Assembly (NCBI GenBank): GCA_031178625.1 | Contig: JAPSIR010000003.1 | Location: forward strand, 6,424 to 45,471 | Length of the DNA stretch: 39,048 bases | Origin: Cellulomonas sp. | GTDB taxonomy: Bacteria; Actinomycetota; Actinomycetes; Actinomycetales; Cellulomonadaceae | Direction of reading: 5' to 3' | Part shown: one piece after another, positions 1-39,048 of the stretch | Layout of the letters: every line of letters begins with the position of its first letter | Numbering within the stretch: the first letter of the stretch is position 1 | Position numbers and translations under genes: made by a program | Notes under the pieces: model-generated | Seen by the model: the letters and a program-made list of their open reading frames with translations, nothing else | What the model was told of the DNA's origin: nothing | Database searches by the model: none

Positions 1-2
1 CC

Positions 3-71
3 GCGGCTGCCGCGCCCACCGCGGCAACCCCGTCCGCCCCGTCCCGCACGTCCCACCAGGAGCCCCGATGA
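3..71 (+). CDS. C-terminal tail of upstream gene (partial)
   Basis: The frame entering the window reads an Ala/Pro/Thr/Ser-rich tail ending in SHQEPR and stops at TGA 69-71, which overlaps the ATG of the next gene at 68 (ATGA). A four-base overlap with an ABC-2 permease suggests the missing gene is the partner ATPase, because drug-export ATPases often have a low-complexity tail, but no ATPase motif lies inside the window. The identity is inference from context only. Confidence 0.5.
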   Translation, partial: AAAAPTAATPSAPSRTSHQEPR

Positions 72-868
72 CCGCCGTCGACCTCACCCCGCGTCCCGTC
101 CCGCCGCCGCCCGGCGCGCTCGACGCCGTACGCGACACGCTGGCGCTGGTCGGGCGCAGCGTGCGCCGCTCCACCCGCCAGCTCGACACGCTGCTGCTCG
201 CGGTGCTCCTGCCGGTCGTCCTGCTGCTGATGTTCGTGTACGTCTTCGGCGGCGCGATCAGCACCGGCATGGCGTACGTGGACTTCGTGGTGCCGGCGAT
301 CGTGCTGCTCACCGCCGGGTACGGCGCCGCGACCACGGCGGTCGACGTCGCGAGCGACATGACCAACGGGATCGTCGACCGCTTCCGCAGCATGCCGGTG
401 CCGGCGGGGGCTGTGCTCACCGGGCACGTCGTGGCGAGCCTCGCCCGCAACGCGGTGTCGACCGCGCTCGTCGTCGCCGTCGCGGTGCTCGTCGGGTTCG
501 ACCCGGCCGCGTCCGTCGGTGCCTGGGCCGCTGCGCTCGGCGTGCTCGTCGTCTACGTGCTCGCGCTGACGTGGGTGGCGGTCGCGATCGGGCTCGTCGC
601 GTCCGGCCCGGAGGCGGCGAGCGGCTTCACGTTCGTCATCCTGTTCCTGCCGTACGTGTCCAGCGCGTTCGTGCCGGTCGGCACCATGCCCGGGGTGCTG
701 GCGACCGTCGCCGAGCTCAACCCCGTCACCCCGACCGCGGACGCGCTGCGGGCGCTGCTGCTCGGCGCGCCCGTCGGCTCCGCCGCGCTCGTGGCCGTCG
801 CATGGTGGGTGGTCGTCCTCGTCGTCGCGCGCGTCGCCGCGGGTCTGCTCTTCCGCCGGCACCGCTGA
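68..868 (+). CDS. ABC-2 type transporter permease (DrrB-like)
   Basis: 266-residue integral membrane protein with about six hydrophobic segments. A cytoplasmic Pro-rich start (residues 1-35) is followed by a first membrane segment near 42-62. The central stretch DMTNGIVDRFRSMPV (about 97-111) is the cytoplasmic loop typical of ABC-2 permeases of the DrrB/antibiotic-export type, and ELNPVTPTADALRALLLG near the C-terminus is the usual closing motif of that family. The ATG overlaps the upstream stop and is preceded by AGGAG at 58-62. It should form the membrane half of an efflux pump with an ATPase encoded just upstream, outside the window. The substrate cannot be read from the sequence. Confidence 0.9.
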   Translation: MTAVDLTPRPVPPPPGALDAVRDTLALVGRSVRRSTRQLDTLLLAVLLPVVLLLMFVYVFGGAISTGMAYVDFVVPAIVLLTAGYGAATTAVDVASDMTNGIVDRFRSMPVPAGAVLTGHVVASLARNAVSTALVVAVAVLVGFDPAASVGAWAAALGVLVVYVLALTWVAVAIGLVASGPEAASGFTFVILFLPYVSSAFVPVGTMPGVLATVAELNPVTPTADALRALLLGAPVGSAALVAVAWWVVVLVVARVAAGLLFRRHR

Positions 869-884
869 CCGCCGGCACCGCCGA
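853..884 (+). repeat. 16-bp tandem repeat spanning a stop codon
   Basis: Two adjacent 16-base units (853-868 and 869-884) differ at one position, and the first contains the TGA of the permease gene. A small hairpin, GCACCG/CGGTGC (875-880/886-891), lies in the second unit. The same arrangement recurs after the genes ending at 2512 and 38990. Confidence 0.75.
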
Positions 885-1024
885 CCGGTGCGGCGGGTGA
901 ACATCGCCCGAACGGGACGATCCGGACGCCCCGGGGGTCGCGCGGGGGCGGTGGCGCGAGGTGTGATGCGGGAGGGACGTGTCGCCGGTCGGTCGGCCGG
1001 GCGCGTCCCGGGGCGGAGGGCTCC

Positions 1025-2512
1025 ATGTCGCAGGTGGGGGGACGTGCCCGGCGCGGACCGCGGCGGGCGGCCGCGGTGCACGTGGTCGTGGCGCTGCTGG
1101 CGCTCGGCGCCGTGGTGGGGGACGGCGGCAGGGCCGACGCGGCGCAACCGGCCGGTCCGGCGGCGGTCGCTCGCGCGGCGGTCGTGGACTGCGGGGCTGC
1201 CCCGATGGTGGCGCTCCGCCCCGCCGAGGGCCCGGCTGCCGGCGGCACCCGCGTGCTGCTGACGGGTCCGCGGGTGGGCACCGCCACCGCGGTGCGCTTC
1301 GACGGCGTGCGCGCCACGGGTCTGCGACGGATGGGTCCGGGGGCGCTGTCGGTCGTCTCGCCGGCGCGCGAACCGGGGTCCGTCGACGTGACCGTGGCGC
1401 TCCCCGGCCGGGACCCGGCGCCGGCCACGTACACCTACGTCGGCGACGGTCCGGGTGTCGTCGTCGACGTCATCGCACCCGACACCCTCCCGACGTCCGG
1501 CGGCCCGGTCGCCGTCGACGGCGCGGGCCTCCGCGGCGTGCTCGACGTGACGGTCGGCGGGCTGCCGGTGTCCGACCTGGTCGTCACCGATGCCCGCGTG
1601 TCGTTCACGGCCCCGGCGGTCGAGGGGGAGGGCGGCGCTCCCGTCGTCCTCGTCCTCGCCGACGGTGAGCTGGACGCGGGCGTGCTCGTGTACGTCGCGC
1701 CGCGCGTCGACGCGCTGACGCCGGCGGCGGGCGGCACGGCCGGCGGCGACGTCGTCACGATCACCGGCTCCGGCCTCGCCACGGCGACGGGCGTCGACGT
1801 CGGCGGGACGGTCGTCGCGGTCGACCGCACGAACCCGGACGGCACGACGGTGGAGCTGCGCACACCCGCGCACGCGCCGGGCGTCGTCGACGTCACCGTC
1901 CTGCTCGACGGGTCCGACGCGACCCTCGCCGGCGCCTACACGTACGACGACGACGGCGGCGGCGGCGGCGACGGGGACGGCGTCGTCACCGCGGTCACCC
2001 CCGCGCTGGGCCCGGCCGCGGGCGGCACCTACGTGACGCTGACGGGCACGGGCCTGGCCGACGTGACCGACGTGACCTTCGGCGGCACGTCCGCGGTGGT
2101 GCTCGACGTGGCCGCGGACGGTTCCTCGGTCGTGGTGGAGGCGCCGCTCGGCATGCCCGGCACGGTCGACCTCGTCGTGGTCCTGCCCGGCCCCGACGTC
2201 GTGCTGCCGGACGCCTACACGTACGTCCCGGACGGCACGGGCACCGCGGTCACGGGCCTCGCGCCCGCCACGCTGCCGACCTCCGGCGGCACGATCACCG
2301 TCACGGGCAGCGGGTTGCACGGCGCGACGGGCGTCACCGTGGGCGGCGTCGCGGCCACCGACGTGCGCGTCGCCGCCGACGGCACGTCGGTCACCGCCAC
2401 CGTCGCCCCCGTCGCCGGACCGGGGCGCGCGCGCGTCACCGTCTGGTTCCCCGCCGGCACCATCCCCGCCGGCGAGGTCGAGCTCGTCGCGGGCGGCGGC
2501 ACCGACGGGTGA
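1025..2512 (+). CDS. Secreted IPT/TIG repeat protein
   Basis: 495 residues. An Arg-rich N-region and hydrophobic core (about 13-40, ending GRADAA) form a signal peptide. The rest is five tandem immunoglobulin-like IPT/TIG domains, roughly 60-138, 143-225, 229-308, 322-400 and 404-485. Each opens with a 'P..GP.AGGT.V.LTG.GL' type strand and most close with a Tyr-x-Tyr (YTYV, YTYD) strand. A Gly/Asp linker (DDDGGGGGDGDG, about 310-321) separates repeats three and four. There is no LPXTG motif, membrane anchor or catalytic module. ATG 1025 has GGAGGG about six bases upstream. The protein is probably an exported adhesive or scaffolding protein at the cell surface; no partner can be named. It converges on the beta-helix gene pair. 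Confidence 0.85.
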   Translation: MSQVGGRARRGPRRAAAVHVVVALLALGAVVGDGGRADAAQPAGPAAVARAAVVDCGAAPMVALRPAEGPAAGGTRVLLTGPRVGTATAVRFDGVRATGLRRMGPGALSVVSPAREPGSVDVTVALPGRDPAPATYTYVGDGPGVVVDVIAPDTLPTSGGPVAVDGAGLRGVLDVTVGGLPVSDLVVTDARVSFTAPAVEGEGGAPVVLVLADGELDAGVLVYVAPRVDALTPAAGGTAGGDVVTITGSGLATATGVDVGGTVVAVDRTNPDGTTVELRTPAHAPGVVDVTVLLDGSDATLAGAYTYDDDGGGGGDGDGVVTAVTPALGPAAGGTYVTLTGTGLADVTDVTFGGTSAVVLDVAADGSSVVVEAPLGMPGTVDLVVVLPGPDVVLPDAYTYVPDGTGTAVTGLAPATLPTSGGTITVTGSGLHGATGVTVGGVAATDVRVAADGTSVTATVAPVAGPGRARVTVWFPAGTIPAGEVELVAGGGTDG

Positions 2513-2531
2513 CGGCGGCACCGACGGGTGA
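2494..2531 (+). repeat. 19-bp perfect tandem repeat spanning a stop codon
   Basis: Two identical 19-base units (2494-2512 and 2513-2531) lie head to tail. Each ends in TGA, and the first TGA is the stop of the TIG-repeat gene. The second copy would provide another in-register stop. A slippage duplication is the simplest origin. Confidence 0.85.
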
Positions 2532-2600
2532 CCTGACCGGCCGCACGCCGCCGGGTCGGCGCCGGACGAGGTCACCGGCCCGGTCGTCGCCGGCCGGGGG

Positions 2601-3521
2601 TCACGCGCACTGGCCCGTGCGCGCACCACCTACCGTCGTCGTCGCCGGGTCGACCAGCACGGGGACGGCGTTGCCGGCGCAGGCCAGGTCCCCCACCACG
2701 TCCGCGTGCTCGACCTCCACGCGGCCCACGTTGCGCTCGAGCGTGAGCGAGCCGTACCGGCTCTGCCGCTGCTGCCCGTCGTCGATCCAGTACCAGGGAC
2801 CGTCGGACCGGCGCAGGCCGCCGAGGACCACCCGCCCGTACGCGTCGCGCACGGTGACGGCGCCGCCCACGGCGGTCTCGGCCAGCACCACACCCGTCGG
2901 CGACGACGACGTGAGCGGCCCGTCGACGACCGTCTCTGCGAGGGTCACCGCGCCGCCGCGCGTCGTGACGGCGCCGCGCACGTGCGCCTCCCGCAGCTGC
3001 AGCCCGCCGTCCTCGTCCCGCGGGTCCGCGCCCGGCAGGTAGCCCGGACCCCGGTCCCACAGCCCTAGGCGCACGTCGATGCTCCCGACGTCCGCCGACG
3101 ACCAGAGCGTCCCCGTCGTCCCGCGCACGCGCCCGGCCACCCGGCCGCTGAGAAGCACCTCGTTGGCGCGCACGAGCAGCACGTCGCCGCCGACCGTGAC
3201 GTCGGTGAGCTCCACGATCGCGTCGCGCACGACCACGTCGCCGTCGACGCGCACGTCCGACAGCTCGGGCCAGTCACCGCCGAACTCCGGTGGCGGCGCC
3301 GTCACGTGCACGTCGCCCTGCACGTGCACGCCCGACAGGCCGCACCCGTCGAGCAGGACGTCGCCCGGGTAGGTCGTGCGGGTGCGGAACTCCTCCCACG
3401 TCTCGGCCGTGCAGACGAACACGCCGGGGTCGGACGCGGCGGCGGGTACCACCGCGACCCCTCCCAGCACCGCCGCCGCGGTCCCCAGCACCCCGACCAC
3501 CCGTCGTCCGTGCATGCTCAC
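2601..3521 (-). CDS. Secreted beta-helix-like protein, four-cysteine type (copy B)
   Basis: 306 residues from GTG 3521 (GAGGGG five bases upstream; ATG 3515 is an alternative). A signal peptide covers about 1-29 (hydrophobic, ending VVPAAAS). The mature protein is built of short beta repeats of the form V.GDV.V or VGGDVLLV, like bactofilin and other polymer-forming parallel beta-helices. Cys37 and Cys60 flank the N-terminal cap; another pair 24 residues apart closes the C-terminus, which ends TVGGARTGQCA. The gene 40 bp upstream encodes a paralogue with the same plan, so the two are probably co-transcribed. I do not recognise a named family. A disulfide-capped extracellular beta-solenoid is inferred; no catalytic motif is seen. 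Confidence 0.8.
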   Translation of the reverse strand: MSMHGRRVVGVLGTAAAVLGGVAVVPAAASDPGVFVCTAETWEEFRTRTTYPGDVLLDGCGLSGVHVQGDVHVTAPPPEFGGDWPELSDVRVDGDVVVRDAIVELTDVTVGGDVLLVRANEVLLSGRVAGRVRGTTGTLWSSADVGSIDVRLGLWDRGPGYLPGADPRDEDGGLQLREAHVRGAVTTRGGAVTLAETVVDGPLTSSSPTGVVLAETAVGGAVTVRDAYGRVVLGGLRRSDGPWYWIDDGQQRQSRYGSLTLERNVGRVEVEHADVVGDLACAGNAVPVLVDPATTTVGGARTGQCA

Positions 3522-3561
3522 GTCGCCCCCTCGCGTCGTCGTGTCGGCCCGTCTCGTGGTG

Positions 3562-4440
3562 TCAGCCCGCGCACCGGCCGGTGCGGGCGCCGCCGACGGT
3601 CACGTCGGTCAGCCGCGGCGTCACGGCGCCGCCCGTGCAGCCGACGTCGCCGGCCACGTCCGTCGCGCCGACGACCACGCGCGACGCGTTGTCGTGCAGG
3701 AGCAGGTCGCCGCCGACCGTCGTCCGCCGCGCCGGCGGCCCCTCGACCCAGCCGCCGCCGGTCCAGCGCAGGTGCCCGACGTCGACGCGCTGGTGCCCGC
3801 GCCGGACCGTGAGGTCCGCCGCGACGTCGGCCTCGGAGACGACCGACGACCACACCCACGACAGCGTGAGCCCGCGCCGCAGCGTCACGTCGGCGACGTG
3901 CGTCGCGCCGCCGTGCACGTTGACCCAGCCGCCGACGTCCGCCCGCCACAGGGTCAGGCCGCGCGTGCGCACGGCCTGCGGGACCGCGACGTTGATCGCG
4001 CCGCGCACGGTGCCGCTGATGAGCGCGCGGTCCGTCTTGCCGCGGACGCTGCGACCGACCTCGCCGACGACCCGCACGTCGGCGGCACGGTCGAGCTGCA
4101 CGCCGCCGGCGACGACCACGTCGTCGAGGTCCGCCTCCGCCCCGGCACCCACGACGACGTCGCCGTCCACCTGCGTCGCCGTCACCCGGGCGACGGCACC
4201 GTCCGCCACGAGCACGTCACCGAGCACGTGCGCCTCGAGCAGCCAGCAGCCGTCACCCTCGACGACGACGTCGCCGGGCACGGTGACGCCGTCGAGCCAG
4301 TCGTCCGGCCCGCACGTCCACGCCGTGGGCGGCGCCGCGGCCGCGGCCGGTGCGACCGCCCCCGGTGCGACCGTCCCCACGGCGGTCGCCGCCGCCACGG
4401 CCGCCAGCAGCGCGGTCCTCGTCGTCCTGCTCCGTCGCAT
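3562..4440 (-). CDS. Secreted beta-helix-like protein, four-cysteine type (copy A)
   Basis: 292 residues from ATG 4440, preceded by a G-rich Shine-Dalgarno. The open frame extends to 4554, but the upstream part encodes Arg-rich sequence unlike a signal peptide, whereas MRRSRTTRTALLAAVAAATA is a normal one. The mature part starts near residue 36. Short valine-rich strands recur (PGDVVVEG, LGDVLVAD, DGDVVVGAG, GGDLLLHD), as in right-handed beta-helices. Cys43 and Cys65 lie at the N-terminus and a second pair 22 residues apart at the C-terminus, ending TVGGARTGRCAG. That ending is nearly identical to the downstream paralogue, so this is a tandem duplication. Function unknown; a secreted structural or adhesive protein is the cautious reading. 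Confidence 0.8.
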   Translation of the reverse strand: MRRSRTTRTALLAAVAAATAVGTVAPGAVAPAAAAAPPTAWTCGPDDWLDGVTVPGDVVVEGDGCWLLEAHVLGDVLVADGAVARVTATQVDGDVVVGAGAEADLDDVVVAGGVQLDRAADVRVVGEVGRSVRGKTDRALISGTVRGAINVAVPQAVRTRGLTLWRADVGGWVNVHGGATHVADVTLRRGLTLSWVWSSVVSEADVAADLTVRRGHQRVDVGHLRWTGGGWVEGPPARRTTVGGDLLLHDNASRVVVGATDVAGDVGCTGGAVTPRLTDVTVGGARTGRCAG

Positions 4441-4605
4441 GGCCGCCCCCCGCGTCGACGTCGTGCCGCCATCGTGGCCGCGGGACCGGGCGGAACGCCA
4501 CGAAACGGGCAGGACTTCACCCGGCGGCGTGCGCCCGCGTCGCCTGCTGGACACGCGTCCGTCCCGCGTTCACCGGGCCGCCACGCCGCCGTGGGCGCCG
4601 GGGCC

Positions 4606-4611
4606 TACGCT
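4606..4611 (+). promoter_or_regulatory. -10 box of a leaderless promoter for the MFS gene
   Basis: TACGCT ends seven bases before the ATG at 4618, and there is no Shine-Dalgarno sequence between. This fits transcription starting at the start codon. No good -35 box is visible. Confidence 0.55.
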
Positions 4612-4617
4612 CCCGCC

Positions 4618-6018
4618 ATGGCGCACCCCACCGCTGAGGTCCCCGCCGGCGCACCCGTCGCCGAGCCACCCGTCGTCCGCCGGCAGGTGGCCGCGTGGGC
4701 CGCCTGGGACTGGGGGTCGGCGGCGTTCAACGCGGTGGTCACGACCTTCGTCTTCACCGTCTACCTGACGGGCTCGACGTTCGTGGAGCCGGGCGCGGAC
4801 GAGGCGGCCGCGACGGCCCTGCACAGCCAGTGGCTCGGCTGGGGCCTCGCCGCCGCGGGCGTCCTCGTCGCGCTCACCGCGCCCGCGCTCGGGACCCTCG
4901 CCGACGCGGGCGGGCGGCGGCGACCGCTGCTGGGCGCCATGTCGGCGGTCGTCGGGCTCAGCATCCTCGCGCTGTGGTTCGTGCAGCCCGCCGAGGGCGG
5001 CATGGACGACGCGGTGCGCCTCGGCGTGACGCTGCTGGCCGTCGGCACCATCGCCGCCGAGATCGCGTCCGTCGCGTACAACGCGCTGCTGCTGCAGATC
5101 AGCGGCCCGCGGACCATCGGCCGCATCAGCGGCATCGGGTGGGGCGCCGGGTACGTCGGCGGCATCGTGCTGCTGCTCGTCCTCTACTTCGGCTTCATCC
5201 AGCCGGACGTCGGCCTGTTCGGCGTGACGTCGGAGGGCGGCCTCGACGTGCGGGTGTCGATGCTGCTCGCGGGGGCGTGGTTCCTCGTGTTCGCCGTGCC
5301 CGTGCTCGTCGCGGTGCCGGACCACCGGCGGCCGGGTGCGCCGGCCCGCGTGAGCGTCCTCGGCGCGTACGCGACGGTCGGCCGGCACGTCGCCGAGCTG
5401 TGGCGCCACCGGCGCTCGACGCTGCGGTTCCTCGTCGCGAGCGCGGTGTTCCGCGACGGGCTCGCGGGCGTGTTCACGTTCGGCGGCGTGCTGGCGGCCG
5501 GCACGTTCGGCTTCTCGCCCGCCGACGTCATCGTGTTCGCGATCGCCGCGAACGTCGTCGCGGGCGCCGCGACCATCGCCGCCGGCTGGCTCGACGACCG
5601 GTACGGGCCGCGGCGGGTCGTGACCTGGTCCCTCGTGGTGCTCGTCATCGCCGGGACCGCCGTCTTCCTGCTGCACGACGTGGGCGCGTCGGCGTTCTGG
5701 GCGGGCGGGCTCGTGCTGTCCGCGTGCGTCGGGCCGGCGCAGTCGGCGTCGCGCGCGCTGCTCGCCCGGCTCGCCGAGCCGGGCCGCGAGACGGAGGTGT
5801 TCGGCCTGTACGCGACGACCGGGCGCGTGGCGACGTTCCTCGCGCCGGCGGCGTTCTCGACCGCGATCGTGCTCGGCGGCGGCGGGCAGCACTGGGGGAT
5901 CCTCGGCATCGTCGCGGTGCTCCTGCTCGGTCTCCTGCTGTTCGTGCCGGTGCGGTTCCCGCGCGGGCTCGGCGTCGACGGGCGTCGCGACGTCACCACG
6001 GCGGGCACGGCCGCGTGA
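4618..6018 (+). CDS. MFS transporter, UMF1/Atg22-like
   Basis: 466 residues with about 12 hydrophobic segments. The N-terminal AAWAAWDWGSAAFNAVVTTF is the hallmark opening of the UMF1 (Atg22-like) branch of the major facilitator superfamily. RISGIGWGAGYVGGI, a small-residue membrane segment, and a WLDDRYGPRR cytoplasmic loop in the second half follow the family pattern. The substrate of bacterial members is not established; the yeast relative exports amino acids from the vacuole. The open frame continues far upstream, but conserved sequence begins only here, and a -10 box at 4606 supports a leaderless start. The stop overlaps the GTG of the hydrolase gene, so the two are translationally coupled. 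Confidence 0.9.
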   Translation: MAHPTAEVPAGAPVAEPPVVRRQVAAWAAWDWGSAAFNAVVTTFVFTVYLTGSTFVEPGADEAAATALHSQWLGWGLAAAGVLVALTAPALGTLADAGGRRRPLLGAMSAVVGLSILALWFVQPAEGGMDDAVRLGVTLLAVGTIAAEIASVAYNALLLQISGPRTIGRISGIGWGAGYVGGIVLLLVLYFGFIQPDVGLFGVTSEGGLDVRVSMLLAGAWFLVFAVPVLVAVPDHRRPGAPARVSVLGAYATVGRHVAELWRHRRSTLRFLVASAVFRDGLAGVFTFGGVLAAGTFGFSPADVIVFAIAANVVAGAATIAAGWLDDRYGPRRVVTWSLVVLVIAGTAVFLLHDVGASAFWAGGLVLSACVGPAQSASRALLARLAEPGRETEVFGLYATTGRVATFLAPAAFSTAIVLGGGGQHWGILGIVAVLLLGLLLFVPVRFPRGLGVDGRRDVTTAGTAA

Positions 6019-7055
6019 CGGGCGCCGTCCCCGGGGCGCGGGTGGGTCCGGCTGACGTCCCGGTCCCGGGGAGATGGGTCCCGGACCCGCTGCTCGACGG
6101 GCACGAGACCCGGACCCTGCCCGCGTGGCGGCCGGCGGCCGGCGGGCCGGCGTGGCGCGCCGTCGCCGTCGGCGGCGCGGCCCCGGTGCTCACGCTCGTG
6201 CGGCCGCTCGACCAGCCCGCCGACCCCCTCGGCGTGGTCGTGCACCTGCACGGCTACAACGACTACTACTTCGAGACCCACCTGGCCGAGGCCGTGCGCG
6301 CGGCCGGCTGGGCGTTCCTGGCCGTCGACGCCCGCCGCGCCGGTCGGTCCCTGCGCCCCGGCGACGTGCCGCACTACCAGGGCGACCTCCGCGAGCAGGC
6401 GTCGGACCTCGGCCGCGCCGTCGCCGCGGCACGGTCGGCGTGGCCCGGGGTGCCCGTGGCGGTGCACGCGCACTCGACCGGCGGGCTCGTCGCGGCGCTG
6501 TGGGCGCACGCGCACCGCGTGCGGGGCGGCGCGGACGCCGTCGTGCTGAACAGCCCGTTCCTCGCCGTCGAACGCTCCTGGGTGACGCCGCTGCAGGACC
6601 AGGCCCTGCGTCCGCTCGCGCGGACGTCGCCCCTGCGGGTGGTCTCGTCGGGGCCGTCGCACTACGCGGGCCGGATGCGCGAGCGCTGGCAGTTCGACAC
6701 CGACCTCAAGCGCCCCGACGGCGTACCCGTGCGCGCCGGCTGGCTCGCCGCGGTGCGCGCGGGGCAGCGACGGGTTGCCGCGGGGCTCGAGATCGCGGTA
6801 CCGGTGCTGGTCGCGCGGTCGGCACGGTCCGGTGCGGACGTCGCGGCCGGCGACCACCCGGACACGGTCGACACGGTGCTCGACGTCGCCACGATCGCGG
6901 CCCTCGGCCCGGGGCTCGGCCCGGACGTGCGCGCGCTGGTGGTCGACGGTGGTGCGCACGACCTCGCGCTGTCCCACGACGCGCCGCGCGCGGCGTACCT
7001 CGCCGGGGTGACGCACTTCCTCGGTGACGTGGTCCGGGAGCGACGGCACGGATGA
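6015..7055 (+). CDS. Alpha/beta hydrolase (serine hydrolase, lysophospholipase-like)
   Basis: 346 residues starting at GTG 6015, which overlaps the MFS stop as GTGA. The fold shows as VVVHLHGYNDYYFE (oxyanion strand and loop, about 74-87), the nucleophile elbow HSTGG with Ser154, and a C-terminal GGAHDLALS with probable catalytic His315. The closest general resemblance is to monoacylglycerol lipase/lysophospholipase-type hydrolases (Hydrolase_4), so an ester substrate is likely but its nature is unknown. No signal peptide, so cytoplasmic. Coupling to the transporter suggests a shared substrate or product, which is inference. Confidence 0.85.
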   Translation: MTGAVPGARVGPADVPVPGRWVPDPLLDGHETRTLPAWRPAAGGPAWRAVAVGGAAPVLTLVRPLDQPADPLGVVVHLHGYNDYYFETHLAEAVRAAGWAFLAVDARRAGRSLRPGDVPHYQGDLREQASDLGRAVAAARSAWPGVPVAVHAHSTGGLVAALWAHAHRVRGGADAVVLNSPFLAVERSWVTPLQDQALRPLARTSPLRVVSSGPSHYAGRMRERWQFDTDLKRPDGVPVRAGWLAAVRAGQRRVAAGLEIAVPVLVARSARSGADVAAGDHPDTVDTVLDVATIAALGPGLGPDVRALVVDGGAHDLALSHDAPRAAYLAGVTHFLGDVVRERRHG

Positions 7056-7113
7056 CCGGGCGCCGCGGCGTGGTTGTGCCGGGCGTGAGCCGCCGACCGA
7101 CCGAGGAGCCCCG

Positions 7114-7542
7114 ATGAGCACCGACCGCAGCCCTCTCACCGCCGAGGACGCCGACCTCCTGCGCCGACCGCTGCACGCGTTCTTCACGCCCGCGTCCGGC
7201 CCCGTGCCGCCGCAGCCGCGGCCGGTGTGGTTCGAGCTCACGGACGACGGCGCGCTCCAGCTCTTCACCGGTCCCCAGAGCCTCAAGGTCCGGCACCTGC
7301 GCGACGACCCGCGCGCGTCGATGGTCGTCGCCGCGCCCGTGGGGGAGCGGGAGCACTGGGTGGCCGTGTCGGGCCCGGTCGCGGTCGAGGCCGACGGCGC
7401 CCACGAGCTCGCCGCGCGCCTCGCCGCCCGCTACTGGGACCTCGACGACCCGGCCCGGGCGCGCGACCTCGAGGGGCTGCTCGCGGAGGACTACGTGCGG
7501 CTGGTGCTGCGCCCGCAGACGGTCCGCCGCACGATCTTCTGA
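7114..7542 (+). CDS. Pyridoxamine 5'-phosphate oxidase-fold flavoprotein
   Basis: 142 residues from ATG 7114 with GAGG upstream. The split-barrel pattern is visible: an N-terminal helix, the strand PVWFELTDDGALQLFTG, then SLKVRHLRDDPRASMVVAAP, the signature of PPOX-class FMN- or F420-binding proteins. WVAVSGPVAVEADG and a C-terminal YVRLVLRPQTVRRTIF complete it. Members reduce small molecules with FMN or F420 or bind haem; which applies here cannot be told. It stands 58 bp after the hydrolase gene on the same strand and could be read from the same transcript. Confidence 0.85.
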   Translation: MSTDRSPLTAEDADLLRRPLHAFFTPASGPVPPQPRPVWFELTDDGALQLFTGPQSLKVRHLRDDPRASMVVAAPVGEREHWVAVSGPVAVEADGAHELAARLAARYWDLDDPARARDLEGLLAEDYVRLVLRPQTVRRTIF

Positions 7543-7590
7543 GCCCCGACGCCGGCGCGCCGGCGGTCGGCGCCGATCGTGGCCGGGGCA

Positions 7591-7608
7591 CGGGCGGCGT
7601 ACCGCCCG
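7591..7608 (+). terminator. Hairpin after the PPOX gene, possible terminator
   Basis: CGGGCGG and CCGCCCG pair perfectly around a four-base loop, 49 bases after the stop at 7542. No T-run follows, which is common for terminators in very GC-rich actinobacteria but leaves the call uncertain. Confidence 0.4.
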
Positions 7609-7650
7609 GACGTCGTGCGTCGCGTGACCGCCGTGACGGGGCCACCCGAA

Positions 7651-7676
7651 CGGACCAGCCGGTTGCCGGTGGTCCG
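7651..7676 (+). terminator. Second hairpin in the same gap
   Basis: 7651-7662 pairs with 7666-7676 (11 pairs with a single bulged G) around a three-base TTG loop. It could be a second terminator stem or part of a leader RNA for the chemoreceptor gene. Confidence 0.35.
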
Positions 7677-7906
7677 TCCGGTGCGCCCGATCCTGCCGCT
7701 CGCCCAGGCGGATGATCGTCGAGCCCGGTCCCGGCTCGGCGTGCGCGGCACGGTCGCGGACCCCAAGGTGACGGGACACCGCCCACCCGCGGTGCGTCCG
7801 GGGACGTCGATGACGAACGTGCCGTCTCCGCAGGTGTCACACGCCCGTGCTCCTGACCGGTGCGGCCCGACCGGCCGCCGCCGCCGCCCAGCCCTGAAGG
7901 ACCAGC

Positions 7907-9460
7907 ATGCTCCGCTCCGCCCTCCGGGCCGACGTCGCCCGCCTGACCGCCGAGTCCGCCGCCGCGCGCACGGACGTCCACGTGGTGACCCAGCTCGTGC
8001 AGGAGCTCGCGGGCGTCGAGGACGTCGAGACGGGGCTCCGCACCGCGCTGGTGGTGGTCCGCGAGCGCCTGGGCTGGGTCTACGGCTCCGCCTGGACGGT
8101 CGACCCCGAGGCGCGCGTGCTCCGGTTCGCCGCGGAGTCCGGCGACGCCGGGGAGGAGTTCCGCCGGGTCACCCGCGGGGCCACCTTCCAGGAGGGCGTC
8201 GGCCTGGCCGGCCGGGCGTGGCGTTCCCGCGCCCTCGTCGCCATCCGCGACCTCGGCCAGCTCACCGACTGCGTCCGTGCACCCGCGGCGCAGCGCGTCG
8301 GGGTGCGCTCGGGAGTGTGCGTGCCGCTGCTGGTGGAGGGGGACGTCATCGGGACGATGGACTTCTTCACCACCGAGGTGCTGGACCTGTCACCGGAGCG
8401 GCGGGCGGTGCTCGAGGCCGTCGGCACCATCGTGTCCCAGGCGCTCGAGCGGGTCGTCGTGGCGGCCCGCCAGGCCGAGGCGGCACGCGACAGCGCGGCG
8501 GGCACGGCCGTCCTGCACGCCGTGACCGCCGCGACGAGCGCCCCCGAGGCGCTGACCGCGGCGTTGGACACGATCCGGACCGGGTTCGGCTGGGCCTACG
8601 CGTCGTTCTGGGCGGTCGACGAGTCGCAGGGCGTCCTGCGGTTCGCGCACGAGTCCGGGGACGCGGGTCCCGAGTTCCGGCGCGTGACGCGCGAGGCGAC
8701 GTTCGCCCCGGGCGTCGGGCTGGCCGGCCGCGCCTGGCGGGCCGGCGAGCTCGTCTTCGTCCCCGACCTCGCCGCGGTCACGGACTGCGTGCGCGCACCC
8801 GCTGCGCGGGCGGCGGGCGTGCAGTCGGGGGTGTGCATGCCGATCGTCGTCGACGGCCGCGTCGTCGGGACGATGGACTTCTTCGTCCTCGAGCGGATCG
8901 ACCTCACCGCGGGGCGGCGGGCCGCCCTGCAGGACACCGCGTTCCTCGTCGGCCAGGCGCTCGGCCGCTTCACGGCCACGGAGCGCCTGCAGGCCGCGGG
9001 CCGGGAGCTGGTCGTGTCGATCGAGGAGGTCGAGCGCAACGTCGTCTCCGCGTCGTCGGTGGCGTCGGAAGGGCAGCGGCTCGTGGTGACCGCGGACCAG
9101 GACGTCGCCGGGCTGGGCCGGTCCAGCGAGGAGATCGGTCAGGTGGTGAAGACCATCGGGACCATCGCGGCGCAGACGAACCTGCTGGCGCTCAACGCGA
9201 CCATCGAGGCGGCCAGGGCCGGTGAGGCGGGGCGCGGCTTCGCGGTCGTCGCGCACGAGGTGAAGGAGCTGGCCAGCGAGACGGCCCGCGCCACCACGGA
9301 GGTCGCCGACAAGGTCGCTGAGGTCCAGCGGCAGGTCGCGACGGCGGTCACCGCGCTCGCCGGCATCCGCGAGATCGTCGAGCGCATCAACGAGACGCAG
9401 GACGTGATCGGCGCGGTGCTCACCGAGCAGGTGGCGGTGACGCGGTCGATCCTCGCCTGA
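7907..9460 (+). CDS. Soluble methyl-accepting chemotaxis protein with tandem GAF domains
   Basis: 517 residues, no membrane segment and no HAMP domain. Two GAF domains (about 38-185 and 212-355) are recent duplicates: both contain [39 protein letters not shown] and IGTMDFF/VGTMDFF. Each has a cysteine pair 16 residues apart at the same place (Cys122/Cys138, Cys294/Cys310). The C-terminal third is a short MCP signalling domain with the conserved hairpin tip ([33 protein letters not shown], about 417-449). It should be a cytoplasmic receptor feeding CheA/CheW; the ligand is unknown and no che gene is in the window. The end, TRSILA, lacks a CheR-binding pentapeptide. Confidence 0.92.
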
Positions 9461-9512
9461 CGGGGTCCGTGACCGGTCGCCGTCGGTCGCGCACCGACGC
9501 ACCGACGCACCG

Positions 9513-10979
9513 TCACGTCCGCGCGCCGGTAGCGGCACCACGCCGTCCGCCCGTCGGCGGGAGGGCGGCGCCCGCCACCGCCACCACGAGGGGGACGACG
9601 ACCAGCAGCGTGGCCACCGGGACGAGCGGTGCCGCGAGGTCGTGCATCGCCGGGCCGCCGGTGGTCGGCGCGTTGCGGTACGCCGTCACGACGAGCGCGC
9701 CGAGCGCGAGACCGGCCGGCACCCCGGTCCCAGCCGCGAGGAGGCCCACGAGCCCGCACTGCGCGGCGGCCATGCGTCGACGCGTCCCGCGTCCCGCGCC
9801 GACGGCGTCCAGCGTGCCGAGGTCCGTGCCGCTCTCCTGCGCGGCGAGCGCCGTGAGCACCCACGTCACCAGCAGTGCGGCCAGCACCGCGCCGGTGACG
9901 AGCGCGGCGTCGGACAGCGGGTCGGCGAGCGTCGTGGGTCCCGGCGCGAGGCGCATCGTGCCGTCCCGCGTGTCGACGACGACGGACGTCCCGGCTGCGC
10001 GTTCGAGGCCGGCCCAGTCCGCCTGCTCGCCGTGCCTGCTCCACGTGTACACGAGCGCAGCGGTGACGCCCGCGAGGACCGTGGCCGACGACCCCACGGC
10101 GGCCAGCGTGCGGGTGACGCTGCGGGCGGCGTCGCGCAGGACGTAGCGCGCGACGAACCCGCGGGCCGGGATGCGGCCGAGCCCGACGAGCGCGAGCCCG
10201 AGCAGCGCGACGAGACCCACGTGCGCGAGGGGCGCGCCCAGCACGAGCCCCAGCGGGCGCCCCGTCGAGGCGGCCCACGTCGCGAGCGTCGCGCCGACCG
10301 CGGTCGTTGCGACGGCCGCCGACCATCGGACCGTCGCGCGGACACGGGCAGAGCTCGGCCCTCGCCGGCCGGGTGCGGCCCCGAGGAGCTGCCGCGCCGG
10401 CACCCAGGCGGCACCGACGGCGACCGCGACCGTGAGACCCCCGGTGACGGCGGCCGCGACCACGGCGACCACGCCGTCGAGGAAGTCCGCCGGCCGGATC
10501 GCCACGAACGCCACCACGACGGCGACGACGGACCCGGCGGCGGCACCGACGGTCGCGACGAGGGCCGCAGGCGCCACGACGACGCGGCGCAGGTCCGCGC
10601 GCGTCGCGCCGGTCGCCTCCAGCACGGCCAGCTCGTCGAGCCGGCGGCGCAGCCCGATCAGGTGGGCCGGGGCGACGAGGACGACGAGGAGGACGACCGC
10701 CAGGGCCGCGGCGGTCGCCGTGGTCGCCACCGCTCCGAGATCGACGTAGTGCGTCACGGGCTTGGGCGGCACGCCCGACCCCGTCATGGCGACGGATGAC
10801 GTCAGCAGCAGCACCCGGGTGAGCAGCACGGTCACGTAGACCGTCGGGACCGCGGCGACCACCACGGTGACGAGCACGAGAGCGGTGCGGGCGTGGTGCC
10901 GGGCGGCGTCGCGCCGCGCCAGCAGCAGCGCGAGACGCCATCGCGCGGCCGCGCCGGGCGCCTCAGGGGTCGTGCTCAC
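9513..10979 (-). CDS. FtsX-like ABC transporter permease
   Basis: 488 residues from GTG 10979, which overlaps the ATPase stop (GTGA). The frame is open further upstream but lies inside the ATPase gene. A first membrane segment near 30-55 is followed by a large FtsX-type block (hydrophobic stretch then HLIGLRRRLDELAVLEATGATRADLRRVV, about 100-150). The C-terminal block (EAGTD.GTLDAVGAGRGTRRRM type, near 395-425) is the second coupling region. The two 'LEATGA'/'LDAVGA' helices are where FtsX/MacB permeases contact the ATPase. With the adjacent ATPase and PadR regulator it forms a typical actinobacterial antimicrobial-peptide or lipid export/sensing module; the substrate is unknown. Confidence 0.85.
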   Translation of the reverse strand: MSTTPEAPGAAARWRLALLLARRDAARHHARTALVLVTVVVAAVPTVYVTVLLTRVLLLTSSVAMTGSGVPPKPVTHYVDLGAVATTATAAALAVVLLVVLVAPAHLIGLRRRLDELAVLEATGATRADLRRVVVAPAALVATVGAAAGSVVAVVVAFVAIRPADFLDGVVAVVAAAVTGGLTVAVAVGAAWVPARQLLGAAPGRRGPSSARVRATVRWSAAVATTAVGATLATWAASTGRPLGLVLGAPLAHVGLVALLGLALVGLGRIPARGFVARYVLRDAARSVTRTLAAVGSSATVLAGVTAALVYTWSRHGEQADWAGLERAAGTSVVVDTRDGTMRLAPGPTTLADPLSDAALVTGAVLAALLVTWVLTALAAQESGTDLGTLDAVGAGRGTRRRMAAAQCGLVGLLAAGTGVPAGLALGALVVTAYRNAPTTGGPAMHDLAAPLVPVATLLVVVPLVVAVAGAALPPTGGRRGAATGART

Positions 10980-11713
10980 CACGACGTCCGCCGCGTCCCG
11001 AGCAGGAGGTCGGCCGGGTCCGCGGCGACCGCCGTGTCGGTGACGACGCCGTCGCGCAGGAACACGGTGCGGTCCGCCCACGCCGCGAGGCGGGCGTCGT
11101 GCGTCACCACGATCCCGGCGGCACCGGCGTCGACGCGCTCGCGCAGCACGCGGACGACCTCGTCGCCGGTGACCGAGTCGAGCGCACCCGTCGGCTCGTC
11201 GGCCAGCACGACCTGGCGCGGACCCACGAGCGCGCGTGCGAGCGCCACGAGCTGCTGCCGCCCGCCGGAGAGAGCGCTCGGGAAGGTGTCCGCGACGTCC
11301 GCCACGCCGAGCGTGGCGAGGGCGGTCAGCGCCTCGGCGCGCGCGGCGGCCGCCGGCATGCCGTCGAGCTCGAGGGGCAGCGCGACGTTCTCCGCCGCCG
11401 TGAGGAGGGGTACGAGGTTGAGCTGCTGGAACACGTAGCCGACGGTGCGGCGCCGGATGCGGGCGCGGGCGTCCGCGCCGAGCTCGGAGAGGTCGTGCCC
11501 CGTGACGGTGACGCGACCCGATGTCGGGATGTCGAGCCCGCCGAGCAGCCGGAGCAGGGTCGACTTGCCGGACCCCGACGGACCCATGACGGCGACGAGC
11601 TCACCGGCCCGCACGGCGACGTCGACGCCGGCGAGGGCGCGCACGCGGGTGGGGCCGTCGCCGTGCACCCGCGTGAGTCCGCGTGCGGTGACGAGCACCG
11701 GGCCGCGGGTCAT
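10976..11713 (-). CDS. ABC transporter ATP-binding protein (LolD/MacB type)
   Basis: 245 residues from ATG 11713, overlapping the padR stop (ATGA). Walker A is GPSGSGKST (44-52), the Q-loop sits in YVFQQLNLVP, the signature is LSGGRQQL (about 145), Walker B is VVLADEPTGALD, and the H-loop is VVTHD. The 'YVFQQ.NL.P.L' and 'DEPTGALD' forms are those of ATPases that pair with FtsX-like permeases. The signature carries Arg-Gln-Gln-Leu in place of the usual Gln-Gln-Gln-Arg, a mild deviation. It powers the permease encoded immediately downstream. Confidence 0.93.
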   Translation of the reverse strand: MTRGPVLVTARGLTRVHGDGPTRVRALAGVDVAVRAGELVAVMGPSGSGKSTLLRLLGGLDIPTSGRVTVTGHDLSELGADARARIRRRTVGYVFQQLNLVPLLTAAENVALPLELDGMPAAAARAEALTALATLGVADVADTFPSALSGGRQQLVALARALVGPRQVVLADEPTGALDSVTGDEVVRVLRERVDAGAAGIVVTHDARLAAWADRTVFLRDGVVTDTAVAADPADLLLGTRRTSW

Positions 11714-12297
11714 CGCCGGGCCGCCGGGGGTTCGGAGGCGGCTGTGGGTGCCGGTTCCGCGCGGGCCGTCAGCCGAGCCGACGCCGCCCGCGTGACGCGC
11801 GCCTCCACGTGGTCGAGCCAGCGGATCTCCGCCTCGGCGTCGAAGACGAGGCGGTCGACGACGAGCGACCACGCGAGGTCGTCGGCGGAGGCCGCGGTCC
11901 CGTCGACGCGCAGGCGCGCCAACGCCTGCAGGCCGCGCATCGTCTCGGTGCGCTGGGCCTGGACGAGTCGGCGCACGTCGACCCCGGGCGTGCTGACGGC
12001 GAGAGCCAGCTTGATGGCGAGCTCGTCCCGCGTCGGTGCCGAGCGGGACACCGGTGCGGTCCACCAGGCGCCGAGCGCCTCGCGACCGGCCGCCGAGAGC
12101 GTCCAGCGCGGTACGTCTCCCTCTGCCTCGGCGGCCTCGACCAGCCCGTCGCGGACGAGGCGGTCGAGCGTGGTCGAGACCTGGCCCATGTTGAGCGGCC
12201 ACGTGCCGCCCGTGCGCCGCTCGAAGTCCTGCCGCAGCTGGTAGGCGCCCGCCGGTCGCTCGGCGAGGAGCGCCAGCAGGCCGTGCCGTACGGACAT
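11710..12297 (-). CDS. PadR family transcriptional regulator
   Basis: 195 residues. The N-terminal MSVRHGLLALLAERPAGAYQL is the classic PadR opening, followed by the winged helix through QVSTTLDRLVRDGLVE (about 38-54) and a C-terminal helical dimerisation domain (about 95-175, the PadR_C/Vir type). AGGAGG at 12303-12308 gives a strong ribosome binding site. First gene of a three-gene operon with four-base overlaps, so it most likely represses its own operon and is released by the pump's substrate. Overlapping palindromes directly upstream are the candidate operator. Confidence 0.9.
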   Translation of the reverse strand: MSVRHGLLALLAERPAGAYQLRQDFERRTGGTWPLNMGQVSTTLDRLVRDGLVEAAEAEGDVPRWTLSAAGREALGAWWTAPVSRSAPTRDELAIKLALAVSTPGVDVRRLVQAQRTETMRGLQALARLRVDGTAASADDLAWSLVVDRLVFDAEAEIRWLDHVEARVTRAASARLTARAEPAPTAASEPPAARR

Positions 12298-12314
12298 CGT
12301 CGCCTCCTGTGGTT

Positions 12315-12341
12315 ACCTGGAAACCAGGTTACCCAGTAACC
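12315..12341 (-). promoter_or_regulatory. Overlapping palindromic operator upstream of padR
   Basis: Two perfect inverted repeats overlap: ACCTGG-AAA-CCAGGT (12315-12329) and GGTTAC-CCA-GTAACC (12327-12341). On the minus strand they lie between a TTTACT -35-like box (12352-12357) and the Shine-Dalgarno; a GGTAAC -10-like hexamer with 17-base spacing sits inside the second palindrome. Binding would block the promoter. PadR is the obvious candidate binder, though the site is unlike the better-known ATGT-N8-ACAT PadR boxes. Confidence 0.65.
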
Positions 12342-12457
12342 ACCGTGTGGAGTAAAGGACGCGGCGTCCGGACGCGCGCGCCGGCACGCCGACCCGCCCC
12401 CGTCGTGCCCCCATCGCGCCGGAACGGCGTAGATCCGCCGGCCGGGTACGGCGTGCC

Positions 12458-13953
12458 TCAGCCCAGGACGACGAAGCCGTCGTCGTCCGACGACGCCAGT
12501 CCGGCGGTCGATGTCTGGACATCGGTGACACCATCCGGCAGGGCGACGCGGAGGCGCTCGGTCCCGTCCTGGAGCGACGTGCCCACCAGCTCCGGCCGAG
12601 CCCGGCCGTCGCGTCGCGGGTAGTCGGTCACGTACCAGAGGTCGCCGTCGGTGATCACCTCATGCATGGCCGGAGCGCCGGTGCGCAGAAGCTCCCACAC
12701 CGTGGTGCCGCTGTCGGCGTCCAGCACCATCCGCCCCTGGGACGTCTCGACGAGCACGCGCCCGTCCAGGACGGCCACCGCGGTCGTGTGGGGCGACCTC
12801 GCCCTCCAGCGCACCTGACCGCTCACCGCGTCCCACGCGACCAGGTGGCCCGAGGCGTGGGAGAACAGGACCGCGCCCATGCTGGCGTCGTCGATCAGGG
12901 GTGGCACGAGCTGACCCTCGACCGTGACGAGCCCACGCTCGGTGCGCACGACGGTCGACGTCCCCTCCTCGCGGGTGAGGAGCGCCTCCTCGACGCGAGG
13001 TGCACGCCGAAGGAGCCGCCGCGCTGGACGAAGACCTCGCTCCTGCCCTGGGCGTCGACGACCTCGACGCGACCCGGCACGGAGACCATCGCCTCGCGTC
13101 CGTTGAGCCGCCACAGGCTGACCGGCACGTCGGTCGTGGCGCCGATCGCCGCCCAGTCCAGGGCGGCCGCCGGGTTGTTGCGGCGCCACCTCTCCGCGCC
13201 GGTGTACAGGTCCAGGGCCCAGATGTCGCCGCTGCCGTCGGCGGCGACCCCGCTGAGCACCACGACCTCGTCCAGGAGGACGAACTGCCGGGCCAGCACG
13301 CCCGGCTCCGTCTCGGTGTCGTGGTCCGCGACGACCTGCCCGGTCGAGGCGTCGAGCACCACGAGCCGGGACGTCGTCGGCGCGACGAAGGTCAGCTCCC
13401 GGGCCGGGCTCAGGGACTCACGCGTGTCGACCGCGAGGCACACGACGTGCCGCTGCGCCCCGTCGGCCGCGGGCGGCGCGGCAGCGCACGAGGTGCCGGC
13501 GTTGTGCAGGCGGGGCCCTTCTGCAGCGGCGGGAAGAGCAGCGACCAGGGGGACCGACCACAGCCGCTGACCCGTTCGTGCATCGACCGACACCACCGCG
13601 ACGGAGCCGTCGTCGTCCACCCGCGCGCCGACGAGCGTGCGCGGATCGTGCCAGTCGGCCGTCCACGGCAGGTCGGTCGAGTCGCTGCGCCACAACACGC
13701 GCAGCGGGTCGGAGACGGGGGCGACGACACCCCGGACGGCGCCGAGGGTCTGCAGGCGCGCGGCCTCGCGTGTGTCGCTGACGTGCTGCGCGAGAGCCAG
13801 GCTCGTCACGACCACCGCCGCAGCTCCGCCGACCCACCAGCGCGCGCGCCGGCGCGGACGCCCGGGCGGCCGCTGCTCCCGCGTCGCCGGGACGGCCGGG
13901 TCCGGCTCGTCCTCGACGAGCTCCACGTCGCCCACCTCGGCCCTTCCCCGCAC
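12458..13953 (-). pseudogene. Membrane-anchored PQQ-like beta-propeller protein, frameshifted
   Basis: GTG 13953 opens a frame with a membrane segment (about 39-58, WWVGGAAAVVVTSLALAQHV) followed by propeller-type blades: VDARTGQRLWSVPL, LDASTGQVVADHDT, LDLYTGAERWRRNN. After GVHLA, around 12991-12998, this frame degenerates into Arg/Ser-rich sequence while another frame continues the propeller (VEEALLTREEG, WDAVSGQVRWRARS, LDADSGTTVWELLR) to the stop at 12458. One missing base rejoins them into about 497 residues. Either a recent mutation or a sequencing error. A TACGGT -10 box six bases before GTG 13953 supports this start as leaderless; 13935 is an alternative. Function unknown; such proteins resemble extracellular blades of PQQ/BamB-like families. 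Confidence 0.8.
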
Positions 13954-13959
13954 CCGCGC

Positions 13960-13965
13960 ACCGTA
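13960..13965 (-). promoter_or_regulatory. -10 box of a leaderless promoter for the propeller gene
   Basis: TACGGT on the minus strand is six bases before GTG 13953. There is no Shine-Dalgarno at that start. The promoter looks intact even though the gene is frameshifted. Confidence 0.5.
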
Positions 13966-14045
13966 TCGACAGCCTCTCCTCGACCGGAACCCACGCGACG
14001 CCGAGGGGGCGGTCCCGATCGGCGAGCAGAGCGGGGTCGGGGCTC

Positions 14046-14444
14046 CTACGCCGGCGCGGCGGGGGTCGCCTCGGACGACGTGGTGAGCAGCGCGGCGGCG
14101 ACGGCGTCGCGCACGGCGCCGTCGTCGAGGCCGTGGTCGCGGGCGAGGCGGACGAACCGTTCGGCGGCCTCGGTCACGACGGCACGGTCGAGCGCTGCAG
14201 GTGGGGCGGTCACGACGGTGCCGACCTTGCGACGGGTCAGGACGAGGCCGCCTGCCTCCAGGTCGCGGTACGTGCGTGCGACGGTGCCGGGGGCGATGCC
14301 GAGGTCGTGCGCGAGGCTGCGCACCGTCGGGAGTCGTTCACCGTCGACGAGCGCGCCGGCGGTGATGAGCGCCGCGAGCTGGGCGCGCAGCTGCTCGTAC
14401 TGCGGGACCGCGGAGGTGACGTCGACGCGTACGGTCGGCTTCAT
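14046..14444 (-). CDS. GntR family regulator, YtrA subfamily
   Basis: 132 residues from ATG 14444, overlapping the stop of the preceding gene (ATGA); 14477 is in frame upstream but inside that gene. The short PQYEQLRAQLAALITAG opening and winged helix RLPTVRSLAHDLGIAPGTVARTYRDLEAGGLVLTRRKVGTVV (about 37-78) are the GntR DNA-binding domain. Only about 45 residues follow, which is the short YtrA-type effector region rather than a FadR, HutC or MocR domain. YtrA-type regulators usually control the membrane protein or ABC transporter genes they sit with, here the membrane protein gene upstream. Confidence 0.88.
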   Translation of the reverse strand: MKPTVRVDVTSAVPQYEQLRAQLAALITAGALVDGERLPTVRSLAHDLGIAPGTVARTYRDLEAGGLVLTRRKVGTVVTAPPAALDRAVVTEAAERFVRLARDHGLDDGAVRDAVAAALLTTSSEATPAAPA

Positions 14445-15358
14445 CGGGGCACCGTCGACGAGAGCACCGGTGTGCACTCGGGAGCCGGGTCGCGTGCGGG
14501 GCGTACCGCGACGCCGAGCGCGACCATCCCCACGACGAGCGCGATCACCATGAGGGCTAGACCGGCGCTGTCGTGCGTGGCGCTCTCGGGTGCCGCTTGC
14601 ACGCCGTCACCGCCACCGCCCAGTCCTCGCAGCCCTACGCCGGCCACGAGCAGAAGCCCAGCGACTGTCAGGCCGAACACCAGCTGGGTGCTGCGCAGCG
14701 CGCGGCGCGCGACCCGGCGCCGCAGCCACAGGTCCCATGGCTCCTCCACGCCGGTCAGTGCCGACCGGGCGGCGACGAGACGTGTCAAGGCCTCAGCGGC
14801 GAGAAGTGCGGCTCCGACGGTTGCCGCTGCAGGCAATGCCCAGAGCCAGCCGGGGAAGGGGGCGGAAGTAACCATCTCGTACCGCCCGACAGGACGGGAC
14901 ACGGAACGAGGTCCGGACGCGATCAGGGCCAGCGTGAGGGCTGTGCCGACGGCGGTGGCAGCCCACGCCTGTACGAGGCGCCGGTCAGCGACCGGCGCTA
15001 CGTCGGCAGGCGAGCGCCGGACGACGCGCGCCTCGCGCAGCGGCCCGGTCGGTCGGGGCAACGTCAGTTCACCGACGGCGAGAACCGCGAAGTACGCGAG
15101 CAGTGCAGCCATGGGCACGAGGGCCACGACTCGGCCGGGCAGGGCCGGGGCCACCACCGGCACCGTAGCGACGGCTGCGAGCACAGCGGCCAAGGACGCG
15201 GCGGCGACCGTACTGGCGAACGTGACGTGCCGCAGCGCTCGTCGCGCGACGTCCGATGGCGCGGGTGAACGCCTGCCGTCGCGGATGAGGACGGCCACAG
15301 GCGTGACCGTCACGATCGCCAGCAGCACGAGGAGCGTCACAGTCACGGGCCGCAGCAT
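14441..15358 (-). CDS. Membrane protein of unknown function, co-transcribed with a YtrA-type regulator
   Basis: 305 residues with about seven to eight hydrophobic segments (near 4-24, 48-70, 73-97, 128-147, 167-190, 224-246, 266-287) and a basic loop WDLWLRRRVARRALRSTQ between the later ones. It is not an ABC permease by any motif I can see, and it lacks the pattern of DUF1648 proteins that often accompany such regulators. The start has GGAGG seven bases upstream. Codon use is slightly less GC-extreme than the neighbours (frequent GCT, GGT, GTA), by eye only. An AT-rich promoter region lies upstream. Confidence 0.8.
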   Translation of the reverse strand: MLRPVTVTLLVLLAIVTVTPVAVLIRDGRRSPAPSDVARRALRHVTFASTVAAASLAAVLAAVATVPVVAPALPGRVVALVPMAALLAYFAVLAVGELTLPRPTGPLREARVVRRSPADVAPVADRRLVQAWAATAVGTALTLALIASGPRSVSRPVGRYEMVTSAPFPGWLWALPAAATVGAALLAAEALTRLVAARSALTGVEEPWDLWLRRRVARRALRSTQLVFGLTVAGLLLVAGVGLRGLGGGGDGVQAAPESATHDSAGLALMVIALVVGMVALGVAVRPARDPAPECTPVLSSTVPR

Positions 15359-15679
15359 CCCTAACCTCCATGGTCATTGGACAGTGACTATAAACATATG
15401 CGACCCGTTGGGCCCCGGCAAGGAGCTCGTCGTGCCGACGGGCGCACCTTCGAGGTCGGATCGACCAACGGGTCCGCCGGCACCACCGAGGAACCCGAGC
15501 TGCACCGGGGAGCGTCGAACGGGGGTGGCGACGGCACCGTCGCCTGGCGCCGAACCGGCGAGGCACTCACCCTCTGGGGGCCGCCGGCGGCCGTCGACCG
15601 CGAGACTTGCTGCTCTCGCGCGACCGCGGTTGATCGCCGGACCCGTCAACGCCGAGTAGGGCCCGGCGTCCGCACGGGA
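15359..15679. other. 321-bp intergenic region
   Basis: It holds the promoter and palindrome of the membrane protein gene at its left end. A 10-base inverted repeat (15402-15411 with 15465-15474) has a 53-base interval. Open frames across the region have no family resemblance and no ribosome binding site, so I see no gene here. Confidence 0.55.
15373..15388 (-). promoter_or_regulatory. Imperfect palindrome, candidate GntR operator
   Basis: GTCATTGGACAGTGAC has half sites matching at six of eight positions and lies 15 bases upstream of the membrane protein start. It sits next to TATAGT (15389-15394 read on the minus strand), a -10-like box in an unusually AT-rich stretch. Confidence 0.45.
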
Positions 15680-16693
15680 TCAGGCGCCCTCGCAGCGCCC
15701 CTCGCGCCAGTAGCCCATGAACGCGACGGCCTTGCGGTCGACGCCGCACTCGCGCACGAGGTGGCGGCGCAGCGTCTTGATCATGCCCGCCTCACCGGCG
15801 AGCCACGCGTACAGGTGCGCCTCGGCGGCCAGCGGGGCGCCGGTGGCGTAGTCGACGGGGACCTCCCACAGCATGCCGTGGTCGACGTCGACGTCCTCGA
15901 GGTCGACGTCCGGCACGGGCGCCTGGCCGGGCAGGAGCCGGGCGCACGCGCCCTGGACGGCGGGCACGAGCAGCTCGCCGTGGCGGCGGCCGTCGCGGCC
16001 GTACCAGCGGACCGTCACGCCCTCGGGGCCGTGCAGGTCGAGGCGGTCGTCCGACCACGGCATCTCGATGAGGACCTCGCCGCGCGCGTCCCGGGGGAGG
16101 CGCTCGACGATGCCCGCGATGGCCGGCAGTGCCGTCTCGTCGCCGGCGATGAGGAGGCGGTCGGTGCGGGCCGGCGGGACGAAGTCGACGCCGCCGTGCG
16201 GGCCCGCCCAGTCGGCGTTGGGGCCGAGCACGACGAGCTCGTCGCCCACCTCGGCGGTCGACGCCCAGCGCGACGCCGGGCCGGTGTCGCCGTGCAGCAC
16301 GACGTCGACGTCGAGCTCGCGCACCGGCTGCCGGACCCCGCGCGCCGTGTAGGTGCGGATCGGGTGGCGCTCGTCCTCGGGCAGGCCCCGCCAGCGGCCG
16401 TACCAGTCGGCGGAGTCACCGAGGTCGAGCAGGCCCTCGTAGCCGGCCGACTCGATGGGCAGGAAGAACTTGATGCGCTGGTCGAAGCCGTTGTCCGCGA
16501 ACTTGTCGAGCGTGTCGCCCGTGAACGTCACGCGCAGCAGGCTGGGGCACATGCGCTGCAGCCGCGCGACGCGCACGTGGAACATGCGGAACGGGGAGGC
16601 CTCGACGGCCTCGAGGGTCGCCGCGGACGGGGTCGGCTCGACGGTCTCGGTCGTCGTCGGGTCGCTCGCCGTGGCGGTGCTCGTCGCGGTCAC
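15680..16693 (-). CDS. Siderophore-interacting FAD protein (ferric-siderophore reductase)
   Basis: 337 residues from GTG 16693. The N-terminal FAD-binding beta-barrel (about 36-170) contains RTYTAR (113-118), the R-x-Y-T flavin motif of the ViuB/SIP family. The C-terminal half has the SIP signature pieces: [25 protein letters not shown], and near the end [39 protein letters not shown]. These proteins reduce ferric siderophores in the cytoplasm with NAD(P)H or ferredoxin to release ferrous iron. The first 33 residues are Thr/Ala-rich and non-conserved. There is no Shine-Dalgarno; the promoter and iron box lie directly before the start, so the mRNA is probably leaderless. Confidence 0.93.
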
Positions 16694-16699
16694 GCACGC

Positions 16700-16730
16700 A
16701 GCATAAGGTCAGGCTTACCTGACTTGGCAA
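16700..16730 (-). promoter_or_regulatory. Promoter of the siderophore-interacting protein gene
   Basis: On the minus strand TTGCCA (16725-16730) and TATGCT (16700-16705) are separated by 19 bases (18 if TTATGC is used). A start about seven bases downstream of the -10 box falls on GTG 16693, so the transcript is probably leaderless. Confidence 0.6.
16704..16722 (-). promoter_or_regulatory. IdeR/DtxR-type iron box
   Basis: On the minus strand, TCAGGTAAGCCTGACCTTA matches the DtxR/IdeR consensus TTAGGTTAGCCTAACCTAA at 15 of 19 positions, and at 17 if A and T are interchangeable at the degenerate positions. It fills the space between the -35 and -10 boxes, where iron-loaded repressor would block the promoter. 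Confidence 0.85.
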
Positions 16731-16759
16731 GGCGCGAGTGCGTCACGCCTCCTCGCGCG

Positions 16760-17242
16760 TCACGGCGCTGTGGCGGGCCGGGGCACCGGGACGACCGTCA
16801 CGACGTCCTGCAGTCCTGCGAAGTCGTCGGGGCTCGTGGTCCACAGGGGCAGGCCGTGCGCTGCCGCCGTCGCGGCGATCATGAGGTCGGCGATCCGGCG
16901 ACGGGGTGTCCGTCCGACGCCGTGCACCGCCGCCGCCGGACGGCCGTACAGGCGCGCCGCCTCGGCGTCGAACGGCAGCGGGTCGAACTCGCTCTCCGCG
17001 CGCGCCGACGTCGTCACCGGTGACGAGGTGCACGCCGGGGGGTCGAGCGCCGGAGCCGTGCGCGACAAGGCCGCGAACTCGGACCGAGGCACGAACTGCC
17101 GCTTGCGGCGCAGGGGGACGAGCTCGCCGATGCGGTGGCCGTCGCGAGTCACGGTGAACGCCTGGCCGCCCTCGACGGCGTCCATGATCTCCCTGGAACG
17201 CAGACGCAGGTCACGCTGGCTGATCTCCGGCTGAGCCGCCAT
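16760..17242 (-). CDS. Phd/YefM antitoxin fused to the remnant of a VapC toxin
   Basis: 160 residues from ATG 17242. Residues 1-67 are a Phd/YefM antitoxin DNA-binding region (ISQRDLRLRSREIMDAVEGGQAFTVTRDGHRIGELVPL). From about 84 the sequence becomes the C-terminal half of a PIN-domain VapC toxin: EFDPLPFDAEAARLYGR, IADLMIAATAAAHGLPLWT, SPDDFAGL. The antitoxin's toxin-binding tail and the toxin's first half, with its first Asp and Glu, are absent. Asp119 and Asp139/140 of the active site remain. An internal deletion of a phd-vapC pair explains this. The product cannot be an active nuclease but may still bind DNA. A palindrome lies just upstream. Confidence 0.8.
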   Translation of the reverse strand: MAAQPEISQRDLRLRSREIMDAVEGGQAFTVTRDGHRIGELVPLRRKRQFVPRSEFAALSRTAPALDPPACTSSPVTTSARAESEFDPLPFDAEAARLYGRPAAAVHGVGRTPRRRIADLMIAATAAAHGLPLWTTSPDDFAGLQDVVTVVPVPRPATAP

Positions 17243-17259
17243 GCGCCATGGTGGAAACG

Positions 17260-17278
17260 CGTGCCACGTCGTGGCACG
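17260..17278 (-). promoter_or_regulatory. Perfect palindrome upstream of the antitoxin start
   Basis: CGTGCCAC-GTC-GTGGCACG lies 18 bases upstream of ATG 17242, where Phd-type antitoxins bind to repress their own operon. It also follows the VOC gene's stop by 12 bases, so it could instead be that gene's terminator stem. Confidence 0.5.
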
Positions 17279-17289
17279 GCCGGCGCGAC

Positions 17290-17658
17290 TCATCGGTCCG
17301 GGAGCTGCTGGACCGCCCACTCGTTGCCGTCGGGGTCGCGGAACCCGGTGAACCGGCCCCAGGCGAGGTCCTCGACCGGGGGCGCGTCGACGCCGTGCGC
17401 CACGAGGTGCTCGCGCGCCGCGTCGGCGTCGTCGACGACGACCTGCAGGCCCTTCACCGACCCGGGCACCGCGTCGGTGATGCCCTCACCGATCGCGATG
17501 GAGCACGCCGAGCCCGGCGGGGTCAGCTGCACGAACCGGACCGTGTCGCTGACGCGGTGGTCGTGGTCCACGACGAAGCCGACCTGGTCGGCGTAGAAGG
17601 CCTTCGCGCGGTCCACGTCGCTGACCGGCACCATCACGAGCTCGAGCCTGAGGTCCAT
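17290..17658 (-). CDS. VOC family protein (glyoxalase/bleomycin-resistance fold)
   Basis: 122 residues from ATG 17658, GGGAG about six bases upstream. Both beta-alpha-beta-beta-beta modules are visible: MVPVSDVDRAKAFYADQVGFVVDHD (about 9-33) and GLQVVVDDADAAREHLVAHGVDAPPVEDLAWGRFTGFRDPDGNEWAVQQ (about 70-118). FRDPDGNEW contains the usual metal-ligand Glu. The family includes dioxygenases, isomerases and antibiotic-binding proteins; the substrate is not evident. It lies downstream of the ferritin-like/VIT gene on the same strand with a 92-bp gap. Confidence 0.9.
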   Translation of the reverse strand: MDLRLELVMVPVSDVDRAKAFYADQVGFVVDHDHRVSDTVRFVQLTPPGSACSIAIGEGITDAVPGSVKGLQVVVDDADAAREHLVAHGVDAPPVEDLAWGRFTGFRDPDGNEWAVQQLPDR

Positions 17659-17750
17659 CGCGCACTCCCAGCCTTGGGGTCGCCGACCCGACGTCGGCGG
17701 CAGTGCGGCCATGCTCCCGCGAGCCACCGACACCCGGCTGCGGCCGGGCG

Positions 17751-18968
17751 TCAGCCGACCGCGCCGGTGCCGAACGCCAGGCCCAGCACGTACGTGGCGG
17801 CGGCCGCGCCGAACCCGATCGCGAGCTGACGCAGCGCACGTCGCACGGGCGACGCCCCCGACAGCAGGCCGACGACCGACCCGGTGCCGAGCAGCGCGAG
17901 GCCGACGAGCCCCGCGGACCACGCCACGGCCGTCCAGCCCTCGGCGCCCAGCAGGTAGGGCAGCACCGGCACCAGTGCGCCGGACGCGAAGAAGCAGAAG
18001 CTGGCGATCGCCGCGCCCCACGCGGTGCCGATCGACTCGTGCTCGTCGCGCTCGGGGACGGCGGGTGGGTCCGCCGGCGCCTGGTCCGGTGCCTCGGCGG
18101 TGGGTGCCGGCGTCCCGCCGGGCAGCGTCGTCGTGGTCCGCAGCAGCGAGTTCGTCACCTGCTGCTGCGCCTCGTACTGGGCCAGCGACGCGAGGACGAC
18201 GTCGGCGCGCGTCTGCGCTTCGGCCGACGACATGCCGCGGGCCCGGTAGACGAGCGCGAGCTCGTTCGCGTCGACGTCCAGGTGCAGGAGTGCGGCGGCG
18301 GCCTCGGCGTCGGGCCGCGACGCCTCGAGCAGCTCCCGCTGCGAGCGAACGGACACGTACTCGCCGGCGCCCATCGACAGGGCCCCGGCGAGCAGACCCG
18401 CGAGCCCCGTGAGCAGCACGGTGCCGGTCGCCACGCCGGACGCGCCGATGCCGAGCACCAGCGCGAGGTTCGACACCAGGCCGTCGTTGGCGCCGAACAC
18501 GGCCGCGCGGAACGTGCCGCTGATCTGCTGGCGCCCGCGCATCGCGAGCCCGCGGACGACCTCCTCGTGGATCTGCTCGTCGGCGGCCATGCGGGGCGTC
18601 GCCTCGGCATCCCGCTCGTACGTCGACCGGGCCTCGGCGCGCTGCGCGAGGGCGAGCACGAACACCGACCCGAACCGCCGCGCGAGCCAGCCGAGCACGC
18701 GGCTGCGCCAGTCGCCGCGCAGCGGGCGGCCGACGTCGTGGCCCAGCAGCTCGAGCCAGTGCGACTCGTGCCGGCGCTCCGCCTCGGCGAGCGCGAGCAG
18801 GATGTCGCGCTCCTCGCCGGTGCGGCGCACCGCCAGATCCCGGTAGACGGACGCCTCGGCGCGCTCGTTGGCGAGGTTGCGGCGCCAGCGGCGCAGCTGG
18901 GCCGGTGTCGGGCGGGACGTGGCCGGCGCGGGGCCGGCGGGGCGGTCGGGTGACGCGGGGGTGCTCAT
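17751..18968 (-). CDS. Ferritin-like/VIT1 fusion, probable Fe/Mn transporter
   Basis: 405 residues. The N-terminal ferritin-like (erythrin) domain, about 28-140, has metal-ligand pattern residues in ERAEASVYRDLA (Glu35, Glu38), EAERRHESHW (Glu64, His67) and DEQIHEEV (Glu131, His134). The VIT1/CCC1 transporter follows: FRAAVFGANDGLVSNLALVLGIGAS, LSMGAGEYVSVRSQRE, a cytoplasmic helical region, a Pro/Ala-rich linker (about 283-305) and the last membrane segments. This matches the MbfA-like group of membrane-bound ferritins that export ferrous iron, so cytoplasmic iron or manganese detoxification is the likely role. ATG 18968 follows GGAGC. No iron box is visible upstream. Confidence 0.9.
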   Translation of the reverse strand: MSTPASPDRPAGPAPATSRPTPAQLRRWRRNLANERAEASVYRDLAVRRTGEERDILLALAEAERRHESHWLELLGHDVGRPLRGDWRSRVLGWLARRFGSVFVLALAQRAEARSTYERDAEATPRMAADEQIHEEVVRGLAMRGRQQISGTFRAAVFGANDGLVSNLALVLGIGASGVATGTVLLTGLAGLLAGALSMGAGEYVSVRSQRELLEASRPDAEAAAALLHLDVDANELALVYRARGMSSAEAQTRADVVLASLAQYEAQQQVTNSLLRTTTTLPGGTPAPTAEAPDQAPADPPAVPERDEHESIGTAWGAAIASFCFFASGALVPVLPYLLGAEGWTAVAWSAGLVGLALLGTGSVVGLLSGASPVRRALRQLAIGFGAAAATYVLGLAFGTGAVG

Positions 18969-19005
18969 GGTGCTCCGGGGACGACGACGGGTGCGCACGC
19001 GGACG

Positions 19006-19031
19006 AGCCCGGGACCGCGGGGTCCCGGGCT
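19006..19031 (-). promoter_or_regulatory. 11-bp-stem palindrome in the leader of the VIT gene
   Basis: AGCCCGGGACC and GGTCCCGGGCT are perfect inverted repeats around four bases. On the minus strand the element lies 117 bases after the LLM gene's stop and 38 bases before the VIT start, downstream of a possible promoter (TTATCG, 18 bases, TACGGT at 19048-19053). It may be a terminator for the upstream gene, an operator, or a leader hairpin. Confidence 0.5.
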
Positions 19032-19147
19032 GCGTCGGTGCACGGGCACCGTAGGCGCCGCCGGAGGGTTGCGATAACGGGCGACGGAGGGATGCCGCGG
19101 CCCCCCGCGCCGGGTTTCGGCCGTCCGAACGCGGCGCGCACCGAGGG

Positions 19148-20143
19148 TCAGGACGAGGGAGCGGCCTCCCGCAGCTTCGCCAGCAGCGGCTCGGCGGCCT
19201 CGTCGAGGAACCGCTCCTGGCCCTCGTCGCCCACCTGCACCACCGCGATGTCGGTGAAGCCGGCCTCCCAGTACGCCGACACCGCCTCGACGATCGCGTC
19301 GAGGTCGGGCCCGCACGGGATCTGCTCGGCGACGTCGTCGGGGCGGATGTACTGGCTCGCGGCGTCGAACGACTCGGTCGTCGGCAGGTCGGCGTTGACC
19401 TTCCAGCCGCCGCCGAACCAGCGGAACTGCTCGTGCGCGCGCTGCTTGGCCCGCTCCGGGTCGGGGTCCCACGAGATCGGGATCTGCCCGATCTTGCGCG
19501 ACGGGGTGTCCGCGAGGCCGTCCTCCGCGCGGGCGGCGTCCCACCGCTCGACGAGGTCGGCGTCCGGCTCGACGGCGATGAGGTGGTCCGCCAGGCCGCT
19601 GAAGCGCGAGATCGACTGGTTGCCGGACACGGCGGCGCCGATCTCGAGCGGCTCGTCGGGCAGGTCCCACAGCTTCGCGGAGTCGACGCGGAAGTGGACG
19701 CCCTCGTACGTGACGCGCTCCCCGGACAGCAGCTCGTGGATGATCTCGAGCGCCTCCTCGAGCAGGTCGTGCCGCTCGCCGACGGCGGGCCAGCGCTCGC
19801 CGACGACGTGCTCGTTGAGGTTCTCGCCCGCGCCGACGCCGAGCGTGAACCGGTTCTCCGAGAGGATCGCGAGCGTCGCCGCCTTCTGCGCCACGACCGC
19901 CGGGTGGTACCGGATGGTCGGGCACGTCACGTACGTCATGAGGTCGATGCGCTGCGTCGCCTGGGCGACGGCGCCCAGCATCGTCCACGCGTACGACGCG
20001 TGCCCCTGCTCCTCCAGCCACGGGAAGTAGTGGTCGGACGACACGGCGAAGTCGAACCCGAGCCGGTCGGCCGCCTGCGCGTACCGGACCAGCTCGCGCG
20101 GCCCGGACTGCTCGGTCATGAGGGTGTACCCGAATCGCGTCAT
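19148..20143 (-). CDS. LLM class oxidoreductase, probably F420-dependent
   Basis: 331 residues with the luciferase-like TIM-barrel pattern: MTRFGYTLMTEQSGPRELVRYAQAADRLGFDFAVSSDHYFPW, IRYHPAVVAQKAATLAILSENRFTLGVGAGENLNEHVVG, RVDSAKLWDLPDEPLEIGAAVSG. The last two are the signatures of the F420-dependent glucose-6-phosphate dehydrogenase/hydride-transferase branch (TIGR03557 type). F420 rather than FMN as cofactor is inferred from family. It probably reduces or oxidises an unknown small molecule in the cytoplasm. 55 bases separate it from the Gfo/Idh/MocA gene upstream on the same strand. It resembles, as a distant paralogue, the oxidoreductase at 28512. Confidence 0.9.
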   Translation of the reverse strand: MTRFGYTLMTEQSGPRELVRYAQAADRLGFDFAVSSDHYFPWLEEQGHASYAWTMLGAVAQATQRIDLMTYVTCPTIRYHPAVVAQKAATLAILSENRFTLGVGAGENLNEHVVGERWPAVGERHDLLEEALEIIHELLSGERVTYEGVHFRVDSAKLWDLPDEPLEIGAAVSGNQSISRFSGLADHLIAVEPDADLVERWDAARAEDGLADTPSRKIGQIPISWDPDPERAKQRAHEQFRWFGGGWKVNADLPTTESFDAASQYIRPDDVAEQIPCGPDLDAIVEAVSAYWEAGFTDIAVVQVGDEGQERFLDEAAEPLLAKLREAAPSS

Positions 20144-20198
20144 GCCACGAGCGTGGCGCGGCCGTCGGGGTTCGGCATCCGGAGCCGCGGCGGCGGCG

Positions 20199-21323
20199 TC
20201 AGGCGTCCGCCCACGCCTCCGCGGCGGTCGTCACGGGCTCGCCCGTGCGGGCCGACTCCTCCATCGCGAGGCCCAGCAGGTGGTCCTGGATGCCGTCGGC
20301 GAGCGGGTACGGCGGCGGCGCGTCGCCGCGCACCCACGCGCCGGTGAGGTCGAGCAGGTGCGCCACGGCGACGTCGTCGTCCGCGAGCCGGGCGCCCGTG
20401 AACGGGTTGCGGTAGAGCACGCGCCCCTCGAGGGAAAGGTGCTCGAGGTCGAAGCCGTCGAGGTCCTGCTCGATGCCGGACTGCCGGCGCGCGATCCGCG
20501 ACGTCAGGACCGTGCGGGGGTCGAGCCAGCGGGTCACGTCGTCGCCGACCACCTCGCCCAGTGACCCGCGCACCACGATGCGGTTGCTGCGCAGCGGGTT
20601 GTGCCACTGGTTGTCGGTGAAGTCGTACAGGACGTGGCGGCCGTCACCGAGGTCGATGGTGGCGAGCAGGGTCCGGGCCGGCGCGGGCTCGGTGGCGTCG
20701 GTCCAGCCGTGGCGCGTGATCGGGTCGACGAGCGGCGCGGTGAACGCGCGCGCGTGCACGGTGGTGGCGCCGCGGCCAGCCCCGAGCAGCCGGCGCGCGA
20801 GCCCGACCGCGTGGTACAGGTGCGTCGAGGAGACCTGCACGCTCGTCGGCGTGCCGATGAGGCCGTCGTCGACGACCCGCTGCCGCGCCTGGTGCGCGGG
20901 CATGAACGGGCTGTGCTCGGCGACCTGCACGAGGCCGCTCGCGCCGACGTCCGCCCAGAGGCTGCGCAGACCGTCGACGTCCGGCGCGGGGGGTGTCTCC
21001 GCCAGCACGGGCACCGACGCCTCGACCAGCTCCCGCACGACCTCGGGCGTCACGGGCCACGGCGTCGCGGTCACGACGAGCTCGGGCCGGTCGGGCGCCG
21101 GGCCGGCCCCGGGGACTGCGCCAGTGACGAGCTCCTCGACGGTCCGGACCGTCGGCACGCCCCACTGCGCCTCGACCTCCGCGCCGCGCTCGGCGGTCCG
21201 CGTCACGACGCCCGTGCACGTGAAGCGCTCCGGCATGAGCCGGGCCACGCGCACGAAGAACTCGGCGCGCCAGCCGGAGCCGATCACGCCGAACCGGACG
21301 GGTGCGGGGGTGGACTGCGTCAT
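20199..21323 (-). CDS. Gfo/Idh/MocA family NAD(P)-dependent oxidoreductase
   Basis: 374 residues from ATG 21323, with GAGGACG about five bases upstream; the frame is open further but without conserved sequence. The N-terminal Rossmann fold has RFGVIGSGWRAEFFVRVA (glycine-rich loop), and VVTATPWPVTPEVVRELVEASVPVLAETPPA where the family's usual E-K-P motif is replaced by E-T-P. Loss of that lysine, normally part of the active site, is notable. The C-terminal substrate domain follows (about 130-345). Family members act on sugars, inositols or related alcohols; the substrate here is unknown. Confidence 0.88.
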   Translation of the reverse strand: MTQSTPAPVRFGVIGSGWRAEFFVRVARLMPERFTCTGVVTRTAERGAEVEAQWGVPTVRTVEELVTGAVPGAGPAPDRPELVVTATPWPVTPEVVRELVEASVPVLAETPPAPDVDGLRSLWADVGASGLVQVAEHSPFMPAHQARQRVVDDGLIGTPTSVQVSSTHLYHAVGLARRLLGAGRGATTVHARAFTAPLVDPITRHGWTDATEPAPARTLLATIDLGDGRHVLYDFTDNQWHNPLRSNRIVVRGSLGEVVGDDVTRWLDPRTVLTSRIARRQSGIEQDLDGFDLEHLSLEGRVLYRNPFTGARLADDDVAVAHLLDLTGAWVRGDAPPPYPLADGIQDHLLGLAMEESARTGEPVTTAAEAWADA

Positions 21324-21543
21324 GGGGACGTCCTCGTCGTCGAGCGGTTGCGTCCCGTCGACAGTAGCCGCGGCCGTGCCGGGCGCCTCCCGGGACGCCC
21401 GCGGTGGGACGCGGGGGCGTGCAGGCGAGGCTGTGGTCGGGCGGGCGCCCACAGCCACCGGGTCGGCCGTGCGCGCCCACGCCGCCACGTGGCACGGTGT
21501 GGACGCCGGCACCCCGCCGGCGCCGACCCCGGAGGTGGCGTCC

Positions 21544-22257
21544 GTGCGCGTGATCGACGCCGTCGTCGTCCTGCTCCGCCTCGCCGCGGCGACGGTCGCG
21601 CTGGCGGGCACGCAGTCGGTCTGGCGCGACGGCCACCTCGCGGGGCTCGTCTACTTCACCAACATCTCCAACCTGTCGTTCGCGGTCGTGATCCTCTGGG
21701 CGGCCGTCGCGTCGGCGCTGGGGCGCGGGCAGCCGCCGGCGGTGCTCAAGGGCGGCGTCACGCTGTTCCTCGTGATCACGGGGCTGGTCTCGTGGCTCGT
21801 GCTCGCGCCCGAGGCTCCCGGCGCGCCCGTCCTGGCCTTCGGGCTCACCGGCGGGCAGATCGAGCACGAGGTGACGCCGGTGCTCGCGGTCCTGGACTTC
21901 GTCGTGCTCGACGCGCACCGACGGCTGCGGTGGCGCGCCGCCGGGTGGTGGGTGGCCGGCCTGCTCGTCTACTGCGCCTTCTCGACGGTGCGCGGCCTGG
22001 TCCGTCCCGAGCTCGGCTACCCGTACGGGTTCATCGACCTGGCGGCCCTCGGCTGGGGCGGGCTGACCCTGAACGTCCTGCTGTACGGCGCGGCGTTCGC
22101 GCTCCTGGGGCTGCTGCTCGTGCTCGTCGACCGTCGTCTGCCGCGGGCGGCGCTGCTCGGCACGGCGGGCCGCGGGCCGACGTCCGTCCCGGCGTCGCCG
22201 GCCCCGCGCGCCGCCGCCCCGCCCGGCGGCCCGGAGCGGCAGGCGCACGGGTCCTGA
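21544..22257 (+). CDS. Pr6Pr family membrane protein
   Basis: 237 residues from GTG 21544 with GGAGG at 21531-21535. Six hydrophobic segments. YFTNISNLSFAVVILWAA, IEHEVTPVLAVLDFVVLDAHRRLRW and YPYGFIDLAALGWGG are the characteristic pieces of the Pr6Pr family, related to the FAR-17a/AIG1 hydrolases. In the eukaryotic relatives Thr and His residues in such positions hydrolyse lipid esters; here TNIS and the His of IEHEV fit, but activity is inference. A Pro/Ala-rich cytoplasmic tail of about 35 residues ends the protein. The divergent gap of 220 bp to the oxidoreductase gene holds no clear operator. Confidence 0.85.
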   Translation: MRVIDAVVVLLRLAAATVALAGTQSVWRDGHLAGLVYFTNISNLSFAVVILWAAVASALGRGQPPAVLKGGVTLFLVITGLVSWLVLAPEAPGAPVLAFGLTGGQIEHEVTPVLAVLDFVVLDAHRRLRWRAAGWWVAGLLVYCAFSTVRGLVRPELGYPYGFIDLAALGWGGLTLNVLLYGAAFALLGLLLVLVDRRLPRAALLGTAGRGPTSVPASPAPRAAAPPGGPERQAHGS

Positions 22258-22264
22258 CCGCCGC

Positions 22265-22302
22265 ACAACGTTGTAGATGAATCGCTTAACAACGTTGTAG
22301 AT
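22265..22302 (+). promoter_or_regulatory. Twin ACAACGTTGTAGAT operator sites
   Basis: The 14-base sequence ACAACGTTGTAGAT occurs twice, at 22265-22278 and 22289-22302, exactly 24 bases apart. Its core ACAACGTTGT is a perfect palindrome. Two identical palindromic sites on nearly the same face of the helix upstream of the arabinanase gene suggest cooperative binding by a sugar-responsive regulator, perhaps of the LacI or GntR/AraR type. Confidence 0.75.
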
Positions 22303-22318
22303 CACGCACCGGGCCGCC

Positions 22319-22334
22319 ATGTTTGCGCTCACAT
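22319..22334 (+). promoter_or_regulatory. LacI-family-type operator
   Basis: ATGTTTGCGCTCACAT is an imperfect palindrome (six of eight half-site matches) with the central GC-GC of LacI-family operators, close to the TGTTAGCGCTAACA sites found before actinobacterial glycoside-hydrolase genes. It lies 29 bases before the arabinanase start. Confidence 0.65.
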
Positions 22335-22362
22335 CTCGTCCCCGGCAACGAAGGCGGTACCC

Positions 22363-23772
22363 GTGATGCGACGACGACCCACCCACCGCACGAGGGCTCG
22401 CGCCCTCGTCACGGCCGCAGCGGCGGCCCTCGTCGCCGGCCTCGTCGGCACGGCGACGGCACCACCGGCGCAGGCCGCCCCCGCCCCGGTCGTGTCCGCG
22501 CAGTCGGGGCGCTGCCTCGACGTCGCGGGCAACGACGCGACCGCGGGCGCCGCGATCCAGATCTGGGACTGCAACGGCGTCGCCGGCCAGGGCTGGGAGC
22601 TGACGGCCGCCGGCGAGCTGCGCACGTTCACCGGCACCCGCTGCCTCGACGCGCTGAACTGGGGCACCTCCCCGGGCACGGCGCTCATCTCGTGGAGCTG
22701 CACCGGCGGCGCCAACCAGCGGTTCGCGCGCGGGGCGAACGGCAGCCTCGTGCACCAGCAGTCCGGCCTGTGCGTCGACGTCAGCAACGGGCGCACCGCG
22801 AACGGCACCGCCGTCGCGCTGTGGACCTGCAACGGCCGCGACAACCAGCGCTGGACCATCGGCACCGCCGGCGGCGGCGACGGCGGCACGCCGCCCGCGG
22901 CGTACCCCGGCCCGGGCGTCGTCACCGGCGCGACCTGGGCGCACGACCCCACCGTCGTCAAGCGTCCCGACGGCTCGTACCTCGTCGCGACGACGGGGCG
23001 CGGCATCCCGCTCAAGACGTCGCGCGACCGCACGGCGTGGTCCGACGCGGGCGCCGCGTTCCCCAACGGCACGCCGTGGACGTCCGCGCACACCACCGGC
23101 GACCTGTGGGCGCCCGACCTGTCGTACCGCGACGGGCAGTACTGGCTGTACTACTCGGCGTCGTCGTTCGGCAGCCGCAACTCGGGCATCTACCTGGCGA
23201 CCAGCCCCTCCGGGAACGCCGGCACGTGGACGAACCGCGGCCTCGTCGTCAGCACCACGGAGGCCAGCGACCACAACGCGATCGACTCCGACCTCGTCAC
23301 CGACGCGCAGGGCCGGCTGTGGATGAGCTACGGCTCGTTCTGGACCGGCATCAAGATGATCGAGATCGACCCCGCGACCGGTCTGCGCCGGGGCAGCGCG
23401 ATCCACTCGCTCGCGACCCGCAGCGCCGGCATCGAGGCGCCCGACATCCTGTACCGCGACGGCTACTACTACCTGTTCGTGTCGTTCGACCGCTGCTGCC
23501 AGGGCGCCGACAGCACGTACCGGATCGCGGTCGGCCGCTCGACGAGCGTCACAGGCCCGTACGTCGACCGTGCCGGCACGCGCATGACGAGCGGCGGCGG
23601 CACGGAGATCCTCGCCGGCCGCGGGTCCGTGAACGGCCCCGGGCACAGCGCCACGCTGCGGGACACCGACGGCGACGTGCTCTTCTACCACTGGTACACC
23701 GACGCCGGGGACGCCCGCCTCGGCATCAACCTGCTGGGCTGGGACTCCGCCGGCTGGCCGTACGTCAGGTGA
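22363..23772 (+). CDS. Secreted arabinan endo-1,5-alpha-L-arabinosidase (CBM13-GH43)
   Basis: 469 residues from GTG 22363 (ATG 22366 is an equal alternative; GAAGG at 22350-22354). Signal peptide 1-38, cleavage after AQA. A ricin-type CBM13 lectin module (about 43-166) has three subdomains ending in QGW, NQRF and NQRW. A Gly-rich linker (about 168-178) leads to a GH43 five-blade propeller. Catalytic residues: base Asp195 (AHDPTVV), pKa modulator Asp308 (NAIDSD), acid Glu359 (GIEAPD); His428 (PGHSA) is the usual metal-site histidine. SFDRCCQG is typical of endo-arabinanases. It should cut alpha-1,5-arabinan outside the cell. The lectin at the N-terminus is less usual than at the C-terminus. 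Two operator classes precede it. Confidence 0.93.
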   Translation: MMRRRPTHRTRARALVTAAAAALVAGLVGTATAPPAQAAPAPVVSAQSGRCLDVAGNDATAGAAIQIWDCNGVAGQGWELTAAGELRTFTGTRCLDALNWGTSPGTALISWSCTGGANQRFARGANGSLVHQQSGLCVDVSNGRTANGTAVALWTCNGRDNQRWTIGTAGGGDGGTPPAAYPGPGVVTGATWAHDPTVVKRPDGSYLVATTGRGIPLKTSRDRTAWSDAGAAFPNGTPWTSAHTTGDLWAPDLSYRDGQYWLYYSASSFGSRNSGIYLATSPSGNAGTWTNRGLVVSTTEASDHNAIDSDLVTDAQGRLWMSYGSFWTGIKMIEIDPATGLRRGSAIHSLATRSAGIEAPDILYRDGYYYLFVSFDRCCQGADSTYRIAVGRSTSVTGPYVDRAGTRMTSGGGTEILAGRGSVNGPGHSATLRDTDGDVLFYHWYTDAGDARLGINLLGWDSAGWPYVR

Positions 23773-24439
23773 CCGGACCCGGCCGGACGTCGCCCCGCGC
23801 GGCGTCCGGCCGGGTGCTGCCGTCCACGGCTCCCGGCTCCCGCACCGGCTCGTCCCGCACCGGCTCGTCCCGGTCCGACGCACCGCCGTCGGAGAACAGC
23901 TGCCACACCGGCCCGAACACGCACCACAGCACCATGACGAGCGTCGCGCGCCCGGCCCACCCGGCGAGCACCGCGCGCTGCTCCGGTGCCGACGCGATGA
24001 GCGCCAGCACGCCGAGGATCCCGCACGCGACCGCCCAAGCGAGCACGACCCGCAGCCACAGGCGCCACTCGTGGCGCAGCGCCGCGCGTCCCCGCTTCGG
24101 GACCACCGGCGGACGCGGCCCGTCGAAGTAGCGCCACGCCACCCAGCCGTCGACCTTCTCGACGGTCCACCGTCCGAACGCCACCGTGTAGCCCAGGTAC
24201 ACCGCCGCGAGCCCGTGCGACCAGGTCGGCTCGGCGCCGGCGAGCAGGTCGCCGACGGTCGCGACGAGCAGCACCACCTCGATCACCGGCTCGCACAGCA
24301 GCAGCACCGTGGACAGGCGCCGGCGCCGCAGCACGTACCGGGCGGCCACCGCCGCCGCGAGGAACACCCAGAACGCCACCTCGCACGCCACCACGAGCGC
24401 GGCCACGGGGTGGTCGAAGACCCAGTCGATCGCCGTCAT
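23765..24439 (-). CDS. Integral membrane protein of unknown function
   Basis: 224 residues from ATG 24439 with five or so membrane segments (near 13-35, 43-64, 74-88, 128-148, 157-178). GYTVAFGRWTVEKVDGWVAWRYFDGPRPP between the third and fourth is distinctive but I cannot tie it to a named family. The tail has a DEPVRDEPVRE repeat produced by a 15-bp DNA duplication. The last eight bases overlap the end of the arabinanase gene on the other strand. Its start is 140 bases from the histidine kinase gene, which runs in the opposite direction. Confidence 0.8.
   Translation of the reverse strand: MTAIDWVFDHPVAALVVACEVAFWVFLAAAVAARYVLRRRRLSTVLLLCEPVIEVVLLVATVGDLLAGAEPTWSHGLAAVYLGYTVAFGRWTVEKVDGWVAWRYFDGPRPPVVPKRGRAALRHEWRLWLRVVLAWAVACGILGVLALIASAPEQRAVLAGWAGRATLVMVLWCVFGPVWQLFSDGGASDRDEPVRDEPVREPGAVDGSTRPDAARGDVRPGPVT
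23840..23869. repeat. 15-bp tandem repeat inside the membrane protein gene
   Basis: Two copies of a 15-base unit lie in the 3' part of the minus-strand gene and encode the RDEPV repeats. Being in frame, it leaves the gene open. Confidence 0.75.
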
Positions 24440-24567
24440 GGCCCCACCGTCGCGTGGCGGCAGGCGTGGACGCGTCGGGCGGACGGACCGTCCCGGCGGC
24501 GCGCACCGGCCGTCCGCAGGAGGCCGGCGTCCTCCCTTCGGACGACGGGCCCCGCGCGGACGTCTGC

Positions 24568-24573
24568 TGGGAT
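24568..24573 (+). promoter_or_regulatory. -10-like box of a leaderless start for the histidine kinase
   Basis: TGGGAT is six bases upstream of GTG 24580 with no Shine-Dalgarno in between, the same spacing seen before several other genes here. Confidence 0.4.
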
Positions 24574-24579
24574 GGGCGT

Positions 24580-25845
24580 GTGCTCACCGCCCTGCGCCGC
24601 CACGCGGCCACCGCGACCGGCCGGTGGCGGCTCGCGCGCGCGTCCGGCGCGACCGACCGTGCCGACGCCCTGGGCCTCCTGCTGCTCGGTCTGGTCCTGC
24701 TCGCGCTCGACGTCGGCGGGGTCGGGCCGACCACGCCGCTCGTCGACGTGGCCGCGCCGCGCTGGTGGCAGGCCGGGCTCCTGCTCGTGGCGGTGCTGCT
24801 GCTGGTCGCCAAGCGGCGTCGGCCCGTCGCGGTGCTGCTGGCGGTGGTCGCGCTGGCGGTGGCCGACACGCTGCTCGGCGGCGCGCTCGGCATGTACCTC
24901 GTGCTGTTCGACGCGCTCTTCGCGGTCGCCGTGCACGCGGGGGCGCGGGCGCGCCGGGTCGCGCAGGGCACCGTCCTCGTCGGGGCGGTCGCGGCGGCCG
25001 TCGCCGCCGTCGCGGCCGGGTGGTCGGCGCGGGACGTCGTCCAGGTGGTGCTGGCCGTCGTCGCGCTGTTCCTCACGCCGTTCTGGTGGGGCGGGGACGT
25101 GCGGCGCACCGAGGAGCTCGCACGGTCGGAGGCGCAGCGGGCGGACCTCGAGCAGCAGCGCGCCGACCTGGAGCGGGAGCGGGCGGACCTGGCTGCGGCG
25201 CACGCGGACGACGCCGCGCGGATCGCCGCCCTCGACCGGGCCTCCGCGGTGCAGGACGAGCGCACGCGCATGGCCCGCGACCTGCACGACGCCGTCGCGG
25301 GGCACCTGTCCGCCGTCGCGATCCACGCGGAGGCCGCGCTCGCGGGGGCCCCCGACCAGGACCGGGACCGCGCCGCGCTGGGAGCCGTGCGGGCGGCTGC
25401 GCTCGACGCGCTCACGGAGATGCGGGCGATGATCCTGGTGCTGCGCGCGGGCGCCGACGCCGACGACGTCCCCGCGCCGCCCGGGCTCGACCGGGTCGCG
25501 GCGCTCGACGTCGACGTCCACCCCGCCGCGCTGCCGGCGGTGTCCGCGGCCGTCGGGCAGACCGCCTACCGCATCGTCCAGGAGGCCGTCACGAACGCGC
25601 ACAAGCACGGCGCCGGTCGCCCCTCGCTCACCGTCCGCGCCGACGGCCGCACGCTGCACCTGGAGGTCCGCAACGCCATGCCCGCCGCCGCCCCCCCGCA
25701 CCCTGTGCCGTCGTCGTCGACCGGCCTGACGACGATGCGCGAGCGCGCCGCGACGCTCGGCGGCACCGCCACGGCCGGCCCCGACGGCAACGCGTGGGTC
25801 GTGCGCGTCGCGCTGCCCCTCGACCCGGCGGCGGTGCCGGCGTGA
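24580..25845 (+). CDS. Sensor histidine kinase, NarL/DesK class
   Basis: 421 residues from GTG 24580. Four to five membrane segments (about 30-170), then a charged coiled coil (175-225). The HisKA_3 motif MARDLHDAVAGHLSAVAIHAE has phosphoacceptor His236. The ATPase domain shows AYRIVQEAVTNAHKHG (N-box Asn339) and GLTTMRERAATLGG. Little sequence lies outside the membrane, so it probably senses a signal in or at the membrane, as DesK-type kinases do. Its stop overlaps the response regulator start (GTGA), so the two are made together. No target gene is obvious; neighbours at 23765 and 26601 are membrane proteins. Confidence 0.93.
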   Translation: MLTALRRHAATATGRWRLARASGATDRADALGLLLLGLVLLALDVGGVGPTTPLVDVAAPRWWQAGLLLVAVLLLVAKRRRPVAVLLAVVALAVADTLLGGALGMYLVLFDALFAVAVHAGARARRVAQGTVLVGAVAAAVAAVAAGWSARDVVQVVLAVVALFLTPFWWGGDVRRTEELARSEAQRADLEQQRADLERERADLAAAHADDAARIAALDRASAVQDERTRMARDLHDAVAGHLSAVAIHAEAALAGAPDQDRDRAALGAVRAAALDALTEMRAMILVLRAGADADDVPAPPGLDRVAALDVDVHPAALPAVSAAVGQTAYRIVQEAVTNAHKHGAGRPSLTVRADGRTLHLEVRNAMPAAAPPHPVPSSSTGLTTMRERAATLGGTATAGPDGNAWVVRVALPLDPAAVPA

Positions 25846-26558
25846 GCGGCGACGCGGTCGGCAAGGACGGGGACGGGATGGTCGGCGCGCGTGTGCGCGT
25901 GCTCCTCGCCGACGACCACGGCGCGATCCGCGCGGGGCTGCGGCTCATGCTCGAGCAGTCCGGCGACGTGCAGGTCGTGGGCGAGGCCGGGGACGGCGAG
26001 GTGGCGGTGCGGCAGGCGCGGGCCCTGCGCCCGGACGTCGTGCTCATGGACGTCCGCATGCCCGGCACGGACGGCATCACCGCCACCGAGGCGATCGTGC
26101 GCGAGGGCCTCGCCGAGGTCGTCGCGCTGACGACGTTCGACCTCGACGAGTACGTGGTCGGCATGGTCCGCGCGGGGGCCGCCGGGTTCCTGCTCAAGTC
26201 GGTCGGCGCCGCGGAGCTCGTCGACGCGGTGCGGCGCGTGGCCGCGGGCGAGGGCGTGCTCGCCCCGGAGGTGACGCGCCGGCTGCTCGACGCCGTGGCC
26301 GGGCGCGTCCCGCTGGGCGAGCCGCCCGCCGACGACACCGCGCCCGCCACCGCCGACGACCCGCGCCTCGCCGCGCTCACCGCCCGGGAGCGCGAGGTGC
26401 TGGCCGGGCTCGGCGAGGGGCTCTCCAACGCCCAGCTCGCGGAACGCCTCGTCGTGTCGCCGACCACCGTGAAGTCGCACGTCAGCCGCGTGCTGGGCAA
26501 GCTGGGCGTCCGCTCCCGGCTGCAGGCCGGCGTGCTGGCGCGGGACCTCCTGCGCTGA
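25842..26558 (+). CDS. Response regulator, NarL/FixJ family
   Basis: 238 residues from GTG 25842, which overlaps the kinase stop; ATG 25878 is an alternative that removes 12 non-conserved residues. The receiver domain has acidic pair Asp24-Asp25 (LLADDH), phosphoacceptor Asp70 (VVLMDVRMPG), and Lys119 (FLLKS). The LuxR-type helix-turn-helix fills the C-terminus (LTAREREVLAGLGEGLSNAQLAERLVVSPTTVKSHVSRVLGKLGV, about 178-222). A Pro/Asp/Ala linker (about 158-175) separates them. A DNA-binding partner of the adjacent kinase. Confidence 0.95.
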   Translation: MSGDAVGKDGDGMVGARVRVLLADDHGAIRAGLRLMLEQSGDVQVVGEAGDGEVAVRQARALRPDVVLMDVRMPGTDGITATEAIVREGLAEVVALTTFDLDEYVVGMVRAGAAGFLLKSVGAAELVDAVRRVAAGEGVLAPEVTRRLLDAVAGRVPLGEPPADDTAPATADDPRLAALTAREREVLAGLGEGLSNAQLAERLVVSPTTVKSHVSRVLGKLGVRSRLQAGVLARDLLR

Positions 26559-26570
26559 CGACGCTGACGG
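26553..26570 (+). repeat. 9-bp tandem repeat spanning a stop codon
   Basis: CGCTGACGA and CGCTGACGG adjoin; the first contains the TGA of the response regulator gene. Short enough to arise by chance in this GC-rich DNA, but it parallels longer cases at 853, 2494 and 38988. Confidence 0.45.
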
Positions 26571-26600
26571 CCGCCCGGCCCGCTCGGGGGGGCACCCGGG

Positions 26601-27293
26601 CTACGGCGTCCGGTTGAGTATGAACAGCATGCCCGCGAGGTTCAGCACGAAGTGGATCGAGAACGCCCAGAAGAACCCCTTGGTCTCCTGGACGGACTTC
26701 GCCAGGACGAACCCGAGGAACGCCGACATGAGTGCACCCACGAGTCCGTTCGGCGCGACGCCCCAGAAGTGGAACACGCCGAAGACGAGCGACCCCATGG
26801 CCAGCCCGTACACCCGGGAGCCCGTGTCGTTGTCGCCCATGGTGACGTAGGGGAGCCGGAAGACAGCTTCCTCCGTGAACGCGTTCATGGCCGCGAACGG
26901 GACCACCAGGGCGACGTAGGCCCAGTGGAACGTGAAGCCGGCCGGGAGCATCTGGAGGAAGGTCGCCACCCCGACGATCAGCATCATGACGAGAGCGAGG
27001 GACCACCCGTCGGCCTCCCACCTCCCGCCGCCCGATCTGCCGAGGAGCGGACGCATCTCGCCCGTCCGGTTCAGGTTCAGGTAGGCGAGCCGCAGCCTCC
27101 CCGCGAAGGCGTAGGTCAGGAGCAGGGCGAGGCCGGCGACCGGCAGGGCGCTCAGCTGGTAGTTCAGGAGGCGGTTGACGAGGTGGCTCTCGAAGGGGCT
27201 GAACCGGAACAGCGGCGTGCTGGAGACGACGAAGAGCAGACCGGCGGTCAGCACCATGAGGAGGGAGAACGCAGTCAGCCTCGCAGCTCGCAC
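26601..27293 (-). CDS. CPBP family intramembrane glutamic endopeptidase-like protein
   Basis: 230 residues from GTG 27293; the frame extends to GTG 27353 but those 20 residues are basic and non-conserved, and a CACGAT box six bases before 27293 fits a leaderless start. Six or seven membrane segments. The CPBP (Abi/CAAX protease) motifs are present: EEAVFR (Glu141, Glu142, Arg146), FGVFHFWG (His175) and SIHFVLN (His214). Family members cleave prenylated or peptide substrates in the membrane, or act in bacteriocin self-protection and maturation. No peptide gene is seen next to it. Codon choice looks a little less GC-biased than its surroundings, judged by eye. Confidence 0.88.
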   Translation of the reverse strand: MRAARLTAFSLLMVLTAGLLFVVSSTPLFRFSPFESHLVNRLLNYQLSALPVAGLALLLTYAFAGRLRLAYLNLNRTGEMRPLLGRSGGGRWEADGWSLALVMMLIVGVATFLQMLPAGFTFHWAYVALVVPFAAMNAFTEEAVFRLPYVTMGDNDTGSRVYGLAMGSLVFGVFHFWGVAPNGLVGALMSAFLGFVLAKSVQETKGFFWAFSIHFVLNLAGMLFILNRTP

Positions 27294-27299
27294 GGGCCC

Positions 27300-27305
27300 A
27301 TCGTG
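27300..27305 (-). promoter_or_regulatory. -10-like box of a leaderless start for the CPBP gene
   Basis: CACGAT on the minus strand ends six bases before GTG 27293, and no Shine-Dalgarno is present. Confidence 0.4.
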
Positions 27306-27408
27306 CCAGTGCCGCGCCACGCCCACGTCCGAACTGCGCCGGCGTCCTCGCACGGCTCCGGGCCGCCGCCGGGCGCGGAGGTCCGAGGACGTCGGCGTGG
27401 ACGCGGGG

Positions 27409-28266
27409 TCACGCCATGGCGGCGCGCAGGCCGTCGGCGAGCGACGTCGTCGGGCGGCCGATCAGCGTGCGCAGGTGGTCGGTGGCGTCGGCGAGCTCGC
27501 CCGCCGCGATGTTCCCGTCGAGTGCGACGACGAACCCGGCCGTGCCCTCGTCGAGGCCCGCGCCCGTGAGGATCGCGGTGTGCTCGGCGGCGTCGACCCG
27601 GCGGTACGTCACCGGACGGCCGAGCAGCTCGGTCGCGACCGCGGCCAGCTCGTCGAAGTCCCACGCGACGTCGCCCGTCAGCTCGTAGGTCCGGCCCTCG
27701 TGGCCGCTGCCCGTCAGGACGGCGACGGCGCCCGCGGCGAGATCGGCGCGCGTGGCCGACGCGACCCGTCCGTCGCCGACCGACGCGACGATCTCGCCGG
27801 TCGCCGCCGCCTGCTGCAGCGTCGGCACGTAGTTCTCCGTGTACCAGTTGTTGCGCAGCACGGTCACGGGCAGGCCGGACGCGGCGAGCATCTCCTCGGT
27901 CGCCTTGTGGTCGGGCGCGAGGACGAGCGACGACGTGTCCGCGTGCGGCGCGGACGTGTAGACGACGTGCCCGACGCCCGCCGCGACGGCGGCGTCGACG
28001 ACGGCGCGGTGCTGGTCGAGCCGCTTGCCCGGCTCGCTGCCCGAGACGAGCAGGACCGCGTCGGCGTCCGTGAACCCGGCGGCGACAGTCTCGGGGCGGT
28101 CGTAGTCGAGCGTCACGACGCGCACGCCGCGCTCGGCGAGGTCGGCGAGCCGCTCGGTGGCGCGGCCTCCGGCGACGACGTCGGACGGTGCGACGCCCGC
28201 GTCGAGCAGGCCCTCCACGACGAGACGGCCCAGGTGACCGGTGGCTCCGGTGACGACGATCGACAT
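27409..28266 (-). CDS. NmrA-like NAD(P)-binding reductase (QorB-like)
   Basis: 285 residues from ATG 28266, with a strong AGGAGGAGC ribosome binding site. The Rossmann loop is VVTGATGHLG (4-13). VGHVVYTSAPHADTSSLVLAPDHKATEEMLAASGLPVTVLRNNWYTENY is the pattern of the NmrA/QorB (NAD(P)H:quinone oxidoreductase 2) atypical short-chain dehydrogenases, which lack the standard Tyr-x-x-x-Lys site. Roles range from quinone reduction to redox sensing. Divergent from the flavin oxidoreductase gene at 28512 with a 245-bp gap containing a perfect 18-bp palindrome. Confidence 0.9.
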   Translation of the reverse strand: MSIVVTGATGHLGRLVVEGLLDAGVAPSDVVAGGRATERLADLAERGVRVVTLDYDRPETVAAGFTDADAVLLVSGSEPGKRLDQHRAVVDAAVAAGVGHVVYTSAPHADTSSLVLAPDHKATEEMLAASGLPVTVLRNNWYTENYVPTLQQAAATGEIVASVGDGRVASATRADLAAGAVAVLTGSGHEGRTYELTGDVAWDFDELAAVATELLGRPVTYRRVDAAEHTAILTGAGLDEGTAGFVVALDGNIAAGELADATDHLRTLIGRPTTSLADGLRAAMA

Positions 28267-28357
28267 GGCTGCTCCTCCTGCGTGCGGCGCCGGGCGGACG
28301 TCCCGACGACCGCCCCAACCGGCGCGGGAGCCCGCTGCTTCCCGCGCACGGCGCCGT

Positions 28358-28375
28358 GTCGCCCGGCCGGGCGAC
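28358..28375. promoter_or_regulatory. 18-bp perfect palindrome between divergent genes
   Basis: GTCGCCCGGCCGGGCGAC is fully self-complementary, with no spacer. It lies 92 bases from the NmrA-like start and 137 bases from the oxidoreductase start, a plausible place for a shared operator; no regulator is encoded next to it. Confidence 0.4.
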
Positions 28376-28511
28376 GCCGGGGGACGCGCGGCCCTCCCGG
28401 TGACCGGCCGTCGAACGCGACCCGACCACAGCCCCACGATCGCGCGACGGCGTCCCCACCGGCACCGGCTCCGGAGGCGGGACACCCGTCCAACCGGTAG
28501 GAACGTGACCC

Positions 28512-29543
28512 ATGGTGCGCGTCGGACTCCACAACTCACACGAGCAGGTCCACCCCTCGGCGCTGCTCGCGGCGACGCAGCTGGCGGAGCAGCGCGGCTT
28601 CGAGGCCGCGATGTGCTCCGACCACTGGGCGCCGTGGTCGGCGGCGCAGGGGCACTCGGGCTTCGCCTGGACGTGGCTGGGGTCGGCGCTCGCGTCGACG
28701 CGGCTGCCGTTCGGCGTGGTCAACGCGCCGGGGCAGCGGTACCACCCGGCGATCATCGCGCAGGCGGCGGCGACGCTCTCGGCGATGTACCCGGGCCGGT
28801 TCTGGGTGGCGCTCGGCTCGGGCCAGAACATGAACGAGCACATCACCGGCGACCCGTGGCCGGAGAAGGCCGTGCGCGACGCACGCCTCGTCGAGTGCGT
28901 CGAGATCATCCGCGCGCTCCTCGACGGCGAGGAGGTCACGCACGACGGCCTCGTGCGCGTCGACCGGGCCAAGCTGTGGACGCTGCCCGACGTGAAGCCG
29001 CTGCTCATCGGGCCCGCCGTGACGCCGGAGACGGCGGCCCGCCACGCCCGCTGGGCCGACGGGCTCGTCACCGTCAACCAGCCACCGGACACGCTGCGCG
29101 CCATCGTCGACGCCTACCGGTCGGCCGGCGGGCGCGGCGAGATCTCGCTGCAGGTGCACGTCGCGTACGCGCCGGACGTCGACGAGGCGCTGCGCCTCGC
29201 GCGCACGCAGTGGGCGGGCAACGCCGTCGGCCCGCCGCTCGCGTGGGAGCTGGACACCCCGGAGGCGTTCGACCGGGCCGCCGCCGACGTCACGGACGAG
29301 ACGCTGCACGAGTCGGTCGTCATCGACGACGACCCGGCGCGCATGGCGGACCGCGTCGCCGCGCTCGCGGAGATCGGCTTCGACGCGGTGTACCTGCACC
29401 AGGTCGCGACCGACGTCGTCGCGTCCGACGAGAAGCACCCCCACGCCACGCCCACGGTGACGCCCGCGCCGTCGTCGCTCGAGGCGTTCGTCGACCTCGC
29501 GGCCGAGCACCTGCTGCCCGTGCTGAAGCAGGTGCGCGCATGA
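28512..29543 (+). CDS. LLM class flavin-dependent oxidoreductase (TIGR03885-like)
   Basis: 343 residues from ATG 28512. A luciferase-fold barrel: MVRVGLHNSHEQVHPSALLAATQLAEQRGFEAAMCSDHWAPW, RYHPAIIAQAAATLSAMYPGRFWVALGSGQNMNEHITG, VDRAKLWTLPDVKPLLIGPAVTPETAARHARWADGLVTV. The pattern fits the group annotated as non-F420 flavinoid oxidoreductases (TIGR03885), as I recall that family. The stop overlaps the GH13 gene's ATG (ATGA), so the two proteins are translationally coupled. Why an oxidoreductase should be coupled to an alpha-glucan enzyme is not known; both being needed for one stress or storage response is a guess. TAGGAA at 28498-28503 may be the -10 box. Confidence 0.88.
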   Translation: MVRVGLHNSHEQVHPSALLAATQLAEQRGFEAAMCSDHWAPWSAAQGHSGFAWTWLGSALASTRLPFGVVNAPGQRYHPAIIAQAAATLSAMYPGRFWVALGSGQNMNEHITGDPWPEKAVRDARLVECVEIIRALLDGEEVTHDGLVRVDRAKLWTLPDVKPLLIGPAVTPETAARHARWADGLVTVNQPPDTLRAIVDAYRSAGGRGEISLQVHVAYAPDVDEALRLARTQWAGNAVGPPLAWELDTPEAFDRAAADVTDETLHESVVIDDDPARMADRVAALAEIGFDAVYLHQVATDVVASDEKHPHATPTVTPAPSSLEAFVDLAAEHLLPVLKQVRA

Positions 29544-31234
29544 GGATCCGCGACACCGGCGACCTGTGGTGGAAGAACGCGGTCGTGTACTGCCTCGACG
29601 TCGAGACGTACATGGACTGGAACGACGACGGCATCGGCGACCTGCCCGGCCTGATCCAGCGCATCGACCACCTCGCCGAGCTGGGCGTGACGTGCCTGTG
29701 GCTCATGCCGTTCTACCCGACGGCCGACAAGGACGACGGCTACGACATCAGCGACTACTACGGCGTCGACGAGCGCCTGGGTGACGCGGGCGACGTCGTC
29801 GAGCTCGTCCGCACGGCACGCGACCGCGGCATCCGCGTGATCACGGACCTCGTCGTCAACCACACGTCGGACCGGCACCCGTGGTTCCGGTCGGCGCGCC
29901 GCTCCCCGGACAGCCCGTACCGCGACTTCTACGTGTGGCGCACCGACCCGCCGCCGGACACGAGCGACCAGGTGGTCTTCCCGGACCAGGAGGACGGCAT
30001 CTGGACGTGGGACGAGCAGGCGCAGGCCTGGTACCGGCACCGGTTCTACAAGCACCAGCCGGACCTCAACACGGCGAACCCGCAGGTCCGGGACGCGATC
30101 GCCAAGGTCGTCGGCTACTGGGCCGAGGTCGGCATGTCCGGCTTCCGGGTCGACGCGGTGCCGTTCTTCCTCGCCGACGCGGCGAACGACCCGCACGACG
30201 AGGTCGACCACCCGCACGAGTTCCTCCAGCAGCTGCGCACCTTCCTGTCGCGGCGCACCCGTGACGCGATCCTCATGGGCGAGGTGAACCTGCCGTACGA
30301 CGAGCAGCTGCTCTTCTTCGGCGACCACGACGGCGACGGCCGGCACGAGGGCGAGGAGCTCAACCTCCAGTTCGACTTCAACCTCAACCAGCAGCTGTAC
30401 CTGGCGCTGGCCCGGCAGGACGCCGACGTGCTGGCCGCCGCCCTCGAGACGCGCCCGCCGATCCCGCGCGACGCCCAGTGGGCGGTGTTCGTGCGCAACC
30501 ACGACGAGCTCACGCTCGACAAGCTCTCCGACGAGGAGCGCCAGGAGGTGTTCGACGCCTTCGGCCCCGACGAGGACATGCAGCTGTACGGGCGCGGCCT
30601 GCGCCGCCGGCTGCCCCCGATGCTCGACGGCGACCCCCGCCGCGTGCGGATGGTGTACTCCCTGCTCTTCACGCTGCCGGGCACGCCCGTGCTGTTCTAC
30701 GGCGAGGAGATCGGCATGGGCGAGAACCTCGCCGCCGACGGCCGCCTCGCCGTCCGGACGCCCATGCAGTGGACGTCGGGCAAGAACGGCGGCTTCTCGT
30801 GCGCCGCGCCGTCGAAGCTGTCGGGCCCGGTCGTCGAGGGCGCCTTCGCGCCCGAGCACGTCAACGTCTCCGCGCAGCGCCGCGACCCCGACTCGCTCCT
30901 GTCGTTCGTGCAGCTGCTCGCGCGGCGGTACCGCGAGTGCCCCGAGCTCGGCTGGGCGGAGCGGGCGGAGATCCTGAAGCAGCCGCACGCGTCGGTGCTC
31001 GCGCACCGGTGCACGTGGCAGGAGGCGTCGATGATCGCGGTGCACAACCTCGGCCCGGACGCCGTGACCGTGCCGCTGCAGCTCGACGACGCGGACGAGC
31101 ACCACCGGCTCGTCGACCTGCTGCGCGACGACCAGCACGCCCTCGACGCGGACGGCTGCACGGAGATCGAGCTCGAGGGGTACGGGTACCGCTGGCTGCG
31201 GGTCGTGCGACCGGACTCGCGCCGGCTGCTCTGA
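29540..31234 (+). CDS. GH13 alpha-amylase family enzyme (trehalose synthase-like)
   Basis: 564 residues from ATG 29540. All four GH13 regions are present: DLVVNHTS (103-110), GFRVDAVPF with nucleophile Asp205, ILMGEVN with acid/base Glu248, and FVRNHDEL with Asp322. WWKNAVVYCLDVETYMDWNDDGIGD at the start and FDFNLNQQLYLALAR and LPGTPVLFYGEEIGMGENL later resemble trehalose synthase (TreS), but there is no maltokinase domain. There is no signal peptide, so it acts in the cytoplasm, probably on maltose, trehalose or short glucans. Its exact reaction is not decided by the motifs. A large hairpin follows the stop. Confidence 0.9.
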   Translation: MRIRDTGDLWWKNAVVYCLDVETYMDWNDDGIGDLPGLIQRIDHLAELGVTCLWLMPFYPTADKDDGYDISDYYGVDERLGDAGDVVELVRTARDRGIRVITDLVVNHTSDRHPWFRSARRSPDSPYRDFYVWRTDPPPDTSDQVVFPDQEDGIWTWDEQAQAWYRHRFYKHQPDLNTANPQVRDAIAKVVGYWAEVGMSGFRVDAVPFFLADAANDPHDEVDHPHEFLQQLRTFLSRRTRDAILMGEVNLPYDEQLLFFGDHDGDGRHEGEELNLQFDFNLNQQLYLALARQDADVLAAALETRPPIPRDAQWAVFVRNHDELTLDKLSDEERQEVFDAFGPDEDMQLYGRGLRRRLPPMLDGDPRRVRMVYSLLFTLPGTPVLFYGEEIGMGENLAADGRLAVRTPMQWTSGKNGGFSCAAPSKLSGPVVEGAFAPEHVNVSAQRRDPDSLLSFVQLLARRYRECPELGWAERAEILKQPHASVLAHRCTWQEASMIAVHNLGPDAVTVPLQLDDADEHHRLVDLLRDDQHALDADGCTEIELEGYGYRWLRVVRPDSRRLL

Positions 31235-31238
31235 CGCC

Positions 31239-31279
31239 CGGCGCGCGGGTGCACCCCGGCGGAGGACGCCCGCGCGCCG
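31239..31279 (+). terminator. Terminator-like hairpin after the GH13 gene
   Basis: CGGCGCGCGGG (31239-31249) pairs perfectly with CCCGCGCGCCG (31269-31279), starting five bases after the stop codon. The loop is 19 bases and no T-run follows. Confidence 0.6.
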
Positions 31280-31382
31280 AAGCGTTTCGGCATCGGACCT
31301 CTCGGCATACGTCCAGGTTCGTCGCGTAGCGTCTCCGCGTCCGCCGCCTCATCGGGCGGGACCCGAAGTGACGGAGGACCCC

Positions 31383-32357
31383 GTGCGCCGCACGACCACC
31401 GCTCGACCCGCCGCGCGCCGGCTCGCCGCGGCCGCCCTCGCCCTCACGCTGGGCGTCGGCCTGGCCGCCTGCTCCGGCGAGGCCGGCGACGACGCCACCA
31501 CGCCCGCGCCCACCGACACCGCGTCGGCCGCGGCGGAGCCCACGGCCAGCGCCGAGGACGTCGCCGCGCTCGAGGGCGTCACCGTCGAGGGCGACCTCGG
31601 CGCGAAGCCCACCGTCGGCCTGCCCAGCACGCCGTTCGAGGTCTCGGCGCCCGTCGCCCGCCTCGTCGACGAGGGCACCGGCGCGGAGATCGGCGAGGGC
31701 GACCTCATCGACATGAACACGGTGTGGGTCAACGGCACCGACGGCTCCGAGGTCTCGACCACCTACGGCAGCACGCCCGAGAAGCTCATGGTCAGCCCCG
31801 ACATGCTCCCCCCGGCGCTCGTCGACCTGCTGGTCGGCGGCAAGGTCGGCCTGCGGTTCGCGTTCGCCAGCCCCGCCGAGGGCGGCTCGACCGTCGCCGT
31901 CGCCGAGGTCATCGGCGCCGTGCCGCCGCGCGCGCAGGGCACGGACGTGCCCGCCGTCGAGGGCCTGCCCACGGTCACCCTCGCGGAGAACGGCGAGCCG
32001 TCGCTCGAGCCCGCGTCCGGTGACGCCCCGGCCGGTCTGACCGTGCAGCCGCTCATCCAGGGCGAGGGCCCGGCCGTCGAGGCCGGCCAGACCGTGTTCG
32101 TGCAGTACAGCGGCTGGCTGTGGGACGGCACGCCGTTCGACTCCTCGTGGAGCCGCAACCAGCTGTTCCCGGTCGCCAACATCGGGCAGGGCCAGGTCAT
32201 CGCCGGCTGGAACGAGGGCCTCGTCGGCCAGAACGTCGGCAGCCAGGTCATGCTCGTGGTGCCGCCGGAGAAGGGCTACGGCGAGCAGGGGTCCGGCGAG
32301 ACGATCCCGCCGAACGCGACGCTCGTCTTCGTCGTCGACATCGTGGGCATCGGCTGA
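31383..32357 (+). CDS. FKBP-type peptidyl-prolyl isomerase lipoprotein
   Basis: 324 residues from GTG 31383, with GGAGG at 31372-31376; the in-frame GTG 31368 lies upstream of that site. A lipobox LAAC gives lipidated Cys30, followed by a Thr/Ser/Ala/Pro-rich tether. Two FKBP units follow. The first (about 80-190) is degenerate: GEGDLIDMNTVWVNGTDG lacks the FD.S motif. The second (about 235-324) is canonical: VFVQYSGWLWDGTPFDSSW, VIAGWNEGLVGQNVGSQVMLVVPPEKGYGEQG, TLVFVVDIVGI. It should catalyse proline isomerisation in exported proteins on the outer face of the membrane. Confidence 0.93.
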   Translation: MRRTTTARPAARRLAAAALALTLGVGLAACSGEAGDDATTPAPTDTASAAAEPTASAEDVAALEGVTVEGDLGAKPTVGLPSTPFEVSAPVARLVDEGTGAEIGEGDLIDMNTVWVNGTDGSEVSTTYGSTPEKLMVSPDMLPPALVDLLVGGKVGLRFAFASPAEGGSTVAVAEVIGAVPPRAQGTDVPAVEGLPTVTLAENGEPSLEPASGDAPAGLTVQPLIQGEGPAVEAGQTVFVQYSGWLWDGTPFDSSWSRNQLFPVANIGQGQVIAGWNEGLVGQNVGSQVMLVVPPEKGYGEQGSGETIPPNATLVFVVDIVGIG

Positions 32358-32381
32358 CACCACCCCGCAGCGGTCCGCAGC

Positions 32382-32419
32382 ACAGGACCGCCGGCCCCGC
32401 CAGGGACCGGCGGTCCTGT
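32382..32419 (+). terminator. Hairpin terminator after the FKBP gene
   Basis: A perfect 13-bp stem (32382-32394 with 32407-32419) and 12-base loop, 25 bases after the stop. No T-run. It ends well before the next gene's TACGCT promoter-like box near 32441. Confidence 0.7.
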
Positions 32420-32480
32420 CGCGTCCGGGCCCGCCGCCCTACGCTGGCCGGACCAGTTCCTCCAGCGTGGGAGGCCCCCG

Positions 32481-34550
32481 ATGGACCGAGAGACGGCCCG
32501 GGTGACGACGCCCCGGATCCGCACCGTGGCGCTGGTCGGCGCCGCGGGTGCCGGCAAGACGACCCTCACCGAGGCCCTCCTGCACCGTGCCGGGGTGCTC
32601 GGGCGCCCGGGACGCGTCGAGGACGGGACGACGGTGTGCGACCACGAGCCGGAGGAGGTCGCCCGCGGCGCGTCCCTCGCGCTCGGCGTCGCGCCGTTCC
32701 GGTGGACGTGCCCGGACGGCGGCACGTACGACGTGACGCTGCTGGACGCGCCCGGCTCGCTCGACTTCGCCGGGTGCGCCGACGCGGCGCTCGCGGCGGC
32801 GGACCTCGCGCTCGTCGTGGTGAGCGCGGTCGACGGCGTGCAGGCCGGGACGGTCCGGGCGTGGCGTGCCGCCGCGGCGGCGGGCGTGCCCCGCATGGTG
32901 GTCGTGACCAAGGAGGACAAGGCGCGCGCCGACTTCCGGCACGTGCTCGACGACCTGCGCGCCGCGTTCGGCGACGGGTTCGTGCCGCTCGAGCTGCCGC
33001 TGGGCGAGGAGTCCGCGTTCGCCGGCGTCGCGGACGTGCTCAGCGAGGACGGGTACGCGTACGGGCCGGACGGGCACCACCACGTCGAGCCGCTGCCGTC
33101 CGGCCTCGCCGCGGAGGAGCACCGCCTGCACGAGGAGGTGACCGAGGAGATCGTCGCGCACGACGACGAGCAGCTCGAGCGGTACCTCGGCGGCGAGGAG
33201 CCGACGGTGGACGAGCTCGAGCGGACGCTGGCGCACGAGGTCCGCGACGGCGAGGCGTTCCCCGTGCTCGTCGTCTCCGGCGTGACCGGGGTGGGCGTCG
33301 ACCGGCTGGCCGACCTGCTGTGCGAGCTCGGCCCCGGGCCGGCGGACCGGCGGGTGACCGTGCTGGCCGACGCGACGGAGGTGGAGGTCGCGGTCGACCC
33401 GGACGGGCCGGCGCTCGCGCACGCGTTCCGCACGGTCGCGGACCCGTTCGTCGGGCAGGTGACGCTGCTGCGGGTGCTGTCGGGCACGCTGCGGCCGGGG
33501 GACCGGCTGGTCAACGCGACGACGCGGACCGAGGAGCGCGTGCCGGGTCTGTTCCGCCTGCGCGGCAAGGAGCACCTGCCGGTCGAGGCGGCGCGCGCGG
33601 GCGAGGTCGTCGCCGTCGCGAAGCTCACCGGGACGCCGGCGGGCTCGCTGCTGGCGGCGAAGGGCAGCCCCGGCGTGCGGCTCGCGGCGCGGCCGCTGCC
33701 CGCGCGTCCGGCGGTGTACGGGCTGGTGCTGGAGCCCGTCACGCAGTCGGACGACGACCGCCTGCCCGCCGCGCTGGCGCGGCTGGTCGCGGAGGACCCG
33801 ACGCTCGCGGTGGACCGGGCCGGGGACCGGACGGTGCTGCGCGGGCTGGGGGACACGCACCTGGTGGTCGCGCTGGAGCGGCTCGCGCGCGTGTTCGGGG
33901 TGCACGTGGCGACGGCGCCCGTGCCGGTCGGGTACCGGGAGACCGCCGCGCGGGCGGTCGAGGTCGAGGGCAAGGTGAAGAAGCAGTCGGGCGGGCACGG
34001 GCAGTTCGCCGTCGTGCGGCTGCGGGTGTCGCCGCTGCCCGCGGGGTCGGGCGTCGAGGTCGTCGACGAGGTCGTCGGCGGGGCGATCCCGCGCGGGTAC
34101 CTGCCGGCCGTCGAGCGGGGCGTGCGGGAGGCCGCGGCGGCGGGCGGGCCGCACGGGTTCCCGGTGGTGGACGTGCGCGTCGAGGTCGTCGACGGCAAGG
34201 CGCACTCGGTGGACTCGTCGGACATGGCGTTCCGCACGGCGGCGTCGATTGGGCTGAAGGAGGCGCTCGCGGCCGCGGGCACGGTGGTGCTCGAGCCGGT
34301 CAGCCGCGTGCGCGTCACCGTGCCGTCGGCCGTGCAGGGCGACGTGATGAGCGACCTGTCGTCGCGCCGCGGGCGCATCACCGACACGGCGCCCGGCGCC
34401 GACGGCGAGGTCGTCGTCGAGGCGACGGTGCCCGAGGCGGAGCTGGCCCGCTACGTGCTGGACCTGCGCTCGCTCACCGGCGGGCGCGGCGACCTCACCG
34501 TCGCGCCCGACCACTACGAGCCCTGCCCGGAGCACCTCGTCACGGCGTGA
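32481..34550 (+). CDS. Elongation factor G-like protein (EF-G2 type)
   Basis: 689 residues from ATG 32481 with GGGAGG upstream. All EF-G domains are present in order: GTPase (1-280), domain II (about 293-375), III, IV (about 480-590, with the strand GKVKKQSGGHGQFAVV) and V. GTPase motifs differ from true EF-G: G1 is GAAGAGKTT (20-28) rather than AHIDAGKTT, G3 is DAPGS (89-93) with Ser93 in place of the catalytic His of DTPGH, and G4 is TKED (143-146) for NKxD. Actinobacterial EF-G2 paralogues share such changes, and a mycobacterial one has been reported to bind GTP without ribosome-stimulated hydrolysis. It is not the housekeeping EF-G; its role is unknown. Confidence 0.92.
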   Translation: MDRETARVTTPRIRTVALVGAAGAGKTTLTEALLHRAGVLGRPGRVEDGTTVCDHEPEEVARGASLALGVAPFRWTCPDGGTYDVTLLDAPGSLDFAGCADAALAAADLALVVVSAVDGVQAGTVRAWRAAAAAGVPRMVVVTKEDKARADFRHVLDDLRAAFGDGFVPLELPLGEESAFAGVADVLSEDGYAYGPDGHHHVEPLPSGLAAEEHRLHEEVTEEIVAHDDEQLERYLGGEEPTVDELERTLAHEVRDGEAFPVLVVSGVTGVGVDRLADLLCELGPGPADRRVTVLADATEVEVAVDPDGPALAHAFRTVADPFVGQVTLLRVLSGTLRPGDRLVNATTRTEERVPGLFRLRGKEHLPVEAARAGEVVAVAKLTGTPAGSLLAAKGSPGVRLAARPLPARPAVYGLVLEPVTQSDDDRLPAALARLVAEDPTLAVDRAGDRTVLRGLGDTHLVVALERLARVFGVHVATAPVPVGYRETAARAVEVEGKVKKQSGGHGQFAVVRLRVSPLPAGSGVEVVDEVVGGAIPRGYLPAVERGVREAAAAGGPHGFPVVDVRVEVVDGKAHSVDSSDMAFRTAASIGLKEALAAAGTVVLEPVSRVRVTVPSAVQGDVMSDLSSRRGRITDTAPGADGEVVVEATVPEAELARYVLDLRSLTGGRGDLTVAPDHYEPCPEHLVTA

Positions 34551-34569
34551 GCCGGGGTCGGGCGGGTGC

Positions 34570-34575
34570 CAGGAT
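34570..34575 (+). promoter_or_regulatory. -10 box of a leaderless promoter for the MazG-like gene
   Basis: CAGGAT ends six bases before ATG 34582, with no Shine-Dalgarno. The box lies 20 bases after the EF-G2 stop, so the small gene can be expressed on its own. Confidence 0.5.
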
Positions 34576-34581
34576 GCCGGG

Positions 34582-34935
34582 ATGGACGAGCCGGAGATCG
34601 CCGCGCTGACGCGGGCCGTGCGGGAGTTCAGCGCCGAGCGCGACTGGGAGCAGTTCCACGACCCGAAGTCGCTGCTGCTGGCGCTGGTCGGCGAGGTCGG
34701 CGAGCTCGCCGAGCTGTTCCAGTGGGTGCCGGCCGCCGAGGCGGTCGACCGGTTCTCCGCCGCCGACCGCCGCACGCGCGCCGCCGAGGAGATGGCGGAC
34801 GTCCTCGTCTACCTGGTCCGGCTCGCCGACGTGCTGGGCGTCGACCTGGGCGCCGCGGCCCGCGCCAAGCTGGCGTCGTCGCACCGGCGGTTCCCGTCCG
34901 ACGCCGTCCGCGGGGTCGCCCCCGACAAGCCCTGA
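34582..34935 (+). CDS. MazG-like nucleotide pyrophosphohydrolase
   Basis: 117 residues, single-domain. The metal-binding motif is complete: GEVGELAELFQW (Glu38, Glu41) and EEMADVLVYLVRLAD (Glu70, Asp73). DWEQFHDPKSLLLAL matches the dCTP pyrophosphatase-like (RS21-C6/iMazG) branch, which cleaves non-canonical or damaged nucleoside triphosphates to monophosphates for pool sanitation. It lies 31 bases after the EF-G2 gene and converges on the ABC permease gene across a large inverted repeat. Confidence 0.92.
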   Translation: MDEPEIAALTRAVREFSAERDWEQFHDPKSLLLALVGEVGELAELFQWVPAAEAVDRFSAADRRTRAAEEMADVLVYLVRLADVLGVDLGAAARAKLASSHRRFPSDAVRGVAPDKP

Positions 34936-35040
34936 CCGACGACCCGACCGGTCGAGCCCCGAACCGGCAGGCCGGCACGCCTCTGACGAGCTGCCCCTCC
35001 ACCCGCACGCGCTGCGCGCCGCCCGGCCGGCGGACACGGC

Positions 35041-35137
35041 GTGTCGGCACGGAGGAGGGGTTCCTTCCGCGGGCGTACGCACCACGTGCGTACACCGGGC
35101 GCACGCCCGCGGAAGACGTCCCCTCCGGCGCCGACAC
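35041..35137. repeat. 97-bp nested inverted repeat between convergent genes
   Basis: Four nested arms pair: GTGTCGGC with GCCGACAC (35041-35048/35130-35137), GGAGGGG with CCCCTCC (35054-35060/35120-35126), CTTCCGCGGGCG with CGCCCGCGGAAG (35064-35075/35104-35115), and an inner GTACGCAC-CAC-GTGCGTAC (35075-35093). Bases between the arms are short and unequal. The element lies between stops of genes running toward each other, so a bidirectional terminator is the simple reading, but its size and layered symmetry are unusual. Confidence 0.75.
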
Positions 35138-35172
35138 GCCGCCCCGACACGCCGTCCCGGCTCGCCGGCGCG

Positions 35173-37752
35173 CTACTCGGACGCGATCGCGTCCAGCACG
35201 CGCAGGCGCGACGCACGCGCCGCCGGCCACACGGCGGCGAGCACGCCCACCACGGCCGCCAGCAGCACCATCGTCAGCAGCTGCCCCCACGGCAGGACGA
35301 GCCGGTCGAGGCCGTCGTCGGCGTAGACACGCGGCATGACCGACGCCAGCCCCACGCCCACCGCGAGGCCGACGAGCGTCCCGAACACCGCCGTGAGCAC
35401 CGACTCGACCGTGACGGTCCCGGCCAGCTGCAGCCGGCCGAGCCCCACCGCGCGCAGCAGGCCGATCTCACGGGTGCGCTCGATGACCGACAGCGCCAGC
35501 GTGTTGACGATGCCGAGCACCGCGATCACGAGCGACAGCCCGAGCAGCGCGTAGAGGATGACGAGCAGCTGGTCGACCTGCGCCGCCATCGCGTCGACGA
35601 ACTCGTCGCGGTCCTGCACCGACACGACGACGTACGGCGCGACGGCGTCCGCCACGGCCACGCGCAGGTCGGTGCCGTCCGTGCCGGCGGCGGCGTCGAG
35701 GAACACCGTGTCGACCTGCACCTCGGGGGTCAGGGCGTCGAGGACGTCCCGCGTCACGATCAGCGGCGTGCCGAGCACCTGCGTGTCGATCACCGCCGCC
35801 ACGGTGAGCGTGCGCGCGCCGGTCGGCGTCGTCACGGTGACGTCGTCGCCGACGTGCCACTCGCCCTCCGCGACGCGGGTGTTGACGACCGCGGAGGCGT
35901 CGTCGAGGTCGTCGACGTCCCCCTCCTCGACGTCGACGAGCACCGCGCCGCCGAGCACGCCCGGCTCGAGCCCGACCACGGCGCCGCCCGCCGGGCCGTC
36001 GGCGGCCGCGTCGGCGTCCGCTCCCGGTGCCGCGGACACGCCCGCCGGCGTGAACGCCACCTCCGCCACGTCGCCCGCCGCGGGCAGCGCCCGCACGTCG
36101 TCGATCGCGCCCGCCGGGATCATGCCCGTCGCGGACCGCAGCACGAGGTCGGCGGACGTCGAGCTCTCGACGACGCGCACGAGCGACGCCTGCGCGGACG
36201 CCGCGATGACGGACACCGCGCCGACGAGCGCCATGCCGATGACCAGCGCCCCCGCCGTGGCGGCCGTGCGCCGCGGGTTGCGGGTGACGTTGCCGCGCGC
36301 GAGCCGCCCCATCGGCGGCAGCAGCCGCACGGCCGGGGCCGCGAGCACGCGCAGCGCGCCGCGGGCGACCGTCGGCGCCACCACGAGCACGCCCGCCAGC
36401 ACCGCCGCCGCACCGCCCCCGAGCAGGACCTCCGCGGCGTCCAGCGCCGGCCGCGCCGCCGCCGTCGCCACGGCCGCAGCCCCGAGCAGCAGGAGCGCCC
36501 CGCCCGCCCACGCGCGCCGCCGCAGCGAGCGCTCGGGCGCGCTGACGTCGCCGCGCATCGCCTCGACCGGTGGCACGAGGGCCGCAGTCCGTGCGGGGAC
36601 AGCTGCCGCGAGCGCCGACACCACCGTGCCGATCACCAGGCACAGCGCCACGGTGGCGCCCTCGAGCGGGACGTCGCCGGCGAGGTCCATGCCGACCCGC
36701 TCCAGCACGACCCGCAGCACCGAGACGAGGCCCAGCCCGCCCAGCACGCCGAGCGCCGCGCCGACCAGCCCGACGACGACGGCCTGCCCCACCACGACGG
36801 CGAACACCTGACCGGGCGACGCCCCCACGGCGCGCAGCAGCGCGAACTCGCGCACGCGCTGCCGCACCGACATCTGGAACGTGTTGGCGATGAGGAACGC
36901 CCCGACGAACAGCGAGACGAGCGCGAAGACCAGCAGGAACGTGGTGACGAACCCCAGCATCTGGTCGACGTCGGCCTGCAGGTCCGCCCGCAGCACCGAG
37001 CCCGTGAGGGCCTCGGCGTCGGCGCCGCCTGGCACGTCCGGCAGCGCCGCGGCGACGGCGGCGGTGAGCGCGTCCTCGTCCACGCCGCCCTGCGCGTACA
37101 CCGCGACGGTCGCGACCGTGCCGTCCGGGGCGTAGGTGGCCACGCCGGTGTCCCGGTCGAGGAAGACGAGCGTCGCGCCGGCGAGCGGCCCGCCGGCCGA
37201 CACCTCGCCCACGACCTCGACGTCCGTCACCGCACCGCCCAGGACGACGCGCGTGCGGTCGCCGACGGCGAGCCCGGAGGACGCGAGCGTCGCCTCCTCG
37301 AGCGCCACCTCGCCGGCCACCGCGGGCACGCGGCCGTCGACCACCTGCAGCGACGGGTCGCGCGGGTCGGTGGCGATGCCGATGCTCGGCGCCTGCGTGG
37401 ACTGCACCGCGGTGCCGTCGGCGCCGACGAGCACGACGGGGCCCGACACGTCCGGCAGCGCGAGGCGGACGCCGTCGACGTCCGCGAGGTCGTCCGCGAG
37501 CGTGAGCGGCACGGGCGTGCGCGCCTCGCCGACACCGCCGCTCGCACCCGCACCGCCGGGCAGCGGCTCGGCACCGCGGACGTACGCGTCCGCGGGCGCC
37601 TGCGCGTCCACGATCCCGTGGAACGTGTCGGACATCATCGTGCGCAGCGCGAACGTGCCCGCGACGAACGCGACGCCCAGCGCGACCGCCAGCACCGACA
37701 GCGCGAACCGCACGGCGTGCGCGCGCACGCCCCGGAGCGTGACCCGCAGCAT
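35173..37752 (-). CDS. FtsX-like ABC transporter permease (two-unit, MacB type)
   Basis: 859 residues from ATG 37752, sharing one base with the ATPase stop (TGATG). N-terminal membrane segment (about 10-36, RFALSVLAVALGVAFVAGTFALRT), a large extracellular MacB-like domain, then an FtsX block (LVSLFVGAFLIANTFQMSVRQRVREFALLRAVGASPGQVF). A second unit repeats the order, with NVTRNPRRTAATAGALVIGMALVGAVSV, another extracellular domain and a final FtsX block (VLGIVNTLALSVIERTREIGLLRAVGLGRLQL). Both 'E.ALLRAVGA/E.GLLRAVGL' helices contact the ATPase. Such pairs export or extract lipids, peptides or antibiotics; the substrate is unknown. The end abuts the nested inverted repeat. Confidence 0.93.
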   Translation of the reverse strand: MLRVTLRGVRAHAVRFALSVLAVALGVAFVAGTFALRTMMSDTFHGIVDAQAPADAYVRGAEPLPGGAGASGGVGEARTPVPLTLADDLADVDGVRLALPDVSGPVVLVGADGTAVQSTQAPSIGIATDPRDPSLQVVDGRVPAVAGEVALEEATLASSGLAVGDRTRVVLGGAVTDVEVVGEVSAGGPLAGATLVFLDRDTGVATYAPDGTVATVAVYAQGGVDEDALTAAVAAALPDVPGGADAEALTGSVLRADLQADVDQMLGFVTTFLLVFALVSLFVGAFLIANTFQMSVRQRVREFALLRAVGASPGQVFAVVVGQAVVVGLVGAALGVLGGLGLVSVLRVVLERVGMDLAGDVPLEGATVALCLVIGTVVSALAAAVPARTAALVPPVEAMRGDVSAPERSLRRRAWAGGALLLLGAAAVATAAARPALDAAEVLLGGGAAAVLAGVLVVAPTVARGALRVLAAPAVRLLPPMGRLARGNVTRNPRRTAATAGALVIGMALVGAVSVIAASAQASLVRVVESSTSADLVLRSATGMIPAGAIDDVRALPAAGDVAEVAFTPAGVSAAPGADADAAADGPAGGAVVGLEPGVLGGAVLVDVEEGDVDDLDDASAVVNTRVAEGEWHVGDDVTVTTPTGARTLTVAAVIDTQVLGTPLIVTRDVLDALTPEVQVDTVFLDAAAGTDGTDLRVAVADAVAPYVVVSVQDRDEFVDAMAAQVDQLLVILYALLGLSLVIAVLGIVNTLALSVIERTREIGLLRAVGLGRLQLAGTVTVESVLTAVFGTLVGLAVGVGLASVMPRVYADDGLDRLVLPWGQLLTMVLLAAVVGVLAAVWPAARASRLRVLDAIASE

Positions 37753-38513
37753 CAGAGCGCCGCGGCGGCCGGCGCGGCCGCCGTCCGCCGGGTCAGCGCG
37801 CCCAGCCGGTCGAGCACCGTGTCCGGCGTCGGGTCGGTGAGCTCGTCCACGACACGCCCGTCGGCGAGGAACAGCACGCGGTCGGCGTACGACGCCGCCG
37901 TCGGGTCGTGGGTGACCATGACGACGGACTGGCCGAGCTCGTCGACGGACCGGCGCAGGAACGACAGCACCTCGCGCGCCGACGCGGAGTCGAGGTTGCC
38001 CGTGGGCTCGTCGGCGAACACGACGGCCGGCTTGGTGACGAGCGCGCGGGCGCACGCGACGCGCTGCTGCTGCCCGCCGGAGAGCTCGGCCGGCTTGTGG
38101 CCGAGGCGGTCGGTGAGGCCGACGGCCTGCACCACCGCGTCGAGGTGCGCGCGGTCCACCGGGCGGCGCGCGATGTCGAGCGGCAGCGTGATGTTCTCCA
38201 GCGCGGTGAGCGTCGGCACGAGGTTGAACGCCTGGAAGACGAACCCGAGCCGGTCGCGGCGCAGGCGCGTCAGCCGGCGCTCGGACATCGCGCTGACCTC
38301 CTCGCCGTCGACGACGACGGTCCCGGACGTCGGCCGGTCGAGCCCGGCCATGCAGTGCATGAGCGTCGACTTGCCGGACCCGGAGGGGCCCATCGTCGCG
38401 GTGAGCCGTCCGCGTGCGAAGTCGACGTCGACGCCGTCGAGGGCGCGCACGGCGGTGTCGCCGCGTCCGTAGGTGCGGGTGAGCGCGCGGGCGCTCGCGA
38501 TCGGGGTCGTCAT
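37752..38513 (-). CDS. ABC transporter ATP-binding protein (LolD/MacB type)
   Basis: 253 residues from ATG 38513; ATG 38522 is in frame but overlaps the probable -10 box. Walker A GPSGSGKST (42-50), Q-loop FVFQAFNLVP, signature LSGGQQQR, Walker B VVFADEPTGNLD and H-loop VMVTHD are all intact. It pairs with the FtsX-like permease directly downstream. Compared with the ATPase at 10976 it has the standard signature, and no PadR gene is attached. A 19-bp-scale inverted repeat lies in the divergent gap upstream. Confidence 0.95.
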   Translation of the reverse strand: MTTPIASARALTRTYGRGDTAVRALDGVDVDFARGRLTATMGPSGSGKSTLMHCMAGLDRPTSGTVVVDGEEVSAMSERRLTRLRRDRLGFVFQAFNLVPTLTALENITLPLDIARRPVDRAHLDAVVQAVGLTDRLGHKPAELSGGQQQRVACARALVTKPAVVFADEPTGNLDSASAREVLSFLRRSVDELGQSVVMVTHDPTAASYADRVLFLADGRVVDELTDPTPDTVLDRLGALTRRTAAAPAAAAL

Positions 38514-38520
38514 GGGGTCC

Positions 38521-38526
38521 ATCCCA
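38521..38526 (-). promoter_or_regulatory. -10-like box of a leaderless start for the ATPase gene
   Basis: TGGGAT on the minus strand ends seven bases before ATG 38513. This favours that start over 38522. Confidence 0.4.
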
Positions 38527-38592
38527 GCGTCGGGGCGCGGTGTGTCACGTGACCATCGTCCCGCCGTCGGGGTGCCGCCGGCCATCGGTGAC

Positions 38593-38658
38593 GTCCCTGG
38601 TCAGGCCCCTGATCCGAGGTGCTCCGCGGCCCGGGGTGGGGGTGCCCCGACCAGGGAC
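38593..38658. repeat. Spaced inverted repeat in the divergent gap
   Basis: GTCCCTGGTC (38593-38602) is the exact inverse of GACCAGGGAC (38649-38658), 46 bases apart, and a small palindrome TCAGG-CC-CCTGA overlaps the left arm. The position between the ATPase gene and the small peptide gene would suit a two-site operator with looping, or a hairpin. Confidence 0.5.
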
Positions 38659-38795
38659 CTCCCTGAGGCGGGACCGGTCGGAACCCGGGTGCGGCCCGGG
38701 TCGGGCCCGGTGCCGCCGGGACCCCCGACGACCGGACGATGGACGTGGGCGGCCGGCCGGTCCGCCCGCACCGACCACGACCTCCGGAGGCCACC

Positions 38796-38990
38796 GTGCT
38801 CCCCCTCGCCCGGGCTGCCGCCGCCGCCGTCGCCGCCGTCATGCTCGGCGCCGGCCTGGCCCTCGCGACGGCCGCCGTCGACGACGCCTTCGCCCCCGTC
38901 GACCGCGACCTGACCGTCGCGTCGGCGGTCACCGAGGCCACCGACGCGGCGGCCGTCGCCGCCGAGGCGCGGCGGGCCGCCCGGCCCTGA
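38796..38990 (+). CDS. Small membrane or secreted peptide, unknown
   Basis: 64 residues from GTG 38796 with GGAGG at 38786-38790; the frame is open further but this start has the only good ribosome binding site. Residues 3-28 are a hydrophobic Ala-rich segment that can be a signal peptide or single membrane anchor (ARAAAAAVAAVMLGAGLALATAAV). The rest is Ala/Asp/Glu-rich and probably helical. I recognise no family. Its stop lies within a 21-bp tandem repeat. Confidence 0.65.
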   Translation: MLPLARAAAAAVAAVMLGAGLALATAAVDDAFAPVDRDLTVASAVTEATDAAAVAAEARRAARP

Positions 38991-39048
38991 CGGGCGTGCG
39001 CACCGTCCTGACGGGCGTGCGCACCGTCCTGACCGGCGTGCGCACCGT
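38988..39048 (+). repeat. 21-bp tandem repeat, at least 2.9 copies, running out of the window
   Basis: Units at 38988-39008, 39009-39029 and 39030-39048 (cut by the window edge) are identical except one G-to-C change in the third. The first unit contains the TGA of the small peptide gene. In another frame the array reads a seven-residue VRTVLTG repeat without a stop, so it may continue into a coding region beyond the window. Confidence 0.85.

Follow-up and report, generated by a model that had tools for sequence, protein, structure and literature searches.

Conserved cysteine pairs towards either end of two tandem predicted beta-helix proteins from Cellulomonas

Two neighbouring genes of a Cellulomonas sp., here called W1 and W2, encode proteins that are predicted to fold into right-handed parallel beta-helices and that carry a conserved pair of cysteines towards either end. 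They lie, with a TIG-repeat gene on one side and an MFS transporter gene on the other, in a window of 39,048 nucleotides (the whole stretch of DNA that was analysed), and the window's own genome has seven domains of the same type. We give an even chance to the reading in which both proteins are exported, non-enzymatic rods with disulfide-closed ends and a binding or spacing role outside the cell. The features on which the argument turns are these:

2601..3515, minus strand: W1, downstream member of the tandem pair; 304 aa, predicted beta-helix, signal-like N-terminus
3432..3515, minus strand: W1, signal-peptide-like N-terminus, residues 1-28, to AAAS (read by eye)
3342..3413, minus strand: W1, N-terminal pair Cys35-Cys58 (N-cap)
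2793..2882, minus strand: W1, site of the relatives' middle pair, Ala212 and Trp241 replacing two cysteines
2607..2681, minus strand: W1, C-terminal pair Cys279-Cys303 (C-cap, ...TVGGARTGQCA)
3562..4440, minus strand: W2, upstream member of the tandem pair; 292 aa, predicted beta-helix, signal-like N-terminus
4330..4440, minus strand: W2, signal-peptide-like N-terminus, residues 1-37, to AAAP (read by eye)
4246..4314, minus strand: W2, N-terminal pair Cys43-Cys65
3919..3933, minus strand: W2, GGWVN motif
3748..3837, minus strand: W2, site of the relatives' middle pair, Ser202 and Trp231 replacing two cysteines
3571..3639, minus strand: W2, C-terminal pair Cys268-Cys290

Read from the ATG codons at 3515 and 4440, the two genes translate into 304 and 292 residues. 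For W1 an in-frame GTG at 3521 is a possible alternative start (306 residues), and the numbering Cys37/Cys60 in a preliminary description of this DNA differs from ours because it was counted from that GTG. Chance or a false reading frame was rejected as an explanation for either gene: G+C by codon position is 0.79/0.56/0.94 in W1 and 0.80/0.58/0.97 in W2, with the high values at third positions, and the family recurs elsewhere. The preliminary description had presented W1 and W2 as adjacent paralogues with signal peptides, and both points stand: BLASTP aligns them at 38% identity over 279 columns (E 9e-26), and a signal-like N-terminus can be read by eye in each, which suggests that both are exported. 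Its further claim that the middle sections in particular had diverged does not hold up, identity in the middle (38%, 113 columns) being not clearly lower than in the N-cap (42%, 36 columns) or the C part (41%, 96 columns). What does distinguish the middle sections is an insertion in W1 and the absence from W1 of the GGWVN of W2. Among 14 close domains, 9 have this motif, possibly an exposed binding site, and a tenth has GGWLN.

AlphaFold2, given four-row alignments, returned confident beta-helices for both W1 (pLDDT 87.5, pTM 0.86) and W2 (pLDDT 93.6, pTM 0.90), as the preliminary description had anticipated. The ends of the W2 model are less certain, with block means of 80 and 71. When the models were compared with known structures, Foldseek brought up nothing from the PDB at E 0.001, its TM-scores were low, and a structural search of BFVD likewise gave no match at E 0.001. 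VIA-align, whose lists are a re-alignment of Foldseek's own weak matches, placed pertactin first for W2 (2iou, Z 20.4, rmsd 2.7, 228 of 256 residues), with tailspikes and AlgG at Z 19-20, and the Dettilon tailspike first for W1 (6f7k, Z 18.6, rmsd 2.8, 228 of 276 residues). Taken with the models, these near whole-length alignments at Z 20.4 and 18.6 argue that W1 and W2 are right-handed parallel beta-helices, albeit predicted ones. Pectate-lyase-like beta-helices more broadly (pertactin, phage tailspikes, AlgG, PL6 lyases) align over nearly the whole length as well (top Z 18-20, rmsd 2.6-3.4), yet no sequence relation to them was found, and W1 and W2 differ from them in having conserved cysteine pairs at the ends.

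Each protein has four cysteines and no others, at residues 35, 58, 279 and 303 in W1 (spacings 23 and 24) and at 43, 65, 268 and 290 in W2 (22 and 22). The layout is the same in both, as had been noted, and so is the ending TVGGARTG(Q/R)CA, which reads TVGGARTGQCA in W1 and TVGGARTGRCAG in W2. We examined this frame in 83 aligned domains that scored at least 50 bits, weaker matches and the duplicate L084 being excluded. The N pair is complete in 80 of the 83 and the C pair in 55, counts in which both pairs are favoured because the profile that gathered the rows was built solely from domains possessing them. A further pair, lying between these two, is complete in 70; both of its cysteines are absent in 12, and a contig end truncates the remaining row. 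From 28 rows (one of them contig-cut) the C pair is wholly missing, and in no row is it present by half. In intact rows, then, middle and C-terminal pairs are kept or missing as wholes, and the residues that stand in for a pair are Ala, Ser or Thr with Trp (7 cases), Ala with Asp or Ala with Ala (5), Gly with Phe (16) or mixed (11). On a tree that also left out L051, the contig-cut copy of L017 and L064, a row that begins within the domain, the middle pair changed at least four times and the C pair at least three, so that the pattern reflects few tree events (4 and 3, respectively). Both cysteines of a pair are thus gained or lost together, and their replacements are paired too, a pattern in keeping with cysteines that may be bonded to each other and may hold the end coils in W1 and W2. 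Two rows show peculiarities of their own: L051, retained among the 83, looks frameshifted at both ends and probably accounts for the minimum C1-C2 spacing of 10, and the missing first N cysteine of L074 is an alignment artefact, its ORF having Cys116 and Cys142.

An independent check is provided by a profile of the C-terminal part, which excludes the N-terminal pair. Of 296 genomes sampled from the actinobacterial phylum it has matches in 20, the window's own included, and at 18 of the 21 loci so found a cysteine pair 18-23 residues apart lies upstream, compared with 4.46 expected from shuffles. A nineteenth locus (L128) also has such a pair, Cys 47/69, outside the script's window. Since the frame recurs in the 83 aligned domains and in 18 of 21 independently found loci, it is not a product of chance. 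When loci that are cut or have one end pair missing are set aside (L137, L140, L141), no inner cysteine is present in 13 of the 18 phylum-level loci that remain, and the length between the end pairs ranges from 90 to 196 residues. The four-cysteine frame of the preliminary description is therefore real and wide, with the refinement that in many of the nearer relatives a middle pair joins it: all six cysteines are present in 45 of the 83 nearer domains, a predominance not seen among the phylum-level loci.

How might such a protein work? Each would form a beta-helix of about a dozen coils, exported and non-enzymatic, closed at either end by a disulfide that joins residues separated by about one coil. 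Many relatives would be stapled a third time, closer to the C-terminus, at a site occupied in W1 and W2 by Ala or Ser together with Trp. Because the ends are constant and the intervening stretch is variable, we read the unit as a rod that is stable outside the cell and whose faces would serve for binding or spacing there. Among Cellulomonas-type bacteria such rods would most likely belong to the plant-polysaccharide-degrading secretome, where W1 and W2 may be non-catalytic binding or adhesion proteins multiplied by duplication. A surface location draws support from the surface domains to which some relatives are fused and from the WxL-like C-terminus of a related group, and the biomass setting from the excess of CBM2 genes around family loci in four genomes, all described below. 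The earlier proposal of an extracellular capped beta-solenoid gains ground as regards the predicted solenoid, the conserved end pairs and the apparent export, the last judged by eye from the N-termini.

Bacterial solenoids of this kind would be natural examples of apparent covalent caps, and in the W1/W2 family one kind of end closes off stretches that differ widely in length. According to passages of PMC13288671, designed solenoids fail chiefly for lack of terminal caps, and capping by disulfides had no earlier description. The same passages deal with fungal ice-nucleating proteins, beta-solenoids with conserved cysteines near both ends whose fold is reportedly destabilised by reduction; W1 and W2 share the conserved cysteines at both solenoid ends and differ from these proteins in the latter's fungal origin and long repeat domain. 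The main text of that paper contains no occurrence of Actino-, Streptomyces or Cellulomonas. A broader reading, which we put forward tentatively and would not back at even stakes, is that two constant disulfide caps and a variable number of coils make up an actinobacteria-wide module, an extracellular rod cut to length, used alone or fused to wall-binding or enzyme domains, multiplied in Cellulomonas-type cellulose degraders as plant-cell-wall binding rods, and a bacterial counterpart of the capping reported for fungal ice nucleators in 2026.

The suggestion that W1 and W2 may represent a new family agrees with the profile libraries scanned. Pfam scans with a limit of E 10 (above 0.1 most matches are lost to HMMER's filters) gave no fitting family for either protein, and neither did NCBIfam, where one irrelevant match appeared at E 0.17; no paper on the family was apparent from titles and abstracts among the literature matches listed. 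An apparently exported domain in about one in 15 of the sampled actinobacterial genomes is hardly covered by the Pfam and NCBIfam libraries scanned. The best E is 1.2e-24 or better in 12 of 36 genomes with candidate members; from the other 24, five loci were fetched, all showing the N pair alone (four loci were read and two scanned for WxL). Copy counts in the 36 genomes are lower bounds on candidates, 12 having been scored per genome, and include some domains that were matched in two pieces. The family does have tandem copies, as well as proteins with two domains. In one family search, two of five genomes yielded short weak matches alone (E 3e-4 and 5e-4).

Could W1 and W2 instead be passive spacers or stalks, which bind nothing and lift or protect other domains? 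We consider this unlikely, albeit deserving of serious attention, given that relatives' modules occur in multidomain proteins with Ig-like, M64, ParBc_2, SLH and CWB2 domains. Among 20 relatives scanned outside the family, a further Pfam domain scores above cut-off in 8 (SLH, CW_binding_2 twice, RTX repeats, Big_3_5 twice, Peptidase_M64 and ParBc_2). The Pfam scan of W1 and W2, by contrast, brought up no additional domain and both proteins end at the C-cap, so that as stalks they would have nothing to lift.

Bactofilins have Val/Gly/Asp-rich short-strand repeats that form a right-handed beta-helix, and they polymerise by end-to-end stacking. W1 and W2, with similar repeats and helix, might by analogy be self-assembling structural proteins that form filaments or a surface coat outside the cell, and the existence of tandem copies and two-domain proteins would suit such a role. 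The likeness noted in the preliminary description extends to the type of fold; it does not extend to the Pfam profile (PF04519), no match to which is listed for W1 or W2, one distant relative (L120) scoring below cut-off at 21.4 versus 27.9 bits. Bactofilins are cytoplasmic, whereas W1 and W2 have cysteine pairs and N-termini that look signal-like by eye. The best Foldseek and VIA-align rows contain no bactofilin structure, although one may rank further down. Membership of the bactofilins is not supported at the sequence level, and bonded end caps would hinder end-to-end stacking. We judge assembly of this kind improbable.

A still-catalytic polysaccharide enzyme (a lyase, hydrolase or epimerase of the pectate-lyase-like superfamily) would account for structural lists full of AlgG, AlgE, PL6 lyases, polygalacturonases and inulin lyases, and for the position of family genes near CBM2 genes in three of four tested genomes. 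In these four, which were picked for copy number, a CBM2 gene lies within 5 kb of 9 of 23 loci where 1.89 would be expected (p 5e-5, the lowest value that 20,000 draws allow, with random positions rather than other secreted genes as the control). The excess at 1 kb is not significant (2 of 23, p 0.12), and in G051 none of four loci is within 3 kb of a CBM2 gene. Keep in mind that G102 entered with just its six contigs that have loci, and that it has at least one orthologous locus in common with G107. A shared beta-helix, however, says nothing about function, and neither enzyme families nor, by sequence, PDB enzymes match W1 or W2. If the family were catalytic, we would also look for conserved catalytic residues, and none were seen: over 80 rows, positions conserved at 70% or more are all Cys, Gly, Val or Leu, bar one Asp, one Thr and two Asn, with no cluster of conserved acids, Lys, Arg or His. 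W1 and W2 are thus probably non-catalytic, and an enzymatic role seems to us decidedly improbable. Should the CBM2 link hold, the rods would be an extra non-catalytic component in the secretome of Cellulomonas-type biomass degraders.

An ice-binding or ice-associated role, for which one might cite the disulfide-capped solenoids described in passages of PMC13288671 and a Ca-dependent antifreeze beta-helix in the structural list (3p4g, Z 18.0), is very improbable, no Thr-x-Thr ladder being visible by eye in W1 or W2. A tapirin-type cellulose adhesin was considered and rejected: tapirin chains are listed (6n2b at rank 3, E 0.2; 6n2c, Z 15.1), many other beta-helices rank as high, and no paper came up in a literature search on tapirins, cellulose and the beta-helix.

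Weaker likenesses appear among the relatives. Four of ten at phylum level show some repeat likeness to the Hap/PIC/IgA0 autotransporter beta-solenoid (PF24078; E 2.4e-5 to 0.031), and profile A1 matches 3syj, of the same type, at E 0.02; all PF24078 matches are below cut-offs, and the W1/W2 family differs in its conserved cysteine pairs. One relative (L134) lies just above the cut-off for the DUF4097 'toastrack' (PF13349; 24.4 versus 22.9 bits), a match listed neither for W1 or W2 nor for the other nine proteins scanned. In a related group of solenoids the C-terminus is WxL-like (L080 and L083, the latter at 21.1 versus 25 bits), and one scanned locus of that group has a WxLIP-like neighbour (L085); these matches are under the curated cut-offs, and no WxL domain is listed for W1 or W2.

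A mobile or phage origin was likewise rejected: a pattern search of viral contigs and a search of plasmids found no W2 relative, the short module was absent from the phages searched, and neither W1 nor W2 matched PHROGs at E 0.1. In the plasmid set the short module is matched once, in a Nonomuraea record that, at 11.85 Mb, is chromosome-sized.

Finally, we compared neighbouring genes across 40 loci (323 genes, called by a crude gene caller that missed W2 itself). No partner gene common to family loci was found among the clusters listed, and the idea of a conserved operon partner was dropped. One larger cluster comprises 11 secreted-looking genes from 5 genomes, of which the two scanned carry CBM2, one with a rhamnogalacturonan lyase and one with a GH5 cellulase. 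A four-gene cluster from 4 genomes looks like antisense ORFs over the solenoids. Other clusters contain WxL-group neighbours and, in 3 genomes, four dehydrogenase genes; the remainder are small, many of them between near-identical loci.

The two genes lie in tandem on the minus strand:

4440 to 3562, minus strand: W2 gene, first of the tandem pair, encoding 292 residues (from translation)
3515 to 2601, minus strand: W1 gene, second of the pair, after W2, encoding 304 residues (from translation)

The two proteins are paralogues (38% identity, E 9e-26). Each translation contains exactly four cysteines in the layout that the preliminary description had given, the last of them being the final residue or standing one or two residues short of the end. 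Read by eye, both N-termini look like signal peptides, with a basic stretch followed by a hydrophobic, Ala-rich segment. The preliminary description had also likened the repeats to those of bactofilins; by sequence, W1 and W2 are not bactofilins, given that a Pfam scan with a limit of E 10 lists no family for either protein. An NCBIfam scan returned a single irrelevant match, to W2 (E 0.17), and a phmmer search of W1 against PDB sequences likewise gave one irrelevant match (E 0.23). The surrounding genes encode an ABC-2 transporter, an MFS transporter and a TIG-repeat protein; the last (window 1025-2509) has four TIG-repeat stretches (PF01833, E 3e-42) and converges on W1.

Structure prediction bore out the proposed beta-helix for both proteins. 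AlphaFold2, run on four sequences in each case, gave pLDDT 93.6 and pTM 0.90 for W2, and pLDDT 87.5 and pTM 0.86 for W1, where the low stretch is 126-139. By eye, the strand repeat has a period of mostly 17-20 residues. A Foldseek search of the PDB yielded low TM-scores and no chain at E 0.001. When Foldseek's own hits were re-aligned with VIA-align, W2 matched parallel beta-helices over nearly its whole length, with pertactin at Z 20.4 and further matches to tailspikes, AlgG and polysaccharide lyases; W1 likewise matched parallel beta-helices (top Z 18.6). Since the matched proteins (pertactin, tailspikes, AlgG, lyases) are right-handed, we take the modelled fold of W1 and W2 to be, very probably, a right-handed parallel beta-helix.

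How might the cysteines be arranged on such a helix? In an alignment of 83 domains from this and neighbouring families there are six cysteine columns, forming an N-terminal pair about 21 residues apart, a middle pair about 28 apart and a C-terminal pair about 23 apart; all six cysteines are present in 45 rows. The N-terminal pair is complete in 80 of 83 rows and the C-terminal pair in 55, high counts that arise partly by construction because every domain that went into the gathering profile had both end pairs. In the remaining 28 rows the C-terminal pair is absent on both sides (one of these rows is cut). For the middle pair, both cysteines are present in 70 rows and both missing in 12, and a contig end cuts the one other row. 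No intact row carries half a middle or half a C-terminal pair. Replacements, too, come in twos: the middle pair gives way to Ala, Ser or Thr with Trp in seven rows of the close group, which includes W1 and W2, and to Ala with Asp or Ala in five WxL-type rows, while the C-terminal pair is replaced by Gly with Phe in 16 rows and by mixed residues in 11. On a tree built with the cysteine columns left out, the minimum number of changes is four for the middle pair and three for the C-terminal pair. These events are few, yet the pattern is what bonded pairs would give. We therefore infer cysteine contact, and W1 and W2 probably carry disulfide caps at the helix ends. Beta-helices are a well-known kind of fold on which end caps are usual. 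Disulfide capping is presented as previously undescribed in a 2026 paper on fungal ice nucleators (PMC13288671).

The family is distributed patchily and has expanded locally. The window's genome, a draft of 374 contigs that is 79% complete, holds seven domain copies: W1, W2, four on contig C5 and one on contig C199. The four C5 domains sit in three genes, one of which encodes two domains joined by a Pro-rich linker. A comparable array occurs in G051, from the same genus: five genes there encode six domains, one of the genes being a similar two-domain one. In both two-domain proteins (L013:1804-3762 and L016:8284-10371) the linker is short, and the middle cysteine pair is absent from the first domain and present in the second. 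One G051 copy (L051:4011-5678) has apparent frameshifts near both ends and may be a pseudogene or reflect an error in sequencing. A single-sequence search (E 0.001) matched 5 of 81 genomes of the genus, two of them by short weak matches only; a profile search (E 1e-5) matched 36 of 221 genomes of the family, 12 with a best E of 1.2e-24 or better. Profile matches number at least 11 in G102, at least 10 in G051 and at least seven each in G029, G049 and G107, where 12 candidates were scored per genome and some matches are two pieces of one domain.

At E 1e-10 profile A1 matched 35 of 396 genomes of the order and 5 of 396 of the phylum, the window's own included in both. In two of these five phylum genomes, larger proteins terminate in a short form that has all six cysteines within about 140 residues. 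A profile from these two short forms (E 1e-12) matched 7 of 296 phylum genomes, including the window's own through W1 (E 6e-13). The search of actinobacterial genomes that the preliminary description had suggested reached further with a profile covering the C-terminal part that is shared: at E 1e-5 it matched 20 of 296 phylum genomes, the window's among them, and these belong to 19 genera. This profile contains no N-terminal pair; among 21 loci examined, from 19 genomes, a cysteine pair 18-23 residues apart nevertheless lies upstream in 18, against 4.46 expected from shuffles. A nineteenth upstream pair is in L128; L140 is cut by a contig end and L141 is without a pair. The exact four-cysteine frame recurs here, 13 of the 18 loci with both end pairs having no cysteine between them. 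The distance from the second cysteine of the N-terminal pair to the first of the C-terminal pair is 188-229 residues in 54 aligned domains and 90-196 in the 18 loci (90-133 in 16 of them). Constant ends with varied lengths between are read as different numbers of coils.

Eight of 20 scanned relatives outside the family carry another Pfam domain above cut-off: ParBc_2, Big_3_5 (two), Peptidase_M64, SLH, RTX repeats and CW_binding_2 (two). The ParBc_2 protein is a putative ParB-like nuclease (L119:1495-3177, E 2e-40; same gene as in L114 and L129) with the short module at its end. The solenoid module itself is hardly covered by Pfam, with sub-threshold matches to Bactofilin (L120), DUF5649 (L088) and PF24078 (four proteins), and a DUF4097 match of L134 just over threshold as the sole one above. 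A related group within the family has a WxL-like C-terminus (L083 E 3e-4, L080 0.03, both under cut-off), and in L085 the adjoining gene is WxLIP-like, also under cut-off. Besides the WxLIP-like gene scanned in L085, the WxL-type loci (L080-L083, L085) have two more neighbours in common: a large protein that combines GSDH, PKD, Ig-like and CBM6 domains (L082 scanned) and a xylose-isomerase-like TIM barrel (L083 scanned).

Neighbour comparison found no partner gene common to solenoid loci, except that secreted genes recur, two of them confirmed with the cellulose-binding domain CBM2. Four genomes chosen for copy number (G102, G107, G049, G051; G029, which resembles G049, and the draft G000 were left out) contain 108 CBM2 places. 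Compared with random positions (for G102 only on its six contigs with loci), and keeping in mind that G102 and G107, a close pair in the tree, have at least one orthologous locus in common, the solenoid loci near CBM2 number 2 of 23 within 1 kb (0.59 expected, p 0.12), 5 within 2 kb (0.91, p 0.002), 8 within 3 kb (1.25, p 5e-5), 9 within 5 kb (1.89, p 5e-5) and 10 within 10 kb (3.35, p 0.001), p 5e-5 being the lowest value that 20,000 draws can give. Within the window, an ORF at 22363-23772 has a translation that, by eye, starts like a secreted ricin-B-type lectin protein.

Conserved positions are of the scaffold type (Cys, Gly, Val, Leu and one Gly-Asp turn). W1 and W2 may be non-catalytic rods, shut at both ends, with their long faces exposed outside the cell; in Cellulomonas-type bacteria the likeliest job would be to bind plant polymers or the cell surface, or to act as a scaffold there. 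We offer a putative role in binding or adhesion only tentatively. Literature searches listed no published account of this actinobacterial solenoid family among their matches. Among the close domains, the motif GGWVN is present in W2 and 8 of 13 others, with GGWLN in one more; neither W1 nor the C199 copy has it, nor does the first domain of either two-domain protein.
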